Origin: Timonella senegalensis JC301 | GTDB lineage: Bacteria; Actinomycetota; Actinomycetes; Actinomycetales; Cellulomonadaceae | Direction of reading: 5' to 3' | DNA length: 64,000 nt | Assembly: GCF_000312125.1 (NCBI RefSeq) | Contig: NZ_HE978645.1 | Location: forward strand, 1 to 64,000 | Part shown: piece after piece, positions 1 through 64,000 of the stretch | How positions within the stretch are numbered: position 1 is the first letter of the stretch | Layout: each line of letters opens with the position of its first letter | Made by a program: the position numbers and the translations under genes | The notes under the pieces: model-generated | Databases searched by the model: none | The model's input: the letters and a program-made list of their open reading frames with translations, nothing else | What the model was told of the DNA's origin: nothing

Positions 1-485
1 TCAGAAACCGTTCAGACTCAAACCGAAGTCTGAGCGAACATTTCCGCTTGAACTGACGTCCCGCGAAGCGAACTCAACCAACAATACACGCGTGAAAGAC
101 CGCCCGCCACCTGCAAACACGTGACCCCAGACACAGGATCCGGGCGCGCCCTTGCCACTGCCGGTATGTGCCAGCTATTCCGCCTTTTCAGAGCGCAACC
201 AGCCCCGCATCATCCCGTCCACCCTGACCAACCCAGACAGACACACAGCCGGTAGGCCCGCGCCAGCACGCCCACCCTAGCGCCCCCTACCCCTCCCCCA
301 CCCAGGTACTAGCCCGCGGAAGTGGCGGCTTAAACGTCACCCAGATCGTCGTGAATCAGGAGCCAAGCCAGGCACCACGCCAACGGACGGGCACACAATG
401 CATAGCGCTCACACAAAAAGCAGTCCCGCGGACAGCGCCACGCAATTACTGAGCCCACCAAACAAGGAAACCAGCGCGTAAAACA
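1..485. other. gene-free left edge of the window
   Basis: No convincing reading frame, tRNA or rRNA is visible. The stretch is GC-rich with C-rich patches near positions 240-310. Short frames here lack the GC-rich third positions and initiation sites of the surrounding genes. It may hold the far end of a spacer belonging to a gene left of the window. Confidence 0.5.
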
Positions 486-526
486 AAGTAGGGCGGCCAC
501 TCCTTTGAGGAGTGGCCGCCCTACTT
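486..526 (-). terminator. intrinsic terminator after the pit operon
   Basis: Perfect 19-bp inverted repeat (486-504 and 508-526) with a 3-nt loop. The stem core is GGGCGGCCACTCC. It lies just past the stop of the leftward small membrane gene at 540. Confidence 0.75.
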
Positions 527-539
527 ACTGTGAAGAGAC

Positions 540-770
540 TTAGCTGTGTCCGCCATAGGCGAGGAACACAACGCCTGCGACGACCGCAAGAAGGCAAACG
601 CCAAAGCATGCGTATCCGGCGAACTTACGAGCGCCAGTCACAGGAGTGACAACCGGACCAGAGGCCACCGGAGTCAGGAGCTTTACCCCGAGGGCAAAGA
701 GCGCAGGCAAACCGGCGCCAAGGATCAATCCGGCGATGAGCACGCTGCCAAGTGCGTTCCACTCAATCAT
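540..770 (-). CDS. small two-helix membrane protein, PiT partner
   Basis: A 76-residue protein with two hydrophobic segments (about residues 8-30 and 50-72) joined by a short polar stretch. Its start overlaps the stop of the upstream phosphate transporter by 4 bp (ATGA), so the two are translationally coupled. Small membrane proteins are often found directly after actinobacterial PiT genes. A role in assembling or regulating the carrier is inferred from position only. No catalytic motif is visible. Confidence 0.75.
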   Translation of the reverse strand: MIEWNALGSVLIAGLILGAGLPALFALGVKLLTPVASGPVVTPVTGARKFAGYACFGVCLLAVVAGVVFLAYGGHS

Positions 771-2056
771 TTCTGGCCTCGCATCTCGTAGTTGTCATCG
801 GAGGGAATAAAGTCGTGCACGTTATCCAGGCCCGCACCGACCGAAACCAAGGTGGCAACTTCGGCCGGGTCCTGAGCGGTCGTTGCAGCAGCAACCGAAG
901 CAGCAACCGCAGCCGAAGGAGCAGCAGACTCTCCGTCCACGGCTGGCTCAGCGTCGCCGTCCCAGTCGTCGTTCACGTTGTTAGCGTTGATTGGGGCGCG
1001 GCGCGAGTGCATGAACATCCATGCGGAAACAGCGATCAGCAGAGCGAAGACCACGATGGAACCCATAGCGCCACCGATGAAGTGCTGGATTGCGTAGCAG
1101 GCTGCACCCACAATGCCGGCAGCAGGCAGGGTAACGATCCACGCGAGGAACATCTTCTTGGCAACGCCCCAGCGAACGTGCGCACCTGGCATGCCCACGC
1201 CGGAACCCATGACGGATCCGGTGGCAACGTGCGTGGTGGACAGCGAGAAGCCGAAGTAGCTCGACATGAAGATGACGGCAGCGGACGAAGTCTCAGCGGC
1301 CATGCCCTGACGGGTGTCGATCTCAACGAGGCCCTTACCGAGCGTGCGGATGACTCGCCATCCACCGAGGTAGGTGCCCAGCGCCATGAAGCCAGCACAG
1401 GAGACGATGACCCAGAACGGAACGCTCGAGTCTGGTCCAGCCTGGCCTGCAGCGATCAGCGCGAGAAGGATGATTCCCATGGACTTCTGGGCGTCGTTTG
1501 TACCGTGCGCCAGGGACACCAGGGAAGCGGAGCCGATCTGGCCCCAGCGGAAAGCCTTGTCCTGAGCTTCGGCAGGAACGGTGCGGGTGATCCGGGCGAC
1601 GAGCCAGGTACCAACCGCGGAAACAAAGATTGCAAGAGTTGGGGCGATCAACGCCGGAAGCGCGACCTTGGAGACAACTCCGCTCCAGATAACACCGCTG
1701 GTGCCGACGGCTGCGAGGACCGCGCCGACCATTCCACCAACTAGAGCGTGAGAGGAACTGGACGGGATACCAAAGAGCCACGTCAACAGGTTCCAGACGA
1801 TACCGCCTACGAGACCCGCGAGGACTACCTCGAGCGTGATCACGTTAGCGTCGACGATGCCCTTGGCGATCGTTGCTGCGACAGCAAGCGACAGGAAGGC
1901 ACCGACCAGGTTCAGGACCGCGGAAAGGGTCACTGCGGTTTTAGGCTTGAGGGCTCGCGTCGCGATCGACGTTGCCATTGCGTTGCCCGTGTCGTGGAAG
2001 CCATTGGTGAAGTCAAACGCCAAGGCGGTCATAACGACAAGGACGAGTAGGGTCAT
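767..2056 (-). CDS. pit: PiT-family inorganic phosphate transporter
   Basis: Proton- or cation-coupled low-affinity phosphate carrier of the cytoplasmic membrane. The PiT signature FDFTNGFHDTGNAMAT lies at the N-terminus, and the paired half-repeat contains a GIPSSSSHALVGG segment. About ten hydrophobic helices are followed by an Ala-rich soluble tail of roughly 70 residues. I place the start at ATG 2056 because GGAAGG sits 9 nt upstream. A GTG at 2065 directly abuts that ribosome site and would be too close; it would add three residues. It is first gene of a two-gene operon with the 76-residue membrane protein. A Pho-box-like repeat lies upstream. A second, different PiT is at 21880-22899. 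Confidence 0.93.
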   Translation of the reverse strand: MTLLVLVVMTALAFDFTNGFHDTGNAMATSIATRALKPKTAVTLSAVLNLVGAFLSLAVAATIAKGIVDANVITLEVVLAGLVGGIVWNLLTWLFGIPSSSSHALVGGMVGAVLAAVGTSGVIWSGVVSKVALPALIAPTLAIFVSAVGTWLVARITRTVPAEAQDKAFRWGQIGSASLVSLAHGTNDAQKSMGIILLALIAAGQAGPDSSVPFWVIVSCAGFMALGTYLGGWRVIRTLGKGLVEIDTRQGMAAETSSAAVIFMSSYFGFSLSTTHVATGSVMGSGVGMPGAHVRWGVAKKMFLAWIVTLPAAGIVGAACYAIQHFIGGAMGSIVVFALLIAVSAWMFMHSRRAPINANNVNDDWDGDAEPAVDGESAAPSAAVAASVAAATTAQDPAEVATLVSVGAGLDNVHDFIPSDDNYEMRGQK

Positions 2057-2126
2057 CTCGTTCACCCTTCCATCGTGGAGCCTGATTCAACCCGTGGACA
2101 CCCATTTAAGGAACGTCTACTTTGTT

Positions 2127-2148
2127 GTTCACCTTCCGTTCACCTTGG
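2127..2148. promoter_or_regulatory. Pho-box-like direct repeat upstream of pit
   Basis: Two adjacent 11-bp units, GTTCACCTTCC and GTTCACCTTGG, match the GTTCACC-N4 direct-repeat pattern of actinobacterial PhoP operators. They lie about 70-90 bp upstream of the pit start, in the gap between pit and the divergent helicase. A third GTTCACCCTT-like unit occurs at about 2060. Which gene it controls is inferred. Confidence 0.5.
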
Positions 2149-2308
2149 CTGGGCGTGTCCGGCGTTTTGCACCTCGGGCGTGTCTCACAAAGTAAACGGA
2201 ATATGACCTGGGCCACCACGCAATGGCTTTCTGGTGCGGATAACGGGTGTCCCGCTCGTCCGGTTTTGGGTTTGTTTCAGACGACGCATGCACCAGTGAC
2301 ACAATGAT

Positions 2309-5056
2309 GTGGTGCCCCGCGCTGATGAACTCCTAGACATTCTGACCGCCGGTGGGCGGCGCGCCGACCGGCTAACGCACGTCCACCGCATTAGCGCGCG
2401 TGCGGGGCAGACGGCGCGCTGGCCGGATTGGGTTTCCCCGCAGTTGCTTGTGGGGTTGGAGGCCCGCGGGGCCGGTACGCCCTGGGTGCACCAGGCCCTC
2501 GCCGCTGACGCGGCGTGGTCGGGCAGGCACGTTGCGCTGGCGACTTCCACGGGCTCGGGCAAGTCCCTGTCCTACTGGGTTCCAGCGCTCACGTCCGTTC
2601 GCGGCGCGTCTGACGAGTTTGCGCGTGGACGAATTGAGGGTGTGCGCTCCCGCGGCACCGTCCTATATCTGTCCCCCACCAAGGCACTGGCGCAGGACCA
2701 GCTCACCTCGGTTACCGCGCTCCTGAAGGCTGCCGGAATCACCGACATCGCAGTGGACACCTGCGACGGCGACACCCCGTTCGAGGCCCGCAAGTGGATC
2801 CAGGCGCACAGCGACGTCGTCCTGACCAACCCGGACTACCTGCATTACTCGATGCTCCCCGGTCACGCCCGCTGGGCCAGCTTTTTGAAGCGTCTGCGCT
2901 ACGTCATCATTGACGAGGGCCACTCTTACCGCGGCGTATTTGGCGCGCACGTCTCTTTGGTTCTGCGCCGGCTGCAGCGGATCGTCCAGTACTACCGCTC
3001 GTCTGCCACGTATACCTCTGGTGATGGCCCTACTTTTGTGGTGGCTTCTGCCACCACCGCCGATCCCGCGGCTAGCGCCGCTCGCCTGATAGGCGTGAGT
3101 CCCGACGATATTGCTGCCGTTGTAGAGGACACGTCACCTCGCGGCAACAAGACCTTTGCTCTGTGGCAGCCCCCGCAGATGGTTCCGTTTGATTCAGATT
3201 CTCCTGACTCGGGCCGTGCAGCACGAACCGGTGGCGGTTCGGGATTTTCCGTCGTTGGCGGCGATGACCTGGGTGGGCTCGTGGACCCGTGGGATGTGGG
3301 GTCGTGGAACGCCGGTGGCGCTGGTATCGGTGGCGCGGGTGCGGGTGCCGGTGGCGCTGGTACCGGAGATGGAGAGGGCGAGAGTTGGGCCAACGGGAGC
3401 TGGGACGGCGGCGGCCCCGATCCGTGGGGAGCGCTGGACGACTCCTTGACTGGCCCTGCGTCCGACGCGACCGCGATTGTTGATGCGCCAGCCCCGGAGC
3501 AGCCCCGACGAGCCGCCACTGCAGAGGCCGCGGACCTATTGGCCGACCTGGCGTCCCACTCCGTGCGATCGCTCGCGTTTACCCGCTCGCGCCGCGGTGC
3601 CGAAAACGTTGCGAGCCACACCCAGGACCTGCTTTCCCACGTCAACCCGAGGCTGGTGAACTCCGTGGCGGCTTACCGCGGCGGCTACCTGCCCGAGGAG
3701 CGCAGGGAACTCGAGGCCGCCATCCGCACCGGAAAGATCAAGGCGCTGGCCACCACGAACGCGCTAGAACTTGGCGTTGACATCTCGGGCTTGGACGCTG
3801 TGCTCATCGTGGGGTGGCCGGGCACACGCGTGTCTATGTGGCAGCAGGCGGGGCGAGCTGGACGCGCGGGCGCCGACGGCATGGTCGTGTTCATCGCCCG
3901 TGAGGACCCACTCGATACCTACCTGGTCAACCACCCCGAGGCCATCTTTGACACCCCGGTCGAGGCCACCGTGTTTGACCCGACCAACCCGTATGTGCTG
4001 GCCGGACACCTCTGCACAGCAGCTTCCGAGCTCCCCATCAAGGAATCCGAGATCGAGTACCTCGGCGGCCAGGTGGCCCGGAATCTACTCAATCAACTGA
4101 CCGAGCGCGGGACCCTGCGCCGCAGGGAGAAGGGCTGGTACTGGACGCACGAGCAGAACGCCGCAGACTTCACCAATATCCGCGGCGAGGGCGGGACCCC
4201 CGTGCAAGTGGTGGAGCGCGAGAGCGGCCGACTGCTGGGGACAGTGGACGCTGCCCAGGCTGACAGCCAGGTTCACAACGGCGCCGTGTACGTGCACCAG
4301 GGCGAAACCTACGTGGTTGCCGAGTACAACTACGCGGAGGCGATCGCGCTCGTGGACCGCGAGGCCACCACCTATACAACGTGGTCGCGAGATGTCACCT
4401 CAATCGAGATCCGCGAGACGCTCCAGGAGAAGAGTTGGGACGTCACGTTGCCCGGTGCTTACGGCACGCAAGGTGCACCGAGCGCATCCACAGGAACTCG
4501 CCCACATGTGGAGTGGGGATTTGGCAAAGTGGACGTCCACGGACAGGTGGTCGGATTCAACCGCCGACGCATCCCGAGCGGCGAAATCCTATCCAATGAC
4601 ACGCTTGACCTGCCGGTCCGCACACTGGAGACCACTGCGGCTTGGTGGACTGTGTCCGCCGAACTGCTCGAGGTCGCCGGCCTCGACATGGAGGAGGCGC
4701 CCGGCGCGCTACACGCCGCCGAGCACGCCTCGATCGGCCTCCTCCCGCTGCTCGCCACGTGCGACCGCTGGGATTTGGGCGGCGTCTCCACAGCCCTGCA
4801 CGTGGACACCGAACGCGCCACCGTGTTCGTCTACGACGCCCTGCCCGGTGGCGCCGGCTTTGCCGAGCGCGGCTACGGCATGGCCCGGGAGTGGCTGACC
4901 GCGACCCTCGAGGCCATCTCCAGCTGCGGTTGCGCGGACGGCTGCCCCGCCTGCGTCCAGTCCCCCAAATGCGGAAACGGCAATAACCCGCTGTCCAAGT
5001 CGGGTGCGATCCGCCTGCTCCGCACCGTTCTCACCGGCAGTCCCTCCGCGCCCTAA
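2309..5056 (+). CDS. helicase/secretion-neighbourhood DEAD/DEAH-type helicase with DUF1998
   Basis: A 915-residue superfamily 2 helicase of the MrfA/YprA (Rv3649) type. Visible motifs: Walker A TGSGKS (81-86), Walker B DEGH (202-205; the family name form is DECH), an SAT-type motif (VVASATT), and QQAGRAGRAG near 512. The C-terminal DUF1998-type part carries a cysteine cluster at about 873, 875, 879, 882 and 887, probably binding zinc. A Gly/Ala-rich stretch at about 333-375 looks like a flexible insertion between the two RecA lobes. The likely role is 3'-5' DNA unwinding in repair, as for MrfA. The start is a GTG. In actinobacteria this gene characteristically lies beside the Tad cluster, as it does here (6.9-11.2 kb). 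Confidence 0.92.
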   Translation: MVPRADELLDILTAGGRRADRLTHVHRISARAGQTARWPDWVSPQLLVGLEARGAGTPWVHQALAADAAWSGRHVALATSTGSGKSLSYWVPALTSVRGASDEFARGRIEGVRSRGTVLYLSPTKALAQDQLTSVTALLKAAGITDIAVDTCDGDTPFEARKWIQAHSDVVLTNPDYLHYSMLPGHARWASFLKRLRYVIIDEGHSYRGVFGAHVSLVLRRLQRIVQYYRSSATYTSGDGPTFVVASATTADPAASAARLIGVSPDDIAAVVEDTSPRGNKTFALWQPPQMVPFDSDSPDSGRAARTGGGSGFSVVGGDDLGGLVDPWDVGSWNAGGAGIGGAGAGAGGAGTGDGEGESWANGSWDGGGPDPWGALDDSLTGPASDATAIVDAPAPEQPRRAATAEAADLLADLASHSVRSLAFTRSRRGAENVASHTQDLLSHVNPRLVNSVAAYRGGYLPEERRELEAAIRTGKIKALATTNALELGVDISGLDAVLIVGWPGTRVSMWQQAGRAGRAGADGMVVFIAREDPLDTYLVNHPEAIFDTPVEATVFDPTNPYVLAGHLCTAASELPIKESEIEYLGGQVARNLLNQLTERGTLRRREKGWYWTHEQNAADFTNIRGEGGTPVQVVERESGRLLGTVDAAQADSQVHNGAVYVHQGETYVVAEYNYAEAIALVDREATTYTTWSRDVTSIEIRETLQEKSWDVTLPGAYGTQGAPSASTGTRPHVEWGFGKVDVHGQVVGFNRRRIPSGEILSNDTLDLPVRTLETTAAWWTVSAELLEVAGLDMEEAPGALHAAEHASIGLLPLLATCDRWDLGGVSTALHVDTERATVFVYDALPGGAGFAERGYGMAREWLTATLEAISSCGCADGCPACVQSPKCGNGNNPLSKSGAIRLLRTVLTGSPSAP

Positions 5057-5073
5057 CGGGCCCGGAAAGCACA

Positions 5074-5109
5074 AAGCCCGGTGGGGAGCATACGCTCCCC
5101 ACCGGGCTT
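5074..5109. terminator. bidirectional terminator between helicase and HTH gene
   Basis: Perfect 16-bp stem (5074-5089 / 5094-5109, AAGCCCGGTGGGGAGC) with a 4-nt loop, flanked by A-rich and T-rich sequence. It sits between convergent genes and can serve both. Confidence 0.85.
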
Positions 5110-5132
5110 CTTATTCACGACGATTGACTCGC

Positions 5133-5468
5133 CTAGCGCTCCTCGGCCCCGTACTCGCGGCCTTGTTTTGCCATGAGCATGACGGCCCGCTCGGTCACCC
5201 CGAGCCACTTGGCTATCCGATACTGGCTGATTTTTGCCTCGTCCCGCAACCGTGCGACCTCGATGTTTCGCGCCCTGCGGGCGCTGTCCGCTGCGTGTTC
5301 CTTGGCTTCAAGAGACTTCTGGAGCGAGCGCAACTCCGGAGGAATGGGGCTTGGCCCGCGCTTCTTGACCGGATTGGCGGCGTCGTGGCCCTCGATTGCG
5401 GGCGGCTCACCACCCGTGTTTGTGGGCGGCTCGGACTGCACGGATCCACCGAATTCTGACGTAGACAC
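5133..5468 (-). CDS. helix-turn-helix domain protein
   Basis: About 111 residues from a GTG at 5468. A longer frame (to 5615) would overlap the aminotransferase gene and adds only Arg/Ser-rich residues, so I rejected it. The N-terminal half is polar and Pro-rich. The C-terminal half has a basic helix followed by a probable HTH (ISQYRIAKWLGVTERAVMLM). It starts 13 bp after the aspT stop and probably shares its transcript. DNA binding is inferred from the HTH; the target is unknown. Confidence 0.7.
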   Translation of the reverse strand: MSTSEFGGSVQSEPPTNTGGEPPAIEGHDAANPVKKRGPSPIPPELRSLQKSLEAKEHAADSARRARNIEVARLRDEAKISQYRIAKWLGVTERAVMLMAKQGREYGAEER

Positions 5469-5481
5469 CTGCGGCCTGGTT

Positions 5482-6837
<1,356 letters not shown>

Positions 6838-6906
6838 CTATCTTAGGCAGATATCGATCCGCACTGAATGGCGTTTCGCGCCGCCTTTCCGAGGACATCA
6901 CAATAT

Positions 6907-7230
6907 TCACGAGGCTGGTCCTGCAACTGCCCTCGCGTTCGCGGCGCGAAGGGTGACGGTAACCTCGACGGTTGAAGTGTGTATGGCGCAGGCGACCAGG
7001 GCTTTTCCGCCCGCGTTGTGGGCGGCAGTCTCGCGCGCCAGCTCGCACGGATCACCGCTGCCATTGTGCAGTTCGTAAGCTGCTGCGAGCGCCGAAAGGT
7101 CCGCGATGGACTGGGCCCGAGCCTCGTCCGTGGCTCGATGCGCCACGAGAGCCAAGACCCCGATGATCAGGGAAAGCGCCGACACGGCTGCGAGAACCAC
7201 GACCAGCGCGCTCCCCTGTTCGCGGCTCAT
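6907..7230 (-). CDS. TadE-like protein, Rv3654c family
   Basis: A 107-residue protein with one N-terminal hydrophobic segment (about residues 8-28) after SREQG, then a short extracytoplasmic part with two cysteines. It matches the actinobacterial helicase/secretion-neighbourhood TadE-like family. The G-S junction resembles a prepilin site, but position +5 is Val rather than Glu, so processing is doubtful. It overlaps the upstream tadE gene by 4 bp and ends the Tad operon. Confidence 0.85.
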   Translation of the reverse strand: MSREQGSALVVVLAAVSALSLIIGVLALVAHRATDEARAQSIADLSALAAAYELHNGSGDPCELARETAAHNAGGKALVACAIHTSTVEVTVTLRAANARAVAGPAS

Positions 7231-7625
7231 TTCTGCACCTCGTCCAGCGCGGGCTCCCGGAAAGCGGTGGACGTGCCCTCCACAAATACTCCGGGAAGTC
7301 CCATTCCCACCAGGGTCACCTGCGCACGAACAGTCGCGGTGACCCAGTGCCCGTCGTTGCGGATACCGAGGGTGGCGCCCTCGGTGGCAATGCTCCCAAG
7401 GATCTCGGAACGACTCGCCCCCACACCGGCGAGGCGCGCCGCCGTCCGCGATTCCTCCTGGACGGCGGCGCCCATAAAGCCAGCAACAACCAATGACATG
7501 AGTAGACCGATGACGAGCACAACGGCGGGGAGCACGAGTGCAAACTCGACCGTTGCACTTCCCCGCTCCGATTCGGGCTCTTGATTCTGCTGTGTCTCCG
7601 CCACGGTGTCGTCATCGGGGCGCAT
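7227..7625 (-). CDS. tadE: TadE-family minor pseudopilin
   Basis: 132 residues. An acidic leader ends in ERG, followed by SATVEFALVLPAVVLVIGLL. This is a prepilin-type site with Gly22 at -1 and Glu27 at +5. One membrane helix is followed by a roughly 80-residue exported domain. It resembles Rv3655c and is a probable minor pilin of the Tad/Flp apparatus. The start overlaps the pilin stop by one base, and the stop region overlaps the next gene by 4 bp. Confidence 0.85.
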   Translation of the reverse strand: MRPDDDTVAETQQNQEPESERGSATVEFALVLPAVVLVIGLLMSLVVAGFMGAAVQEESRTAARLAGVGASRSEILGSIATEGATLGIRNDGHWVTATVRAQVTLVGMGLPGVFVEGTSTAFREPALDEVQK

Positions 7626-7819
7626 CAGCGAGTACCGAGTGCTGTCTGAATGATCGTGGTCAGCAGCTCCTTGACGGGATCGGACTTGAGGACGAGGATG
7701 AGCAGCCCGGCGAAGCCCGCCGCGGCGATCATCGCGATCGCGTACTCTGCAGTGGCAAGGCCCTGCTCCTTGGTCAGTGAAATTCGGTTACGGGTGCGGT
7801 GGATGAGTGAGGTGAACAT
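7625..7819 (-). CDS. Flp-like pilin (Rv3656c / DUF4244 type)
   Basis: A 64-residue pilin starting at ATG 7819, with AAAGGAG 5-6 nt upstream. A longer upstream frame is non-coding. The site EQG|LATAEYAIAM has Gly20 at -1 and Glu25 at +5, followed by Tyr as in Flp pilins, then one hydrophobic helix and a short tail. It should be the major subunit of the pilus built by the upstream tadA-tadB-tadC genes. A hairpin lies 25 nt upstream of the start. Confidence 0.85.
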   Translation of the reverse strand: MFTSLIHRTRNRISLTKEQGLATAEYAIAMIAAAGFAGLLILVLKSDPVKELLTTIIQTALGTR

Positions 7820-7843
7820 GGGTGCTCCTTTATTCGAGGGTTG

Positions 7844-7867
7844 GTCCGGTGCACTGGTGCACCGGAC
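7844..7867 (-). promoter_or_regulatory. hairpin between tadC and the pilin gene
   Basis: Perfect 11-bp inverted repeat GTCCGGTGCAC with a 2-nt centre. It lies in a 205-bp spacer that breaks an otherwise overlapping operon, just upstream of the pilin ribosome site. It could be an attenuator, a processing site or an mRNA stabiliser. Confidence 0.5.
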
Positions 7868-8024
7868 AGCGGTGGGTCCCGCTGCGTTTCTCCACCCTGA
7901 CGCCTTCAACGTTCCCGTGGACCGCGCTGAGCAAATCTGAGGATGAACAGCATCTTTGCCCGGCCTGTGGACGAACGTGAACGGGAGAACCACGAGGCGA
8001 GGTGGCACAGCTTGGGCAGGACGC

Positions 8025-8507
8025 TCAACGCGCGAGGAGGCCAATCCCGAGGTACGTAAGCAACGGAATGATTGCCAAGAGAATGAATGCAGGTAGGAAG
8101 CAGAGGCCCAACGGAAGAACCACGAGCACGCCAAGCTTCTGGGCGCGAGCCTTCGCTGAAGCCAGGTCACGATCCCGGGTGCGAGCGGATGCAGAAGCGA
8201 GCAACCCTGCAACCGGGGCACCCGTTGACCACGACAGTTCGAGCGAATCTCGAATCTCAAAGAGTTCCCGCGGTCCCTGCAACCATGCCTCCGTCCACGT
8301 TGCGCCGAGCGTGAGCAGCCTCCCCACCGCGGCGAGTCCAGCACCCTGATCGCTATCCATGGCGCTTCCCACAACTTCGAAGGCTCGCGGAATGGGGGTG
8401 CCCGAGGCTAGTGCCGTGGAAACCAACTCAATAACTAGAGCTGCAGGAAGATCTACCTCCGGACAATCCACCCGCGCAATTGCCCGCAACCGGGATCCCC
8501 GAACCAC
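8025..8507 (-). CDS. tadC: Tad pilus inner-membrane platform protein TadC
   Basis: About 160 residues of the type II secretion F family. The start is placed at GTG 8507 with AGGGG 5 nt upstream, right after the tadB stop; a longer frame would run back into tadB. It contains the F-domain helices (GTPIPRAFEVVG, WSTGAPVAGLLA) and two C-terminal membrane helices (about 115-158). It should form the assembly platform with TadB. It is shorter than many TadC proteins, as usual in the actinobacterial cluster. Confidence 0.85.
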   Translation of the reverse strand: MVRGSRLRAIARVDCPEVDLPAALVIELVSTALASGTPIPRAFEVVGSAMDSDQGAGLAAVGRLLTLGATWTEAWLQGPRELFEIRDSLELSWSTGAPVAGLLASASARTRDRDLASAKARAQKLGVLVVLPLGLCFLPAFILLAIIPLLTYLGIGLLAR

Positions 8508-8509
8508 CG

Positions 8510-9226
8510 TTACCCCTTTCGCGCCCGAGAGATGAGTGCAGCCGTCCACGCACGCCCCACCACCACGAGCGTCAAACCGGCCGTTGCGACAACCGCCCCG
8601 GGCAAGGTTTCCACATACCAAGCAAGCGGATTGGCACCCAAAAAGTACGAGAGCCCGACGCCCACAGCCGGCAACAACTGCAACAACCGGGCCGACGCGG
8701 CGGGACCTGACATGGCGACGGTGCGTTCCATGGAAGCTGCTCTATCGTCGTAAATTGCGCGGTCCACACCCGCGAGGGTGGGGGCGAGGGGCGAACCCAG
8801 TTCGTGCGCGACAGCGCACGCAACCACAATTGCGCGCGCGTGAGCCGCAGAATCAGCGGAATGCACCCCCGAATCCGCGGCGAGCGCGTGGGCGAGCGAT
8901 CGCGCAAGCGGAATGCCCCGGTCATCAGTGACAACGCCCAGGGTCGACCATGCCTGCGCCTGCCCGAACCCCACCTGCAGCAGATCTCGCATGTGCTGCA
9001 GGACGCCACGCCGCGACCCATCGACCGACGACTCGGCCGGGCCCGAACGCATCACAGTGGGAAAGGTCTTCTCGAGCCACGGCCTCAGAGCGCCGGGCGT
9101 GCCTGCGCCGCGCACGCCTCTAATGCTGCGGATCCGAGCACGACGGGGCCTCGAAGCGCGCCCGACGAGGAACTCCAGAGACGCGAGCAATGCGGCCGCT
9201 GTAACGATGAACTGAGCAGTGTCCAT
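8510..9226 (-). CDS. tadB: Tad pilus inner-membrane platform protein TadB
   Basis: About 238 residues from ATG 9226, which overlaps the tadA stop by one base. An N-terminal membrane helix (MDTAQFIVTAAALLA) is followed by a type II secretion F domain and two C-terminal hydrophobic segments (LLQLLPAVGVGLSYF and VVATAGLTLVVVG). It is the probable partner of TadC in the pilus assembly platform. Confidence 0.85.
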   Translation of the reverse strand: MDTAQFIVTAAALLASLEFLVGRASRPRRARIRSIRGVRGAGTPGALRPWLEKTFPTVMRSGPAESSVDGSRRGVLQHMRDLLQVGFGQAQAWSTLGVVTDDRGIPLARSLAHALAADSGVHSADSAAHARAIVVACAVAHELGSPLAPTLAGVDRAIYDDRAASMERTVAMSGPAASARLLQLLPAVGVGLSYFLGANPLAWYVETLPGAVVATAGLTLVVVGRAWTAALISRARKG

Positions 9227-10389
9227 CAGCCAAGCCGAGCCAAGATCGACCGAGCGCCCGGGAACGACTGGGGCGGGCCATCGCCCGACCACGAGAACGC
9301 GGGGACCGCCTCGAGATAGCCACTCTCGTCGAGGTGGAGGACCGCGATTTCGCTGACGAACCTGCGGTAGAAGCCCGACGGATCGAGAGTCCGGCGCAAG
9401 TGAATGACGAGGTCAAGGGCGCTTGCGGCCTGGGCCGCGAGCGCGGGCCTGCTCATGCCCGCAAGCGCGCCCAACGCCTCGAGTCTTGCCGGAATGTCCA
9501 TAGCGGAGTTCGCATGGATCGTTCCGGATCCGCCTTCGTGCCCCGTGTTGAGCGCGATGAGCATGTCACGCACCTCGGCGCCGCGGCACTCCCCCACTAC
9601 AACCCTGTCCGGGCGCATCCGCAGGGTGTTGCGCACAAGTGCTACTTGGTTGAGCTCGCCGCGCCCCTCGATGTTAGGCCGTTTGGTCTCGAGAGACAGG
9701 ACGTGCGGGTGGTTCGGCCTCACCTCGCGTGATTCTTCCACAATGATGATGCGTTCGCGCTGGTCGCAGAGGGACAGGAGGGTGGACAGGAGGGTGGTCT
9801 TGCCCGTGCCTGTTGCACCGGAAACTAGGAAGTTGAGGCGTGCGCTGATGATTCCCGCGAGCAGTGGATGCCAGGCGGCGGGGATTGTCCGGGTTTCTAC
9901 AAGTTCCGCGAGGGTCAGTGCGCGGGCTCGCGAGGTACGGAGGGAAATAGTGGCAGCCGATTCGCACACGGGGTGCAGTAGCCCGTGGAGGCGGGTTCCG
10001 TCAGGGAGGCGGCCGTCCACCTGCGGGCTCGAATCGTCGAGTCGCGCACCGCATGCCGAAGCCAGCCTGACCGCGAGCGCCCTCAACTGGGTTGGTCCGC
10101 CAAGGTTGAGCGGGATACGTTCGAGACCCGCTCCCCTGTCAATCCAGGCGTCGTTGTAGTCGTTGACTAGGACGTCCGTTACTGCGGGATCGTCGAGGTA
10201 GACCTGGAGCGGCCCGGTCCCCGAGACTTCCGTGTGCGCACGTTGAGTGAGCGCCGCGATGGCCGACGAACCGATTGCCAGCTGGTGAGACTCCACCACG
10301 CGGGAAATCTCCGAACTCGAGGCGGCAGCAGAATCGTGGGCGAGGACCCGACGGATCTCGTTGATCTGTTCTTGCTCGCTCCCATTCAT
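9226..10389 (-). CDS. tadA: Tad secretion ATPase TadA/CpaF
   Basis: A 387-residue secretion ATPase. Walker A is GATGTGKTTLL. The sequence also has an Asp box-like EESREVRP, a Walker B-type region, and the His-containing NTGHEGGSGTIHANS typical of CpaF/VirB11 enzymes. The start is ATG 10389 with AGGAGG 8 nt upstream; it overlaps the ssd stop by 4 bp (ATGA). It is the cytoplasmic motor for pilin polymerisation, matching the helicase/secretion-neighbourhood ATPase family (Rv3659c). Confidence 0.93.
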   Translation of the reverse strand: MNGSEQEQINEIRRVLAHDSAAASSSEISRVVESHQLAIGSSAIAALTQRAHTEVSGTGPLQVYLDDPAVTDVLVNDYNDAWIDRGAGLERIPLNLGGPTQLRALAVRLASACGARLDDSSPQVDGRLPDGTRLHGLLHPVCESAATISLRTSRARALTLAELVETRTIPAAWHPLLAGIISARLNFLVSGATGTGKTTLLSTLLSLCDQRERIIIVEESREVRPNHPHVLSLETKRPNIEGRGELNQVALVRNTLRMRPDRVVVGECRGAEVRDMLIALNTGHEGGSGTIHANSAMDIPARLEALGALAGMSRPALAAQAASALDLVIHLRRTLDPSGFYRRFVSEIAVLHLDESGYLEAVPAFSWSGDGPPQSFPGARSILARLG

Positions 10390-11234
10390 CGAACGTTCCT
10401 CCTGTCTAGCGCCCTGGAAGCCCACGCACGATCTGAGGGGTGCTGGGTACCGCGCCCACGAGGACTCGCCACCGAGTGCACCCCGGACAGGACTCGAGCG
10501 CCACACAGTGCTAGCTGGCGCTCACTCCTCCCGCCTGCCCTCAACGGACCAAATCCGAGTTCGATTGCCCTCCCAACCTCCGCGCGATGCTGCAGAACCG
10601 ACCAAACCGGTAGGCCTAGCGCTTGCGCAAACTGATCGGGGGAAAGGGATGCACCTCCGCGCGGGAACCCGAGTTTCCCAAGGCGGACGCGCTCCACGAG
10701 TACTAGGCCGGCAGGGATGCCTGCCTGTGCAATGCGGGCTTTGACACCGAACGCGCCCGCGAGACCGGTCATGGATAGCGGAGCAACGAGAACCACCGCG
10801 TCAAAGAGAGCCGCTTGTTCCAGCACGCTCGAGATGGACGCGTCGACCACTGCGTCGGCCTCGGCATCCTTCACGCTCTGCAGTAGGGAACGCAGCGCCT
10901 CCCCGTATGGGAGCTCCGGGGTGAACCTCCCGTGCAAGAGCGCGCTGATCCCGCCGTAATTAAGCACGAGTGGGCGCAGTGCGTCCATGTTCACCCGTCC
11001 ACTCGCTCCTTGGACCTCGTGGAGGCGCATCCCCGGCATCGATTCCGCGCCAAGAAGCCCCTCCAGAGATCCGGGATGATCACTGGCGTCGAAGAACCAC
11101 GTGTCAGCCGATTGGAGGTTCGCGGCCGCGACTGCGAGCGCAACCGTGGACGTTCCAACCCCGCCGACCGCGCCAACACAAGCGATTGCCTGGCCCATCG
11201 GACTCTGCGACCGTTCGACGGACCCGGTATACAT
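10386..11234 (-). CDS. ssd: CpaE/Ssd-like septum-site protein with degenerate P-loop
   Basis: A 282-residue MinD/CpaE-fold protein of the Rv3660c (Ssd) family and first gene of the Tad operon. The start is ATG 11234 with AGGGAG upstream. The glycine loop reads VGGVGTSTVA (about 22-31), so both lysines of a deviant Walker A (KGGxGKT) are absent. ATP hydrolysis is therefore doubtful. By family it would localise the secretion machine or influence septum placement. The C-terminal 35 residues are Arg-rich. Confidence 0.85.
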   Translation of the reverse strand: MYTGSVERSQSPMGQAIACVGAVGGVGTSTVALAVAAANLQSADTWFFDASDHPGSLEGLLGAESMPGMRLHEVQGASGRVNMDALRPLVLNYGGISALLHGRFTPELPYGEALRSLLQSVKDAEADAVVDASISSVLEQAALFDAVVLVAPLSMTGLAGAFGVKARIAQAGIPAGLVLVERVRLGKLGFPRGGASLSPDQFAQALGLPVWSVLQHRAEVGRAIELGFGPLRAGGRSERQLALCGARVLSGVHSVASPRGRGTQHPSDRAWASRALDRRNVR

Positions 11235-11506
11235 GGATGTCTCCCTAGTTCTTCCTGTTCTGGCGCTCGCTATTGCTCATGCGCCATGTTTCCGCGCGCA
11301 GAAACGTTCATGGGGCCCCGCGGCTGAGTTTTGCCGCTGGTGCGAGCTGGTGCGAGCTGGTGCTCCATCCACTTAACTGGAAGAACTCCCACTTTCCCGG
11401 GCCACGGGACAATCTGTGGATGACCATCTCACTCGTCTACCTGTGGAAAGCCCGGACGATGAGATTTCTTGTTTCACCCGGTGGCAATTCTGGGTAGGCT
11501 CGTGCT

Positions 11507-12367
11507 GTGAGCACACCGCACAACGCACAACGCAGTGACGATCCCACGGTCCCCGGCAACTTAGCGCGCGAGGGTCAGATTGCCGCGTTCTTTGACCTAG
11601 ACAAGACGATCATCGCCACTTCGTCCGCGGCTGCGTTCTCCCGCCCCTTCTACGACAAGGGCCTCATTACCAAGACATCCGCTCTCCGCAGCGCGTACGC
11701 TCACTTCCTCTTCATGCTCGGCGGCGCTAATGCTGACCAAACCGAGCGCATGCGCCAGCAGTTGTCCTCATTGGTGACGGGCTGGCCTGTGGAACAGGTG
11801 ACCTCGATCGTGAGCGATACCCTGCACCAATACATTGACCCGTTCGTGTATGCCGAGGCCCTCGACCTCATCCAGGCGCACCGCGAGCGTGGACACGCGA
11901 TTGTCATTGTGTCCGCCTCTGGGGCGGAGGTGGTCAATCCCATCGCGGCCATGCTGGGAGCTGATCACGCGATCGCTACCCGCATGGAGATCGTCGATGG
12001 CAAATACACGGGCCAGATCGAGTTCTACGCGTACGGGGAGGGAAAGGCCTCTGCGATCACCGTGCTCGCCGAGGAGCGTGGCTACGACCTCGCGCGCTCC
12101 TATGCCTATTCGGACTCAATCACGGACATCCCGATGCTCGCCGCCGTGGGCCACCCACATTCCGTGAATGCGGACAAGGCCTTCCGCAAGTACTGCGACG
12201 AGCAGGGGTGGGATTCGCTGACCTTTGAGAAGCCAGTTTCGTTGGGACAGATGTCTACTCCAGCCAAGTCTGCGCTGGTCCTTGGCTCGCTGGCGGTTGC
12301 GGGAGTTGGAGTTGGACTCGTAATACGCGCAGCACGGCTTTCAAAGCGACGTCCACCACGTGGATAA
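11507..12367 (+). CDS. HAD-IB family phosphatase (Rv3661-like)
   Basis: 286 residues from GTG 11507, with GGTAGG 8 nt upstream. Motif I is FFDLDKTII (Asp30 nucleophile, Asp32), motif II is IVSAS, and motif III/IV is near YSDSITDIPML. It ends in a hydrophobic segment (ALVLGSLAVAGVGVGLVIRAA), suggesting a C-terminal membrane anchor. It resembles SerB-like HAD-IB phosphatases adjacent to ssd in other actinobacteria. The substrate is unknown. It is divergent from the Tad operon across 272 bp. Confidence 0.88.
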   Translation: MSTPHNAQRSDDPTVPGNLAREGQIAAFFDLDKTIIATSSAAAFSRPFYDKGLITKTSALRSAYAHFLFMLGGANADQTERMRQQLSSLVTGWPVEQVTSIVSDTLHQYIDPFVYAEALDLIQAHRERGHAIVIVSASGAEVVNPIAAMLGADHAIATRMEIVDGKYTGQIEFYAYGEGKASAITVLAEERGYDLARSYAYSDSITDIPMLAAVGHPHSVNADKAFRKYCDEQGWDSLTFEKPVSLGQMSTPAKSALVLGSLAVAGVGVGLVIRAARLSKRRPPRG

Positions 12368-12542
12368 AAAGTGACCACCATCACGTTCACCCTTGGCTTT
12401 CCGGTGGTCAGCGCCCATACTGGAACTACCAGAAGCCGCACTTGGCACCCACGTACGATCGGTCCACGCATAGGACCCTCGACCGATGAAAGATCCTCGG
12501 AACGAGACACACTGAACGCCTGATAACCAAGTGCATTCTGAC

Positions 12543-12569
12543 CTAATGGCACCCAATGGGTGCCATTAG
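12543..12569. repeat. 12-bp perfect hairpin
   Basis: CTAATGGCACCC and its complement are separated by AAT. There is no T-run after it on either strand, so it is not a clear terminator. Confidence 0.5.
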
Positions 12570-12795
12570 CGTGTCCGGCTTCTCGACGATTCCCTCACCC
12601 TTAGCTCTGTGGCCTTCGTACCAGCGTGCGCGGCCACATGCCTGGTTATCCCCAACTTGAACATGGTGACTACTCACGATTGCAGCACCGAACTACATCG
12701 GAGAGAGTTGATTCATTGGCGCTCGGGAAACCGCGCGTCGAGCTGTCGAGAACGCCGTGGGGGTGGGGCTCGGCAGGCCTGGAACTAGCGTTCCG

Positions 12796-12838
12796 AGACC
12801 CTGTGTGTGCATCCGTGCAGACACAGGGTCTTTCTTTT
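12796..12838 (+). terminator. terminator-like hairpin
   Basis: Stem AGACCCTGTGT...ACACAGGGTCT with an inner TGCA/TGCA extension, a 4-nt loop (TCCG) and one mismatch, followed by TTCTTTT. It is the first plausible rightward terminator after the HAD gene, although 430 bp from its stop. Confidence 0.65.
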
Positions 12839-12891
12839 CGCTCCCGACCTTCCCAGTTCCCAGCGTCGCCAGCTCCCGAGATCCCGAGCTT

Positions 12892-12953
12892 CCCAGTTCC
12901 CCCAGTTCCCCAGTTCCCCAGTTCCCCCAGTTCCCCCAGTTCCCCAGTTCCCC
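12892..12953. repeat. CCCAGTTCC tandem repeat tract
   Basis: About seven head-to-tail copies of an 8-9 bp unit, (C)CCAGTTCC, differing in the length of the C-run. One isolated copy lies at 12852. It is non-coding and is a candidate length-variable locus. Confidence 0.75.
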
Positions 12954-12983
12954 CCCAGCGCCGGAGCTCCGGACACAAAACCA

Positions 12984-13047
12984 TCATCGAACGGATGATT
13001 ATTGATCCGTTCGGCATCCAACGGATCAATAATCATCCGTTCGATGA
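12984..13047. repeat. 64-bp near-perfect palindrome with nested inverted repeats
   Basis: Two perfect 28-bp arms with an 8-nt loop (CGGCATCC). Each arm itself contains an inverted repeat: CGAACGGAT - GATTATTG - ATCCGTTCG (12988-13013). The second arm carries the same outer parts with the spacer reversed (CAATAATC). There is no T-run, so it does not look like a plain terminator. Confidence 0.8.
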
Positions 13048-13092
13048 CACTTCACGCCACCGACTCCACCCACTCCACCCCATCCAAGGCAT

Positions 13093-13148
13093 CGAGAGTA
13101 TTCCTGAGCCCACTCTCGACGTCGAGAGTGGGCTCAGGAATACTCTCG
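13093..13148. repeat. 56-bp perfect palindrome with nested inverted repeats
   Basis: Two perfect 28-bp arms meet without a loop (centre GACGTC). Each arm holds CGAGAGT - 12-nt spacer - ACTCTCG, with the spacer reversed in the second arm. The architecture matches the 12984-13047 element, although the sequence is unrelated. Confidence 0.85.
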
Positions 13149-13269
13149 TTGGAGTGGGGAGAGGCGGACCCAGCGGAGTGGGGAGGGTCACGCCCGATTT
13201 CCATAAAACAACTCGCGCATATGACCGAGGGCCCATACCTCGCTTCTGCACACGTGAAACACTTCAAAC

Positions 13270-14076
13270 GTGCTGACACTCTCGCAAGCGATTGACTATC
13301 AGGACCACTCTGCGCAAGAGAAGGTCGCGCTCTCCTACCGGTTCGTCCCGTATGGCATTTCAACCATGCTGGCCGGCTCCTACATCGGGATCGGCGTTCT
13401 CCTCATGTGCGCAGCAGCCGGTCCATTCCTCTTGGCCGATGACCCCGCCGCAAAGCTCGTGTCCGGTTTGGTGTTCGGAATCGCCCTGACTCTCGTGACA
13501 GTTGCGGGCAGCGATTTGCTGACATCAACGATGATGACGCTGACGCAGGGAGCACGCACCGGTGCGATCTCTCTCTATAACTGGGCACGCACACTGACAC
13601 TTTGTTTCGCAGGAAACCTCGTTGGCTCGATTCTGTTCGCACTCGCAGTGTTCCTCGGAGGAATCGCCAAGCCCGGATCTGCGGTCTACGCCTACCTTGA
13701 GTACACCGCCGTACACAAAGCAGAAGGCACTCCCGTGGAGATCTTCTTCAAGGCGGTTCTGTGCAACATCATCGTATGCCTGGCGATCTGGGCGGGAATC
13801 CGCCTCAAGAACGAGGTGGCCAAGCTGATCGTCATTTTTTGGTGCGCACTCGCGTTCATCACGGGCGGGCTGGAACACGTGGTGGCGAACATGACCACGT
13901 TCTCGCTGGCGCTGTTCGCACGCGTTCCCGACGTCACCATCTGGGACATGGCAAACAACATGCTGTTTGCGGGTCTTGGAAACCTCGTGGGAGGCGGAGT
14001 GATCGTGGGCTTGGGCTACGTAGCGCTCGCCAGGGCTCAGCAGCCCACACCTGAACTGGTCGGCGCCGACAAGTAG
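13270..14076 (+). CDS. nirC: formate/nitrite transporter (NirC-like)
   Basis: A 268-residue FNT-family channel resembling E. coli NirC, e.g. FGIALTLVTVAGSDL, KAVLCNIIVCLAIW and GLEHVVANMT. His203 in LEHVVANM corresponds to the pore histidine of the family. Six membrane helices are expected. It probably moves nitrite, or formate, across the membrane. The start is a GTG at 13270 (MLTLSQAI is typical for the family); the ribosome site is weak. No nitrite reductase gene is adjacent. Confidence 0.9.
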   Translation: MLTLSQAIDYQDHSAQEKVALSYRFVPYGISTMLAGSYIGIGVLLMCAAAGPFLLADDPAAKLVSGLVFGIALTLVTVAGSDLLTSTMMTLTQGARTGAISLYNWARTLTLCFAGNLVGSILFALAVFLGGIAKPGSAVYAYLEYTAVHKAEGTPVEIFFKAVLCNIIVCLAIWAGIRLKNEVAKLIVIFWCALAFITGGLEHVVANMTTFSLALFARVPDVTIWDMANNMLFAGLGNLVGGGVIVGLGYVALARAQQPTPELVGADK

Positions 14077-14241
14077 TTTCGGGTCGGCCCGTCCAGCGGT
14101 CGTCTCTCGGTCAATAGTTGCGCATCTCGTTCGGCCCCTCGGAGGCCGCAACGGCTGGTCCCCGGTTTTTAGTTGTCCACGTTGTGAGGCATTCACATTT
14201 CAGACTGTGATTGTGCCTCGCGCCACACTAGACTCTACCGA

Positions 14242-14255
14242 GGGACTTAGGTCCC
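14242..14255. promoter_or_regulatory. GGGAC-N4-GTCCC palindrome upstream of acs
   Basis: GGGACTTAGGTCCC lies 32-45 bp before the acs start. It differs by one base from the core of the mycobacterial DosR box (GGGACTWWAGTCCC). The resemblance may be fortuitous, and no dosR gene is in the window. Confidence 0.25.
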
Positions 14256-14286
14256 GGCACCAATGACGATGCGTATGGAGTTTACT

Positions 14287-16287
14287 GTGACCACTAATAA
14301 CCAGTCGCCCGCACTGGAAAACATGCTGCACGAGACCCGAGCTTTCCCGCCAAGCCCTGAGTTCGCGGCGCAGGCGAACGCTCAAGCTGACATGTACCAG
14401 GCCGCGAGCGCCGATCGCCTTGAGTTCTGGGCGGACCAGGCCCGTAAGCACGTGACGTGGAAGGTTCCTTTCACTACGACTCTTGACTGGTCCGAAGCTC
14501 CCGTTGCCAAGTGGTTCGCGGACGGAAAACTCAACGCAGCGTACAACGCTGTGGACCGCCACGTCGCCGCAGGCAACGGAGACCGAGTTGCCCTCCACTT
14601 TGAGGGAGAGCCCGGCGACACCCGTACCGTCACCTATGCGGACCTTCAGCGCGAGGTCAATCGCGCAGCAAACGCCCTTGCAAGCATCGGAGTCCAGACC
14701 GGTGACCGCGTGGTCATCTACCTCCCCATGATCGTTGAGGCAGTCGTCGCGATGCTCGCGTGTGCACGCCTTGGTGCTCCACACTCCGTGGTCTTCGGTG
14801 GATTCTCGTCCGATGCACTCCGCTCACGCATCGCGGATGCAGGTGCGAAGGTCGTCATCACCGCGGACGGTGGATTCCGCCGCGGCAAGCCGTCAGCGCT
14901 CAAGCCAGCCGTGGATGAGGCAGTAGCTGCGGAAGGCTCGCCCGTCGAGCACGTGGTCGTGGTCGCGCGCACTGGCCAGGAGACCACCATGGTGGAGGGG
15001 CGCGATGTGTGGTGGAACGACCTCATGGAGTCCGCCGACGTCGAACACACTCCTGTGTGGGTTGACGCGGAGCACCCGCTCTTCATCCTCTACACCTCGG
15101 GGACCACGGGAAATCCCAAAGGCATCCTGCACACCACGGGCGGCTACCTAACTCAGACCGCATACACGCACTTCAACGTGTTCGACCTCAAGCCAGAGAC
15201 CGACGTGTACTGGTGCACAGCCGACATCGGTTGGGTTACCGGTCACTCGTACGTTGTTTACGGACCACTGCTCAATGGTGCTACCCAGGTCATCTACGAG
15301 GGCACGCCCGACTCGCCGCACCAAGGTCGTTGGTGGGAGATCATCGAGAAATACAAGGTCTCGCTGTTCTACACCGCCCCTACCGCGATCCGTACCTGCA
15401 TGAAGTGGGGCGAGGACATCCCCAACAAGTACGATCTGACCTCTCTTCGCGTACTCGGCTCCGTTGGCGAATCCATCAACCCCGAGGCGTGGATGTGGTA
15501 CCGGCGTGTTATCGGCGGCGACAAAGCTCCGATCGTGGACACCTGGTGGCAGACCGAGACCGGCGCGATCATGATCTCGCCGCTCCCCGGAGTGACCGCA
15601 ACCAAGCCGGGTTCGGCCCAGCGCCCACTACCGGGCATCTCTGCGGACGTAGTCAACGACTCCGCTGAGTCCGTGCCTAATGGTTCGGGCGGGTACCTCG
15701 TGCTGTCCGAGCCGTGGCCCGCAATGCTCCGTGGTATCTGGGGCGACCTCGAACGTTTCAAGGACACCTACTGGTCCCGATTCGACGGCCTGTACTTTGC
15801 CGGCGACGGCGCCAAAAAGGACGAGGACGGGGACATCTGGCTCCTTGGCCGAGTAGACGACGTCATGAACGTGTCGGGTCACCGCCTGTCCACTATGGAG
15901 ATTGAGTCCGCTTTGGTCTCGCACGACATCGTCGCAGAAGCGGCAGTGGTCGGAGCCGCAGACGACACCACAGGGCAGGCAGTGGTCGCGTTTGTCATCC
16001 TGCGCGAGCAGAGTGCTGACCAAGGTGCGACTCCGGAAGGCGTCGCCCAGATCCAGGAGGAACTGCGCAACCACGTGGCTAAGGAAATCGGCCCCATCGC
16101 CAAGCCGCGCAAGATCCTTGTGGTTCCGGAACTTCCTAAGACCCGTTCCGGCAAGATTATGCGCCGACTTCTTCGCGATGTCGCAGAGAACCGAGCGGTG
16201 GGAGATGCCACCACTCTGGCGGACTCGTCCGTGATGGATCTGATCGCGAGTGAGCTCTCGGGAACTCCAGGCAAGCCACAGGCGTAA
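14287..16287 (+). CDS. acs: acetate-CoA ligase (acetyl-CoA synthetase)
   Basis: An AMP-forming enzyme converting acetate, ATP and CoA to acetyl-CoA. Start GTG 14287 is preferred because GGAG sits 6 nt upstream; an ATG at 14263 would add eight residues. Length is about 666 residues, usual for Acs. Visible motifs: P-loop-like [11 protein letters not shown] (about 269-279), [27 protein letters not shown], and [11 protein letters not shown], whose Lys (about 623) is the known regulatory acetylation site. It appears to be a single-gene transcript ending at a hairpin just before the SseB-like gene. Confidence 0.95.
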
Positions 16288-16334
16288 CCTGATCCACGCC
16301 ACATTCGTGGAGTTCCACCTTCTGAGGAAGGTAA

Positions 16335-16376
16335 GGTTTTGGGGTGGTTTCCCTCTTGGGATTCCGCCCCAAAACC
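16335..16376 (+). terminator. hairpin after acs
   Basis: 13-bp stem GGTTTTGGGGTGG / CCGCCCCAAAACC with one G-U pair and a 16-nt loop, followed by ATTCTT. It ends 18 nt before the next ATG, so it could also act in the leader of that gene. Confidence 0.6.
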
Positions 16377-16394
16377 ATTCTTAGAGGATTTGCC

Positions 16395-17288
16395 ATGGTA
16401 GACCAGACCTTCGAGGACAACCGCGCCGCCCTGATCGACACCCTTGCTCGTGCAGCACGCTCTACCGAGAGTGGACGCGCACAGCAGGAGAACGACTGGC
16501 GCGACCTGTGGCGCGAGGTCCTGCCGCTCGAGCGCTGGTTCTTCATCAAGGATGACTCCACTCAGGTGACCCCGATCCTCCTCAAGGACGGCGACAACAT
16601 CATCCTCCCGGCGTTTACTGACGCCGACCGTGCCATCGAGTTTTCTAAGGACTTTGGCGGCAAGGATCGCGTGTACTCATCCGCACCTGGCTCCATGATC
16701 ACCTCGGCAGAGGAACTGGAAAAGTCCGGCGTAAACCTCGTGGTCTTCAACCCGCAGAACGAACCATTCGCGGTCATGCCCACCGTGCTCCAACAGCTCG
16801 CGGAGGGCTACGTGGAGTCCGGTGAGGGACGCATTGTTGGCGGCCAGCACAAGGCTCCCGAGTCCGATATCGACGTTCTGGCCTACTACGCACGTTCCGA
16901 CGTCAACAACCTCCAGGCGATCTCGGCGCTGTGGATCGCAACCCTGCTCCTCGACGAGTGGTACTTCGTGCCCGTGGGCGAGGGCGAGAACATGCAGCCA
17001 TTCGCAGTACTCAGCGAGGCTGGCGCGACGGTCCTGGCCTTCACCACTCCAAAGCGCGCCGGCGAGTACGCTGCGCTGCGCGGTATGGGCCAGCTCGAAC
17101 AGGTCTTTGCCATGACTCCGGCTAAGGCCGTCGAGCTCATGACGCACCCCGGATTCGAAGCCTCCGCAGTGCAGTTCGACCCTCAGCACGGCTCGTACCA
17201 CTCGGTCATCTCCCAGTTGCCCGCGATGCTTAAGATCGCGGAATCTTCCGCGGAAGCGCAGCGACGAGACCAAGACGACAGGCGATAG
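16395..17288 (+). CDS. SseB-family protein
   Basis: About 297 residues from ATG 16395, with GAGG 7 nt upstream. A longer frame from 16344 runs through the preceding hairpin and is unlikely. The first ~120 residues resemble the SseB N-terminal domain (WFFIKDDSTQVTPILLKDGD, ILPAFTDADRAIEF). A related half follows at about 150-270 (WIATLLLDEWYFVPVG, AFTTPKRAGEYAA). The function of this family is poorly known. mshD follows 60 bp downstream. Confidence 0.8.
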   Translation: MVDQTFEDNRAALIDTLARAARSTESGRAQQENDWRDLWREVLPLERWFFIKDDSTQVTPILLKDGDNIILPAFTDADRAIEFSKDFGGKDRVYSSAPGSMITSAEELEKSGVNLVVFNPQNEPFAVMPTVLQQLAEGYVESGEGRIVGGQHKAPESDIDVLAYYARSDVNNLQAISALWIATLLLDEWYFVPVGEGENMQPFAVLSEAGATVLAFTTPKRAGEYAALRGMGQLEQVFAMTPAKAVELMTHPGFEASAVQFDPQHGSYHSVISQLPAMLKIAESSAEAQRRDQDDRR

Positions 17289-17348
17289 TCCACCCGCGCC
17301 CGGCGTGTAGCCATAGTGCCGCACGCCGATCAGTGGTGGAATCAAGAA

Positions 17349-18284
17349 ATGGACACCATTAGGCTGCTGACTGCTGTCGGCCCTCTCTCGGTTGAATCTG
17401 CCCTCGCGGTCAAGGACCTCGTGTCGGCCGTGACCGCGCAGAGGGGCGTTTCCCCGATCTCTGAGCAACCCATGCTTTGGCTCATGGAACCGCGCGTTCA
17501 CGTGGCCCACATCATGGCAACTGAAGACAATGCTCTCGTTGCTTACGGCCAGATGGACCTGTCCAACGAGGACGAGATCTCCCTTGAAATGGCAGTCCAC
17601 CCCGATGCGGCCGGACGCGGCCTTGAACGCCGTCTCCTTGAAGCCGGTGCCTACGTCGCCCAAGAGAACGACGCGAGCTTCAGCCTCTGGACCCACGCGC
17701 CGAGCGCGCAGTCGATTGAGATCCTCACCGCGAACGGATTCACGCCCTCCCGCACACTCCTGCGCCTGCGGCGCAGCCTGAGCGACCACGCCGGGAGCGC
17801 ACGCGCTGAAGGGACGCGCCATTTCGTCGAAAATCAGGACGAAGAGGAATGGTTGAAAGCCAATGCCGAGGCGTTCAGCTGGCACCCGGAACAGGGCAAA
17901 ATGACGCGGGCGGACCTCGAAGCGCGCAAGCGCGAGCCGTGGTTTGACGCGAGCACGTTCCTGCTCGCGGAACGCGCAACCACCGGGGAAAGCACCGCGG
18001 GCAGCACCGCGGGCAGCACCGAGATCGCAGGGTTCTCCTGGCTCAAGCTTGAACCGGGCCAGGAAACGGGCGAAATCTACGCGCTGGGCGTCGTGCCAAA
18101 CGCTCAGGGTTCGGGGCTCGGAATGAGCCTCTTGGAGTCAAGCCTAAATACTCTCCGCGAGCGTGGCCGCACTGCCGCTGACCTCTACGTTGAGGCCGAT
18201 AATGCCGCCGCGCTCGCGCTCTACAGCAGGTTCGGATTCACGGAAGTTGAACGGCACATAAAGTTTAGGCAAACGCGCCCCTAA
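17349..18284 (+). CDS. mshD: mycothiol synthase
   Basis: A 311-residue double-GNAT protein that would acetylate Cys-GlcN-inositol to finish mycothiol. The N-terminal GNAT half (1-140) has the degenerate AVHPDAAGRGLERRLL. The C-terminal half contains AFSWHPEQGKM, EPWFDASTFLLA, GEIYALGVVPNAQGSGLGMSL and ALYSRFGF. ATG 17349 follows GGTGGA; a GTG at 17316 is less likely. A short linker encodes TAGSTAGST from a 12-bp DNA repeat near 17997-18017. Confidence 0.9.
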   Translation: MDTIRLLTAVGPLSVESALAVKDLVSAVTAQRGVSPISEQPMLWLMEPRVHVAHIMATEDNALVAYGQMDLSNEDEISLEMAVHPDAAGRGLERRLLEAGAYVAQENDASFSLWTHAPSAQSIEILTANGFTPSRTLLRLRRSLSDHAGSARAEGTRHFVENQDEEEWLKANAEAFSWHPEQGKMTRADLEARKREPWFDASTFLLAERATTGESTAGSTAGSTEIAGFSWLKLEPGQETGEIYALGVVPNAQGSGLGMSLLESSLNTLRERGRTAADLYVEADNAAALALYSRFGFTEVERHIKFRQTRP

Positions 18285-18323
18285 CCCTCCCCCATTGGTG
18301 CCGGTAGATGGCACCATGGAGAC

Positions 18324-20642
18324 ATGACTTTCAGCGCGTCCACCGACTCATCCAGCGAAACTGAGACCGACCCGGTACTCGAGGTTCCACCTGCCAGCAA
18401 AGAAGGCCTCGCGGCCCACATTGCCGAGCACATTGCGGACATCGAAGACCTCAAGGAGAGTGGCGATCTTGAGCCACTCCCGGACGATCGATTCGCGGAC
18501 CGTGAGCTCTCGTGGTTGTCGTTCAACGAGCGTGTTCTAGAGCTCGCCGAGGACAAGACGCTGCCGCTGCTTGAGCGAGTGCGCTTTGCTGCGATCTTTG
18601 CGTCGAACCTGGACGAATACTTCATGGTGCGTGTTGCCGGCCTTAAGCGCCGTATCGCTACGGGGCTGGCCGTGACCTCGGCGTCAGGAATGAGTCCACG
18701 CCAGACGCTGGAGGCGATTTCGGAGCGCGCACAGGCGCTCATGTCACGCCACGCCAAACTGTTCGAGCAGACTCTGACACCGTCCCTAGCAGACGAGGGC
18801 GTCACGATTGTGCGCTGGGACGACCTCTCCGAGCAGGAGCGCGATCGCCTGCACAAGTTCTTCCGCAAGCAGATCTTCCCTGTGCTGACGCCGCTCGCGG
18901 TGGACCCTGCGCACCCGTTCCCATACATTTCCGGGCTTTCCCTTAACCTCGCGATCATGCTCTCCAACCCGGCCACCGGCAAGGAGCACTTTGCGCGAGT
19001 GAAGGTCCCACCGCTGCTGCCACGCTTCATTGCCGTGGACGCCAAGGGCCGCCCGAGCGCACCCGACACACAGACCCTGGAAAAGGGCGCGACCTCGTTT
19101 GTCCCACTCGAGGACATCATCGCGCACCACCTCGACTATTTGTTCCCGGGTATGGACGTGTTGGAGTATCACACGTTCCGTGTGACCCGAAATGAGGACG
19201 TGGAGGTCGAGGAGGACGACGCCGAGAACCTGCTCCAAGCCATGGAGAAGGAGTTGCTGCGCCGCAAGTTCGGCCCGCCCGTCCGCCTCGAGCTGGCCAA
19301 GGGCGTGTCCAACCGCATCCGTCGCCTGCTCATGCGTGAGTTGGGCATCACGGAGGAAGAGGTCTACACACTTCCAGCGCCTATCGACCTGACGGGTCTG
19401 CACCTGATCGCGGACCTCGACCGCCCTGACCTGCACTTCCCTGCCTTCGTGCCTACCACGAACAAGCTTCTAGCAGCCGTGGAATCCGCGACCCCCACGG
19501 ACATCTTTGAGGAGATCCGCCGCAACGACATCCTCTTGCACCACCCGTATGACTCGTTCTCCACATCCGTGCAGACCTTCCTGGAGCAGGCAGCCGCTGA
19601 CCCGAACGTGCTGGCCATCAAGCAAACGCTGTACCGCACGTCCGGAAACTCCCCGATCGTGGACGCTCTGATCGACGCGGCAGAGGCCGGCAAGCAAGTC
19701 CTGGCGCTCGTGGAGATCAAGGCACGCTTTGACGAGCAGAACAACATCTCGTGGGCCCGCAAGCTCGAGCAGGCCGGCGTTCACGTGGTGTACGGAATCG
19801 TGGGGCTCAAGACCCACTGCAAGCTTTCCCTGGTGGTCCGTCAGGAGGCCGATGGCCTGCGACGTTACTGCCACGTGGGCACCGGAAACTACAACCCCAA
19901 GACTGCGCGCCAGTACACGGACCTCGGCCTGCTCACGAGCGACCCGGACGTGGGACAGGACCTCACCCGACTGTTCAACCAGCTTTCGGGGTACGCGCCG
20001 CAGTCCCAGTTCCACCGTCTCTTGGTAGCACCACGCACTGTCCGCACCGGGCTCATCGCTCGCATTGACCGTGAGGCTGAGGCCGCACGTCGCGGACTTC
20101 CTGCGTGGATCAAGATCAAGGTCAACTCCATTGTGGATGAGCAGACCATCGACGCCCTGTACCGGGCGTCCCAGGCCGGCGTGACCGTGGAGCTCGTGGT
20201 GCGCGGAATCTGCGCGCTGCGTCCGGGAGTCCCAGGGCTGAGCGAGAACATCACGGTACGCTCGATTCTGGGCCGGTTCCTTGAGCACTCGCGCGTGTTC
20301 GCTTTCGCGAACTCGCTGGGCTCTACGGGAGACGAGGAGCACTACCTCCCCGGCTCGGTGAGCGTTCCGGGCCTGCCAGACGTGTTCATTGGGTCCGCAG
20401 ACCTCATGCACCGCAACCTCATTCGTCGCGTGGAGGCACTCGTGTCCCTGGGGGACGAAACCCAGATCCAAGGACTTATCGCGCTCCTGGACCGCTCCAT
20501 GTCGGACGAGGTCGCCACGTGGCACCTCGGCCCAGACAACACGTGGTCTCGCCGAAACGTTGACGAGAATGGGGAGCAGCTCGCTGACCTTCAGGTCGAG
20601 CTGATCACCCGCCAGCGCAAGCGCCTGACTCTAGGAAGATAG
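18324..20642 (+). CDS. ppk: polyphosphate kinase 1
   Basis: A 772-residue Ppk1 that reversibly makes long-chain polyphosphate from ATP. The N-terminal ~60 residues are acidic and variable. The Ppk core begins with [23 protein letters not shown]. The autophosphorylated histidine is probably His498 in [26 protein letters not shown] and [24 protein letters not shown] follow. A small hairpin (18297-18315) lies just upstream. The stop overlaps the next start, so translation is coupled to mutT1, the same pairing as Rv2984-Rv2985. Confidence 0.95.
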
Positions 20643-21691
20643 TGAGTTCAGCTCCACTGAAGAAGGTTCAGGGCGGGCGCGCACGCGGTATCACCGGCGT
20701 GGGTAGCCCCGCTCTCGAAAGCACACCCGTCATCGAATGCGCGGGCGCGCTCGTGTGGCGCGTCCACGACGGGGCGCTGCAGGTCAAGCTCATCCACCGG
20801 CCCAAGTACAACGACTGGTCGTGGCCTAAGGGCAAGGTTGACCTCGGTGAGACTCTCGCCGCGGCCGCTGTCCGCGAGGTCAAGGAAGAGACCGGCAAGT
20901 ACATCGTGCTGGGCATTGCGCTTCCTGGCCTGCAGTACATAACCCCCGAGGGCGAGCTCAAGCGCGTGCACTACTGGGCCGCGCGTCAGGTGTCCAAGAC
21001 CGAGCCGTCCGTGGTAGCCCGGCCTCCCGTGGCGCCAGTGAACGCCGCTGAGGTGGACCGGTCCGAGTGGTGCACCGTCAAGGAAGCTGCCAAGCGCCTG
21101 AGCCGGGCCGCTGACAAGATTCCGTTGACCGCGCTGGTGGACGCCTACGACAAGGGCGAACTGGATACGCACGTGGTTGCGATCGCCCGCCACGGCAAGG
21201 CGCTCGCCCGCGCTCAGTGGAACGGTCCTGAGGCCACTCGGCCGCTAACCCCACTGGGTGTCGCCCAGTCTGAGGCGCTTGTGCCCGTCTTTGCGGCGTT
21301 TGGTATCTCTGACGTGGTGTCCAGCGTGTGGGCCCGCTGCGCGGCCACCACAGCGCCGTATGTGCGTGCTGCTGGCGTGCATGGCGGCTTGTCTGAACTG
21401 TTTACCGAGGCGAGCCACGAGCGCAATCCTAAGGCCGTGATTGCCGCCGTGAACCAGTTGGTGGCGAGTTCCAAAACTTCCCTGCTGTGCACACACCGGC
21501 CCGTCCTGCCCACCCTGTTCAAGGCGATGGCGGCGCTGACACCCAACAAGTCCGTCCGCGCGGCCTACCCCAAGGATGACCCGTACCTGTCCCCCGGCCA
21601 GGTGGTCATTGCGCACGTCATCCCAGCACGCGCTGAGGGCGAGGCCCCTAAGATCGTGGGCGTTGAGACGATCAGACCTGCTCTGCACTGA
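20642..21691 (+). CDS. mutT1: MutT1-like Nudix hydrolase fused to histidine phosphatase
   Basis: A 349-residue fusion. The Nudix half (about 30-165) contains the box GKVDLGETL...REVKEETG (64-85), with Glu82/Glu83 as metal ligands. The C-terminal half has the RHG motif of the phosphoglycerate-mutase/SixA branch ([14 protein letters not shown], about 180-194). By homology it hydrolyses 8-oxo-dGTP-type or diadenosine polyphosphate substrates. GTG 20642 overlaps the ppk stop (TAGTG). Confidence 0.9.
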
Positions 21692-21732
21692 CGGATTCGG
21701 TGTGGCCCGAGAGCCATCGTGGTCCTATCGGA

Positions 21733-21757
21733 CCACCTGATTTTCGACGATCGTGGT
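21733..21757. repeat. ACGATCGT element, copy A
   Basis: 25 bp identical to 33831-33855, including GATTTTCGACGATCGTGGT. A 7-bp hairpin (GTGGTCC/GGACCAC, 21719-21736) overlaps its left edge. It lies between convergent mutT1 and pit. Confidence 0.75.
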
Positions 21758-21808
21758 TGCCTCCCCTGCCCATCTCGCGTGGGCGCGTTCCATCGCGGTT
21801 CACCACAA

Positions 21809-21859
21809 ACAACGGCTCGGGCCGGCAGAAGCGTAACTTCTGCCGGCCCGAGCCGTTGT
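21809..21859. terminator. bidirectional terminator between mutT1 and pit
   Basis: Perfect 23-bp stem (21809-21831 / 21837-21859, core GGCTCGGGCCGGCAGAAG) with a 5-nt loop, between convergent genes. Confidence 0.85.
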
Positions 21860-21879
21860 ACTTATGTTTTAGAGCGCCG

Positions 21880-22899
21880 CTACGCAAGTAGAGGTCGGAG
21901 CACCAAGAAGAACAGTCCCGCCACGGTTGCGGCCGCGGGGAGAGTCAGTACCCACGCGAGGAGGATGGTCTTGGCCATTCCCCAACGCACTGCGGAGAGG
22001 CGTTTGGTCGCGCCAACACCCATGATTGCGGTGGTGACAGTGTGGGTCGTGGACACTGGAGCGTGCATGCCCATTGCCATGACGTAGAGGACCAGTGCGG
22101 AGACCGATTCTGCCACGAAGCCGCGAGCAGGGTCGACCTGGATGATCTTGCGGCCGAGCGTACGCATGATGCGTCCACCACCGGCTGCGGTACCCAGTGA
22201 GATTGCGGCTGCTGCTGCTACCTTGATCCACAGTGGGATGCCGTGGTTCGGGTCCGACCAGCCAACCGTGTAGGCGGCCATGAACATGACACCCATGGTC
22301 TTCTGTGCGTCCTGCAGACCGTGACCGAGAGCAAGTGCTGCTGCGGATGCGGTCTGGGCGATGCGGAAGCGGCGGTTCACCTTGTTGGGTGAGGCCTTTC
22401 GCAGGAGCCACAGGACACCAACCATGACGATGTATGCGCCGAAGAAACCGATGAGTGGGGACACGATCATCGGGACGACGACCTTGGCTACAACGTGGTC
22501 CCAGAACACGCCGATGTTAGCCACGAGACCCGCACCAACCAGACCACCAATGAGCGCGTGGGTCGAGGACGAGGGCAGGCCGAACCACCAGGTGATGAGG
22601 TTCCATACGATCGCGCCGATGAGCGCGGCCACGATGATGACCAGCGCTAGGTGCCCTGATCCCGTGGTTTGGGTGGCCTCGTCGAGATGGACGATGTCGT
22701 GGGCGATCGTGTTTGCCACGGTCGTTCCAAGCATCGCACCTACGAAGTTCAGAACTGCGGCGAGTATGAGTGCCGCACGCGGCGTGAGCGCCCTGGTCGA
22801 CACTGATGTCGCAATGGCGTTGGCCGCGTCATGGAAGCCGTTCGTGAAGTCGAAGCTCAGTGCGAGCACGACGACGATAACGGCGAGCGCGATTTCCAC
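21880..22899 (-). CDS. pit: PiT-family inorganic phosphate transporter, second copy
   Basis: A 339-residue PiT carrier with FDFTNGFHDAANAIATSVST at the start, GLPSSSTHALIGG in the middle, and PVSTTHTVTTAIMGVG in the second half-repeat. It lacks the long tail of the 767-2056 copy and is divergent from it. It is 5 bp downstream of a DUF47 gene, the classic Pit-accessory pairing, and lies next to ppk-mutT1. Confidence 0.93.
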   Translation of the reverse strand: MEIALAVIVVVLALSFDFTNGFHDAANAIATSVSTRALTPRAALILAAVLNFVGAMLGTTVANTIAHDIVHLDEATQTTGSGHLALVIIVAALIGAIVWNLITWWFGLPSSSTHALIGGLVGAGLVANIGVFWDHVVAKVVVPMIVSPLIGFFGAYIVMVGVLWLLRKASPNKVNRRFRIAQTASAAALALGHGLQDAQKTMGVMFMAAYTVGWSDPNHGIPLWIKVAAAAAISLGTAAGGGRIMRTLGRKIIQVDPARGFVAESVSALVLYVMAMGMHAPVSTTHTVTTAIMGVGATKRLSAVRWGMAKTILLAWVLTLPAAATVAGLFFLVLRPLLA

Positions 22900-22904
22900 G
22901 TGGT

Positions 22905-23525
22905 TCAGGACTCCTTGAGAGCGATGGTCTCAACCATGTTGGCGACAGTCTCGAACGCGTCGGCTGCGTCTTCCAGGGTTTCGACTACCTCCTTCAGCTT
23001 CATGAGCTGAATCGGGTCCTTCACGTCATCGAACATCTGCGCAAGGAGCTTGCGGTGTGCCTTGTCGGCCTGGTTCTCGAGGCGGTTGATCTCAACCCAG
23101 TACTCTTCGAGGTCACCCATGGCGCGGAGTTTTGGCATCGCGTCAACGGTCAGCTCGGCGCAGCGCTGCAGGACAGCGATCTGGTCGGAGACTTTGTTTG
23201 GGATTTCGTCGAGCTTGTACAGGACGATGAGGTCTGCGGCCTCTTCCATGTAGTCCATGCAGTCGTCGAGCGCTGACGACAGTCCTGCAATGTCGTCGCG
23301 GTCGAGCGGCGTGACAAAGGTCGAGTTGAGTCGGCGCATGATGGCGTGGGTCGCGTCGTCGGCGTCGTGCTCGGCTTCACTGATTCGCTTGCCGATCGCC
23401 TTGCGTTCGGACTTGGTTGCTCCAAGCAGTTCACCGAGAAGATTGGCGCCAGTTACAAGGTGACTGGCCTGTTCCGCGAGGAGGTCGTAGAAAGACGTAT
23501 CGCGCGGGGTCAAGCTAAAGCGCAC
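22905..23525 (-). CDS. DUF47/PhoU-like Pit accessory protein
   Basis: 206 residues, almost wholly helical by composition, with acidic and hydrophobic heptads and motifs such as EAEHDADDATHAIMRRL and ALDDCMDYMEEAADL, characteristic of the DUF47/PhoU-like family. It starts at GTG 23525 and is first in a two-gene operon with pit. Family members usually modulate the associated phosphate transporter. An imperfect inverted repeat (CTAAGGGTTGCG / CGCAACTTAG, about 23547-23573) lies just upstream. Confidence 0.88.
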   Translation of the reverse strand: MRFSLTPRDTSFYDLLAEQASHLVTGANLLGELLGATKSERKAIGKRISEAEHDADDATHAIMRRLNSTFVTPLDRDDIAGLSSALDDCMDYMEEAADLIVLYKLDEIPNKVSDQIAVLQRCAELTVDAMPKLRAMGDLEEYWVEINRLENQADKAHRKLLAQMFDDVKDPIQLMKLKEVVETLEDAADAFETVANMVETIALKES

Positions 23526-23744
23526 AGCATGCTCCGTATGGGTTAACTAAGGGTTGCGGGAAACGCAACTTAGGATCGTTGATCATTACCAGACTAGGGC
23601 AGGTTCAGTGAAACCACTCAACCCTTGGGGGAATGAAACTTGCAATTTGCTGAACGCAACACAGCCTCCACCGGCGGAAACGGGCCGCAGTTAGGCCCTG
23701 TGTCCCAAGCTGGGAGTCTGCAATTTCACAATGGGGCAGAAAAA

Positions 23745-23831
23745 CGAACGCCAGACCGGGAGCGCCTCTCGGCGCGGGGCCGCTCGTAGCGGCTGAAGTT
23801 GGAGCCCGGGGCTACCGCAGTCTGACGTTCG
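23745..23831 (-). ncRNA. 87-nt four-way-junction structured element
   Basis: An outer 12-bp stem (23745-23756 / 23820-23831; CGAACG(C/T)CAGAC with one G-U on the minus strand) encloses three hairpins: GCGCC-TCTC-GGCGC (23762-23775), GCCGCT-CGT-AGCGGC (23779-23793) and AGCC-CGG-GGCT (23803-23813). On the minus strand it ends in GCGTTCGTTTTTC. It could be an elaborate terminator for the msrB operon, a small RNA or a leader element of the DUF47-pit operon. No known RNA family is recognised. Confidence 0.45.
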
Positions 23832-23877
23832 CTCGTTTATTCTACCGGTTTCGTGCATCCTGGTGCAGTCGAAGCAC

Positions 23878-24591
23878 CTAGTCCAGCCGTCTTGTTCGCC
23901 ACAGTGCAGCGGCCTCTTGGAGGTCCTCCGCGGTCCGCGCGAGCGTGCGGGCACTTGAGACTATACGGCGAACCGCCTGGGCAGGATTGCCCAGTCCGGT
24001 CCCGCGACGTTCATGGGAATCCGGAGCGGAGCCGCTCGCGTCCAGTGAGTCGGCGTCGTGCGTTGCGCCCGTGGCCACGACCCGGCAGAACGCCGCCGCG
24101 CGATCTAGGGCAACGTCCAGTTCGCCAGCAAACACCCCGGCGAGCACCTGGTCCGCGAGCGCCACCACGTCGTCCGGCGCCGGAGGTTCACTGGCTCCTG
24201 CTACCGCGTGCTCGACGGGCGCCGTGTCCATGCCCATTCGGTAGTGCAAGGCAAAGGTGCGCGGCGAACTGCGCACCCAGTCCCGCAGCTGGTACATCCG
24301 CCACAGTGCTCCGGGCAGCGTGTTGGAGGGCGAGTCGGCCCACAGGCCCGCAACCGCGTCGATTCCCTCGCGGTCCACGAGCGTGATGAGGCGTTCGAGC
24401 ACGTCCGGGTCCGCCGAAGCCCGTCCTCGCCGCACCACCACGTCCGCGGTCATGTGCGCGATGGCGCCAAGAGTCTGCGGGTCGATGCCGCCGCCGATTT
24501 CCTCGGCGGTGGCGCGATCAAGTTGGGCGGGTCGCCTCGGGCGACCAGCCCTGGGGAGCCACCGTTGGGAGGCCCCAGGCGTTGAGGTCAC
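23878..24591 (-). CDS. conserved actinobacterial hypothetical protein
   Basis: 237 residues, mostly helical and Ala-rich. Conserved-looking blocks are ATAEEIGGGIDPQTLGAIAHM, LWADSPSNTLPGALWRMYQLR and DQVLAGVFAGELDVALDRAA. I recall similar proteins next to msrB in Micrococcales, sometimes labelled as an RNA polymerase subunit; nothing here supports that label. The start overlaps the msrB stop by 4 bp. The function is unknown. Confidence 0.75.
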   Translation of the reverse strand: MTSTPGASQRWLPRAGRPRRPAQLDRATAEEIGGGIDPQTLGAIAHMTADVVVRRGRASADPDVLERLITLVDREGIDAVAGLWADSPSNTLPGALWRMYQLRDWVRSSPRTFALHYRMGMDTAPVEHAVAGASEPPAPDDVVALADQVLAGVFAGELDVALDRAAAFCRVVATGATHDADSLDASGSAPDSHERRGTGLGNPAQAVRRIVSSARTLARTAEDLQEAAALWRTRRLD

Positions 24592-24989
24592 TTGGCCTCT
24601 TCGAACGTGAGGGACACCGAGTTCATGCAGTACCTGTTGCCCGTGGGGGTTTGCGGTGCATCATCGAAGACGTGCCCCAGGTGCGAACCGCACGTTGCGC
24701 ACAGCACCTCGGTGCGGACCATCCCAAAGGTGGTGTCGGTGTGGTGTTCCACCGCGTCTGTGGCGCCCGGTTCAAAGAACGAGGGCCAGCCACAGTGCGC
24801 GTCAAACTTGGTTTCAGAGCGGAACAGCTCCGCGCCACAAGCGCGGCATGAGTACACACCCGTGCGCTCCTCATGCAGCAACTCGCCCGAGCCCGGCCGC
24901 TCGGTTCCTGCCTGCCGCAGAACCGAATACTCCTGCGGGCTCAGCTCCTTACGCCACTCTTCATCAGTTTTGGTGACCTTGTACGACAT
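24588..24989 (-). CDS. msrB: peptide-methionine (R)-S-oxide reductase
   Basis: A 133-residue MsrB that repairs methionine-R-sulfoxide in proteins. Zinc ligands are Cys48/Cys51 (CRAC) and Cys97/Cys100 (CATC). The catalytic residue is Cys121 in RYCMNSVSL. AHCGWPSFF (Cys66) and GSHLGHVFDD are also diagnostic. Length is standard for a single-domain MsrB. It leads a two-gene operon. Confidence 0.95.
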   Translation of the reverse strand: MSYKVTKTDEEWRKELSPQEYSVLRQAGTERPGSGELLHEERTGVYSCRACGAELFRSETKFDAHCGWPSFFEPGATDAVEHHTDTTFGMVRTEVLCATCGSHLGHVFDDAPQTPTGNRYCMNSVSLTFEEAK

Positions 24990-25084
24990 GACCAGCCCTC
25001 TCGTCGAAAATCAATTGGTCCTTGGGTAAAACGTGCCCGCGACCCACCCTATTCCAGCGCTTCGCGCTGGGTGTAACTGCTTCA

Positions 25085-25101
25085 CGACGATCGTGGTCCC
25101 G
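25085..25101. repeat. ACGATCGT element, copy B
   Basis: CGACGATCGTGGTCCCG is identical to one arm of the 33843-33895 hairpin. It lies in the divergent msrB / M50 protease spacer. It is flanked by hairpins CCAGCGC-TTC-GCGCTGG (25054-25070) and CCCCAGC-AGC-GCTGGGG (25113-25129). Confidence 0.65.
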
Positions 25102-25125
25102 ACCCGGCCCCACCCCAGCAGCGCT

Positions 25126-25135
25126 GGGGGGGGGG
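25126..25135. repeat. G10 homopolymer
   Basis: Ten consecutive G residues about 77-86 bp before the M50 protease start. Such tracts slip easily and could vary promoter spacing or hairpin strength. Confidence 0.7.
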
Positions 25136-25211
25136 CGGGAGGGACTTCTTCCCGTGCCGGCGCCGGGGCTGGTTGCAGGGCGCTCCCAAGAAGTTGTGAT
25201 GGAATCGGGGC

Positions 25212-25925
25212 GTGAACGAACAACTCTCTGTCCTTGGCGACCTGTGGAACCAGATGTCGACACCCACCGAACCGCTGGGCCAACTGCAGCTCGCAGTGCT
25301 GGCGGGCGTGGTTGTGGCGCTGATCGTTTTCCAGCCCACCTGGGTGCTGCTGCGCGGCGTCATCACGATCGTGCACGAGGGCGCGCACGCTTTTGCTGCG
25401 CTGATCTCGGGGCGCAAACTGAACTCGATCACGCTGCATTCGGACACGTCTGGGCTGACGGTGTCGAGGGGCAAACCGCGCGGGTTTGGGATGATCCTGA
25501 CCGCGTTCGCGGGCTATGTGGGGCCAACCGTGCTGGGGCTTGCGGCCGCGTGGGTCGTGTCCAAGGGGTACACGCTCGCGTGGGTGTGGGCTTTTGTGGT
25601 GATTCTGGTCCTCATGCTGTTCAAGATTCGCAACCTGTTTGGTGCGTGGTCGCTTGTGGCTACGGGAGTGCTCGTGGGGGCGGTTGCGTGGTTCGCCCCG
25701 GACCCGTTCCGCGTGTACCTGGCGTACTCACTGGTGGCGCTTTTCTTGTTGGGGGCGCCGCGTCCGGTGTTCGAGTTGATTCGTCAGCGCAGGTCTGGGC
25801 GTGCGCGCACGAGCGATGCCGACGCCCTCGCTAGGATCACGTGGCTGCCCGCTGGCGTGTGGCTGTTCCTGTTCCTCGTGGTGACGCTCGGCGGAATCGG
25901 ACTGGGATACCTGATCCTGCGGTGA
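25212..25925 (+). CDS. M50 family zinc metallopeptidase
   Basis: 237 residues from GTG 25212. The active-site motif HEGAH (His55, Glu56, His59) lies at the start of a membrane helix, as in site-2-type proteases and related M50B proteins. About six hydrophobic segments are visible. The protein is short and lacks a PDZ domain. It may cleave membrane anchors of regulatory factors, but no partner gene is adjacent. It appears to be a single-gene unit. Confidence 0.85.
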   Translation: MNEQLSVLGDLWNQMSTPTEPLGQLQLAVLAGVVVALIVFQPTWVLLRGVITIVHEGAHAFAALISGRKLNSITLHSDTSGLTVSRGKPRGFGMILTAFAGYVGPTVLGLAAAWVVSKGYTLAWVWAFVVILVLMLFKIRNLFGAWSLVATGVLVGAVAWFAPDPFRVYLAYSLVALFLLGAPRPVFELIRQRRSGRARTSDADALARITWLPAGVWLFLFLVVTLGGIGLGYLILR

Positions 25926-25967
25926 GGCGGGGCTGTGAGGCGGGGCGGCGGGCCGGGCTGAGTGCCA

Positions 25968-26014
25968 GGGCCGCTGGCCACGCGGTGAAGCGGGGCCGCT
26001 GGCCACTCGGTGAA
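25968..26014. repeat. 25-bp-period direct repeat upstream of ugpA
   Basis: Two 22-bp copies (25968-25989 and 25993-26014) differ at one base and end in CGGTGAA(C). The GGTGAAC end resembles the complement of a PhoP half-site, but the spacing is not the usual 11 bp. It lies 150-200 bp before ugpA. Confidence 0.4.
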
Positions 26015-26164
26015 CCCGCGATGACCCGATTAACTTTTGGTTCCGGTAAAAAGCAGGCCCGGGTAACACTGCGCGAACAGTAGATTAAAGTCCACCCGAA
26101 CGGCCAAAAGACCGGTTTTTGACGCCTACGTTTGCTTCAGAAGCACCTACATCTGGAGCACAAC

Positions 26165-27220
26165 ATGACGGCCCCGACCACAACGGAACCGATAACTTCA
26201 TACACTTCAGCGCCACAGCCAGAAACGGCTGGGACGGCTGGATCCGCTGGTATCGCCGGCGCATCCGGCCTCTCGCAGGGCGGGACTCCTGGCCGTCCCA
26301 CGGGCGACCAGCCGCGCACCGCAACCCGCAAGGCCCAGCAGTTCGATGTAAGGAAATGGAAGCAGTACCTGACGTTCCTGGCCCTTGCCGGACCAAACCT
26401 GGCGTTGCTCCTCGTGTTCACCTACAAGCCGCTGCTGGAGTCGTTCAAGTTCTCCACGCTGCAGTGGAACATCGGCTCACCAAGCGCCCGGTTCGTGGGC
26501 CTGCAGAACTACGTGGAGTTCTTCACTAGCCCTAAGACCGCCACGGTCATGCTCAACACCGCGGTGTTCACTATCGCCACCGTGGGTGGAGCGCTCGTCC
26601 TCGGACTCGCCCTCGCTCTGCTGCTGAACCGCAAGCTCAAGGGCCGAGGGATCGCCCGCACCGTTGCGTTCGCACCCTACGTGCTCTCTGGAATCGCGGT
26701 CGGAATTCTGTGGCTCTACATCTTTGACCCTCGCTACGGCCTGCTCGGGACTGCGCTCGGCTGGTTCGGTATCACTTCCCCGGACTGGTACAACTCCTCG
26801 CCGTGGGCGCTGATCATGGTCATCATCGTCTACCTGTGGAAGAACCTCGGGTATGTCGCCCTCATCTACCTGGCCGGCCTGCAGGCAGTGCCCCAGGACA
26901 TCTACGATGCGGCTTCTCTCGACGGTGCCTCCAAGTCCCGAGTGCTGCGCTCCATCACGCTCCCACTGCTCGGCCCCACCACCTTCTTCCTCACCATCAC
27001 CACGCTGCTGTCTTCCCTGCAGTCATTCGACCTCATCCACGCGATGACTCAAGGTGGGCCGCTCGGTTCCACCACAACGCTGATGTACCAGATCTACCAG
27101 GAGAGCTTCGTGAACGGCCGTGCAGGATACGCCTCCGCGGCGGCCACCGTGCTGTTCCTCATCCTGCTCGTCGTGACCGTGGTCCAACTCAAGTACGTTG
27201 AAAAGAAGGTGCACTACTGA
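26165..27220 (+). CDS. ugpA: glycerol-3-phosphate-type ABC permease UgpA
   Basis: 351 residues. ATG 26165 has GGAG 6 nt upstream; an earlier ATG at 26132 lacks this. The first ~60 residues are Thr/Gly/Pro-rich and cytoplasmic. Six membrane helices follow, with the EAA loop YDAASLDGASKSRVLRSITL. UgpA identity rests on the operon ending in ugpQ; a related carbohydrate permease cannot be excluded. Its stop overlaps ugpE (TGATG). Confidence 0.85.
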   Translation: MTAPTTTEPITSYTSAPQPETAGTAGSAGIAGASGLSQGGTPGRPTGDQPRTATRKAQQFDVRKWKQYLTFLALAGPNLALLLVFTYKPLLESFKFSTLQWNIGSPSARFVGLQNYVEFFTSPKTATVMLNTAVFTIATVGGALVLGLALALLLNRKLKGRGIARTVAFAPYVLSGIAVGILWLYIFDPRYGLLGTALGWFGITSPDWYNSSPWALIMVIIVYLWKNLGYVALIYLAGLQAVPQDIYDAASLDGASKSRVLRSITLPLLGPTTFFLTITTLLSSLQSFDLIHAMTQGGPLGSTTTLMYQIYQESFVNGRAGYASAAATVLFLILLVVTVVQLKYVEKKVHY

Positions 27221-28119
27221 TGGTCGCGCTCACCGTAAACCCGCCACGCACCCGCCGCCCATCCGCTCGCAATGATGGCAACTTTGGGCTGGGAAAACGC
27301 TCCCACCTACTCGATGCGGGCGGCTACGTCACCCTCATCTTCGCGGTTCTGGTCATGTCCGTTCCGCTGATCTGGATGGTGTTTGCCAGCTTCAAGCAGC
27401 CAAACGAGCTCTACTCGATGCCGCTGCAGTGGCTGCCAGAGAGCTTTGACGGCGCAAACTACGCGCACGTTGCCCAGACTCTCCCCATTGGCAGGCTGTT
27501 CCTGAACTCGGTGATGCTGACTGTTGTGGGCGCGGGGCTAAAGGTAATCCTCGGCTTGACCTGTGCGTACGCGCTTGTGTTCATCGAGTTCCCGTACAAG
27601 AAGATCATGTTCACGATCGTGCTGTTTACGCTGCTCGTGCCACAGCAGATCACGATCATTCCGAACTACACGCTGGTCTCCCAACTCGGCTGGCTCAACA
27701 CCTACCAGGGAATTCTGGTCCCCGGGCTCGCCTCCGCGTTTGGCACCTTCTTGTTCCGCCAGCACTTCCTCTCGCTGCCCGGCTCGGTCCTTGAAGCCGC
27801 GTCACTCGACGGGGCCGGACACTGGCGCAGGCTGTGGGCGTTTGTTGTGCCTATGTCCTACCCAACAATCTCGGCCGTTCTACTCGTGTCCCTCGTGGCC
27901 GAGTGGAACGACTACCTGTGGCCGTTCCTCGTCATCGACAACGCAGAGATGATGACCCTCCCGCTAGGGCTCACCCTCCTGCAGAACGTTGACGGTATGA
28001 ACAACTGGGGCGTCCTGATGGCCGCCACCGTTCTGGTCACGCTCCCCATGCTCGTGGTCTTCCTCGTCCTGCAGCGCCGGCTGGTGGCCGGACTCACTGC
28101 AGGTGCGGTGACCGGCTGA
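27220..28119 (+). CDS. ugpE: glycerol-3-phosphate-type ABC permease UgpE
   Basis: A 299-residue MalG-like permease with six membrane helices and the EAA loop LEAASLDGAGHWRRLWAFVV. It would pair with UgpA in the membrane. ATG 27220 overlaps the ugpA stop by one base. No ATPase gene (ugpC) is present in the operon, so a shared MsmK/UgpC-type ATPase encoded elsewhere is inferred. Confidence 0.87.
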   Translation: MVALTVNPPRTRRPSARNDGNFGLGKRSHLLDAGGYVTLIFAVLVMSVPLIWMVFASFKQPNELYSMPLQWLPESFDGANYAHVAQTLPIGRLFLNSVMLTVVGAGLKVILGLTCAYALVFIEFPYKKIMFTIVLFTLLVPQQITIIPNYTLVSQLGWLNTYQGILVPGLASAFGTFLFRQHFLSLPGSVLEAASLDGAGHWRRLWAFVVPMSYPTISAVLLVSLVAEWNDYLWPFLVIDNAEMMTLPLGLTLLQNVDGMNNWGVLMAATVLVTLPMLVVFLVLQRRLVAGLTAGAVTG

Positions 28120-28232
28120 CCGCCAGCTTCCTGCACTACCCGTTCCACCACTTGCACCACCGAACGTTTCATCGCACGTTTCATCCCGCACCACCGCCTC
28201 ATTACGACACCACATTCATTTTGGAGAATGTC

Positions 28233-29603
28233 TTGCCTACCTCAGCTTTTGGAAAGATCGTAGACGCCCAAGTTTCGCGCCGTTCGGTGCTCGCTGCTAT
28301 GGGCGTCGGCAGCCTCGCCGCCGCGCTGGCAGCCTGCTCGGGCCCAGCCACCGGTGACAACCTCAAGAACAACCAGAAGACCGACGTCGACTGGGCCAAT
28401 GTAGTTCCCGCCAAGGAAATCACCTGGTGGTCCAACCACCCTGGGAGCTCCAAGGAGATCGAGGAAGGCCTCATCGCTAAGTTCACCGCGGAGACAGGAA
28501 TCGCTGTCAAACTCGTGACTGCGGGCGCCAACTATGACGAGGTTGCCCAGCGCTTTCAAGCCGCCTCCGGCACCGACTCGCTCCCGGACCTAGTCATCGC
28601 GTCCGACGTGTGGTGGTTCCGTTACTTCCTCAACGGCCAGATCATGCCTCTGGACTCGGTGTTTGACTACCTCAAGGCGGACACCGCGGACTTCAACACC
28701 ACCCTATTCAACGACTACGAGTTCGAGGGCTCCCACTATGCGGCGCCGTACGCTCGTTCCACGCCGCTGTTCTACTACAACAAGGATGTGTTCAAGAAGG
28801 CCGGACTCCCAGACCGTGGCCCTGCTATGTGGGCTGAGTTCGAGGAGTGGGCACCAAAGCTCGCCGCAGTTCTGCCATCCGATGGAGCACCACTCGGCAT
28901 GGGCGTCGGCACCTCGTGGTCAGCGTGGTGGATGTCCAACATCATGTGGGGCCGCGGCGCTTCGTGGTCGAAGGACTGGACCGTCACACTGGATACCCCG
29001 GAGGCCATCGAGGCCGGTGAATGGGTCCGCGCGCTGTACAACGACAACAAGTTTGCATCCATCGGCAACGACACTCAGGCTGACTTTGCCGCAGGGTTCT
29101 TCGGCTGCTTCCTCGGCTCAACCGGCTCGCTCAAGGGCATCCTTGACGCCGCAAACTTCGAGGTCGGAGCAGCCTTCCTTCCAGACGGCCCTGTCGGCCC
29201 CGGCGTTCCAACCGGAGGTACTGGACTCGCGATCCCATCGTCTCGCTCCCCTGAGCAGCAGCTCGCTGCAGCTCAGTTCCTCGCGTTCCTGACCAACGCG
29301 GAGAACACCGCCGAGTTCTCGAAGGGCACCGGTTACATGCCGGTGCGCTCGTCTGCCATGACCGGCGAGACTATGACAAAGTTGTACCAAGAGATCCCGC
29401 TGTACAAGACGGCCGTGGAGCAGTTGGAGACCAAGACCCGCACCCAGGACTGGGTCCGCGTGTTTGTACCTTCCGGTGACCAGATCCTGACCGAGGGCAT
29501 AGAGCAGATCATCCTCAAGAACACCCCTGCCAAGGACGCTTTCGCGGCTATCACGCCTCGTCTTGAGCAGGCCTACAAAGAGAACGTGGAACCATACCTG
29601 TGA
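28233..29603 (+). CDS. ugpB: glycerol-3-phosphate-type binding lipoprotein UgpB
   Basis: About 456 residues. The start is a TTG at 28233, chosen because GGAG is 6 nt upstream and because it gives a normal signal peptide. The upstream in-frame ATG at 28152 would add 27 His/Pro-rich residues. The N-terminus has a twin-arginine-like SRRSVLAAM and the lipobox LAAC, so it is a lipid-anchored solute-binding protein of the extracellular-binding family 1. It probably binds glycerol-3-phosphate or glycerophosphodiesters. Its stop overlaps ugpQ. Confidence 0.85.
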   Translation: MPTSAFGKIVDAQVSRRSVLAAMGVGSLAAALAACSGPATGDNLKNNQKTDVDWANVVPAKEITWWSNHPGSSKEIEEGLIAKFTAETGIAVKLVTAGANYDEVAQRFQAASGTDSLPDLVIASDVWWFRYFLNGQIMPLDSVFDYLKADTADFNTTLFNDYEFEGSHYAAPYARSTPLFYYNKDVFKKAGLPDRGPAMWAEFEEWAPKLAAVLPSDGAPLGMGVGTSWSAWWMSNIMWGRGASWSKDWTVTLDTPEAIEAGEWVRALYNDNKFASIGNDTQADFAAGFFGCFLGSTGSLKGILDAANFEVGAAFLPDGPVGPGVPTGGTGLAIPSSRSPEQQLAAAQFLAFLTNAENTAEFSKGTGYMPVRSSAMTGETMTKLYQEIPLYKTAVEQLETKTRTQDWVRVFVPSGDQILTEGIEQIILKNTPAKDAFAAITPRLEQAYKENVEPYL

Positions 29604-30337
29604 GCCTTCCCCAGATCATCGCGCACCGCGGCAACAAGTCCGTAGCGCCTGAGAACACCCTGCCCGCATTTGCGTCCGCCGTAAAGGCGGGGGCTGGCAG
29701 CATCGAAATGGACGTAGTCCTCTCCAGTGACGGCGTGGCCATGGTGATTCACGACGATACCCTCGACGCCACCACATCTGGCGCTGGCCACGTGGCTGGC
29801 TTTACTGCGGCTGAGATCCAGCAGCTCGATGCAGGATCGTGGTTCCACCCGGCATTCGCTGGGGTCAAGGTGCCCACGTTCGAGCAGTTCGCGGACCTTA
29901 TCGCCCTAGATGACTCGATCGAGATCCTCCTCGAGTTCAAGGGCACGTGGACGGTAGACCAGGTCCGCCCAGTTGTGGAGGCAGTTACTTCGCGCGGACT
30001 GTTGGACCGTACCATTCTGCAGAGTTTCATGCGGGAAACCGTGGAATCGCTGCTGGCTGTTTGCCCCGAGACTCGCCGTGGGGTTCTCATCGAGTCGGGC
30101 TTCGACGGACTGATCGAGTTGGCCAGCCAAGCCGGCATCTACACGATCAACCCGGACGTGGACTGGCTGCTTGCTAACCCCGAGTTCGTTTCGGAACTCC
30201 ATGCTGCAGGCATCAAGACCCAGGTGTGGACCGCGAATGATCCAGCCCAATGGGAGCGCCTGGTTGAGCTCGGCGTGGACGGCATCATCACCGACCGTCC
30301 CGACGCCCTCGCGGGCTGGTTCGCCGCTCGCGCGTAG
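29600..30337 (+). CDS. ugpQ: glycerophosphodiester phosphodiesterase
   Basis: A 245-residue GDPD enzyme with IIAHRGNKSVAPENT (His9, Arg10, Glu18), IHDDTLDATTSG containing the second catalytic His, and C-terminal NPDVDWLL and VWTAND blocks. It hydrolyses glycerophosphodiesters to glycerol-3-phosphate and an alcohol. It has no signal peptide, so it acts in the cytoplasm on imported substrate. GTG 29600 overlaps the ugpB stop by 4 bp. Confidence 0.93.
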   Translation: MSLPQIIAHRGNKSVAPENTLPAFASAVKAGAGSIEMDVVLSSDGVAMVIHDDTLDATTSGAGHVAGFTAAEIQQLDAGSWFHPAFAGVKVPTFEQFADLIALDDSIEILLEFKGTWTVDQVRPVVEAVTSRGLLDRTILQSFMRETVESLLAVCPETRRGVLIESGFDGLIELASQAGIYTINPDVDWLLANPEFVSELHAAGIKTQVWTANDPAQWERLVELGVDGIITDRPDALAGWFAARA

Positions 30338-30651
30338 CCTCGCGCATGGTCTAGCACCGTGTCGGCCCCACCTCGTCGGGCGAATCTCGCCCGACGCTCG
30401 GCCGCTGCCGATCCGGCGTTGCTGCGCCGGATCGGCAACCTGCGCTACTTTGATTGCCGGCCGGTTATCTGCCTACCGCGATTGCCGGCCGCATCACAGC
30501 TCAAGCGTAACTTCGCACCAGTCCGGCGTTACTGCGCCGGATCGGTACCTTCCGAGGACGGACCCTTCGAACAACCTCACAGGTTCCGGTTTTCAGTTTC
30601 AGGGTGGGATTGCGTATCCTTGATTCTTGGTGGTTGATCATCAACCCCAGT
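30338..30651. other. hairpin-rich spacer between ugpQ and tRNA-Lys
   Basis: No gene. It contains TCGGGCGA-ATC-TCGCCCGA (about 30377-30395), a 13-bp perfect hairpin TGCCGATCCGGCG (30406-30437), and a second partial copy of its CCGGCGTTRCTGCGCCGGAT core near 30522-30543. GATTGCCGGCC also occurs twice. The first hairpins could terminate the ugp operon. Confidence 0.6.
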
Positions 30652-30724
30652 GGGCCTTTAGCTCAGTTGGTAGAGCATCGGACTTTTAATCCGCGGGTCG
30701 CGGGTTCGAGCCCCGCAGGGCCCA
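30652..30724 (+). tRNA. tRNA-Lys (anticodon TTT)
   Basis: 73 nt with a complete cloverleaf: acceptor GGGCCTT/AGGGCCC with one G-U, D-arm AGCTCAGTTGGTAGAGC, anticodon loop ACTTTTAAT, and T-arm GCGGGTTCGAGCCCCGC. The 3' CCA is not encoded. Confidence 0.97.
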
Positions 30725-30730
30725 CAACCG

Positions 30731-30772
30731 GAAAGCCCGGTCTGACGTGAACAAACGTCGGACCGGGCTTTC
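30731..30772 (+). terminator. terminator after tRNA-Lys
   Basis: 18-bp stem (30731-30748 / 30755-30772, GAAAGCCCGGTCTGACGT with one wobble) and a 6-nt loop, starting 6 nt past the tRNA. Confidence 0.85.
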
Positions 30773-31183
30773 TCAGTTTGCGGGTCACCACAGGGAAGTT
30801 GGGGCAAAATTGGGGCAAGGTTTCTGACGCTCGCCCGTTCGCAGGCCCCTAAGCGCGGTCTAACTCTGCAGGCTTACCGCACCAATTATCACTCCCAGCC
30901 GCCGGCCTCATACCCCCACCATGCCAGCGGCTCTCCTTTAACCCCCGCCATACCGTCCGACTCCGCATCTCTCACCGCTCTGCCAGCGCCTCCCTTCAAC
31001 CTCACCCGCCCCTTCCCCACGTGACTGCCGCTCATATGGGTTGAGTGCCGCCCCGCGGCGACGGCACTCACTGCAGGTGAGCGGCACTCGCGAGACTTGG
31101 GGGTTGCACGTAGACGAGCGGAAGCCAAAAGTTGAGCGCGCGGTCGACAAGGGTCGACTCGCGGTGCTTGAACGGGTTGAGTT
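30773..31183. other. gene-free spacer after tRNA-Lys
   Basis: No credible gene. Near 30799-30818 a TTGGGGCAAAATTGGGGCAA direct repeat follows the tRNA terminator; such repeats are seen beside tRNA genes used as integration sites, but no integrase is present. Around 31042-31070 lies the hairpin TGAGTGCCG/CGGCACTCA. The GAGTGCCG motif recurs near 31078, 31199, 31220 and 31240. Confidence 0.5.
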
Positions 31184-31240
31184 CCGGGTTTTGGGGTCGA
31201 GTGCCGGAACGCGGGGCCGGCACTCGACCACAAAACCCGG
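31184..31240. repeat. 57-bp palindrome upstream of reductase gene
   Basis: 24-bp arms (31184-31207 / 31217-31240) with a single mismatch and a 9-nt loop. Each arm is bounded by CCGG at both ends (CCGG-N16-CCGG), recalling the nested layout of the 13-kb palindromes. It lies 74 bp before the ATG at 31314. Confidence 0.7.
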
Positions 31241-31313
31241 CACTCGCGGAGGGAGAGGGGCAAAAGTGCCGCGGGCGGGGTGCGAGAAGCCGCCGATCCG
31301 CGAGGATGGGAGC

Positions 31314-32315
31314 ATGAAGCTCTTGATTCTTGGCGGGACGGGGTGGCTCGGCGGGCACATCGCGCGGCAAGCGCTCGAGCGTGGGCACGAGGTCACGTGC
31401 GTGGCCCGGGGCACGGATGTTCCCAAGGGCGTGACCTTGGTCCACGCGGACCGAGACGTGGACGATGCATTAGCTCCTGTCGCGGCGGACTCGTGGGACG
31501 GGGTCATCGACGTTGCGATGCAGCCCGGCCACGTGCGGCGCGCAGTCCGTGACCTCGCACAAGCAACCCAGCGCTACATCTTCGTCTCGAGTGTCAGCGC
31601 CTACCCCGACAATTCCGGAGCCAACCCGACCGAAAGTGCGCCCGTATTTGAGCCGCTCGAGTCCGATACCTTCACCGACATGGCAGAGTACGGCGCAGCA
31701 AAGGTAGCCTGCGAGAACGCAGCCCGGGAACGCCTCGGAAGCCGCGCCACGATCGTGAGGCCGAGCCTAATCGGCGGCCCCGGCGACCCAAGCGCCCGCT
31801 CAACCTACTGGCCGCTGCGTTTTGCCTCCCCATCCAACCCGGAGGGAGCGGTCCTCGTGCCCGATCACCCCGACTTCCCCACCTCGGTCATCGACGTCCG
31901 AGACCTCGCAGAGTGGCTAGTCAATCTGGCCGAACTGGGCTCCGAAGCACCAACGGGTCCGTTCAATGCTGTGGGCATGAGTACGCCGCTGGCCCAACAC
32001 CTGACCATCGCACGTGAGGTGGCGGGATTTGCCGGCTCGATCGTCGTGAAGAAGAACGAATGGTTGCGCGAACGCGGCGTCAGCCAATGGGCAGGGACGA
32101 AGTCGCTGCCGCTGTGGATTGCGGACGATTCTATGCGCGGATTTGGGGCGTGGTCGAATGCGCGCGCTCTTGAGGCAGGACTGGCCCTGCGGCCGCTGCA
32201 AGACACCCTGCGGGACGGACTGGAGTGGGCGCTAGCCCACTCCAGCGAGCACGGAGTCCCATCGGGACTCACGCAGGAACAGGAAGCCGAACTGCTCGCG
32301 GAGGCCCGACTTTAA
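31314..32315 (+). CDS. NAD-dependent epimerase/reductase family protein
   Basis: 333 residues from ATG 31314, preceded by GAGG and GGGAG. An in-frame extension back to 31041 runs through the palindrome and is rejected. The N-terminal Rossmann motif is LILGGTGWLGGHI (residues 4-16). VSSVSAYPD and EYGAAKVACE give an SDR-like Ser/Tyr-x3-Lys arrangement. It is an extended-SDR protein; the substrate is unknown. Its stop codon overlaps the stop of the convergent zinc-ribbon gene. Confidence 0.85.
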   Translation: MKLLILGGTGWLGGHIARQALERGHEVTCVARGTDVPKGVTLVHADRDVDDALAPVAADSWDGVIDVAMQPGHVRRAVRDLAQATQRYIFVSSVSAYPDNSGANPTESAPVFEPLESDTFTDMAEYGAAKVACENAARERLGSRATIVRPSLIGGPGDPSARSTYWPLRFASPSNPEGAVLVPDHPDFPTSVIDVRDLAEWLVNLAELGSEAPTGPFNAVGMSTPLAQHLTIAREVAGFAGSIVVKKNEWLRERGVSQWAGTKSLPLWIADDSMRGFGAWSNARALEAGLALRPLQDTLRDGLEWALAHSSEHGVPSGLTQEQEAELLAEARL

Positions 32316-32467
32316 GCTTGGCCCTGCGCCGGAACCTCGAAGCACCCACGAGGGCACTTGTAGACCATGTGGGATTGCGGCGAGAAGTCGGTATCTGGAT
32401 CTGACTTCTGTGTCAGCCGGATTGTTCCGCCGCACTTGGGGCACTTTTCCGGGATTGACTGGGACAT
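32312..32467 (-). CDS. small zinc-ribbon protein
   Basis: 51 residues from ATG 32467, with GGGAG 6 nt upstream; an earlier in-frame ATG at 32536 lacks this. CPKCGG and KCPRGC form two Cys pairs, likely a zinc ribbon. The last bases of its stop lie within the stop of the convergent reductase gene (TTAA overlap). The function is unknown; binding of a nucleic acid or protein is possible. Confidence 0.7.
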   Translation of the reverse strand: MSQSIPEKCPKCGGTIRLTQKSDPDTDFSPQSHMVYKCPRGCFEVPAQGQA

Positions 32468-32581
32468 GGTGGACTCCCTACCTTCCGAGTTCTCGGTGGA
32501 GCTTGCAAAACAACTAAACCCACCCGTAGTGGTCACTCGACCCTAGTCCCGGACGCCCAGTGCCGCAATGGCACGCTTGCC

Positions 32582-33547
32582 TTACCTGTCCCACCAGTTC
32601 AAGACCCGCATGGCCTGCAGGGTCAGCCACTTGGACTGCTCCCCCTGCGGCACATCGACTTCGAACCACACGCGGCCCTTCAACGGCGGGCCTTGCACCC
32701 AACGCCCGAACTCGTCTTGCGCATCGCGCACGATGTTAATGGCATCGAGCATGCGGGGGTCCGGCCGCTGATTGTCGTGGCGGTACGCTCGCACGAAGTA
32801 GTCCATGACTCGAAGTGACGAGTACATCCACCGGTTCGGGTAGGTGAGACGTTCAACCCACGGCCCAATCCGCTCCCCCGTGGTCATGCGGTTGATGAGG
32901 CGCCGCTCGAGCAGGTACTCCTCGGCTTTCTTCCGGGCCTCGTGGGCCCTGGTGTCCCCGGTCGCGATCTCGTAATCCAACAGTCCGTTGAGTGAGTTGA
33001 GGGTGGAGTGGAAGGATGACCGCGTGGACCCTTCGACCCATTCGCAGTTCCAGCCGCCCTCTTCCATTTGATGATCAACGAACCACTGCGCCAGCGCTGA
33101 CATGTCACGTCCCAGCCACACACCGTTGGACACCGTATAGGCGTTGATGCACGCGTCCACTTCGCCGTCCCAGAACGGCAGATTGTCGTACTCCCAGCGG
33201 CAGTTGCGTTCCAGCCGAGCTGCGGTGTCACCTAATGCGGACGCGGGTACGCCCCATTCGCGCAGGGAGTTCAGAGACCACGACGTGGAGGTATAGGGCT
33301 GCCCTTGCCCTGGCTGCGCCTCGGGGCCTTCGAAGTCAAAGTCCCCGGGGAAGTGCGCACCGCCCGCCCACTGGCCGTCCGGGTCCTGCTTGTCCAAGAG
33401 GGCTCGCCCGAACCCCTCGGTCGCAGTCAGCGCGCGCGTGGCCTGCCACTGTTCCTCAGGCAGTACGAGGAGATCGCGTTCCACCTGCCATCGCAGCGCA
33501 GGGTCGGAATCGAGCAGCCACGAGATTATAGGAGCGCTTTGGGCCAT
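32582..33547 (-). CDS. squalene-cyclase-like alpha/alpha-toroid protein
   Basis: 321 residues with repeated QW-like elements, for example KQDPDGQWAGG, DHQMEEGGWNCEW and RDAQDEFGRWVQG, as in terpenoid cyclase/prenyltransferase toroids. No clear DxDD cyclase motif is visible, and the length is about half that of a squalene-hopene cyclase, so catalysis as a cyclase is doubtful. It has no signal peptide. It stands alone on this strand; the zinc-ribbon gene lies 115 bp downstream. Confidence 0.8.
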   Translation of the reverse strand: MAQSAPIISWLLDSDPALRWQVERDLLVLPEEQWQATRALTATEGFGRALLDKQDPDGQWAGGAHFPGDFDFEGPEAQPGQGQPYTSTSWSLNSLREWGVPASALGDTAARLERNCRWEYDNLPFWDGEVDACINAYTVSNGVWLGRDMSALAQWFVDHQMEEGGWNCEWVEGSTRSSFHSTLNSLNGLLDYEIATGDTRAHEARKKAEEYLLERRLINRMTTGERIGPWVERLTYPNRWMYSSLRVMDYFVRAYRHDNQRPDPRMLDAINIVRDAQDEFGRWVQGPPLKGRVWFEVDVPQGEQSKWLTLQAMRVLNWWDR

Positions 33548-33639
33548 GCTTACAAGGGTACTGCCTAGAAGTGGCGCAGCCCTTGTTGCTGTTTGGGTTC
33601 CCTGAAGTGCTGTGGTGCATTCGGTATTAGAGTCTAAAC

Positions 33640-33825
33640 ATGGGTAACGACGAGCTCATCACAGCATTCATGCCGGACAAGGAACTCCTTGACGCGGAGA
33701 AGGCCGCGCCGCACACCTTCATCGAGCCGCTCAAGCGGTTCGAACTTCCGCCGGGCCTCGTCGCGCTCGCAGACGAGCCCGCCCTCAACCTTCAGGCCGG
33801 CTCCCAGCGTGAGCCGCGGCGCTAA
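33640..33825 (+). CDS. small hypothetical protein
   Basis: 61 residues. Third codon positions are overwhelmingly G or C, as in neighbouring genes, and GAG precedes the ATG by about 7 nt. The sequence is acidic to neutral with no membrane segment (MGNDELITAFMPDKELLDA at the start). No family is recognised. It is followed directly by the 33843-33895 hairpin, which would terminate it. The antisense frame looks like a shadow. Confidence 0.5.
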   Translation: MGNDELITAFMPDKELLDAEKAAPHTFIEPLKRFELPPGLVALADEPALNLQAGSQREPRR

Positions 33826-33842
33826 CGCGCCCACCTGATTTT

Positions 33843-33895
33843 CGACGATCGTGGTCCCGTCCCAGCGTGATGCTGGGTCGGGACCACGATCGTCG
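33843..33895. terminator. ACGATCGT element, copy C, forming a terminator-like hairpin
   Basis: 17-bp perfect arms CGACGATCGTGGTCCCG (33843-33859 / 33879-33895) enclose a further CCCAGC/GCTGGG stem after one T-T mismatch, about 24 bp in all. It lies between the convergent small ORF and the iron ABC operon. It shares 25 bp with 21733-21757. Confidence 0.7.
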
Positions 33896-33936
33896 TAAAG
33901 CACTTTGTCACGCAGTGATGTGATGCAGGCCGGCGC

Positions 33937-34692
33937 CTAGTAGTACACGGCCAGAGGGCCGTTAGGCCCGTCCACACACGCCACGGGAGTGTTGAACACT
34001 CGGGTCAGAGTCTCGGGCTGGAACAGCTCGGCGGACGTACCGAACTCGACGACCTGGCCGTCCTTGACCGCGCAGATGCGGTCGGCGTAGTGACCGGCAA
34101 AGTTGATGTCGTGTAGGACGATGACCACGGTCCGGCCGAGCTCGTCGGCCACGCGGCGCAGGTGCTGCATCATCTGCACGGAGTGCTTCATGTCGAGGTT
34201 GTTGAGCGGCTCGTCCAGCAGGACGTAGTCGGTGTCCTGGCACAAGACCATGGCCACGTAGGCGCGCTGGCGCTGTCCGCCCGAAAGCTGGTCGAGGTAG
34301 CGATCCTGCAGGTCCTCAAGTTCGAAAAACTTGATGGAGCGCGTGATGATCTCCTCGTCGAACTTGTTGAGCCGCCCCTTGGTGTACGGGAAGCGGCCGA
34401 ACGCGACCAGCTGCCGAACCGTCAGTCGCGTAACAAAGTGGTTCTCCTGGCGCAGGATCGAGACGATCTTGGCCAGGTCCTTGGACTTGGTCGTGGCCAC
34501 GTCATACCCTGCGATCTCGATGGACCCAGCGTCTGCACCCATCAGGCGGCCGATGATCGTGAGCAGGGTCGACTTGCCCGCACCGTTCGGGCCCACAAGA
34601 GCGGTGACGCCGCCCTTGGGGATCTGCAGGTCAACGGGGCCAATGGTGACTTCGGAGCTGTAGTCCTTGCGTACAGCCTTGAGCTCGATCAC
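33937..34692 (-). CDS. iron-siderophore ABC transporter ATPase
   Basis: A 251-residue FepC/FhuC-type ATPase: Walker A GPNGAGKST, signature [11 protein letters not shown], Walker B DYVLLDEPLNNLD, and the switch His in VIVLHDINF. It powers the two permeases encoded upstream, whose stop overlaps its start by 4 bp (ATGA). It is the last gene of the four-gene iron operon. Confidence 0.93.
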   Translation of the reverse strand: MIELKAVRKDYSSEVTIGPVDLQIPKGGVTALVGPNGAGKSTLLTIIGRLMGADAGSIEIAGYDVATTKSKDLAKIVSILRQENHFVTRLTVRQLVAFGRFPYTKGRLNKFDEEIITRSIKFFELEDLQDRYLDQLSGGQRQRAYVAMVLCQDTDYVLLDEPLNNLDMKHSVQMMQHLRRVADELGRTVVIVLHDINFAGHYADRICAVKDGQVVEFGTSAELFQPETLTRVFNTPVACVDGPNGPLAVYY

Positions 34693-35852
34693 AGTCTGCC
34701 CTTTCGCAGGATGACCGCGAGGAATGCGATGCCACCTACCGCCTCAATGACGATGGAGACAGCACCCTCCGCGTAGAAGATGTTTTTTAGGACAAAGTAG
34801 GCGCCGCCTAGGATGACGAACCCGGTGAGCACGGCTACAGGGAACACGTATCGGTGGTCGTGCGTGCCCGCGAACTGGTAGGCCAGCGTGGCGGTGAGGA
34901 AGCCAAGGAACGTCATCGGGCCGATCAGAGCGGTGGAGACCGCCATCAGGATCGACACAAAGAACAGCGTGATCATGACCTCGCGGCGGTGATCCAAGCC
35001 CAGGTTGCCGGTGACATCGCGGCCCAGCGCGACCACGTTGAGGCGGCGGGACCGGATGAACAATGCTCCCGCCGCGGCGATGCACAGCGGAATGGCGAGC
35101 GGGAAGTAGGACGGGTCCGCGTTGGACACCGACCCGAACAGTTTGGCGCTCAGGATGTCGAAGTCGCTCGGGGTGAGCAAGCGCTGCATGAACGTGGAGA
35201 TCGAGCCAAGCCCGCCGCCCAGCACGATGCCCACAAGAAGCATGACCTGCAAGTTGGCGAACTTACCCGAGAGTAACCAGCCGTAGAGAGCGAGCGAAAA
35301 GCCAACCATGAGGACGACCATGAGCGCGAACTTGGTGGGACCCTCGATCGCAATGAGCCCCGCGGCGCCCATGAAGTAGATGACCGAGGTCTGGAGGGCC
35401 ACATACAGCGACTCAAACCCCATGATCGAGGGCGTGATGATCCGGTTGTTCGTGACCGTTTGGAAGGACACCGTGGCCATCGCCTGGCAGACCACGACGA
35501 TGAGGATGACGAGAAGCGCGATGGCTCGGCGCTCGGCAATGCGCCAGAACCCGGCTGTGCCAAACTCCATGGGGTTACCCCAGGCCAGGATGCCCGCGGC
35601 CGAGATGAGCGCGAGTGCGCTGAGCACGCCCACCAGGATCCAATAGCGGCGGCGCTTGGTGCGGCTGATGAAGGCAACGGTGCCGCGGCCGTCATGGATC
35701 GGGGTCTCGAGTGGGTGGCTCGGGTCGAGCAGGGTGTCGGGGTGCGGAGTCAGGGAGGGCGTGAGCACTTTTCGTGCAAGTGAGCGTGGCAATCCCCGCT
35801 CTTTTGCACCAAAAGTACTCACATCCCCGTGGATGGTTTCCTGATCAGGCAT
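34689..35852 (-). CDS. iron-siderophore ABC permease (FecCD family)
   Basis: 387 residues. A polar N-terminal extension of about 65 residues is followed by roughly eight to ten membrane helices of the FecCD family (GFESLYVALQTSVIYF, FLGFLTATLAYQFAG). It would pair with the other FecCD permease. Its start overlaps the preceding permease gene by 8 bp. The long soluble N-terminus is unusual, and a later start cannot be excluded. Confidence 0.9.
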   Translation of the reverse strand: MPDQETIHGDVSTFGAKERGLPRSLARKVLTPSLTPHPDTLLDPSHPLETPIHDGRGTVAFISRTKRRRYWILVGVLSALALISAAGILAWGNPMEFGTAGFWRIAERRAIALLVILIVVVCQAMATVSFQTVTNNRIITPSIMGFESLYVALQTSVIYFMGAAGLIAIEGPTKFALMVVLMVGFSLALYGWLLSGKFANLQVMLLVGIVLGGGLGSISTFMQRLLTPSDFDILSAKLFGSVSNADPSYFPLAIPLCIAAAGALFIRSRRLNVVALGRDVTGNLGLDHRREVMITLFFVSILMAVSTALIGPMTFLGFLTATLAYQFAGTHDHRYVFPVAVLTGFVILGGAYFVLKNIFYAEGAVSIVIEAVGGIAFLAVILRKGRL

Positions 35853-36876
35853 GGCGGCGGCTCCTCAGGAGTAGTCCCACAAACACAACCGAGCCCACCA
35901 CACCCAGGATCAGGGAGACGGGAACCTCGAAAGGCATGATGATCGTGCGTCCGATGAGGTCCGCAACGGTCACGATTCCGATTCCGAGCAGGCATACCCA
36001 CGGGAGGTTTGAGCGGAGGTCATCCCCGCGGAACATGGAGACCACATTGGGCACGATCAGGCCGAGGAACGGCAGGTTCCCCACCACCACGGTGACGACT
36101 CCCGTTGCCACGGCGATGAGCCCGGTACCCAGCAGAATCACGCGGTTGTAGTTAAGCCCCACGTTGGTGGCGATCTCCTCACCCAGGCCCGCAACTGTGA
36201 ACCGGTCGGCGGCAATAAACACAGCGATGGCCACGAGCGCAACGATCCACAGCACCTCGTACTGCCCGCGCAGAACAGACGTGAAGCTGCCGGCGAACCA
36301 CACTCCGAGGTTCTGCAGGGTGTCCGTAGCGAGCGCGAGGTACGTGGTGATGGACCCGACCACGGCACCAAGCATGATTCCCACAATAGGAACGATCAGG
36401 GACGACTGCAGGGAGACCCTGCGTAGGAACATAAAGAACACCATCGTGCCCACAAAAGAGGCAACAATGGCCGCGATCATCTTGGTGCTCAGGCTCGCGT
36501 TCGGATAGACGATGGTGACGAGCAGAAGGCCAAGGCCCGCCCACTCGGTGGTGCCCGTAGTGGTGGGTTCAACAAACCGGTTCTGGGTCAAGAGTTGCAT
36601 GACCAGTCCGGACATTGCCATCGCGGCGCCAGCCAGCACGAGTGCGATAGTGCGCGGAATCCGGGTGATCGCGAACATCTCTCCGCCGAACTCGCCGTCA
36701 AACACGTTGTAGACACCCGTGAAAAGGGAAAGGGTGAGCAACGCGAGGACAACCAGTACGCCAAGGCCAAGCTTCCAGTCAACGACCTTCTTCTTGGTAG
36801 CGGCTGCCAGCGGTTCGGCTGTTTGTCCGGCAGACATCCCCGCCGGGTTCGGATCGAGTGCGGGTGAGGCGCTCAT
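35845..36876 (-). CDS. iron-siderophore ABC permease (FecCD family)
   Basis: About 343 residues from ATG 36876; an in-frame frame back to 36945 is less likely. The ribosome site is weak (AAAGAAAAG), and ATG 36837 is an alternative. Helices include LVLAGAAMAMSGLVMQLLTQ (the classic FecCD G-rich segment) and NLPFLGLIVPNVVSMFRG. It is the first permease of the operon, 118 bp downstream of the binding protein. Confidence 0.9.
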   Translation of the reverse strand: MSASPALDPNPAGMSAGQTAEPLAAATKKKVVDWKLGLGVLVVLALLTLSLFTGVYNVFDGEFGGEMFAITRIPRTIALVLAGAAMAMSGLVMQLLTQNRFVEPTTTGTTEWAGLGLLLVTIVYPNASLSTKMIAAIVASFVGTMVFFMFLRRVSLQSSLIVPIVGIMLGAVVGSITTYLALATDTLQNLGVWFAGSFTSVLRGQYEVLWIVALVAIAVFIAADRFTVAGLGEEIATNVGLNYNRVILLGTGLIAVATGVVTVVVGNLPFLGLIVPNVVSMFRGDDLRSNLPWVCLLGIGIVTVADLIGRTIIMPFEVPVSLILGVVGSVVFVGLLLRSRRHA

Positions 36877-36994
36877 GTGCAGTCTTTTCTTTAGTGCTGT
36901 TCTTTGTACACAGTGCTGGCCTGCGTAAACGCGCCAATGCCCCACCTCCGCACTCGTGCGCGGAAATGGGGCGTCGGCTTGGGCCTATCGGGTG

Positions 36995-37972
36995 CTACTG
37001 AGCGGCTTCAAGCTGTTCAGCAATCATGTTGAGGAACTCGGTGTAGGTTTGGATGCCCTCGTTGGTGTACGTGTCATTCGGCATGTAGATGACGTTGCCG
37101 TTCTTGACCGCGTTCACGTTCTTGAGCGCCTCCGAACCCTCGATGACCTGGGCTGCGGGCTGGTAGGTTGCCTCGTCGGCGGCAACAGCTGCGTCGCGAT
37201 CCATGACCAGGATGATGTCCGGGTTGGAGTCCGCGATGGCCTCAACTGAGATGTCGTCACCCTGGTGGTCGTCGGACCCCTCTACCTCAAGCGCCGGAGT
37301 GAGACCCAGGATGTCGAACAGTGGGCCGAGCGTGCGTCCGTTGGATGGTGCAACATAGCCGATCTCTCCGCCGGACACGTTGACGCCCATGACCTTGTCA
37401 CCAGCGGTATAGGCGGCCTTTGCCCGTGCGATTGCTGCGTCGAGGTCGTCGTTCAGCTTCTTGGCTTCTGCCTGCTTACCAAAAATCTCTCCCAGCACGG
37501 TGGTCTGGCGCTTGAGTTCCGCATCGAATGGCTGGCCCTCACGTGGGTCGAGTTCCAGAACCACGGCGTCAGGAACCAACTCAGCAAAGTCCTTGTGGAA
37601 GCCCGCAAAGCGCTGGCCGTTGATGATGAGCTGCGGGTCTACTGCAACGACCGCTTCAAGGTTCGGCTCGCGGTGGTTACCAAGGTCAATGATGTCCGCG
37701 TCCTTGGTGTACGCAATCGTGTTGGGCATGAGAGCCACCGCGGCAGCGCTGAGTTCAACGCCCCAGTCCGAGAGGGTCTCAAACGTGCGGTTGTCTGTGG
37801 CAACCACGGAAGTTAGAGGGAGCGAGATGGTCTGGGCTCCGTTGTTGTCCTCCACGGTGACCGATTTGCCCGAGGCGGAGCCTTCATTGGCGTCGGAGGT
37901 TGCGCATGCGGACAAAGCCAGTGCTGCGACTGCGGCAACGGACCAGGCCTTGAAGAGGCGGTTGCGGCTCAT
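36995..37972 (-). CDS. siderophore-binding lipoprotein
   Basis: 325 residues with a signal peptide ending in the lipobox LSAC (Cys23). It is a periplasmic-binding-protein type II family member of the FatB/CeuE catecholate kind (VVATDNRTFETL, EAVVAVDPQLIINGQR, ADSNPDIILVMDRDAA). It captures an iron-siderophore complex for the two permeases and the ATPase downstream. A DtxR-like box lies 72-90 bp before the ATG. Confidence 0.9.
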   Translation of the reverse strand: MSRNRLFKAWSVAAVAALALSACATSDANEGSASGKSVTVEDNNGAQTISLPLTSVVATDNRTFETLSDWGVELSAAAVALMPNTIAYTKDADIIDLGNHREPNLEAVVAVDPQLIINGQRFAGFHKDFAELVPDAVVLELDPREGQPFDAELKRQTTVLGEIFGKQAEAKKLNDDLDAAIARAKAAYTAGDKVMGVNVSGGEIGYVAPSNGRTLGPLFDILGLTPALEVEGSDDHQGDDISVEAIADSNPDIILVMDRDAAVAADEATYQPAAQVIEGSEALKNVNAVKNGNVIYMPNDTYTNEGIQTYTEFLNMIAEQLEAAQ

Positions 37973-38043
37973 CTACTTTCCCTTTTCATTGGAGTTGAGT
38001 GGCAAATTCGTGCTACTGCTGTGCGGCTACTGCGCCGCACGAC

Positions 38044-38062
38044 CGAAGTTAGCCTAACCTAA
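38044..38062 (-). promoter_or_regulatory. DtxR/IdeR-type iron box
   Basis: On the minus strand the site reads TTAGGTTAGGCTAACTTCG, matching 15 of 19 bases of the DtxR/IdeR consensus TTAGGTTAGGCTAACCTAA. It is placed in the promoter region of the siderophore operon, so iron-dependent repression is expected. Confidence 0.75.
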
Positions 38063-38300
38063 CCGAATTTAGGAACGGAAGCGTTACGTAATTCGATTTT
38101 GCGACGCAGCCCCCAAAAAGACGCCTCACGAGCGCCACAACTCGCTTACTTCCAACGAATAGCCCGCACTCACGATCTGACACGTGACCTGCAGCACACC
38201 CGCCCGCCGTGGACACTTCTCGGGGAAACGCCCGGGCAGCCATTCCATACAGTGGACGTTTTTTGATAACAGTTTGGACACGTGGGGACCGAAGGTCCTG

Positions 38301-38330
38301 TTGGAATCGTGAACTTAGTTGTTCTAATAG
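38301..38330 (+). promoter_or_regulatory. putative promoter of pntAB
   Basis: TTGGAA, an 18-nt spacer, then TAATAG, about 33 bp before the pntA start. A GGACC-GAA-GGTCC mini-hairpin lies just upstream. This is a visual match only. Confidence 0.35.
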
Positions 38331-38362
38331 GGTGACCGTACCTATTTCATGTGGAGAAGCCC

Positions 38363-39976
38363 GTGCGCATAGGAGTACCCAAGGAAGCGTCAGCCGAACA
38401 GCGGCTCGTCGCGGCCACACCCAAAACGGTTGAACAGCTCATCAAGCTCGGCTACGAGGTAGTCGTCGAGGCAGGGGCAGGCGAACAGGCCAGCATCACC
38501 GACGACGCTTTCCTCGCAGCAGGCGCAACCCTCACTGAGCCTTCAACCGTATGGCAGTCCGACATTGTAATCACCGTAGATGCCCCCGCTCTGACGACGC
38601 TCGCGGAGATGGAGTCCGGCTCAACTCTGATTTCCCGCCTCGATCCGGACGGCTCCCCAGAGTTCGTCCAAGAGGCCCAGAAGCTCGGCGTCACTGCGCT
38701 GAACCTCATGTCCGTTCCCCGCATCTCTCGCGCTCAGGCCCTCGACGTGCTCTCGACCATGTCCAACGTCTCGGGATACCGCGGCATCATCGAGGCGGCC
38801 GAGGCGTACGCCGGAATGTTCGGAGGCCAGGTCACCGCGGCAGGATCCACTCCCCCAGCGCGCGTGTTCGTCATCGGCGCAGGAGTCGCAGGACTCGCAG
38901 CGCTCGGCGCAGCAGGAAGCCTTGGCGCGGAGGTGCGCGCGTATGACGTGCGCGCGGACGTGGCCGAGCAAATCGAGTCCATGGGAGCCACCTTTGTCCG
39001 CGTGGACGCTGCCGCCCAAAAGTCAGCAGACGGCTACGCCTCCGAGCTCTCCGAAGAGCAGGAAGCCGCCACGGCCCGCGTGTACGCGGCCGAATCCGCA
39101 GCCGCAGACGTGGTGGTCACCACCGCGCTCATCCGCGGCAAGGCCCCTATCACCATCACGGCAGAGATGGTCGCAAACATGAAGCCAGGCTCCGTGATCG
39201 TGGACCTCGCCGCCTCAGGTGGTGGAAACTGCGAGCTCACCGAGCCCGGCAAGAAGACCGTCACCGCGAACGGCGTCACCATCATTGGTTACACCGACCT
39301 CCCTGGCCGGATGCCCAAGCACACCTCCCAGCTCTACGGCACGAACATCGTTAACCTGCTGAAGCTCATGACGCCCGCCAAGGACGGCCAGCTTGCAGTA
39401 GACCTCGAAGACGTCGTGGTACGCGGTATCACAGTGACCCACCAGGGCGACATCCTGTGGCCACCGCCGCCCGTCCAAGTTTCGGCCGCGCCAGCACCCC
39501 TCGCGTCCGCTCCGCAGACCTCGGCGGACGCCGCCGGCTCCACCGCGCCAGCCGCAACCAGGAGTGCGACCGCGGGTGCGGACGGGACGCAAGCAAAATC
39601 GTCGAAAATCTCGGCGAAGCCAGCCGCCAAGGGACGCGGACAGGCCATCTGGGTCGCGCTAGCGGCCCTCGCCGTCATCGCAGCCGTCACGTTCTCCACG
39701 CCATCCTTCACCGGGCACTTCACCGTGTTCGTCCTGGCAGTGGTCATCGGGTTCTACGTGATCTCGGGTGTTAGCCACTCGCTGCACACCCCACTCATGG
39801 CCCAGACCAACGCGATCTCGGGAATCATCCTCGTGGGAGCCCTGCTGCAAATCGGCAGCGAGAACTGGATCGTGACCACCCTCGCGTTCATCGCCGCAGC
39901 CATTGCGTCCATCAACATCTTTGGTGGATTCCTGGTGACCGGCCGCATGCTCGCCATGTTCAGAAGGGACGCATGA
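38363..39976 (+). CDS. pntA: NAD(P) transhydrogenase subunit alpha
   Basis: About 537 residues from GTG 38363 ([15 protein letters not shown]), with GGAG 6 nt upstream; GTG 38351 would add four residues. Domain I (about 1-370) has the NAD-binding [21 protein letters not shown] Pro/Ala/Ser-rich linker (about 375-430) leads to four C-terminal membrane helices. With PntB it couples hydride transfer between NADH and NADP+ to proton movement. Confidence 0.94.
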
Positions 39977-39977
39977 G

Positions 39978-41381
39978 ATGGAACTGATGACCCAACTCGT
40001 ACAGGCCGTCTACCTCGTAGCAGCCGTACTGTTTATCCTGTCGCTCGCGGGCCTGTCTAAGCAGGAGACCGCAGGGCTGGGCAACCTGGCCGGCAAGGTC
40101 GGCATGGTGCTCGCGCTCGCCGCGACCGTGGCCCTCGCGCTCATAAACTCCGAGCGCAACGCGGGCGTGACTGCGGCGCTTATCTTCCTTGCTCTGGGCA
40201 TCGGCGCGATCGCCGGCTCGTGGAAAGCCCGTTCCGTTGAGATGACGCAGATGCCCGAGATGATCGCGATCCTGCACTCCTTTGTGGGTCTGGCCGCGGT
40301 GCTTGTGGGCTTCAACTCATACCTCACCGACTCGCACGGCGGTGCCGTGCACCTGGTTGAGGTGTTCCTCGGCGTGTTCATCGGTGCGATCACGTTCACC
40401 GGCTCGATCGTGGCATGGCTCAAGCTCGCCGCCAAGATCAAGTCAAAGCCGCTCACCCTACCGGGCCGTCACCTGCTCAACGCGGGCGCCGTGGTGATTT
40501 CGCTGGGGCTCATGGGCTGGTTCATCGCTGCGCCGTCGATCTGGCCGCTCCTGATCATGACTGCGCTCGCGCTGTTCGTGGGCTGGCACCTGGTCATGGC
40601 GATCGGCGGCGGCGACATGCCGGTTGTGGTCTCCATGCTCAACTCGTACTCCGGTTGGGCCGCGGCAGCCGCAGGTTTCATGCTGTCCAACGACCTCCTC
40701 ATCGTGACCGGTGCGCTAGTTGGTTCCTCCGGTGCGATCCTGTCCTACATCATGTGCAAGGCCATGAACCGCTCATTCATCTCCGTGATCCTCGGCGGAT
40801 TCGGTGCGGATGACTCCGCCTCGGCCGGCGGCGGAGGCGGCGGCGCTGCGGTTGAGGGCGAACACCACGAGATCACCGCCGAGGAGGTGGCCCAACTCCT
40901 CAAGGAGGCCGAGTCCATCCTCATCACGCCCGGCTACGGCATGGCTGTGGCCAAGGCCCAGTACCCCGTGGCTGAGTTGACCACCAAGCTCCGCGCTGAG
41001 GGCAAGCACGTGGTGTTCGGCGTGCACCCCGTGGCCGGACGCCTGCCGGGGCACATGAACGTGCTGCTCGCCGAGGCCAAGGTCCCCTACGACATCGTGG
41101 AGGAGCTCGAAGAGGTCAACGAGGAGATGCCCAAGACCGACATCGTGCTCGTGATCGGCGCCAACGACACCGTCAACCCCGCCGCCGAGGACGACCCCTC
41201 ATCCCCGATCGCGGGTATGCCCGTGATCCAGGTGTGGAACGCCGGCAAGGTCATCGTGTTCAAGCGTTCCATGGCCGTGGGCTACGCGGGCGTGCAGAAC
41301 CCGCTGTTCTTCAAGGACAACACCTCCATGCTGTTTGGCGACGCCAAGGAGCGCGTGGAGGACATCGTCCGGGCAATGTAG
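39978..41381 (+). CDS. pntB: NAD(P) transhydrogenase subunit beta
   Basis: 467 residues. About nine membrane helices (1-265) precede a Gly-rich joint and the NADP(H)-binding domain III (about 300-467: [60 protein letters not shown]). It starts one base after the pntA stop and ends the operon. A strong terminator follows. Confidence 0.95.
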
Positions 41382-41480
41382 TTTCCCAGGACTCCCCTGC
41401 GGGCTTCGCCTTGCGGGCGTGGTCTTGCGGGCTTAGTCCCGTGCGCAACAACTCGCGCACAACAACTCACGCACAACCCT

Positions 41481-41523
41481 GCGGCCGGTGGTCACAGTCA
41501 GAATCTGACTGTGACCACCGGCC
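41481..41523 (+). terminator. terminator after pntAB
   Basis: Perfect 20-bp stem (41481-41500 / 41504-41523, CGGCCGGTGGTCACAGTCAG) with a 3-nt loop, then TTTGC. Confidence 0.85.
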
Positions 41524-41609
41524 GTTTGCATGGCGCCAGTCCCCGGCGCGGTGCGCCCACACGCATTTCCAGTGCAGACGTTCCAGCCAAGGCGAGTACC
41601 CTTGGCTCC

Positions 41610-41837
41610 ATGGCTGACGACATGGACCTGACCCCCGAACAACGCGCCGAACAAGCAAAAATTGACCAAGCGCGCCGCAACCAGCAAGCAAACTGGTTCC
41701 TCGGTGGCGCCCTCCTCGTGATCAGTTGCGCCGGCGGCTATGCCCTACTCGGCGCGACTCGCAACCCCATGTTCTTTGTTGGTGCGCTCGCAATCGGCGT
41801 CATCGGCGCGTGGGCTGTGAACCGGTTCGCCAAGTAG
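41610..41837 (+). CDS. small two-helix membrane protein
   Basis: 75 residues from ATG 41610. A charged N-terminal helix (LTPEQRAEQAKIDQARRNQQ) is followed by two hydrophobic segments (about 30-47 and 52-70). A longer in-frame start at 41511 lies inside the preceding terminator and is rejected. No family is recognised; this layout is common among actinobacterial small membrane proteins. Confidence 0.65.
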   Translation: MADDMDLTPEQRAEQAKIDQARRNQQANWFLGGALLVISCAGGYALLGATRNPMFFVGALAIGVIGAWAVNRFAK

Positions 41838-41861
41838 CGTCCCGCCCCTTTTTTGCACCTC

Positions 41862-41925
41862 GAACCCGCCATTTTTGTTCGATTGCAGCCGCTCCTCGGG
41901 CAAAATCGAACAAAAATGGCGGGTT
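41862..41925. repeat. 22-bp-arm inverted repeat
   Basis: Perfect 22-bp arms (41863-41884 / 41904-41925) and a 19-nt loop. Each arm contains GAAC-N11-GTTC. Runs of T and A within the arms mean it may terminate transcription in either direction. Confidence 0.7.
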
Positions 41926-41948
41926 CCCGTGTGTTTCACACCCTGATT

Positions 41949-42078
41949 CACGACGATCCTGCTCACGTCCCAGCACCACCCCACCACCCGGTGGGGTGCG
42001 CTGAGATGGGTAGCGGGCACGATCGTCAACAATCCGGCGACGCTCACCCGGGGCCCGCTGGAAGGCGGTCACGATCGT
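41949..42078. repeat. ACGATCGT elements, degenerate cluster D
   Basis: Three partial cores: CACGACGATCCTG (about 41949), CACGATCGTCAAC (about 42018) and TCACGATCGTCGAA (about 42069), with ACCCGGTGGGGTG-type GC stems between. They look like decayed relatives of the 33843-33895 element. Confidence 0.45.
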
Positions 42079-42150
42079 CGAATATTTCGGCGAGACCCAC
42101 GGCCCGCGCCCCTCACAGAAAAGTAGCCAGCGCCCCACCTAAAACACAAA

Positions 42151-42189
42151 GCGTCGGGGTCGACACGTGTAACGTGCCGACCCCGACGT
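42151..42189 (-). terminator. terminator after galE
   Basis: CGTCGGGGTCG/CGACCCCGACG outer stem with an inner CACGT-GTA-ACGTG stem (one mismatch). Reading leftward it is followed by CTTTGTGTTTT. Confidence 0.8.
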
Positions 42190-42208
42190 TCATGAAACTG
42201 GAACTAGA

Positions 42209-43192
42209 TCACAGCTCGATGCGGTTGGGGCCCGCCTGCCATGCGGACCAAGCCGAGTTGAGGATGTCGTCGAGGTTCTTCTCCGCGTTCCAGCCGAGGA
42301 CCTCGTTGATGCGCTTGGGCGAGCCCACGAGGTGTGGAGGATCGCCGGCGCGGCGCTCACGGATCTCGGCTTGGATGTCGATACCCGAGGCCTTAGCCAA
42401 GCCGTCGATGATCTGCTTGACCGAGGCACCCTCGCCCGTGGATACGTTGAAAACATCGGCGGTGCGCTCGTCGTTCTGGAGGTAGTTCAGTGCAGCTACG
42501 TGCGCCTTGGCCAGGTCGAGTACGTGAATGTAGTCGCGCACGCAGGTGCCGTCGGGGGTGTCATAGTCGGCACCGAAGATGAGTGGCGCATTCCCCTTGG
42601 CCACGCGCTCAAGGACCATCGGGATGAGGTTCAGGATCGCTGGGTCACCCAGGTCGTCCCAACCAGCACCGGCCACGTTGAAGTAGCGCAGGCCGGCAAA
42701 CCGCATGCCCCAAGCCTTCGAGGCGGCGCGTCCGAGCCATTCGCCAATGAGCTTGGTCTCACCGTATGGGTTGATGGGCTTCATCTCGACATCTTCTTCA
42801 ACCACGGCAACAGGTGGCATGCCGTAGGTTGCTGCGGAGGATGAGAATACGAGGTCACGCGTGCCGGCGTTCTCCATGGCAGCGATGACGTTGGCCAGTC
42901 CGCCCACGTTCTGCTGGTAGTAGTACGCGGGACGAGCCACTGACTCGCCAACCTGCTTCTGCGCGGCAAAGTGGATCACGGCAGTGGCGTTGTACTTCTT
43001 CATGGTCTCGGTCAGGACCTCGACTGCGCCCTCACCTGCAACGTCGAGCTCAACCAGGGGCGCCCCGCCAATGCGGTCCTTGCGTCCGGTCGAGAGGTTG
43101 TCCACCACGACAACCTCCGTGCCCTGCTCCTGCAAGATTCGTACGACGTGGGCTCCGATGTAGCCGGCGCCGCCCGTAACGAGAACTGTCAT
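42209..43192 (-). CDS. galE: UDP-glucose 4-epimerase
   Basis: A 327-residue extended SDR: NAD-binding VTGGAGYIGAHVV at the start, catalytic Ser/Thr in SSSAATYGMP, and Tyr-x3-Lys in NPYGETKLIGEW. It interconverts UDP-glucose and UDP-galactose, feeding cell-wall polysaccharide or galactose use. It is a single-gene unit with its own terminator. Confidence 0.93.
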   Translation of the reverse strand: MTVLVTGGAGYIGAHVVRILQEQGTEVVVVDNLSTGRKDRIGGAPLVELDVAGEGAVEVLTETMKKYNATAVIHFAAQKQVGESVARPAYYYQQNVGGLANVIAAMENAGTRDLVFSSSAATYGMPPVAVVEEDVEMKPINPYGETKLIGEWLGRAASKAWGMRFAGLRYFNVAGAGWDDLGDPAILNLIPMVLERVAKGNAPLIFGADYDTPDGTCVRDYIHVLDLAKAHVAALNYLQNDERTADVFNVSTGEGASVKQIIDGLAKASGIDIQAEIRERRAGDPPHLVGSPKRINEVLGWNAEKNLDDILNSAWSAWQAGPNRIEL

Positions 43193-43272
43193 GCCTCCAC
43201 CAATCGATTGTTTGCCGCGCAGTGTGGCGCAATCATGCGCCTGCGCGACTTATTTTTGCCGCGCAAGTAAGT

Positions 43273-43626
43273 CTATGACCAGCCTAGCTCGTGCAGCCGA
43301 TCGTCATCAATACCAAAGTAATGCGCAACCTCGTGAACAACTGTGACGAGGACCTCTTTCACCACTTCATCGCGCGATTCGCACATCCGAAGGGTCGGAT
43401 TACGATAGATCACAATGCGGTCCGGGAGAGCCCCCGCAGCCCACATGAAGTCACGCTCTGTCAGAGGGATTCCGTCGTAAATGCCCAGTAAATCCGGCGT
43501 TTCTGCCGGCGGTTCGTCCTCTACGAGCACTACCACGTTATCAATACGATCTATGACCTCCTGTGGCAATTGATCCAGTGCATCTGACACTGCGTCTTCA
43601 AAGTCCTCGGAGCTCATCTCAACCAT
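43273..43626 (-). CDS. small zincin-like metallopeptidase
   Basis: A 117-residue protein of the short actinobacterial metallopeptidase family. The metal-binding motif is VVHEVAHYFGIDDDRLHELGW, an HExxH followed by a later acidic/His region at the C-terminus. It is acidic near the start and has no signal peptide, so it is cytosolic. ATG 43626 or 43617 could start it; neither has a strong ribosome site. Confidence 0.85.
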   Translation of the reverse strand: MVEMSSEDFEDAVSDALDQLPQEVIDRIDNVVVLVEDEPPAETPDLLGIYDGIPLTERDFMWAAGALPDRIVIYRNPTLRMCESRDEVVKEVLVTVVHEVAHYFGIDDDRLHELGWS

Positions 43627-43725
43627 GCAACAATCGTGCCAGATATTCGTTTTGCATTTTGGTTCGGTTTACCCATATGCTTTTCGAGCAGCGACAAACG
43701 GGCCCAGCCCAAAACGTCAAAGCAG

Positions 43726-43798
43726 GCCCCCATCGTCTAGAGGCCTAGGACGCCGCCCTTTCACGGCGGTAACACGGGTTCGAATCCCGTTGGGGGTA
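43726..43798 (+). tRNA. tRNA-Glu (anticodon TTC)
   Basis: 73 nt, acceptor GCCCCCA/TGGGGGT (terminal G-U as usual for actinobacterial tRNA-Glu), anticodon stem CCGCC-CTTTCAC-GGCGG, T-arm ACGGGTTCGAATCCCGT. No encoded CCA. Confidence 0.96.
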
Positions 43799-43837
43799 CA
43801 ACTACTGCAAAGTAGTTAGCCATCACGGCCTTTTTAA

Positions 43838-43911
43838 GGCCCCGTAGCGCAGTTGGTTAGCGCGCCGCCCTGTCACGGCGGAGGTCGCGGGTTCAAGTCC
43901 CGTCGGGGTCG
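43838..43911 (+). tRNA. tRNA-Asp (anticodon GTC), copy 1
   Basis: 74 nt, acceptor GGCCCCG/CGGGGTC, anticodon region CCGCCCTGTCACGGCGG, T-arm GCGGGTTCAAGTCCCGT. No encoded CCA. Confidence 0.96.
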
Positions 43912-43954
43912 CTCTTCACAGAGCGATTTGTGAAGTGGTCTAGATAGACGTCTA

Positions 43955-44028
43955 GGCCCCGTAGCGCAGTTGGTTAGCGCGCCGCCCTGTCACGGCGGAG
44001 GTCGCGGGTTCAAGTCCCGTCGGGGTCG
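43955..44028 (+). tRNA. tRNA-Asp (anticodon GTC), copy 2
   Basis: Identical in sequence to the copy at 43838-43911, 43 bp downstream; a recent tandem duplication or gene conversion. Confidence 0.96.
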
Positions 44029-44067
44029 CAGTTCATCGGCTACTATTAGTAACCATGAACAAAACCT

Positions 44068-44143
44068 GGCTCTGTAGCTCAGTTGGTAGAGCGTTCGACT
44101 GAAAATCGAAAGGTCACCGGATCGATGCCGGTCGGAGCCACCA
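44068..44143 (+). tRNA. tRNA-Phe (anticodon GAA)
   Basis: Acceptor GGCTCTG/CGGAGCC, anticodon loop CTGAAAA, T-arm ending GATGCCGG. Unlike the other tRNAs here, a 3' CCA is encoded (44141-44143). Confidence 0.95.
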
Positions 44144-44148
44144 GGTAG

Positions 44149-44176
44149 AAAGGCCCCCAGGAAACTGGGGGCCTTT
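44149..44176 (+). terminator. terminator after the tRNA cluster
   Basis: 12-bp stem AAAGGCCCCCAG closed by a GAAA tetraloop, followed by CTTATT. Confidence 0.88.
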
Positions 44177-44278
44177 CTTATTACACGCTTCTTGTTACGC
44201 GCTAGAACTTCCAGTGCGTGGCTTACGCACGGGGCCACGGGCGTACACCGTTGGCCGATGGCGACTAGCGAGTCACGC

Positions 44279-44485
44279 TCAGTCCACTCGGTTCCGGCGC
44301 AAGTACGAGAAGTTAGCGAGCGCGATAAGCGCTGACACCCCTACTGCAATGTATACGACCTTTGAACCGGTCGACCCTTCGCCGAAGATCGCATCGACAA
44401 GGTTGTAGTCAAAGGCCCCCACCAAGCCCCAGTTGATTCCCCCCACAATGGTCAGTGCCGTTGCGACACCTACAAGTCCACGCAT
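44279..44485 (-). CDS. DUF378 membrane protein
   Basis: 68 residues with two hydrophobic segments; TIVGGINWGLVGAFDYNLVDAIFG is the DUF378 signature. The C-terminus is basic. The function of the family is unknown. It is a single-gene unit that starts 102 bp past the tRNA terminator on the opposite strand. Confidence 0.85.
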   Translation of the reverse strand: MRGLVGVATALTIVGGINWGLVGAFDYNLVDAIFGEGSTGSKVVYIAVGVSALIALANFSYLRRNRVD

Positions 44486-44926
44486 TTTTTCCCCTTTGTG
44501 TTAATCAAACTGCTTTGTTAGATAAATGCTGGTGTCTCAAACCTATGTCCTGCAGTACAGTCTCGCCACTAGAAGCATCCAAGACCTACTTATCCACTGA
44601 GAACACCGTTCGGCGACACGGCCCGGTCCCGCATGCCTAGAAGTGAAAAGCCCCTTGGAATATCTCACCAAGGGGCTTTTCATAACGCACGAAGCGCAGC
44701 CTGGACTCTGCGATCTATGGCGGTAAAACTAGATGACACACCCGCACTCGCGAGTCGGAGGTGCCTTCCTCTATCTACCTTCGACCCGTCGCAACACATC
44801 GGCAACCTGAAGGGGAGTTCTCCCCGAGTCTAGGAAGGAGTCGAATCTGCCAGAAGACGTCCGAAATCTGAGCGCTCAAAGCCTCCACACCATATCCTTG
44901 CCACAACCCCACCGGTGAGGACAACC
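44486..44926. other. spacer between DUF378 and DUF4126 genes
   Basis: No protein gene recognised. It holds promoters of the two divergent neighbours and one unexplained terminator hairpin (44645-44681), which suggests a short transcript inside the spacer. Confidence 0.5.
44645..44681. terminator. orphan terminator hairpin
   Basis: Perfect 14-bp stem GAAAAGCCCCTTGG with a 9-nt loop and T/A runs on both sides. It lies between divergent genes, where neither would need it. Confidence 0.7.
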
Positions 44927-45589
44927 ATGGAAACTTTCATTGCAGCGTCGCTTATGGCGATCGCAACAGGCTCGGCAGCGGGACTGCGGCCCTACTTCAC
45001 CGTGTTCTTCCTGGGCGCGGCCAAGTTGTGGGTGCCGGAATCCGCACCCCAAATTATCGACGATTCAGTCCAGCTGATCCCAGACCAACTGGCCAATCCG
45101 TGGGTACTTGCCGTCACGGGGCTCATTGCCCTCGGGGAGTTCCTGGTGGACAAGTTCCAGTTCCTCGACTCGGCCTGGGACGTGCTCCAGGGAGTGCTGC
45201 GCCCCATCTTTGGCGCGCTGATTGGAATGCAGCTCGGCGCCGACGCGGGCACCGGCGCGATGATCACCGGTGCCGTGCTGGGCGGCGGGTCGGCCGGAGC
45301 CGTGTCACTGGGCAAGAGCACACTGCGTGCGGTCATCAACCTGTTACCCGAGCCGTTCTCCAACTTCCTGACCAGCGTTGGCGAAGACGCCGCAGCGATC
45401 ATCCTGCTGGTCACGGCAATACTGCTGCCAGTGCTCGCGCTGATCCTAGCGCTGGGCCTTGTCGCGCTCGGCATCTGGCTGTTTGTGAAACTGCGCCGCA
45501 AATACGCGGACGCCAAGGCGTCGTACGCCGAGTATCGCGAAAGGCGACGAGTTCATGGGTCAGGGCCAGAATCGCGGACAATCAGTTAG
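44927..45589 (+). CDS. DUF4126 membrane protein
   Basis: 220 residues from ATG 44927, with AGG 6 nt upstream; GTG 44915 is an alternative. The N-terminal ATGSAAGLRPYFTVFFLG block and a DAGTGAMITGAVLGGGSAGAV glycine segment mark DUF4126. Four or five membrane helices and a basic cytoplasmic tail are visible. The stop falls in the first unit of an 8-bp tandem repeat. Confidence 0.85.
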   Translation: METFIAASLMAIATGSAAGLRPYFTVFFLGAAKLWVPESAPQIIDDSVQLIPDQLANPWVLAVTGLIALGEFLVDKFQFLDSAWDVLQGVLRPIFGALIGMQLGADAGTGAMITGAVLGGGSAGAVSLGKSTLRAVINLLPEPFSNFLTSVGEDAAAIILLVTAILLPVLALILALGLVALGIWLFVKLRRKYADAKASYAEYRERRRVHGSGPESRTIS

Positions 45590-45630
45590 GCAGTTAGGCA
45601 GTTAGGCAGTTAGGCAGTTAGGCGGTTAGA
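45583..45630. repeat. 8-bp tandem repeat (CAGTTAGG)
   Basis: Five perfect copies (45583-45622) plus one imperfect (CGGTTAGA). The array spans the stop codons of both convergent neighbours, since each unit carries TAG (+) and TAA (-). Confidence 0.85.
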
Positions 45631-46178
45631 CACTCGGCCTGGAACCACTCCCACAGCTCTGCAGAGCAGAGCGCAACGCGCTCACGGAACGTGAGGATCG
45701 CGCCGTCAGAGGCGGAATCGGAGACCGCACGCGCTGCACGCACAGGAATGCCCATGCGCTGGGCCACCCAGATGTAGGCGAAGGTCTCCATGTCCACAAG
45801 GCTTGCGCCCAATGCTCGGATCTCCGCGACCTCGTCTGCGTCCTGGACAAAAAAGTCGCCAGTGGCGATCGTCACTCCTGGGCGACCGGTCGAGACCGTC
45901 TGGTCTAGAGCGAGGTGTGAACCGCGGGTACCCTGCAGGTCGTACACGTCGTGTTGGATCGCATGGGCGATCTCATGCACGCCGGATGCTGCCTCAGGGT
46001 CGATCGACCCGGCAGTCCCCACGACGACGATTTCTGTAAAGTTTCCCGAGGTCAGAGCCCTAGTGAGCTCGAAAGTTGCCTTGAGTTTTCCGGCCCCGGT
46101 GACTAGTCGTTCGTAGCCGGGCATGTGGTCGGGAAAGGCGTCTAGTTCGATCTCTAGCGCAGCAACAAGGAGTTTCAC
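45618..46178 (-). CDS. nucleosidase (purine-nucleoside phosphorylase fold)
   Basis: A 186-residue protein of the MTA/SAH nucleosidase-like superfamily: LVAALEIELDAF at the start, VVVGTAGSIDP (glycine loop) and the substrate motif SLVDMETFAYIWVAQRMG, which resembles VDME of the family. It probably hydrolyses an N-glycosidic bond of a nucleoside; the exact substrate is unclear. It ends inside the 8-bp repeat array. Confidence 0.85.
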   Translation of the reverse strand: MKLLVAALEIELDAFPDHMPGYERLVTGAGKLKATFELTRALTSGNFTEIVVVGTAGSIDPEAASGVHEIAHAIQHDVYDLQGTRGSHLALDQTVSTGRPGVTIATGDFFVQDADEVAEIRALGASLVDMETFAYIWVAQRMGIPVRAARAVSDSASDGAILTFRERVALCSAELWEWFQAECLTA

Positions 46179-46292
46179 TCGCCCATCGTCTCACGCGAGA
46201 TCCGGAAAGGTTCGTGCTGGTGGAGCCCGTGCGCGGCATCGAGGGATTGGACAATTCGTCGCACCATGCCAAGAGACGGTTAGCATTAACCC

Positions 46293-48968
46293 ATGTCCAC
46301 ACCAAAGAACACTTCAACTGGGGACGTCGTGGGTCGCCACGAGGCCGAGCAGGAGATGCCCGCTTCGATGCGCGGTGACGTCAATCTTCTTGCCACGCTT
46401 TTGGGACAGGTGCTTCGGGAATCTGACTCACCGGGCCTATTCGAGGACGTTGAGCGCCTTCGCACCGCGACGATCGCCGCGTACACAGACACCACGCCCG
46501 AGGCGTTCGACCGCGCCGTCGAGGTAGTTGAGTCCTTCACCCTAGAACGAGCAGATGAGGTGGCCCGCGCTTTCACCTGCTACTTCCACCTGGTGAACCT
46601 CGCGGAAGAGCACCACCGTGTGCGCTCCCTGAGGACCCGCGACCTCGAGGTGGACTTCCCGCACAAGCGCGGCGCGCTGGCCGAGGCGTACGCGCAACTC
46701 GTCGAGGAACTCGGACCTGAGGAAGCGTCCGAGAAGCTCCAAGGTTTGCGGTTCCACCCCGTGTTCACGGCACACCCCACCGAGGCGCGTCGCCGTGCCA
46801 TCTCGACCTCAATTCGCCGTATCTCCGGATTCCTGACCGACCTCGAGTCGCTCTCGGCAGCCGGAACCGAGGCAGCCCGCGTCAAGGGCAACCTCATCGA
46901 GGAAATCGACACCCTGTGGCGCACTGCTCCCCTGCGCGCGACCAAGCCGACCCCTGAGGCTGAGGTCCGCTCGGTCATGGCTGCGTTCGACGACACGCTT
47001 TTCACCGCGGTCCCCAACATGTATTCACGCATGGACGGCGCGCTCAAGGGCGACATCGAGGCCGGATACACAGGGCCCGTTGTTCCACCCTTCGTGCGCG
47101 TCGGCTCGTGGGTCGGCGGCGACCGTGACGGTAACCCGTTCGTCACCGCAAAGGTCACCCGCACTGCGGCAGGAATCGCGTCCGAGCACGTACTGCGCGG
47201 CCTTGAGCAAGTCGCGCTGCGCGTTGGCCGCAACCTGACCCTGGACGGCGAGACCACCCCGGCCTCCGACGAGCTCTCGGCTCTACTCGCCTCGCTCCGC
47301 AACAAGGACGAGGACGCAGCTACTGAGATCGCAATGCGCTCCCCCAACGAGCCGCACCGCCACGCCATGCTGCTCATCGCACGCCGTGTTGCGGCCACAC
47401 GCACCCGCAACGCTGACCTTTCCTACTCGGATCCCGAGGATCTCCTCTCGGACCTGCGGATCATCCAGGAGTCGCTCGTATCCGCTGGCGCCAAACGCCA
47501 GGCATTCGGGACCCTGCAGCACCTGATCTGGCAGGTTGAGACCTACGGTTTCCACCTTGCTGAGCTCGAGTGCCGTCAGCACTCCGAGGTACACCGCCGG
47601 GTCCTTGCCGAACTCGAGTCCGGCAAGCCGCTCAGCGAGCAGGCCACAGAGGTTCTCGAGGTATTCCGCGCGATCTCGTTCATCCAGGACCGCTACGGCA
47701 AGCGTGCCGCGGGCCGATACATCGTCTCGTTCACCACGAACGCAGAAGACCTGGCCAACGTGTACAAACTCGCTCGTGCGGCGGTCGGCCCGAAGGGCAC
47801 GCCTCCCGTGCTCGACGTTGTGCCGCTGTTTGAGACGTTCGATGACCTGCAGGCAGCACCTGGCGTCATGAACGAGATCATGGTTGACCCGCTTTATGCC
47901 GCTCGTCTCGAGGAGACTGGGCGCCAGGTCGAGGTCATGCTCGGCTACTCGGACTCCTCCAAGGACGTCGGCCCAGTTGCCGCAACCCTGGCACTGTACG
48001 AGGCCCAGCAGAAGATCGCACAGTGGGCAGACGACAACGACATCAAGCTCACGCTCTTCCACGGCCGTGGAGGCGCTCTTGGGCGCGGTGGCGGCCCTGC
48101 AAACAGCGCGATCCTGGCACAGCCGCCACACTCGGTTGATGGTAGGTTCAAGCTCACAGAGCAGGGTGAGGTCATCTTTGCCCGTTACGGCGACCCTGAA
48201 ATCGCGATCCGCCACATGGACCAGGTCGCGGGAGCAATCCTCCAAGCGCTCGCTCCGTCGAACGAGAAGCGCAACTGGGACGCCGCAGCCAAGTATGCAG
48301 GCGTGGCTCAGACCATGGAAGACGCATCGCGTGCTCACTTCTTCGAGCTGGTCAAGGCCCCTGGCTTCGCGCCATGGTTTGCCACGGTCACTCCGATGGA
48401 AGAGATCGGCATGCTCGCATTGGGCTCGCGCCCTGCGCGTCGTGGCCTGTCCGTTGAGTCCCTTGAGGACCTCCGCGCGATCCCATGGGTGTTCGCGTGG
48501 ACTCAGGCCCGCATCAACCTCGCCGGCTGGTTCGGCTTGGGCGCGGCGCTTGAGGCTGTGGGAGACCTCCCCATTCTTCAAGAGGCGTACCGTGAATGGC
48601 CGCTCTTCCGCACCATGATCGACAACGTGGCGATGTCCCTTGCAAAGACGGACGACAGGATTGCTTCCGAATACCTTGCTCTGGGCGACCGTGAGGACCT
48701 GTCTGCACTCGTGCTCAACGAGATGGACCGGACTCGCTCGTGGGTCACCAAGATCATCGGCGGAGAGGAGCTTCTCTCCAACAAGCCAGTGCTCTCCCGC
48801 GCCGTGAAGCTGCGTAGCCCGTACGTTGACGCACTCTCGTTGATCCAGCTCCGTGCGCTCCGCGCGCTGCGCAATGCCCCGCAGGACGCCGAGACCGACC
48901 CAGAAGTCCAACGACTTCTGCTGCTTTCTGTTTCAGGTGTCGCAGCAGGACTGCAGAACACCGGCTGA
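46293..48968 (+). CDS. ppc: phosphoenolpyruvate carboxylase
   Basis: 891 residues, normal for bacterial PEPC. It carboxylates PEP to oxaloacetate, replenishing the TCA cycle. Motifs: the catalytic His in VFTAHPTEARRRAI (about 160-175), VGSWVGGDRDGNPFVT, GYSDSSKDVG, and FHGRGGALGRGGGP, a catalytic loop. It ends ...GVAAGLQNTG as usual. It is a single-gene unit closed by a strong terminator. Confidence 0.96.
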   Translation: MSTPKNTSTGDVVGRHEAEQEMPASMRGDVNLLATLLGQVLRESDSPGLFEDVERLRTATIAAYTDTTPEAFDRAVEVVESFTLERADEVARAFTCYFHLVNLAEEHHRVRSLRTRDLEVDFPHKRGALAEAYAQLVEELGPEEASEKLQGLRFHPVFTAHPTEARRRAISTSIRRISGFLTDLESLSAAGTEAARVKGNLIEEIDTLWRTAPLRATKPTPEAEVRSVMAAFDDTLFTAVPNMYSRMDGALKGDIEAGYTGPVVPPFVRVGSWVGGDRDGNPFVTAKVTRTAAGIASEHVLRGLEQVALRVGRNLTLDGETTPASDELSALLASLRNKDEDAATEIAMRSPNEPHRHAMLLIARRVAATRTRNADLSYSDPEDLLSDLRIIQESLVSAGAKRQAFGTLQHLIWQVETYGFHLAELECRQHSEVHRRVLAELESGKPLSEQATEVLEVFRAISFIQDRYGKRAAGRYIVSFTTNAEDLANVYKLARAAVGPKGTPPVLDVVPLFETFDDLQAAPGVMNEIMVDPLYAARLEETGRQVEVMLGYSDSSKDVGPVAATLALYEAQQKIAQWADDNDIKLTLFHGRGGALGRGGGPANSAILAQPPHSVDGRFKLTEQGEVIFARYGDPEIAIRHMDQVAGAILQALAPSNEKRNWDAAAKYAGVAQTMEDASRAHFFELVKAPGFAPWFATVTPMEEIGMLALGSRPARRGLSVESLEDLRAIPWVFAWTQARINLAGWFGLGAALEAVGDLPILQEAYREWPLFRTMIDNVAMSLAKTDDRIASEYLALGDREDLSALVLNEMDRTRSWVTKIIGGEELLSNKPVLSRAVKLRSPYVDALSLIQLRALRALRNAPQDAETDPEVQRLLLLSVSGVAAGLQNTG

Positions 48969-48986
48969 TAAATACTGCTGAGCCAG

Positions 48987-49030
48987 ACGATGCCCTCCTC
49001 TTGGAATGCCGGGAGGAGGGCATCGTTTTT
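48987..49030 (+). terminator. terminator after ppc
   Basis: 14-bp stem ACGATGCCCTCCTC/GAGGAGGGCATCGT, 12-nt loop, followed by TTTT. Confidence 0.9.
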
Positions 49031-49173
49031 CCGTTAGCGGTCCGGTTTTACGCAGTTGCACGGAAAGTCTTGACTCTGCGACCGTGTCGTGTGCGCTTCA
49101 AGTTGCTCACCGAACGTCAGACCAGTTGAGTAAAGTAAGTACACACAGTGATCCATCGATCTTTGGAGAACAC

Positions 49174-49620
49174 ATGTCCTACACGGGCAACAACAATGAC
49201 CAGAGCTTTTCAAACTCTGATTCGCAGAGCGGCTCGGGCCGTAGGAGCAGCATCGGCGAACTCGTAGGGCAGCTGTCCGAACAGGTCGCGCGTTTGCTGC
49301 GTGCGGAGGTCAACTCATACAAGAGCGAACTGACGCAGAAGGCAGCCAAGTCCGGCATGGGCATTGGACTGCTCGTCGGCGCCGGCGTCTTTGCGCTGTT
49401 CGGCCTCGGCTACCTCTTCTTCGCGGGCTATCATGGCCTCGACAACGTACTTCCAAGCTGGGCAGCGTCGCTCGTCACCGCCGTGATCATCCTGGCAGTC
49501 GCCGGCATCTTGGGACTCGTTGGAAAGAACACGATTGCGAAGAACACCCCTCCCACCCCTTCATCAGCAATCAACGCGATCAAAGACGACGTTAACCACA
49601 TCAAGGACGGCATCAAATGA
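49174..49620 (+). CDS. holin-superfamily (phage holin 3.6/DUF1469-like) membrane protein
   Basis: 148 residues from ATG 49174 with GGAG 5 nt upstream. A Ser/Asn-rich N-terminus precedes an amphipathic helix (ELVGQLSEQVARLLRAEVNS) and two membrane segments (about 70-92 and 100-123). Proteins of this kind are common chromosomal actinobacterial genes and not evidence of a prophage. It overlaps the DUF3618 gene by 4 bp, a frequent pairing. Confidence 0.85.
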   Translation: MSYTGNNNDQSFSNSDSQSGSGRRSSIGELVGQLSEQVARLLRAEVNSYKSELTQKAAKSGMGIGLLVGAGVFALFGLGYLFFAGYHGLDNVLPSWAASLVTAVIILAVAGILGLVGKNTIAKNTPPTPSSAINAIKDDVNHIKDGIK

Positions 49621-49904
49621 GCGATCCTCGCGACATCCACCCAGAGGTTCAGGCCGCTCGTGATGAGCTCACCGCGACCCTCGACGAGCTGCTCACCCGC
49701 GTCAACCCTAAAAACGTTGCTCAGGAAGTCTCCTCTGCAACAAAGCTTGCTGCAACTGACGCAGCCACCTTTGTCACCGGAGGAGGCTTCCCACACGACG
49801 ACGAGGACCCTCGCAGGGCACGCAACGCAAAGGCTGCACTCGGTGTTGCCGTGGGTGGTGCGGCTCTCCTGGTTCTGAGCATCCTGACCAAGAAGCGCAA
49901 GTAA
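49617..49904 (+). CDS. DUF3618 protein
   Basis: 95 residues. VQAARDELTATLDELLTRVNPKNVAQ is the DUF3618 pattern, and the C-terminus is a single membrane helix (LGVAVGGAALLVLSIL). It is coupled to the holin-like gene (ATGA overlap). The family is thought to act at the envelope; the function is unknown. Confidence 0.85.
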   Translation: MSDPRDIHPEVQAARDELTATLDELLTRVNPKNVAQEVSSATKLAATDAATFVTGGGFPHDDEDPRRARNAKAALGVAVGGAALLVLSILTKKRK

Positions 49905-49919
49905 TCCCGCGGCGCTCTT

Positions 49920-51392
49920 GTGCCCTCTGCGAGTGAAGTAACCGATAGCCCGAAGCGTCGTACCCGCCGACTCGGGCTATCGGTGCGATCTCGCATGCTG
50001 GTGGGCATGATTGTTCTCGTTGTGGGAATCCTGGCCGCGTCAACTGTGACGCTCTACCTACTGCAGCATCGCGAGATGACCAACCGCATTGACGATTCAC
50101 TGCGGCGCGCCACCAGCAACTACCAGCGCCTCGTAACGGCCCCGAACGACTCCGAGACGGGCAAGCCGTACGCGAGTGTGTCCGACATCCTCTACAGGGC
50201 GATGCAGAGCACGCAGCCCGCTGAGCACGAGGGCCACGTAGCCATTCTCGATGGCGCACTGCGCTGGACGGCCCCCGACACCGTCGGCGTCCGGTTGGAG
50301 GACGACCCTCAGTTCATGTCGTGGGCAGCGGGCGCTGAGGCCGACGGCAAGGTCTACATACGCACCATCACAACTGACAAAGCGACCTACCGGGCGGTCT
50401 CGCTGCCGGCGTCGATCCGCGGAGGCGATCAGGTCGGCCTCTACGTAGCCGCCTACGACCTGACCGCGGAGCGTCGTAGCCTCTACGATTCGTTCTTGCC
50501 GTTCGTGTGGATCAGCCTCGGCCTCCTAGTCGCCGGCGTTGTCGCCTCATGGTTCCTCGTGGGACGCATGCTGCGTCCACTACGCGACCTTCGTGAGACT
50601 GCCCAGTCCATCACTCAGACGGACCTGTCCCGCCGCATTGGCGCCACCGGCACCGATGACCTCGCAGAGCTCTCCCACACTTTCGATTCCATGCTGGACC
50701 GCGTAGAGTCCGCCTTGGACTCCCACAAAAAGCTTCTCGACGATGTTGGTCACGAACTGCGCACGCCCGTCACGATTGTCCGTGGTCACCTTGAGTTGGT
50801 TGATCCGGCGGACCCTGAGGACGTGCGCGAGACCAGGGAACTCGCACTCGACGAGTTGGACCGCATGGCACTCCTGATAGACGACCTGCTGCTGCTCGCA
50901 AAGTCGGACCGTGTGGACTTTGTGCGCCCATTGCCTGTCCCGCTCGACGAACTCACCGCAGACGTGTTTGCCAAGGCCAAACTGCTCGGAGACCGGGAAT
51001 GGACGTTTGCCGCGGAGTCCGGCCTGACGGTCATAGCAGACCCCCAGCGCATCACCCAAGCAGCGCTCCAACTATGTGAGAACGCCGTCAAGTACTCGGA
51101 CCCCGGAAGCGCAATCCACGTGTCAGCCCACGCCTTTGAGCCCGGCTACGCCGCGCTGCGGGTAACTGACCACGGCCGCGGCATCTCATCCCGAGACCGC
51201 GAAAAGATCCTCGAGCGGTTCGTGCGCGGGACCAGTTCCGCTGGAACCAAGGGATCCGGGCTGGGACTCGCAATATCGTCGGCAATCATTTCGGCCCATG
51301 GGGGCCGCCTAGACATCAAGTCAGCAGAGGACGAGGGGTCCACCTTCACCATCGTCCTTCCCACCACGCAAGCGAGCCCGAAAGTACTATGA
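49920..51392 (+). CDS. sensor histidine kinase
   Basis: 490 residues from GTG 49920, 15 bp after the DUF3618 stop. Membrane helix (about 28-50), extracytoplasmic sensor (50-190), second helix (195-215), HAMP (LRPLRDLRETAQSITQTDLS), HisKA with the phosphoacceptor in DDVGHELRTPVTIVRGH, and an ATPase with N box LCENAVKYSD and G boxes DHGRGIS and GSGLGLAIS. The ribosome site is weak, so the start is tentative. Its stop overlaps the response regulator (ATGA). The signal is unknown. Confidence 0.92.
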   Translation: MPSASEVTDSPKRRTRRLGLSVRSRMLVGMIVLVVGILAASTVTLYLLQHREMTNRIDDSLRRATSNYQRLVTAPNDSETGKPYASVSDILYRAMQSTQPAEHEGHVAILDGALRWTAPDTVGVRLEDDPQFMSWAAGAEADGKVYIRTITTDKATYRAVSLPASIRGGDQVGLYVAAYDLTAERRSLYDSFLPFVWISLGLLVAGVVASWFLVGRMLRPLRDLRETAQSITQTDLSRRIGATGTDDLAELSHTFDSMLDRVESALDSHKKLLDDVGHELRTPVTIVRGHLELVDPADPEDVRETRELALDELDRMALLIDDLLLLAKSDRVDFVRPLPVPLDELTADVFAKAKLLGDREWTFAAESGLTVIADPQRITQAALQLCENAVKYSDPGSAIHVSAHAFEPGYAALRVTDHGRGISSRDREKILERFVRGTSSAGTKGSGLGLAISSAIISAHGGRLDIKSAEDEGSTFTIVLPTTQASPKVL

Positions 51393-52072
51393 ACAAGATC
51401 CTGATCGTCGAGGATGAGGAGCGGATCAGTTCCTTCATTTCAAAGGGGCTACGTGCGGCGGGATATGAGCCGCTCGCGGTGCCGAGCGCGCAAGGCGCGC
51501 GGATTGCCCTGGCGGCCGGCACATTCTCCCTGATCGTGCTCGATATCGGGCTCCCCGACGAGAGCGGCCTGGACGTTCTCGCCTCCCTGCGTGAATCGGG
51601 AAACGACATCCCCGTCATCGTGTTGACTGCGCGTACGAGTATTGACGACACTGTGGCGAGCCTCGAAGGCGGCGCAGACGACTACATGGCCAAGCCGTTC
51701 CGGTTTGAAGAGTTGCTCGCGCGGATCAAACTGCGCCTGCGCAACTCATCGCCGCAGGAAGAGGCATCGAATGAGCTGGTCAACGGGCCTCTCCGGCTCG
51801 AACTGCTAACCCGCAGGGTCTACCTCGGCGATCGGCTGGTTGATCTTTCCACGCGTGAGTTCGCGCTTGCGGAGACCTTCCTGACCAACGTGGATATTGT
51901 CCTCTCACGCGAGCAACTGCTGAGCCTTGTCTGGGGATACGATTTCGACCCTGGGTCCAACGTGGTCGACGTGTACGTACGATATCTGCGCAACAAGATA
52001 GGCGCTTCGTGGTTCGAAACTGTCCGCGGAGTCGGATACCGCATGCCCAAGGCCTCCAAAGCGCTCGCCTGA
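51389..52072 (+). CDS. OmpR-family response regulator
   Basis: 227 residues. The receiver has acidic Asp/Glu at 9-11, phosphoacceptor Asp52 in LIVLDIGLP, Thr in VLTART and Lys in MAKPFR. The C-terminal winged helix (about 130-225) contains STREFALAETFLTN and VDVYVRYLRNKIG. It is the partner of the kinase upstream. The convergent secreted repeat protein is a possible target, by position only. Confidence 0.93.
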   Translation: MNKILIVEDEERISSFISKGLRAAGYEPLAVPSAQGARIALAAGTFSLIVLDIGLPDESGLDVLASLRESGNDIPVIVLTARTSIDDTVASLEGGADDYMAKPFRFEELLARIKLRLRNSSPQEEASNELVNGPLRLELLTRRVYLGDRLVDLSTREFALAETFLTNVDIVLSREQLLSLVWGYDFDPGSNVVDVYVRYLRNKIGASWFETVRGVGYRMPKASKALA

Positions 52073-52199
52073 GCGGTTGTGACGTGGGCGGGTGTTGCCT
52101 GCGCGGTAGCCGCTTGGATGGCTGTGGCTTGGGCGGGTATTGCCTGAGTGGCTGTTGCCTGCGCGCTGGGCGCGGCATGAGGGGACGGCTATAGACACG

Positions 52200-52237
52200 C
52201 TGAGGCCCGGCACACCAGGTGGTGTGCCGGGCCTCAG
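52200..52237. terminator. terminator between response regulator and repeat protein
   Basis: 17-bp stem CTGAGGCCCGGCACACC with a 4-nt loop, between convergent genes. The 52080-52190 stretch just before it is rich in GGCTGTGGCTTGG-like repeats. Confidence 0.8.
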
Positions 52238-52288
52238 CGAATCTACGTCGCGAACTACAGGGTTCGAGCTGCCTGCGCGCCCTGTGGG

Positions 52289-52744
52289 CTAGTTGGCTGA
52301 CTTAGCCGATGGTGCGCTCACCGGAGACTTAGGTGAAACCGGAGTGACAGCCGACTTAGGTGAGATCGGTGTGGCAGCTGACTTAGGTGAGATCGGTGTG
52401 GCAGCCGACTTAGGTGAGATCGGTGTGACTGCGGAGTTGGCCGAAACCGGAGAGATCGGGCTTGCCGCGGTCACCTGGCTAGCAGCGCTCACAGGGGTCC
52501 TCGGCGAGATTGGAGAGTTGGCGCTCTTCGGCGACGGCGCGGACACTGCGGCAACGGCCGTGTCAGTCGGGCTCGCTGAGGGGGTCGCCGAGACCTTGGT
52601 AGCGTCCGAGGTGCTTTGCAGGTCACCCACGTTGTCGAGCTGAGCATCGGATGGGTTCTGGATCGCGTTCGCGGCTGCAAAGGTTCCAGTCACGGCAACC
52701 AGGCCAAGAGCTCCGGTCGCAATCCACGTTGTTGGGACCTTCAT
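52289..52744 (-). CDS. secreted or anchored Ser/Pro/Lys repeat protein
   Basis: 151 residues from ATG 52744, with GGGAGG 5 nt upstream; a longer frame to 52849 is rejected. The N-terminal hydrophobic segment (WIATGALGLVAVTGTFAAANA) is a signal peptide or anchor. The rest is low-complexity: Ala/Ser/Thr/Pro with a run of TPISPKSAA-type 9-residue repeats (about 105-140), interrupted by Lys. It may be a cell-wall-spanning linker. It is convergent with a two-component system. No family is recognised. Confidence 0.75.
   Translation of the reverse strand: MKVPTTWIATGALGLVAVTGTFAAANAIQNPSDAQLDNVGDLQSTSDATKVSATPSASPTDTAVAAVSAPSPKSANSPISPRTPVSAASQVTAASPISPVSANSAVTPISPKSAATPISPKSAATPISPKSAVTPVSPKSPVSAPSAKSAN
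52326..52433. repeat. 27-bp coding tandem repeat
   Basis: Four copies of a 27-bp unit beginning GACTTAGGTGA on the plus strand, the middle copies nearly identical (GAGATCGGTGTGGCAGC). It encodes the SPKSAATPI repeats; copy-number change would keep the frame. Confidence 0.85.
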
Positions 52745-52929
52745 GATGGCCTCCCTTTCGTCTATGCACTTCTTCAGGAACGCCGGTTGACCGGCCATTC
52801 GATGAGGTGTCCTGAAACCGTGCGAGTCTCTGTCTGCCTGCGTCCTCAACCGAACAAGTACAACTCTGCACGCCCAACGTGAATCAACAAGAAGAGCACG
52901 ATGAGAATGCTCTCATAAAGGGTGAGAAC

Positions 52930-54264
52930 CTAGACAACCACGCGGTTCATCAGGTCTTCCGCTAGTTCAAGCCGCGCCAAAGCCGCCTTCTCCCACTCCG
53001 GATTCTCCTCGTCGCGCGCCCCTGCAATCAGGGTCAAAACGATTCCCGCAGACCTCGCGTACAGCCCGTCCACGGTGATCCCGTGGAGCCGGAGGTAGTC
53101 CGCAAAGTCCTCAAGGTACTCATCTACAAACTGTGGCACGTGTGCATACCGCTCATCGAGCGTGGGCAACACCGCAAGGTGTCCCACAAAGCACGCAAGA
53201 TCGTCGATAAGGTATCCGGGCCCCGCAGAGTCGATGTCAATCAGGCCGCTGATCAGGCCATTCTCCACAAACACGTTGGCTTCGTAGAAGTCGCCGTGAT
53301 TGGGCGCGAGCGGGCCGCGTTCGGCGGTCTCGAGCACCCGCTCGATCCGCGCCACGAGCGCGTCAATGCGCGCGGCGGAACCGGGAATGGCCGTCCGTGC
53401 GGCGTGCGCGTACCAACTCAGCCTGTCAGTCCACGCGGGGCGGCTCGGCATAGTGGCGATCTCGGCGGGAAAGGCGGTGAGGAGCGAGATAATCTGGCCT
53501 CCGCTAATAGGACGGATGCGCGAGTCCATGATTGCCTGCGCGAGCGGCATTCCGCGGACTTGAGCAATGGCCACGACTCCGTCCACCAGCGGGCCGATAG
53601 TCGCCGGCACGGGAACCCCTGCGCGGAAGAGAAGTTCGTGCTTGTGCCTCAGAATCTCCGCATCCTTGCGAAGGACCTTGAGGAAGATCGTGCCCGTGGG
53701 CTGGGCAAAGGTTGCCTTCAACACTGCCCGCCGCAGCGGCCTGTAGGCCATTGTTTCGAGGTCGATGAGGGCTGCACCATTGCCCCAGGTCTCCTGGACC
53801 GACTCCGGAATGCTCGCGCGTGAAAGCCCCACCAAACCCGGATCGTGAGGGTGCTCCCAGAACGTGAGGTCCCCGCGTCCGCTCGACATACGCACCACAT
53901 TCGGTGCTTCGGCGTCGATGACCTCCGACGTAGCAACTACAAAGAGAGGAGCCACTGACGCATCCGAGTTGGGTTCTGCAGAGGGTTCTGGCTGGCCGGG
54001 CGGCGAGTGCGAGGCCGTGTGGTTGATTGCATCCGGGGAGGCGCCCTGGGGCTCGAAAGAGACGGGCTGCTCGGCCGGAGCACTATCGACAACCTCGAAC
54101 AGCCCTGAAACCCCAGCACCCGGGCGGTGGTGTAGTTCCACCAGAGTTGCGGTCTTCACGGCACCCGCAGCGGCGTAAACACTGGCGATGAGGTCGAGAA
54201 TCTCGGTGTGCGAGAAGAACTCGACTTGCTCTGCTTCGCTCCAGCGCGACTTGCTTGAAACCAT
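52930..54264 (-). CDS. APH-fold phosphotransferase with N-terminal extension
   Basis: About 444 residues from ATG 54264, with AGAGGG 4 nt upstream. The C-terminal ~280 residues have the aminoglycoside-phosphotransferase/choline-kinase fold: catalytic HGDFYEANVF and metal-binding LIDIDSAGPG. The N-terminal ~190 residues include a Pro/Ser-rich linker (about 75-115) and a separate domain of unknown kind. The substrate is unknown; antibiotic resistance should not be assumed. Confidence 0.8.
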   Translation of the reverse strand: MVSSKSRWSEAEQVEFFSHTEILDLIASVYAAAGAVKTATLVELHHRPGAGVSGLFEVVDSAPAEQPVSFEPQGASPDAINHTASHSPPGQPEPSAEPNSDASVAPLFVVATSEVIDAEAPNVVRMSSGRGDLTFWEHPHDPGLVGLSRASIPESVQETWGNGAALIDLETMAYRPLRRAVLKATFAQPTGTIFLKVLRKDAEILRHKHELLFRAGVPVPATIGPLVDGVVAIAQVRGMPLAQAIMDSRIRPISGGQIISLLTAFPAEIATMPSRPAWTDRLSWYAHAARTAIPGSAARIDALVARIERVLETAERGPLAPNHGDFYEANVFVENGLISGLIDIDSAGPGYLIDDLACFVGHLAVLPTLDERYAHVPQFVDEYLEDFADYLRLHGITVDGLYARSAGIVLTLIAGARDEENPEWEKAALARLELAEDLMNRVVV

Positions 54265-54368
54265 TCGGCCCTCTCCATGTCTTGGGCCATTTGATCGCGT
54301 GTTCTGGCACCTTTGCAACCGGAACGCGCTACGACATGAAAGTTACAGGGTGAGATCACCCGGAAAAG

Positions 54369-54408
54369 CACTGAACTGCTGCTTAGAATACTAAGCAGCA
54401 GTTCAGTG
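54369..54408 (-). terminator. terminator after bldC
   Basis: Perfect 18-bp stem CACTGAACTGCTGCTTAG with an AATA loop; reading leftward it is followed by CTTTTCC. Confidence 0.88.
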
Positions 54409-54441
54409 GTGTGAAGCTATTGAGCAGTAAGGCGGCTGAGC

Positions 54442-54684
54442 TTACGCGTCAGGGTGCTTTTCCTTGTAGAACGGAAGATCTTCCTCAGGAATGATCATGC
54501 CGGAGTTCTCAAGCAATGTATGCACTTCGGACTCGCGGTAACGACGGTGGCCGCCGAGAGTACGAATGGACGAGAGCTTGCCGGCCTTGGCCCAGCGGGT
54601 GACGGTCTTAGGATCCACGCGGAACATGGAAGCCACCTCGGCTGGCGTAAGCAGAACCTCTGGTTCGCCACGGTTGATAGACAT
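54442..54684 (-). CDS. bldC: BldC-family MerR-like regulator
   Basis: 80 residues from ATG 54684, with GGAAGG 6 nt upstream. A MerR-type winged HTH covers nearly the whole protein: LLTPAEVASMFRVDPKTVTRW and IRTLGGHRRYRESEV. It closely matches the short BldC regulators of actinobacteria, which bind DNA cooperatively and control development and metabolism. It is a single-gene unit divergent from the DUF3073 gene. Confidence 0.93.
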   Translation of the reverse strand: MSINRGEPEVLLTPAEVASMFRVDPKTVTRWAKAGKLSSIRTLGGHRRYRESEVHTLLENSGMIIPEEDLPFYKEKHPDA

Positions 54685-55000
54685 TTTGTACCTTCCCACG
54701 CAATGATCCGGCTCCAAAGGATTAGAGCTGCGCGATCAAATCATTACGATTTACCCATTATTCCAGTGCGAACCTAGGTGGGCGCAAGCCGATCGGGTGA
54801 AAAATATCACAGCACCCTGTTTTTGAGTCGAAAGTCTTGCCAGACCTGCTGCAGCCGTGTTTCGCCCCTAGAAAAACCGCGATTCCGAGTAGTAAAAAGC
54901 ACGCCTTTCAATGTACGGTTATCCCACGAACAGATTTATTTGAGCACGGGGCCGCCCACATGTGGGCCCGCCCCGCTAATACGTTGAGGGGGTCGGAGCC
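54685..55000. other. divergent promoter region bldC / DUF3073
   Basis: 316 bp with no gene recognised. It is AT-richer than its surroundings (ATCATTACGATTTACCC near 54740, AATATCAC near 54803), as expected for back-to-back promoters. Confidence 0.5.
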
Positions 55001-55204
55001 ATGGGCCGCGGCCGTCAGAAGGCAAAGCAGACAAAGGTTGCACGCGAGTTGAAGTACGCATCCTTTGAGCCTAACTATGAGGCGCTTCAGCGGGAGCTGG
55101 GAAGCACACGTCGCTCGGACGTTGCAACCGAATCTCGCCACGAGAGCGACTATGCCAACTACGACGAGATCGATCCATACTCGGGCAGGTCAGACGAGTT
55201 CTGA
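55001..55204 (+). CDS. DUF3073 protein
   Basis: 67 residues, a basic N-terminus (MGRGRQKAKQTKVARELKY) and an acidic C-terminus (EIDPYSGRSDEF); this is the complete DUF3073 family length. It is conserved in actinobacteria near purM and bldC. The function is unknown; the charge pattern suggests nucleic-acid or ribosome association, which is a guess. Confidence 0.92.
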   Translation: MGRGRQKAKQTKVARELKYASFEPNYEALQRELGSTRRSDVATESRHESDYANYDEIDPYSGRSDEF

Positions 55205-55286
55205 CTTAGCTCCTGGGACCCTCGTCCTTCAAGGTTGCTTCCGAGCTATCCACACGGTGTGAGGGCTTCGTACTAACTAATTATGC

Positions 55287-55325
55287 AAATTCTCGGTAAC
55301 TGCGTCATGCAGTTGCCGAGAATTT
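55287..55325 (+). terminator. terminator after DUF3073
   Basis: 17-bp stem AAATTCTCGGTAACTGC with one wobble, a 5-nt loop, then GTCATG. Confidence 0.75.
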
Positions 55326-55548
55326 GTCATGTCCGTGCTGAACTGGTGGCGTGCTGTACTGGTTGCGTGCTGTGCTGATTTGGCGTGGCGTCCGTGGCAT
55401 GGCGTAGAGCGGGTGGCATGGCACCCGCGGCATGGCGTGGCGTCCGTGGCAAGGCGAGTTGCCGGGTTGGCACGGAGTCGAGTCGGGATGAGGCGCCATC
55501 AGCGCTCTCCACACGTACACGGGCCCCGACAAACACGGCATAGACAAG
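55326..55548. repeat. GGCGTGGC-type low-complexity spacer
   Basis: Non-coding stretch dense in TGGCATGGCGT-like words, with an exact 19-bp direct repeat TGGCGTGGCGTCCGTGGCA at 55381-55399 and 55433-55451. Translated frames here are His/Pro/Arg-rich artefacts. Confidence 0.6.
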
Positions 55549-55582
55549 TTTGGGGCGGGTTCCCGTAGGAACCCGCCCCAAA
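55549..55582 (-). terminator. terminator after purM
   Basis: Perfect 15-bp stem TTTGGGGCGGGTTCC with a CGTA loop, 30 bp past the purM stop. Confidence 0.88.
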
Positions 55583-55611
55583 AGTGAAGCGCAGTGGTTG
55601 CGGAGTACGTA

Positions 55612-56715
55612 CTAGCGATACTCGCCGTGCAACCGTACGGAACCGCCTTCGACTCCCTTGGCGCCGCGGATCAGGTTGGCGCTGGCAGCCTCTGTCGAGT
55701 CGACGCCGACGGTGCCCAGAATCCAGGACTCAAGGCCGAGCGACTTCAGGCGTGCAAGCGCTGAATCCACGCCGTCCTTGCCCACGATCGCGATCATGCC
55801 AATGCCCAGGTTGAGCGTGTGCTCGATGTCGTTCCACGGAACGTTGCCGAGTTCGCGCATTACCTTGAACACCGCAGGAACTTCCCAAGCAGAGCGGTCG
55901 ATCGTTGCCGAGAGTCCGGCGGGGATGACGCGCGCAAGGTTCTGGGCAATGCCGCCGCCTGTGACGTGGGAGAACGCGTGAACTTGGGTGGCCTTATCGG
56001 CAGCGAGTGCGAGGCAGTCGGAGGAGTAAACGCGAGTTGGTTCGAGTAGCTCCTCACCGAGTGTGCGGCCGAACTCTGCCACGTCACGGTCGAGTTCCCA
56101 GCCCGCGTGGTTGATGACTGCGCGCACGAGTGAGTAGCCGTTGGAGTGGATTCCTGAGGAAGCCATCGCAATGACGACGTCCCCATCTGTCACAAGCTGT
56201 GGACCGAGCAGGTCATCGGCCTCGACAACACCGACCGCTGCCCCGGCAACGTCGTACTCGTCGGCGGCAAGCAGACCTGGGTGCTCCGCAGTCTCGCCAC
56301 CAACCAGTGCGGTGTCAGCAACAATGCACGCCTCGGCGATTCCGCGAACGATCGCGGCAACTCGTTCGGGAACGACCTTGCCTGTGGCAATGTAGTCGGT
56401 CATGACGAGTGGCTTGGCACCGCACACGACGATGTCGTCCACGACCATGCCGACCAGGTCAAACCCGATCGTGTCGTGCTTGTCCATGGCCTGTGCGATT
56501 GCGACCTTGGTGCCAACCCCGTCTGTTGAGGAAGCGAGGAGAGGCTTGTTGTAGTTCTTGAGCTCAGACGCGTCGAACAGGCCGGCGAATCCGCCCACCC
56601 CTCCGACAACCTGAGGGCCGTGAGTCTTGGCAACGGCCGCCTTCATGAGCTCAACTGCGCGATCCCCAGCGGCCGTGTCAACGCCAGCTGCCGCATAGGT
56701 AATGCCGTCAGTCAC
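55612..56715 (-). CDS. purM: phosphoribosylformylglycinamidine cyclo-ligase
   Basis: 367 residues. It makes AIR from FGAM with ATP, step five of purine synthesis. Typical blocks: YAAAGVDTAAGDRAV at the start, LLASSTDGVGTKVAIA, HDTIGFDLVGMVVDDIV, GGETAEHPG and HAFSHVTGGGIAQNLARV. GTG 56715 has GGAG 5 nt upstream. It follows purF on the same strand with an 84-bp gap and probably shares its transcript. Confidence 0.96.
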   Translation of the reverse strand: MTDGITYAAAGVDTAAGDRAVELMKAAVAKTHGPQVVGGVGGFAGLFDASELKNYNKPLLASSTDGVGTKVAIAQAMDKHDTIGFDLVGMVVDDIVVCGAKPLVMTDYIATGKVVPERVAAIVRGIAEACIVADTALVGGETAEHPGLLAADEYDVAGAAVGVVEADDLLGPQLVTDGDVVIAMASSGIHSNGYSLVRAVINHAGWELDRDVAEFGRTLGEELLEPTRVYSSDCLALAADKATQVHAFSHVTGGGIAQNLARVIPAGLSATIDRSAWEVPAVFKVMRELGNVPWNDIEHTLNLGIGMIAIVGKDGVDSALARLKSLGLESWILGTVGVDSTEAASANLIRGAKGVEGGSVRLHGEYR

Positions 56716-56799
56716 TTAAACTCCAAATGTTGTGAAAAGGGGTGGTGTGGCTTAAGGATGTGCTGGGGCGCAGCCTCGCGGTTCCGCCCCGTGGCGGCA

Positions 56800-58344
56800 C
56801 TAGGGTTGTTCGAGAGCGGTGTGCCCGCCCTGACCCACGCTGAGGTTGGAAAGTCCATCCTCAGGAGCGCCCAACGAGTTTGGCTTTTCAAGCAAGTTCT
56901 TGCCGAGTGCATCATCACTTGGAAGTGTGATCGGGTATTCGCCGTCGAAGCACGCAGTGCACAGCTTCTTCTTAGGCTGTTCAGTGGCTTCCACCATTGC
57001 CTCGAGCGAGATGTAGCCGAGCGAGTCGGCGCCTAGGGACGCTGCGATCTCAGCCGAGTCCAGCCCGTTCGCGATCAGTTCCGCACGCGAGGCAAAGTCG
57101 ATTCCGTAGAAGCATGGCCACTTGACCGGTGGCGCCGAAATACGGATGTGGACCTCAGCGGCTCCGGCTTCCCGCAGCATACGCACGAGTGCGCGCTGGG
57201 TGTTACCTCGGACGATAGAGTCGTCCACGACTACTAGGCGCTTGCCCCGGATGATCTCACGCAGCGGGTTGAGCTTGAGTCTGATGCCGAGCTGGCGCAG
57301 CGTGTCTGAAGGCTGGATGAAGGTACGTCCGACGTACGCGTTCTTGGTTAGTCCCTGCCCGAATGGAATACCGGACGCTTGCGCGTAACCAACTGCCGCG
57401 GGGGTTCCTGACTCGGGAACTGGAATGACGAGGTCCGCCTCAACGGGGTGTTCTGCTGCGAGCCTGCGGCCCATCTCAACGCGCGCGGCGTGCACAGAGC
57501 GCCCGGAGATTGTGGTGTCGGGGCGTGCCAGGTATACGTACTCGAATACGCAGCCTGCGCGCTTTGTTTCCGCAAAGCGGGTGGTGCGGAGGCCATCGGC
57601 GTCGATCATGATCATCTCGCCGGGCTCGACCTCACGGACAAACGAGGCGCCAACGATGTCGAGCGCGGAGGTCTCCGAGGCTACGACCCACCCGCGCGCG
57701 AGGCGACCGAGCACGAGTGGACGCACACCCTGAGGGTCGCGTGCCGCGTACAGGGTGTTCTCGTCCATGAAGACAAGCGAGAATGCGCCGCGCAGGTGCG
57801 GAAGCACCTCAAGGGCGGTCTCTTCGAGTGAGTGCCCCTCTTCTCCGTACAGGAGTGCGGTCACGAGTGCGGTGTCAGTGGTATTTCCCCGCGCAAGTTC
57901 GCCACGGGTTTGCTCACCGTAGCGCTGTGCAACGAGTTCCACGAGCTCCGCACTGTTCACGAGGTTTCCGTTGTGCCCGAGGGCCACGGTCCCGTGCGAG
58001 GTGGCGCCGAGCGTTGGCTGGGCGTTCTCCCACGTCACTCCACCGGTGGTTGAGTAACGGCAGTGACCAATGGCGATGTGCCCGGTCAGTGCGTTGAGTG
58101 CGGTTTCGTCGAACACCTGGGAAACGAGTCCCATGTCCTTGTACACCAGGATCTGTTGGCCATTGCTTGTCGCAATGCCAGCAGACTCCTGCCCTCGGTG
58201 TTGTAACGCGTACAACCCGAAGTAAGCGAGTTTTGCTACCTCTTCACCGGGAGCCCAGACACCGAAGACGCCACAGGCATCTTGGGGTCCTTTCTCGCCG
58301 GGCATGAGGTCATGATTCAGTCGTCCATCTCCACGCAGGGCCAC
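56800..58344 (-). CDS. purF: amidophosphoribosyltransferase
   Basis: 514 residues. It transfers glutamine ammonia to PRPP, the first committed step of purine synthesis. GTG 58344 gives a propeptide (about 23 residues) before the nucleophile Cys24 in DACGVFGVW, exposed by self-cleavage. The PRPP loop is LVVVDDSIVRGNTQ. Cysteines in CFYGIDFA and CTACFDG suit the Fe-S-type enzyme. Operon with purM. Confidence 0.96.
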   Translation of the reverse strand: MALRGDGRLNHDLMPGEKGPQDACGVFGVWAPGEEVAKLAYFGLYALQHRGQESAGIATSNGQQILVYKDMGLVSQVFDETALNALTGHIAIGHCRYSTTGGVTWENAQPTLGATSHGTVALGHNGNLVNSAELVELVAQRYGEQTRGELARGNTTDTALVTALLYGEEGHSLEETALEVLPHLRGAFSLVFMDENTLYAARDPQGVRPLVLGRLARGWVVASETSALDIVGASFVREVEPGEMIMIDADGLRTTRFAETKRAGCVFEYVYLARPDTTISGRSVHAARVEMGRRLAAEHPVEADLVIPVPESGTPAAVGYAQASGIPFGQGLTKNAYVGRTFIQPSDTLRQLGIRLKLNPLREIIRGKRLVVVDDSIVRGNTQRALVRMLREAGAAEVHIRISAPPVKWPCFYGIDFASRAELIANGLDSAEIAASLGADSLGYISLEAMVEATEQPKKKLCTACFDGEYPITLPSDDALGKNLLEKPNSLGAPEDGLSNLSVGQGGHTALEQP

Positions 58345-58508
58345 ATCAGTATTGTTCCATACGATCGCGGGGCTTCTCTCTGGAGTCCACGGAGAAATAG
58401 GCTCCGTTCTAGAGCACCGCGCTGCCGATCCCCGGGATGCGCAAATTTAGTTGAACGCTTAACGTTCTTCCCTTTTTTGGGCCAGAACTACGGTCTAGGC
58501 AGGTACGA

Positions 58509-58553
58509 AGAAAGCCGCCGGTGCGAGGCTTTCCTCGTCACCAGCGGCTTTCT
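58509..58553 (-). terminator. terminator after the 58.6-kb membrane gene
   Basis: About 20-bp stem AGAAAGCCGCCGGTGCGAGG with one bulge and one wobble, 4-nt loop. Reading leftward it runs into CTTTCTTCG. Confidence 0.75.
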
Positions 58554-58591
58554 GACGCGGCGTGACCTAACTGGCGCACGCACGCAAAAAG

Positions 58592-59041
58592 TTACTTCTG
58601 GGCCTCAATCCGAGCCACACTGCGGCGGTCAATGATCGACGCGATCAATCCGGTAAGCAAAGTGGTCATCATCGTGGTGAACAACACACAAACAACAACG
58701 TAGATGCCCCGGTTGATCATGCCGGGTTCCGAAAGATACATGCCTACGAAGATACCGAGGACCACACCAATGACAGCCCCTACGGCAAAGAACGCCTTGA
58801 AGCGGGGAGCTCGACGCACGACCGCGTAGCTAGCGGTACCTTCAATCTCCGCAACCTCAGCCTCCGAGAGTTCGCTGATGTCGATAATTTCCGGAGATGG
58901 GGCCGACTGCGCGGGGTTCAGTGTGTCTTCCGAAGGAATGTCCTGGGCGGGAGCGGGCACTGCTGGCATCGCCTGGGTCTCGGGCGACGAGCTGTTCGAA
59001 TTATCTGCTGCGGGCACTGGGTTTTCCTGAGGATCAGTCAC
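58592..59041 (-). CDS. hypothetical two-helix membrane protein
   Basis: 149 residues. A Pro/Ser/Asn-rich N-terminal ~60 residues is followed by an acidic SELSEAEVAEIEG, then two membrane helices (about 82-103 and 112-136) and a basic tail. Proteins with this layout lie next to purF in related actinobacteria. No functional motif is visible. It lies upstream of purF, with the 58509-58553 terminator between. Confidence 0.75.
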   Translation of the reverse strand: MTDPQENPVPAADNSNSSSPETQAMPAVPAPAQDIPSEDTLNPAQSAPSPEIIDISELSEAEVAEIEGTASYAVVRRAPRFKAFFAVGAVIGVVLGIFVGMYLSEPGMINRGIYVVVCVLFTTMMTTLLTGLIASIIDRRSVARIEAQK

Positions 59042-59274
59042 GCAGTCGATTCTACCCAGTGACGCTCCCCTTGTCCGATGGGCTGTTCTGCAAGCACACG
59101 TTTCGCCCCGTTAAGGGGACAGGTTAACTGGGCGTTTACGTTGTCTCGGAACTCAACGCCTCCCTTTTCCCAACGGACCAGCCCCCATAGTCTGACCGGA
59201 CCACGCTATGGGTTCGCACCAACCCTAGCCTCCCCCAATCCCCAACCAAATTCCTCAACCGAAAGGCCCTCCCC

Positions 59275-60312
59275 ATGCGCCAGTACAAGCTCTCGATCAC
59301 CCTGGCGGCGCTCACCGCAGTGGTGATCTCCGCTTGTGCTCCCACTGCAGTGGGCGGAAGCTCGGGCGGCACTGCCGGCGGCGGCCCCTCGGTTGAACTC
59401 GCCATCGTGGGGTTCGCGGTGCCCAAAGCCGCAAACGATGCAGCACAAAAGGCCTTCGCCAAAACCGAGCAGGGCAAGGGCGCCACCTGGACCACCTCCT
59501 ATGGCGCCTCGGGCGATCAATCCCGCGCCGTGGAGAGCGGACTTGAGGCCGACTACGTGCATTTCTCGCTGGAGGGTGACGTCACCAGACTGGTCGATGC
59601 GGGAATCGTCTCTTCCGAGTGGAACTCAGGCGAGCACCGCGGCATCGTCTCGGACTCCGTGGTTGTCCTCGTGGTTAGGGACGGAAACCCCAAGAACATA
59701 ACGGGCTGGGACGACCTCTTGCGCAATGACGTCAAGATCGTCACACCCAACCCGGGCTCCTCCGGCTCCGCTAGGTGGAATATCTTGGCCGCGTACGGGT
59801 CGGTCCTAGCCAAGGGTGGGGACAAGCAGGCCGCCGAGGAGTACCTGCGGAAGTTCTTTGACAACGTGGCTGCCTTGCCAGGCTCCGGCCGAGACGCGAC
59901 CACCGCCTTCACATCTGGGACGGGCGACGTCCTGATTTCGTACGAGAACGAGGCCATCCTTGCCCGCCAGAACGGCGAAGACTTTGACTATGTGGTCCCC
60001 GATTCCACTCTCCTCATAGAGAACCCTGCAGCTGTCACGCGGGACGCCGACCCGGCCGCGTCGCGCTACCTCGAGTTTGTACTGAGCGATCAGGGCCAAA
60101 AGATCTTTGCGTCCAAGGGGTTCCGCCCTGTGCGCAGTACGGTCACGGTGGGCACAGTGGAGGGCGCAAACGACCCCTCCAGCCCCTTCCCGCAGCCCAG
60201 GACCCTGCAGACGATCGCGGGCACGTTTGGCGGCTGGCAATCAGTCAATGATGAATTCTTCTCCGAGTCAGGGATTGTCACGCGGGTCCAGTCGGAGGCG
60301 GGCAAGCAGTGA
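59275..60312 (+). CDS. sulfate ABC transporter binding lipoprotein
   Basis: 345 residues with a signal peptide and lipobox ISAC (Cys21). It matches the sulfate/thiosulfate binding family (Sbp/CysP): TTSYGASGDQSRAVESGLEADYV, GWDDLLRNDVKIVTPNPGSSGSARW and GDVLISYENEAI. It delivers sulfate to the CysT/CysW channel. Its stop overlaps the cysT start by 3 bp. First gene of a four-gene operon. Confidence 0.92.
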   Translation: MRQYKLSITLAALTAVVISACAPTAVGGSSGGTAGGGPSVELAIVGFAVPKAANDAAQKAFAKTEQGKGATWTTSYGASGDQSRAVESGLEADYVHFSLEGDVTRLVDAGIVSSEWNSGEHRGIVSDSVVVLVVRDGNPKNITGWDDLLRNDVKIVTPNPGSSGSARWNILAAYGSVLAKGGDKQAAEEYLRKFFDNVAALPGSGRDATTAFTSGTGDVLISYENEAILARQNGEDFDYVVPDSTLLIENPAAVTRDADPAASRYLEFVLSDQGQKIFASKGFRPVRSTVTVGTVEGANDPSSPFPQPRTLQTIAGTFGGWQSVNDEFFSESGIVTRVQSEAGKQ

Positions 60313-61271
60313 GTTCCGCTCTGCCCACTCAGGATGCGCCCGCACCAGCACCAGCACCAGCACCAGCACCAGCACCAGCACCAGCACCAGCACCAGCACC
60401 AAGAACCCTGCGCCGACTAGTCCGGCGCGTCAACCCGCACGCAGCCCCCAGCCTCAGAACAAAACCCAACGCCTCCTCTGGCACAGTTTCACTTTCCGCG
60501 CCCGCCGGTGTGGGGCTCGGCGTGGCAATGATCTGGTTCTCGCTGCTGACACTCATCCCGCTCCTCGCGGTGCTCGTAGAAACAGCCGGTCACGGCTGGG
60601 CCGCGTTCTGGGCCACGATCACGAACCCGCAAACAGCGTCCGCGCTCGGGCTCACCGTGGCCACTGCGTTTGGCGTAACCCTCGTGAACGTTGTCGTGGG
60701 AACTGCGATCGCCTGGGTCTTGGTACGGGACGACTTTCCGGGCAAGCGTCTGCTTGAGGTGGTCATTGACATTCCATTCGCATTACCGACGATCGTGGCG
60801 GGCTTGGTCCTTCTTTCCCTGTATGGTCCGACAAGCCCCGTGGGTGTCAACATTGCCAACACCCGCGCCGCGGTGTTCCTAGCGTTCCTGTTTGTCACGC
60901 TGCCGTTCGTGGTGCGCACTGTGCAACCGGTCCTCGCCGAGCTGGACCGGGACGTGGAGGAGGCTGCGGCGTCCCTGGGCGCAAGCCGATTCACCACGCT
61001 GCGTGTGGTGGTCCTGCCCTCGCTCATCCCGGCGATTTCGGCCGGTGCGGCGCTCTCGTTCGCTCGGGGCATGAGCGAGTATGGGGCACTCGTCCTGCTG
61101 AGCGGGAACCTGCCGCTGCGCACCGAGGTGGGCTCCGTCAGGATCCTCTCGTACGTGGAGAACGGGAACGTGGGCGCGGCGGCCGCTGTGGCTACTGTCC
61201 TCCTGCTGGTATCTCTCGGGGTCATCGTGGCACTCGATGTCATTCAACGGAGGGTGGCCAAGCGTGGTTGA
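60309..61271 (+). CDS. cysT: sulfate ABC permease CysT
   Basis: 320 residues from GTG 60309. Residues about 10-31 are an (Ala-Pro)n run made by a 6-bp DNA repeat. The permease proper starts at about residue 65 with six membrane helices and the EAA loop [22 protein letters not shown]. The alternating Ala-Pro tail should be stiff and cytoplasmic, and is unusual for CysT. Its stop overlaps cysW by 8 bp. Confidence 0.92.
   Translation: MSSALPTQDAPAPAPAPAPAPAPAPAPAPAPRTLRRLVRRVNPHAAPSLRTKPNASSGTVSLSAPAGVGLGVAMIWFSLLTLIPLLAVLVETAGHGWAAFWATITNPQTASALGLTVATAFGVTLVNVVVGTAIAWVLVRDDFPGKRLLEVVIDIPFALPTIVAGLVLLSLYGPTSPVGVNIANTRAAVFLAFLFVTLPFVVRTVQPVLAELDRDVEEAAASLGASRFTTLRVVVLPSLIPAISAGAALSFARGMSEYGALVLLSGNLPLRTEVGSVRILSYVENGNVGAAAAVATVLLLVSLGVIVALDVIQRRVAKRG
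60342..60401 (+). repeat. GCACCA hexamer microsatellite, 10 copies
   Basis: Ten perfect copies of GCACCA inside the 5' end of cysT. Gains or losses of units would lengthen or shorten the Ala-Pro run without changing frame. Confidence 0.9.
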
Positions 61272-62091
61272 GAAAAGCGCAACCCGGTACGTGCTCCGGT
61301 TTGCAGTCATCGTCTACCTGTTCTTCCTGGTTGGCTGGCCAGTCTGGCTCGTGGGTCAGCACACGTTTGAGCAGGGGTTGGAGTCCCTCCGCGCCGCACT
61401 GTCTGACCCAGTCGTGGTGTTTTCACTTCAACTCACGCTCGCGGTGGCTGTTCAAGCCGTTCTGCTCAACACCCTGTTTGGAGTGGGCGTCTCCCTCCTG
61501 CTGGCGCGGTACGAGTTTCCGGGAAGGCGGGTATTCAGCGCGCTCCTCGACCTACCGCTCTCCGTGTCCCCGGTTGTTGTTGGCCTCGCCCTCGTGCTCG
61601 TCTACGGCCCTCGGGACGGCTGGTTTGGCGCGTGGTTGCATGAGCGCGGATTTGACGTCATCTTTTCGGCGCCCGGCATGATCATGGCGACCGCCTTCAT
61701 CTCCCTCCCGCTGGTCATCCGCGAGGTGGTTCCTGTGCTCCAGGAGCGTGGCATCGACGAGGAGCAGGCGGCGGCGTCTCTCGGTGCCTCCCCTGTGCAG
61801 GCCTTCCTGCGCATCACTCTTCCGGGGATCAAGTGGGCCCTCGTGTACGGGGTTGTTCTGACCTTTGCCCGGGCACTCGGCGAGTTTGGCGCGGTCAAGA
61901 TCGTGTCCGGCAACCTTGAGGGCCGCACCCAGACCGCCACCCTGCTGGTGGAACAGAAGTACCAAGACTTTGAGCAATCCACGGCATACGCAACCGCGTT
62001 CCTCCTTGCTGCCGTGTCCGTAGCCTGCATCATCGTGGTGACCGCTCTGCGCACCGACCACAGCAGCACCAAGGCCAGGAGTGGCACATGA
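61264..62091 (+). CDS. cysW: sulfate ABC permease CysW
   Basis: 275 residues. GTG 61264 is preceded by GGAGG about 10 nt upstream; an in-frame start at 61237 would lie inside cysT. Six helices, EAA loop [22 protein letters not shown], and the conserved [16 protein letters not shown]. It forms the membrane channel with CysT. Overlaps cysA by 4 bp. Confidence 0.92.
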
Positions 62092-63110
62092 GCATCATTG
62101 TGAAGAACATTTCCAAGCGCTTTGGCAGTTTTGTCGCGCTCGACGACGTCTCCGTTAGCCTTCCAACAGGTCAGCTCACTGCGCTGCTCGGGCCCTCGGG
62201 CGGGGGCAAGTCCACTCTCCTGCGCATCATCGCGGGGCTGGAGCGACCCGATTCCGGGAGCATCGAGATCGAGGGGACGAACGCAACGAACCTGCCAGCC
62301 CGCAAGCGCAATGTGGGGTTCGTGTTCCAGCACTACGCCGCCTTCAAGCACATGTCGGTGGCCAGGAACGTGGCGTTCGGGCTGGACATCCGCAAGACGC
62401 CCAAGGAAGCTACCGCCGCGCGTGTCGACGAACTGCTACGGCTGGTCCACCTCGAGCAGTACGCGCACAGGCTGCCCTCGCAGCTCTCGGGAGGTCAGCG
62501 TCAGCGCATGGCCCTCGCCCGCGCTCTGGCGGTTCAGCCCAGCGTGCTCCTCCTCGACGAGCCATTTGGTGCGCTCGACGCCAAGGTCCGCAAGGAACTG
62601 CGAGAGTGGCTACGCCGGCTGCATGACGAAATCCCCGTGACCACGGTGTTTGTCACCCACGACCAGGAGGAGGCGCTCGAGGTGGCGGACGAGATCGTGG
62701 TCATCAACGAGGGTCGGGTGGAACAGGTGGGGGCGCCGGACACGCTGTACGACGAGCCTGCTAACGAGTTCGTCATGGGGTTCCTTGGCCCTGCAACCAG
62801 GCTCGGTGGGGAGCTCGTGCGGCCGCATGACATCGAGGTCCTCTCCCACGATCCGGGCAGCGAGTTCCTCCCGGGAACGGTCATGCGGACCACCCGCGTG
62901 GGGTTCGAGGTGCGCTCCGATGTACTCGTGGAGTCAGACCATTTCACGGGCGTGGTCCAGTGCGTTGCAACACGGGCGGAGGCGCGCTCGCTCAAGCTGG
63001 ATTCCGGTGCACAGGTCTGGCTCCGCAAAGCGCCCGGTTCCACGAGTGTGGCAACCGATGCCCCACTTTCAGCCCCGAACGAGTTCCCGTTTGCGAACTA
63101 CACAATCTAG
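62088..63110 (+). CDS. cysA: sulfate ABC transporter ATPase CysA
   Basis: A 340-residue ATPase: Walker [13 protein letters not shown]-loop [12 protein letters not shown], signature [15 protein letters not shown], Walker [13 protein letters not shown], switch His in [10 protein letters not shown] short C-terminal regulatory TOBE-like part begins at about 240 ([10 protein letters not shown]). Last gene of the operon; convergent with the SCP2-like gene 16 bp away. Confidence 0.94.
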
Positions 63111-63126
63111 GCCCTGACCGCCCGAC

Positions 63127-63516
63127 CTACTCCCCGAGTTCGCCCTGCCGGCGCCTCGTGGCTTGAAGCGGCAGCCACTGCTCGATGTTGGCACGCTCGC
63201 CGGATGCCAGAACCCGCCCGGAGGAGATTCCTTCCTCCCACGTGAGCGCACCCGTGACCAGCTCGAGCCAGGTCTGGGGGTCGGTTTCGATGACGTTCGG
63301 CGGGGTACCTCGTGTGTGTTGCGGGCCCTCCACGCATTGGACTGCCCCCGCCGGCGGCACGCGCACCTCGACCGCATGTCCTGGCGTCACGTCCGCGAGT
63401 TCCTCGAGCGTGAACCGCACTGCCGTGGTCACGGTCCGGCGATCCGCCGTTCCGTCTCGCCAAGCGTTCACTGCCACGCGCCCCGCAGTGGGGTCGGTCT
63501 TGCGCCTACCGGCCAC
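63127..63516 (-). CDS. sterol carrier (SCP2-like) family protein
   Basis: 129 residues from GTG 63516, with GGAAGG 8 nt upstream; a longer frame to 63699 would lie inside the RNB gene. AVRFTLEELADVTPGHAVEVRVPPAGAVQC and HTRGTPPNVIETDPQTWLELVTG are the actinobacterial SCP-like family hallmark. The role is unknown; a small hydrophobic ligand is possible. It overlaps the upstream RNB gene by 11 bp. Confidence 0.85.
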   Translation of the reverse strand: MAGRRKTDPTAGRVAVNAWRDGTADRRTVTTAVRFTLEELADVTPGHAVEVRVPPAGAVQCVEGPQHTRGTPPNVIETDPQTWLELVTGALTWEEGISSGRVLASGERANIEQWLPLQATRRRQGELGE

Positions 63517-64000
63517 GACTCGTGCCTTCCGCCTCGGACTGATTTCCGCTTGGCCGTTGCCCTGATGCTCCGGGGACGTTCCCCCGCTCGGCCTGCGACT
63601 GCGCCTTCCCCTGACCCTGCCTTTGTCCCTGACCCTGCGCCACCGACAGCGGCCCAAACTGGAACCGGATTCGGCGGCGCTCGATGTCCGCCTCCACAAG
63701 GGTGACCGTCACGACCTCTCCGAGCGGAAGCTCGCCCAAGCTGCGCACCTGCGCGTGCACCGCAGGGTCAGCAATCATGACGTCGCCGCGCTTGAAGTCC
63801 CTGTCCTCAACCTCAACGATCGCGCCCTCGAAAGTGTCGCCCACGTTGTCCGCAAGAACCGCCGCTTCAACGATGTCGATCGTGGCCCGCTCGTACGATC
63901 CCGCGCGCCGGCCCGAGTCTGCCAGAAGCTTGGGTAGTTCCGGCAGTTTCTCCATGACCCACTCGGGCACCTCGCGGCCCTCCGCAATGGCTAGGCAGAT
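63506..64000 (-). CDS. RNB-domain ribonuclease, C-terminal part (cut by window edge)
   Basis: The reading frame is open to the right edge, so the start lies beyond 64000. The visible 164 residues hold the end of an RNB domain (ICLAIAEGREVPEWVMEKLP, ELPKLLADSGRRAGSYERA) and an S1-like C-terminal part (FEGAIVEVEDRDFKRGDVMI), then a Gln/Gly-rich tail. It is probably a 3'-5' exoribonuclease of the RNase II/R type; catalytic aspartates are outside the window. Confidence 0.85.
   Translation of the reverse strand: MCLAIAEGREVPEWVMEKLPELPKLLADSGRRAGSYERATIDIVEAAVLADNVGDTFEGAIVEVEDRDFKRGDVMIADPAVHAQVRSLGELPLGEVVTVTLVEADIERRRIRFQFGPLSVAQGQGQRQGQGKAQSQAERGNVPGASGQRPSGNQSEAEGTSRGR

Follow-up and report, generated by a model that had tools for sequence, protein, structure and literature searches.

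Nested palindromes of Timonella senegalensis JC301 as probable members of two REP/REPIN-like miniature mobile repeat families

REP-like repeats are among the commonest repeats of bacteria. Those of Pseudomonas and the enterobacteria, the REPINs and BIMEs, are dispersed between genes, mostly as inverted doublets that each form a single long hairpin, show compensatory changes in their arms and form species-specific families, with singlets described as decayed (PMC3116915). The GTAG and CGTC superfamilies are defined by an unpaired end tag; the CGTC REPs, which have stems of 8–9 bp, loops of 4–5 nt and an unpaired CGTC tag, are mostly intergenic head-to-head dimers with a bias toward gene ends and no known dedicated transposase, and the spread of RAYT-less families was stated for them as an open question (PMC3733652). 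Rickettsia palindromic elements (RPEs) are palindromes of ~150 bp that are able to enter protein genes in frame, about half of them lying in genes (PMC10969869). Template switching at inverted-repeat arms, in turn, both homogenises the arms and inverts the spacers between them (PMC8604942).

The window analysed here is the whole stretch of 64,000 nucleotides at the start of contig NZ_HE978645.1 of T. senegalensis JC301, with a G+C content of 62% (60% in a 394-kb sample of the same genome). Within it the following features were located around two neighbouring palindromes, termed element 1 (family A) and element 2 (family B):

12796..12840, + strand: ordinary intrinsic-terminator-like hairpin and T-rich tail, preceding both elements (inverted repeat I3, then TTCTTTTCG)
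12841..12960, no strand: C-rich minisatellite of CCCAGTTCCC repeats, 5' of the A dimer (direct-repeat families D1 and D2)
12984..13047, no strand: full A dimer palindrome, arms 28 bp, loop 8 nt (inverted-repeat search; fold z -11.8)
12986..13015, + strand: family A unit 1, ATCGAACGGAT-GATTATTG-ATCCGTT(CGGC) (unit scan; 30-bp units recur genome-wide)
13016..13045, - strand: family A unit 2, inverted (unit scan)
13048..13090, no strand: C-rich linker from A dimer to B dimer, 43–45 bp (from the sequence; C-rich flanks are typical of all copies)
13090..13151, no strand: full B dimer palindrome, arms 31 bp, no spacer (inverted-repeat search; fold z -13.9)
13091..13120, + strand: family B unit 1, ATCGAGAGT-ATTCCTGAGCCC-ACTCTCGAC (pattern search and unit scan)
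13121..13150, - strand: family B unit 2, inverted (pattern search and unit scan)
13151..13187, no strand: G-rich 3' flank (from the sequence; flank signature)

Both giant palindromes of the original prediction are real, with fold energies beyond those of all 200 dinucleotide shuffles (z = -11.8 for element 1 and -13.9 for element 2). The 28-bp arms of element 1 (12984–13047) are 100% complementary around an 8-nt loop, and element 2 is perfect over 28 + 28 bp with no spacer (13093–13148), reaching arms of 31 bp at 97% over 13090–13151. The plan of inverted repeats within inverted repeats (X-S-X') was likewise recovered, as CGAACGGAT-8-ATCCGTTCG in arm 1 of element 1 and as CGAGAGT-12-ACTCTCG in both arms of element 2; in arm 2 of element 1 the inner X is reduced to AACGGAT. 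The natural building block is a 30-bp unit, the window elements being dimers of such units at 12986–13045 and 13091–13150, and the junction loop of element 1, CGGCATCC, is a diverged version of the sequence formed where two units abut, CGATATCG. The earlier description of two unrelated sequences stands for the cores and fails for the plan, as both elements belong to repeat families with a common plan. Neither element had a match in Rfam, for which the window yielded tRNAs only.

A 211-bp stretch of the window gave 91 matches in the organism's own genome (3,009,940 bp in six contigs). Pattern searches of this genome, together with a unit scan over retrieved stretches, counted 139 units of families A and B dispersed over 77 places, where they stand as 60 dimers, one trimer and 16 solos. 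Among the solos, C1:907587 is a duplicate created by an assembly gap, and C4:275332 sits beside a degenerate partner unit. The 30-bp unit of family A is ATCGAACGGAT-GATTATNN-ATCCGTTCGAT, with the general form ATCGAACGGAT-N8-ATCCGTTCGAT, and that of family B is ATCGAGAGT-ATTCCTGAGCCC-ACTCTCGAT, with the general form ATCGAGAGT-N12-ACTCTCGAT and a subfamily carrying the spacer ATTCTCTAGCCC. The ATCGA...TCGAT ends and the 30-bp pitch are common to the two families, and the A dimer junction, SGRYRYCS, is compatible with a diverged form of the two-unit junction. The 60-bp dimers consist of two abutting units, all at 30-bp pitch, and comprise 49 inverted (+,-), 10 direct and at most one opposite (-,+) arrangement, so the inverted dimer is the main form. 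The sole possible (-,+) dimer (C1:386293) is ambiguous, its spacer being nearly palindromic, and one of the direct calls (C1:633606) is weak. Direct dimers are most simply read as carrying single units with the spacer flipped. Solo units were no more divergent than the units of dimers.

Using a simple home-made codon-based gene caller, 76 of the 77 places were found outside predicted genes (42 between tandem genes, 18 convergent, 12 divergent and 4 at contig ends), and in tandem gaps the element lies closer to the 3' end of the upstream gene in 28 of 43. The neighbouring genes tested were ordinary or housekeeping genes; cargo or an autonomous parent between clustered copies was rejected, housekeeping genes alone being present there. 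In families A and B alike, the sequence on each side is strongly C-rich and G-poor over ~30 bp when read toward the element; the C-skew is 0.57 and 0.70 within 10 bp of it and near zero beyond 40 bp (0.00–0.02 in control intergenic sequence). Complementarity between the two flanks of an element was not above that of flanks swapped between elements. The signature may stem from a preference for certain targets, belong to the mobile unit itself or result from mutation acting locally. A third repeat (C) is enriched near A and B elements (0.17 vs. 0.03 'toward' copies per place), but it was rejected as an explanation for the C-rich flanks since a copy occurs at only 13 of the 77 places. Short tandem arrays, comparable to the CCCAGTTCCC-type minisatellite of the window, are present in the C-rich flanks of several other copies.

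Insertion was judged from a single empty-site comparison, that of an A dimer (C1:683364–683423) within the ORF of a UvrD-like helicase, where the extra residues are in frame. In thirteen helicase homologues, all from other genomes of the family, 23 residues are missing at exactly this point and the alignment is good on either side, which indicates that the dimer was inserted. The gap is of 23 codons against 20 from the element, and the remaining three may represent local divergence. Copying of larger segments was seen in a composite of B dimer, 13-bp linker and A dimer at C3:426413–426545, near ndk and smc, which recurs in inverted orientation at C2:98504–98636 near rsfS; the composites at these two unrelated loci are nearly identical over 133 bp and the similarity of their flanks fades within ~30 bp. 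The 77 dispersed places, the in-frame insertion with 13 empty homologues and the composite at two unrelated loci support the earlier suggestion of a fold-back mobile element. At the 3' flanks of the rRNA operons a B dimer occupies the same site on contigs C3, C4 and C5, while the copy on C2 is short by exactly one 30-bp unit, and this unit has been lost. The contig breaks fall at rRNA operons (contig ends L095, L096, L097 and L098); at each sequenced contig end the B element lies ~12 bp past the terminator-like hairpin of the operon, and similarity between operons ends at the element or within ~30 bp beyond it. Target-site duplications directly at the element ends were not above the shuffled expectation, and a MITE of a DDE transposon, with terminal inverted repeats and target-site duplication, was rejected on this ground; 5-mers common to both 15-nt flanks numbered 10 against 2.9 expected.

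The two arms of the dimers change together. Among 25 distinct B dimers, 8 of the 28 pairs of the long hairpin are changed on both sides, in 19 cells, a number reached in 0 of 500 shuffles and a signal that is lost when the partner is slid; among 17 A dimers, 8 cells are changed on both sides, mostly at one pair (0 of 500 shuffles). Some of the double-changed cells stem from the common ancestry of subfamilies. Such mirrored substitutions support the long hairpin, and the two short nested X:X' hairpins show zero double changes, which together indicate that X is kept as sequence and the long hairpin as complementarity. Changes on one side that leave a G-U pair are less frequent than double changes, and this fits copying between arms at the DNA level better than selection on RNA.

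Both families are restricted to this species among the genomes searched. Family B had no match in 222 genomes of the family; neither A nor B had a true match in 59 relatives or in a sample of 396 genomes of the order, where the few matches fall on the C/CACC-rich linker. Plasmids and phages, and viral contigs searched with exact patterns, were also without a match, and an origin from phage or plasmid was rejected. No nested X-S-X' plan was seen in the sampled relatives. The refuting condition named at the outset, a lack of similar nested elements elsewhere in this genome, does not hold, as the organism's own genome has many (77 places); in relatives none were found.

The elements work like REP/REPIN repeats. 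They share with REPINs and BIMEs (PMC3116915) the intergenic dispersal, inverted doublets, single long hairpin, compensatory arm changes and species-specific families, and a dispersed extragenic palindromic unit of 20–60 bp, as these are defined, is represented by 30-bp units (139 of them, 76 of 77 places extragenic), with 49 of 60 dimers inverted and covarying as hairpins. Unlike REPINs and BIMEs, the A and B units abut without a spacer, their solos are not decayed, no GTAG-type tag is present and a second genome with an A or B repeat was not found among those searched. The Y1 transposase domain (Y1_Tnp, PF01797) gave nothing in the organism's own genome (positive control, 5 of 14 genomes), and mobilisation by a RAYT was rejected. 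The ends of A and B are the paired ATCGA/TCGAT and not the unpaired tag that defines the GTAG/CGTC superfamilies (PMC3733652). Membership of the REP/REPINs is therefore not claimed, given that neither the RAYT association nor the GTAG/CGTC tags apply. The likeness to the CGTC REPs (PMC3733652) lies in the predominance of head-to-head dimers, the lack of a known dedicated transposase, the intergenic position and the bias to gene ends, whereas stems of 8–11 bp, spacers of 8 or 12 nt and the missing unpaired tag set A and B apart. As with RPEs (PMC10969869), a palindrome has entered a protein gene in frame, but the dimers are of 60 bp and only 1 of 77 places is in a gene. The mirrored substitutions and flipped units match the arm homogenisation and spacer inversion of quasipalindrome template switching (PMC8604942), a process which differs in altering existing repeats and does not by itself disperse copies.

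It is probable that the window palindromes are members of two REP/REPIN-like miniature mobile repeat families. Their building block is the 30-bp X-S-X', and the form that would spread is the 60-bp head-to-head dimer, which folds into one ~28-bp hairpin and mostly enters intergenic sequence, often close to the end of a gene, with an occasional in-frame insertion within one. An enzyme reading the single-stranded or cruciform hairpin, and not of the known Y1/RAYT family, would drive the spread; afterwards, template switching by DNA polymerase between the arms would keep these identical and sometimes flip one spacer, and slippage between direct X repeats would remove one unit. The actinobacterium is culturable, and its single genome holds two RAYT-less families, one clear empty-site insertion, one unit loss and measurable arm homogenisation, which makes the birth, spread and decay of such repeats testable. 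Nesting also separates two constraints, with X fixed in sequence and the long hairpin fixed only in complementarity.

That the elements are instead transcription terminators or 3' mRNA-stabilising hairpins under selection for RNA structure is unlikely, strong as the hairpins are. The mirrored substitutions, the B dimers just past every rRNA-operon end and the lean toward the 3' ends of upstream genes would suit such a role, but a T-run (at least 5 T in 10 nt) is present at 5 of 154 element ends, an ordinary terminator already precedes the element in 12 of 46 upstream genes with at least 60 bp of room, copies also lie between divergent genes and inside one gene, and the scarcity of G-U intermediates relative to double changes suits DNA-level copying better. 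In the window neither end of the elements carries a T-run, as had been noted, and the view that this is not normal terminator behaviour agrees with the genome-wide counts; termination was rejected as the main role.

It is quite improbable that the repeats are binding sites, be they nucleoid, gyrase or repressor-like, with the conserved X motif as the functional part. Conservation is highest at X and X', between which there is no covariation, and the ends and pitch common to two families would be consistent with such sites, but the elements are species-restricted with two unrelated cores, one has been inserted in frame in a gene and a composite has been copied, and any binding could be secondary, as with the BIMEs of E. 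coli. A site-specific inversion substrate, with a recombinase turning over the spacer that X and X' enclose, was an earlier suggestion that we regard as very improbable. Direct (+,+) and (-,-) dimers do share the 30-bp pitch of the inverted ones, but X repeats of 7–9 bp would make a short recombinase site, and the proportions of 49:10:≤1 (inverted, direct and opposite dimers) are far from the flipping equilibrium of 1:2:1 expected if units flip freely, which speaks against a dedicated switch. A scan of 20 neighbouring proteins turned up no recombinase. Occasional flips of the spacer are plausible and could be accounted for by template switching, a process with documented inversion of such spacers (PMC8604942).

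Turning back to the reading as mobile repeats, it is conceivable, though doubtful, that a single, still undescribed mobiliser of a non-RAYT kind recognises hairpins and disperses several unrelated families of long nested palindromes in this genome, namely A and B, the X-S-X/X'-S'-X' family and a family with GATTnTCGACGAT ends whose interior varies but stays self-complementary. In the unbiased 394-kb sample, palindromes with arms of at least 24 bp number 25 per Mb; two relatives, with 200 kb sampled in each, have 0 and 10 per Mb, and the numbers behind these densities are small.

The long palindromes of the 394-kb sample include the GATTnTCGACGAT-ended family and a GAGTGCCGG family. Repeat C, an oriented repeat (GATTnTCGACGATCnTGGtc..tCCCagC) far more abundant than A and B, has 313 matches with at most 2 mismatches in this genome, against 0–8 in each of 38 relatives, and ATTNNCGACGAT occurs 99 times in 331 kb where 0.3 are expected. 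It is found genome-wide and in the window at 5118, 12584, 21745, 25085, 33843/33888, 41951, 42073 and 45058. Inverted pairs of it form near-perfect palindromes of ~60 bp (window 33839–33899; L129:9850–9908; L136:9488–9548; L143:4424–4479; L147:19723–19785), in which the ends are conserved and the interiors differ between copies yet are self-complementary. The GAGTGCCGG palindrome family, dispersed at ~12 places including window 31179–31245 and L140:3798–3870, has direct repeats within its arms (X-S-X/X'-S'-X', where X is GAGTGCCGG), and the same plan with other sequences was found at L138:571–639 and L138:1539–1609. Sites resembling parS (TGTTTCACGTGAAACA) were seen within longer palindromes at L139:8001–8036 and 14353–14390.
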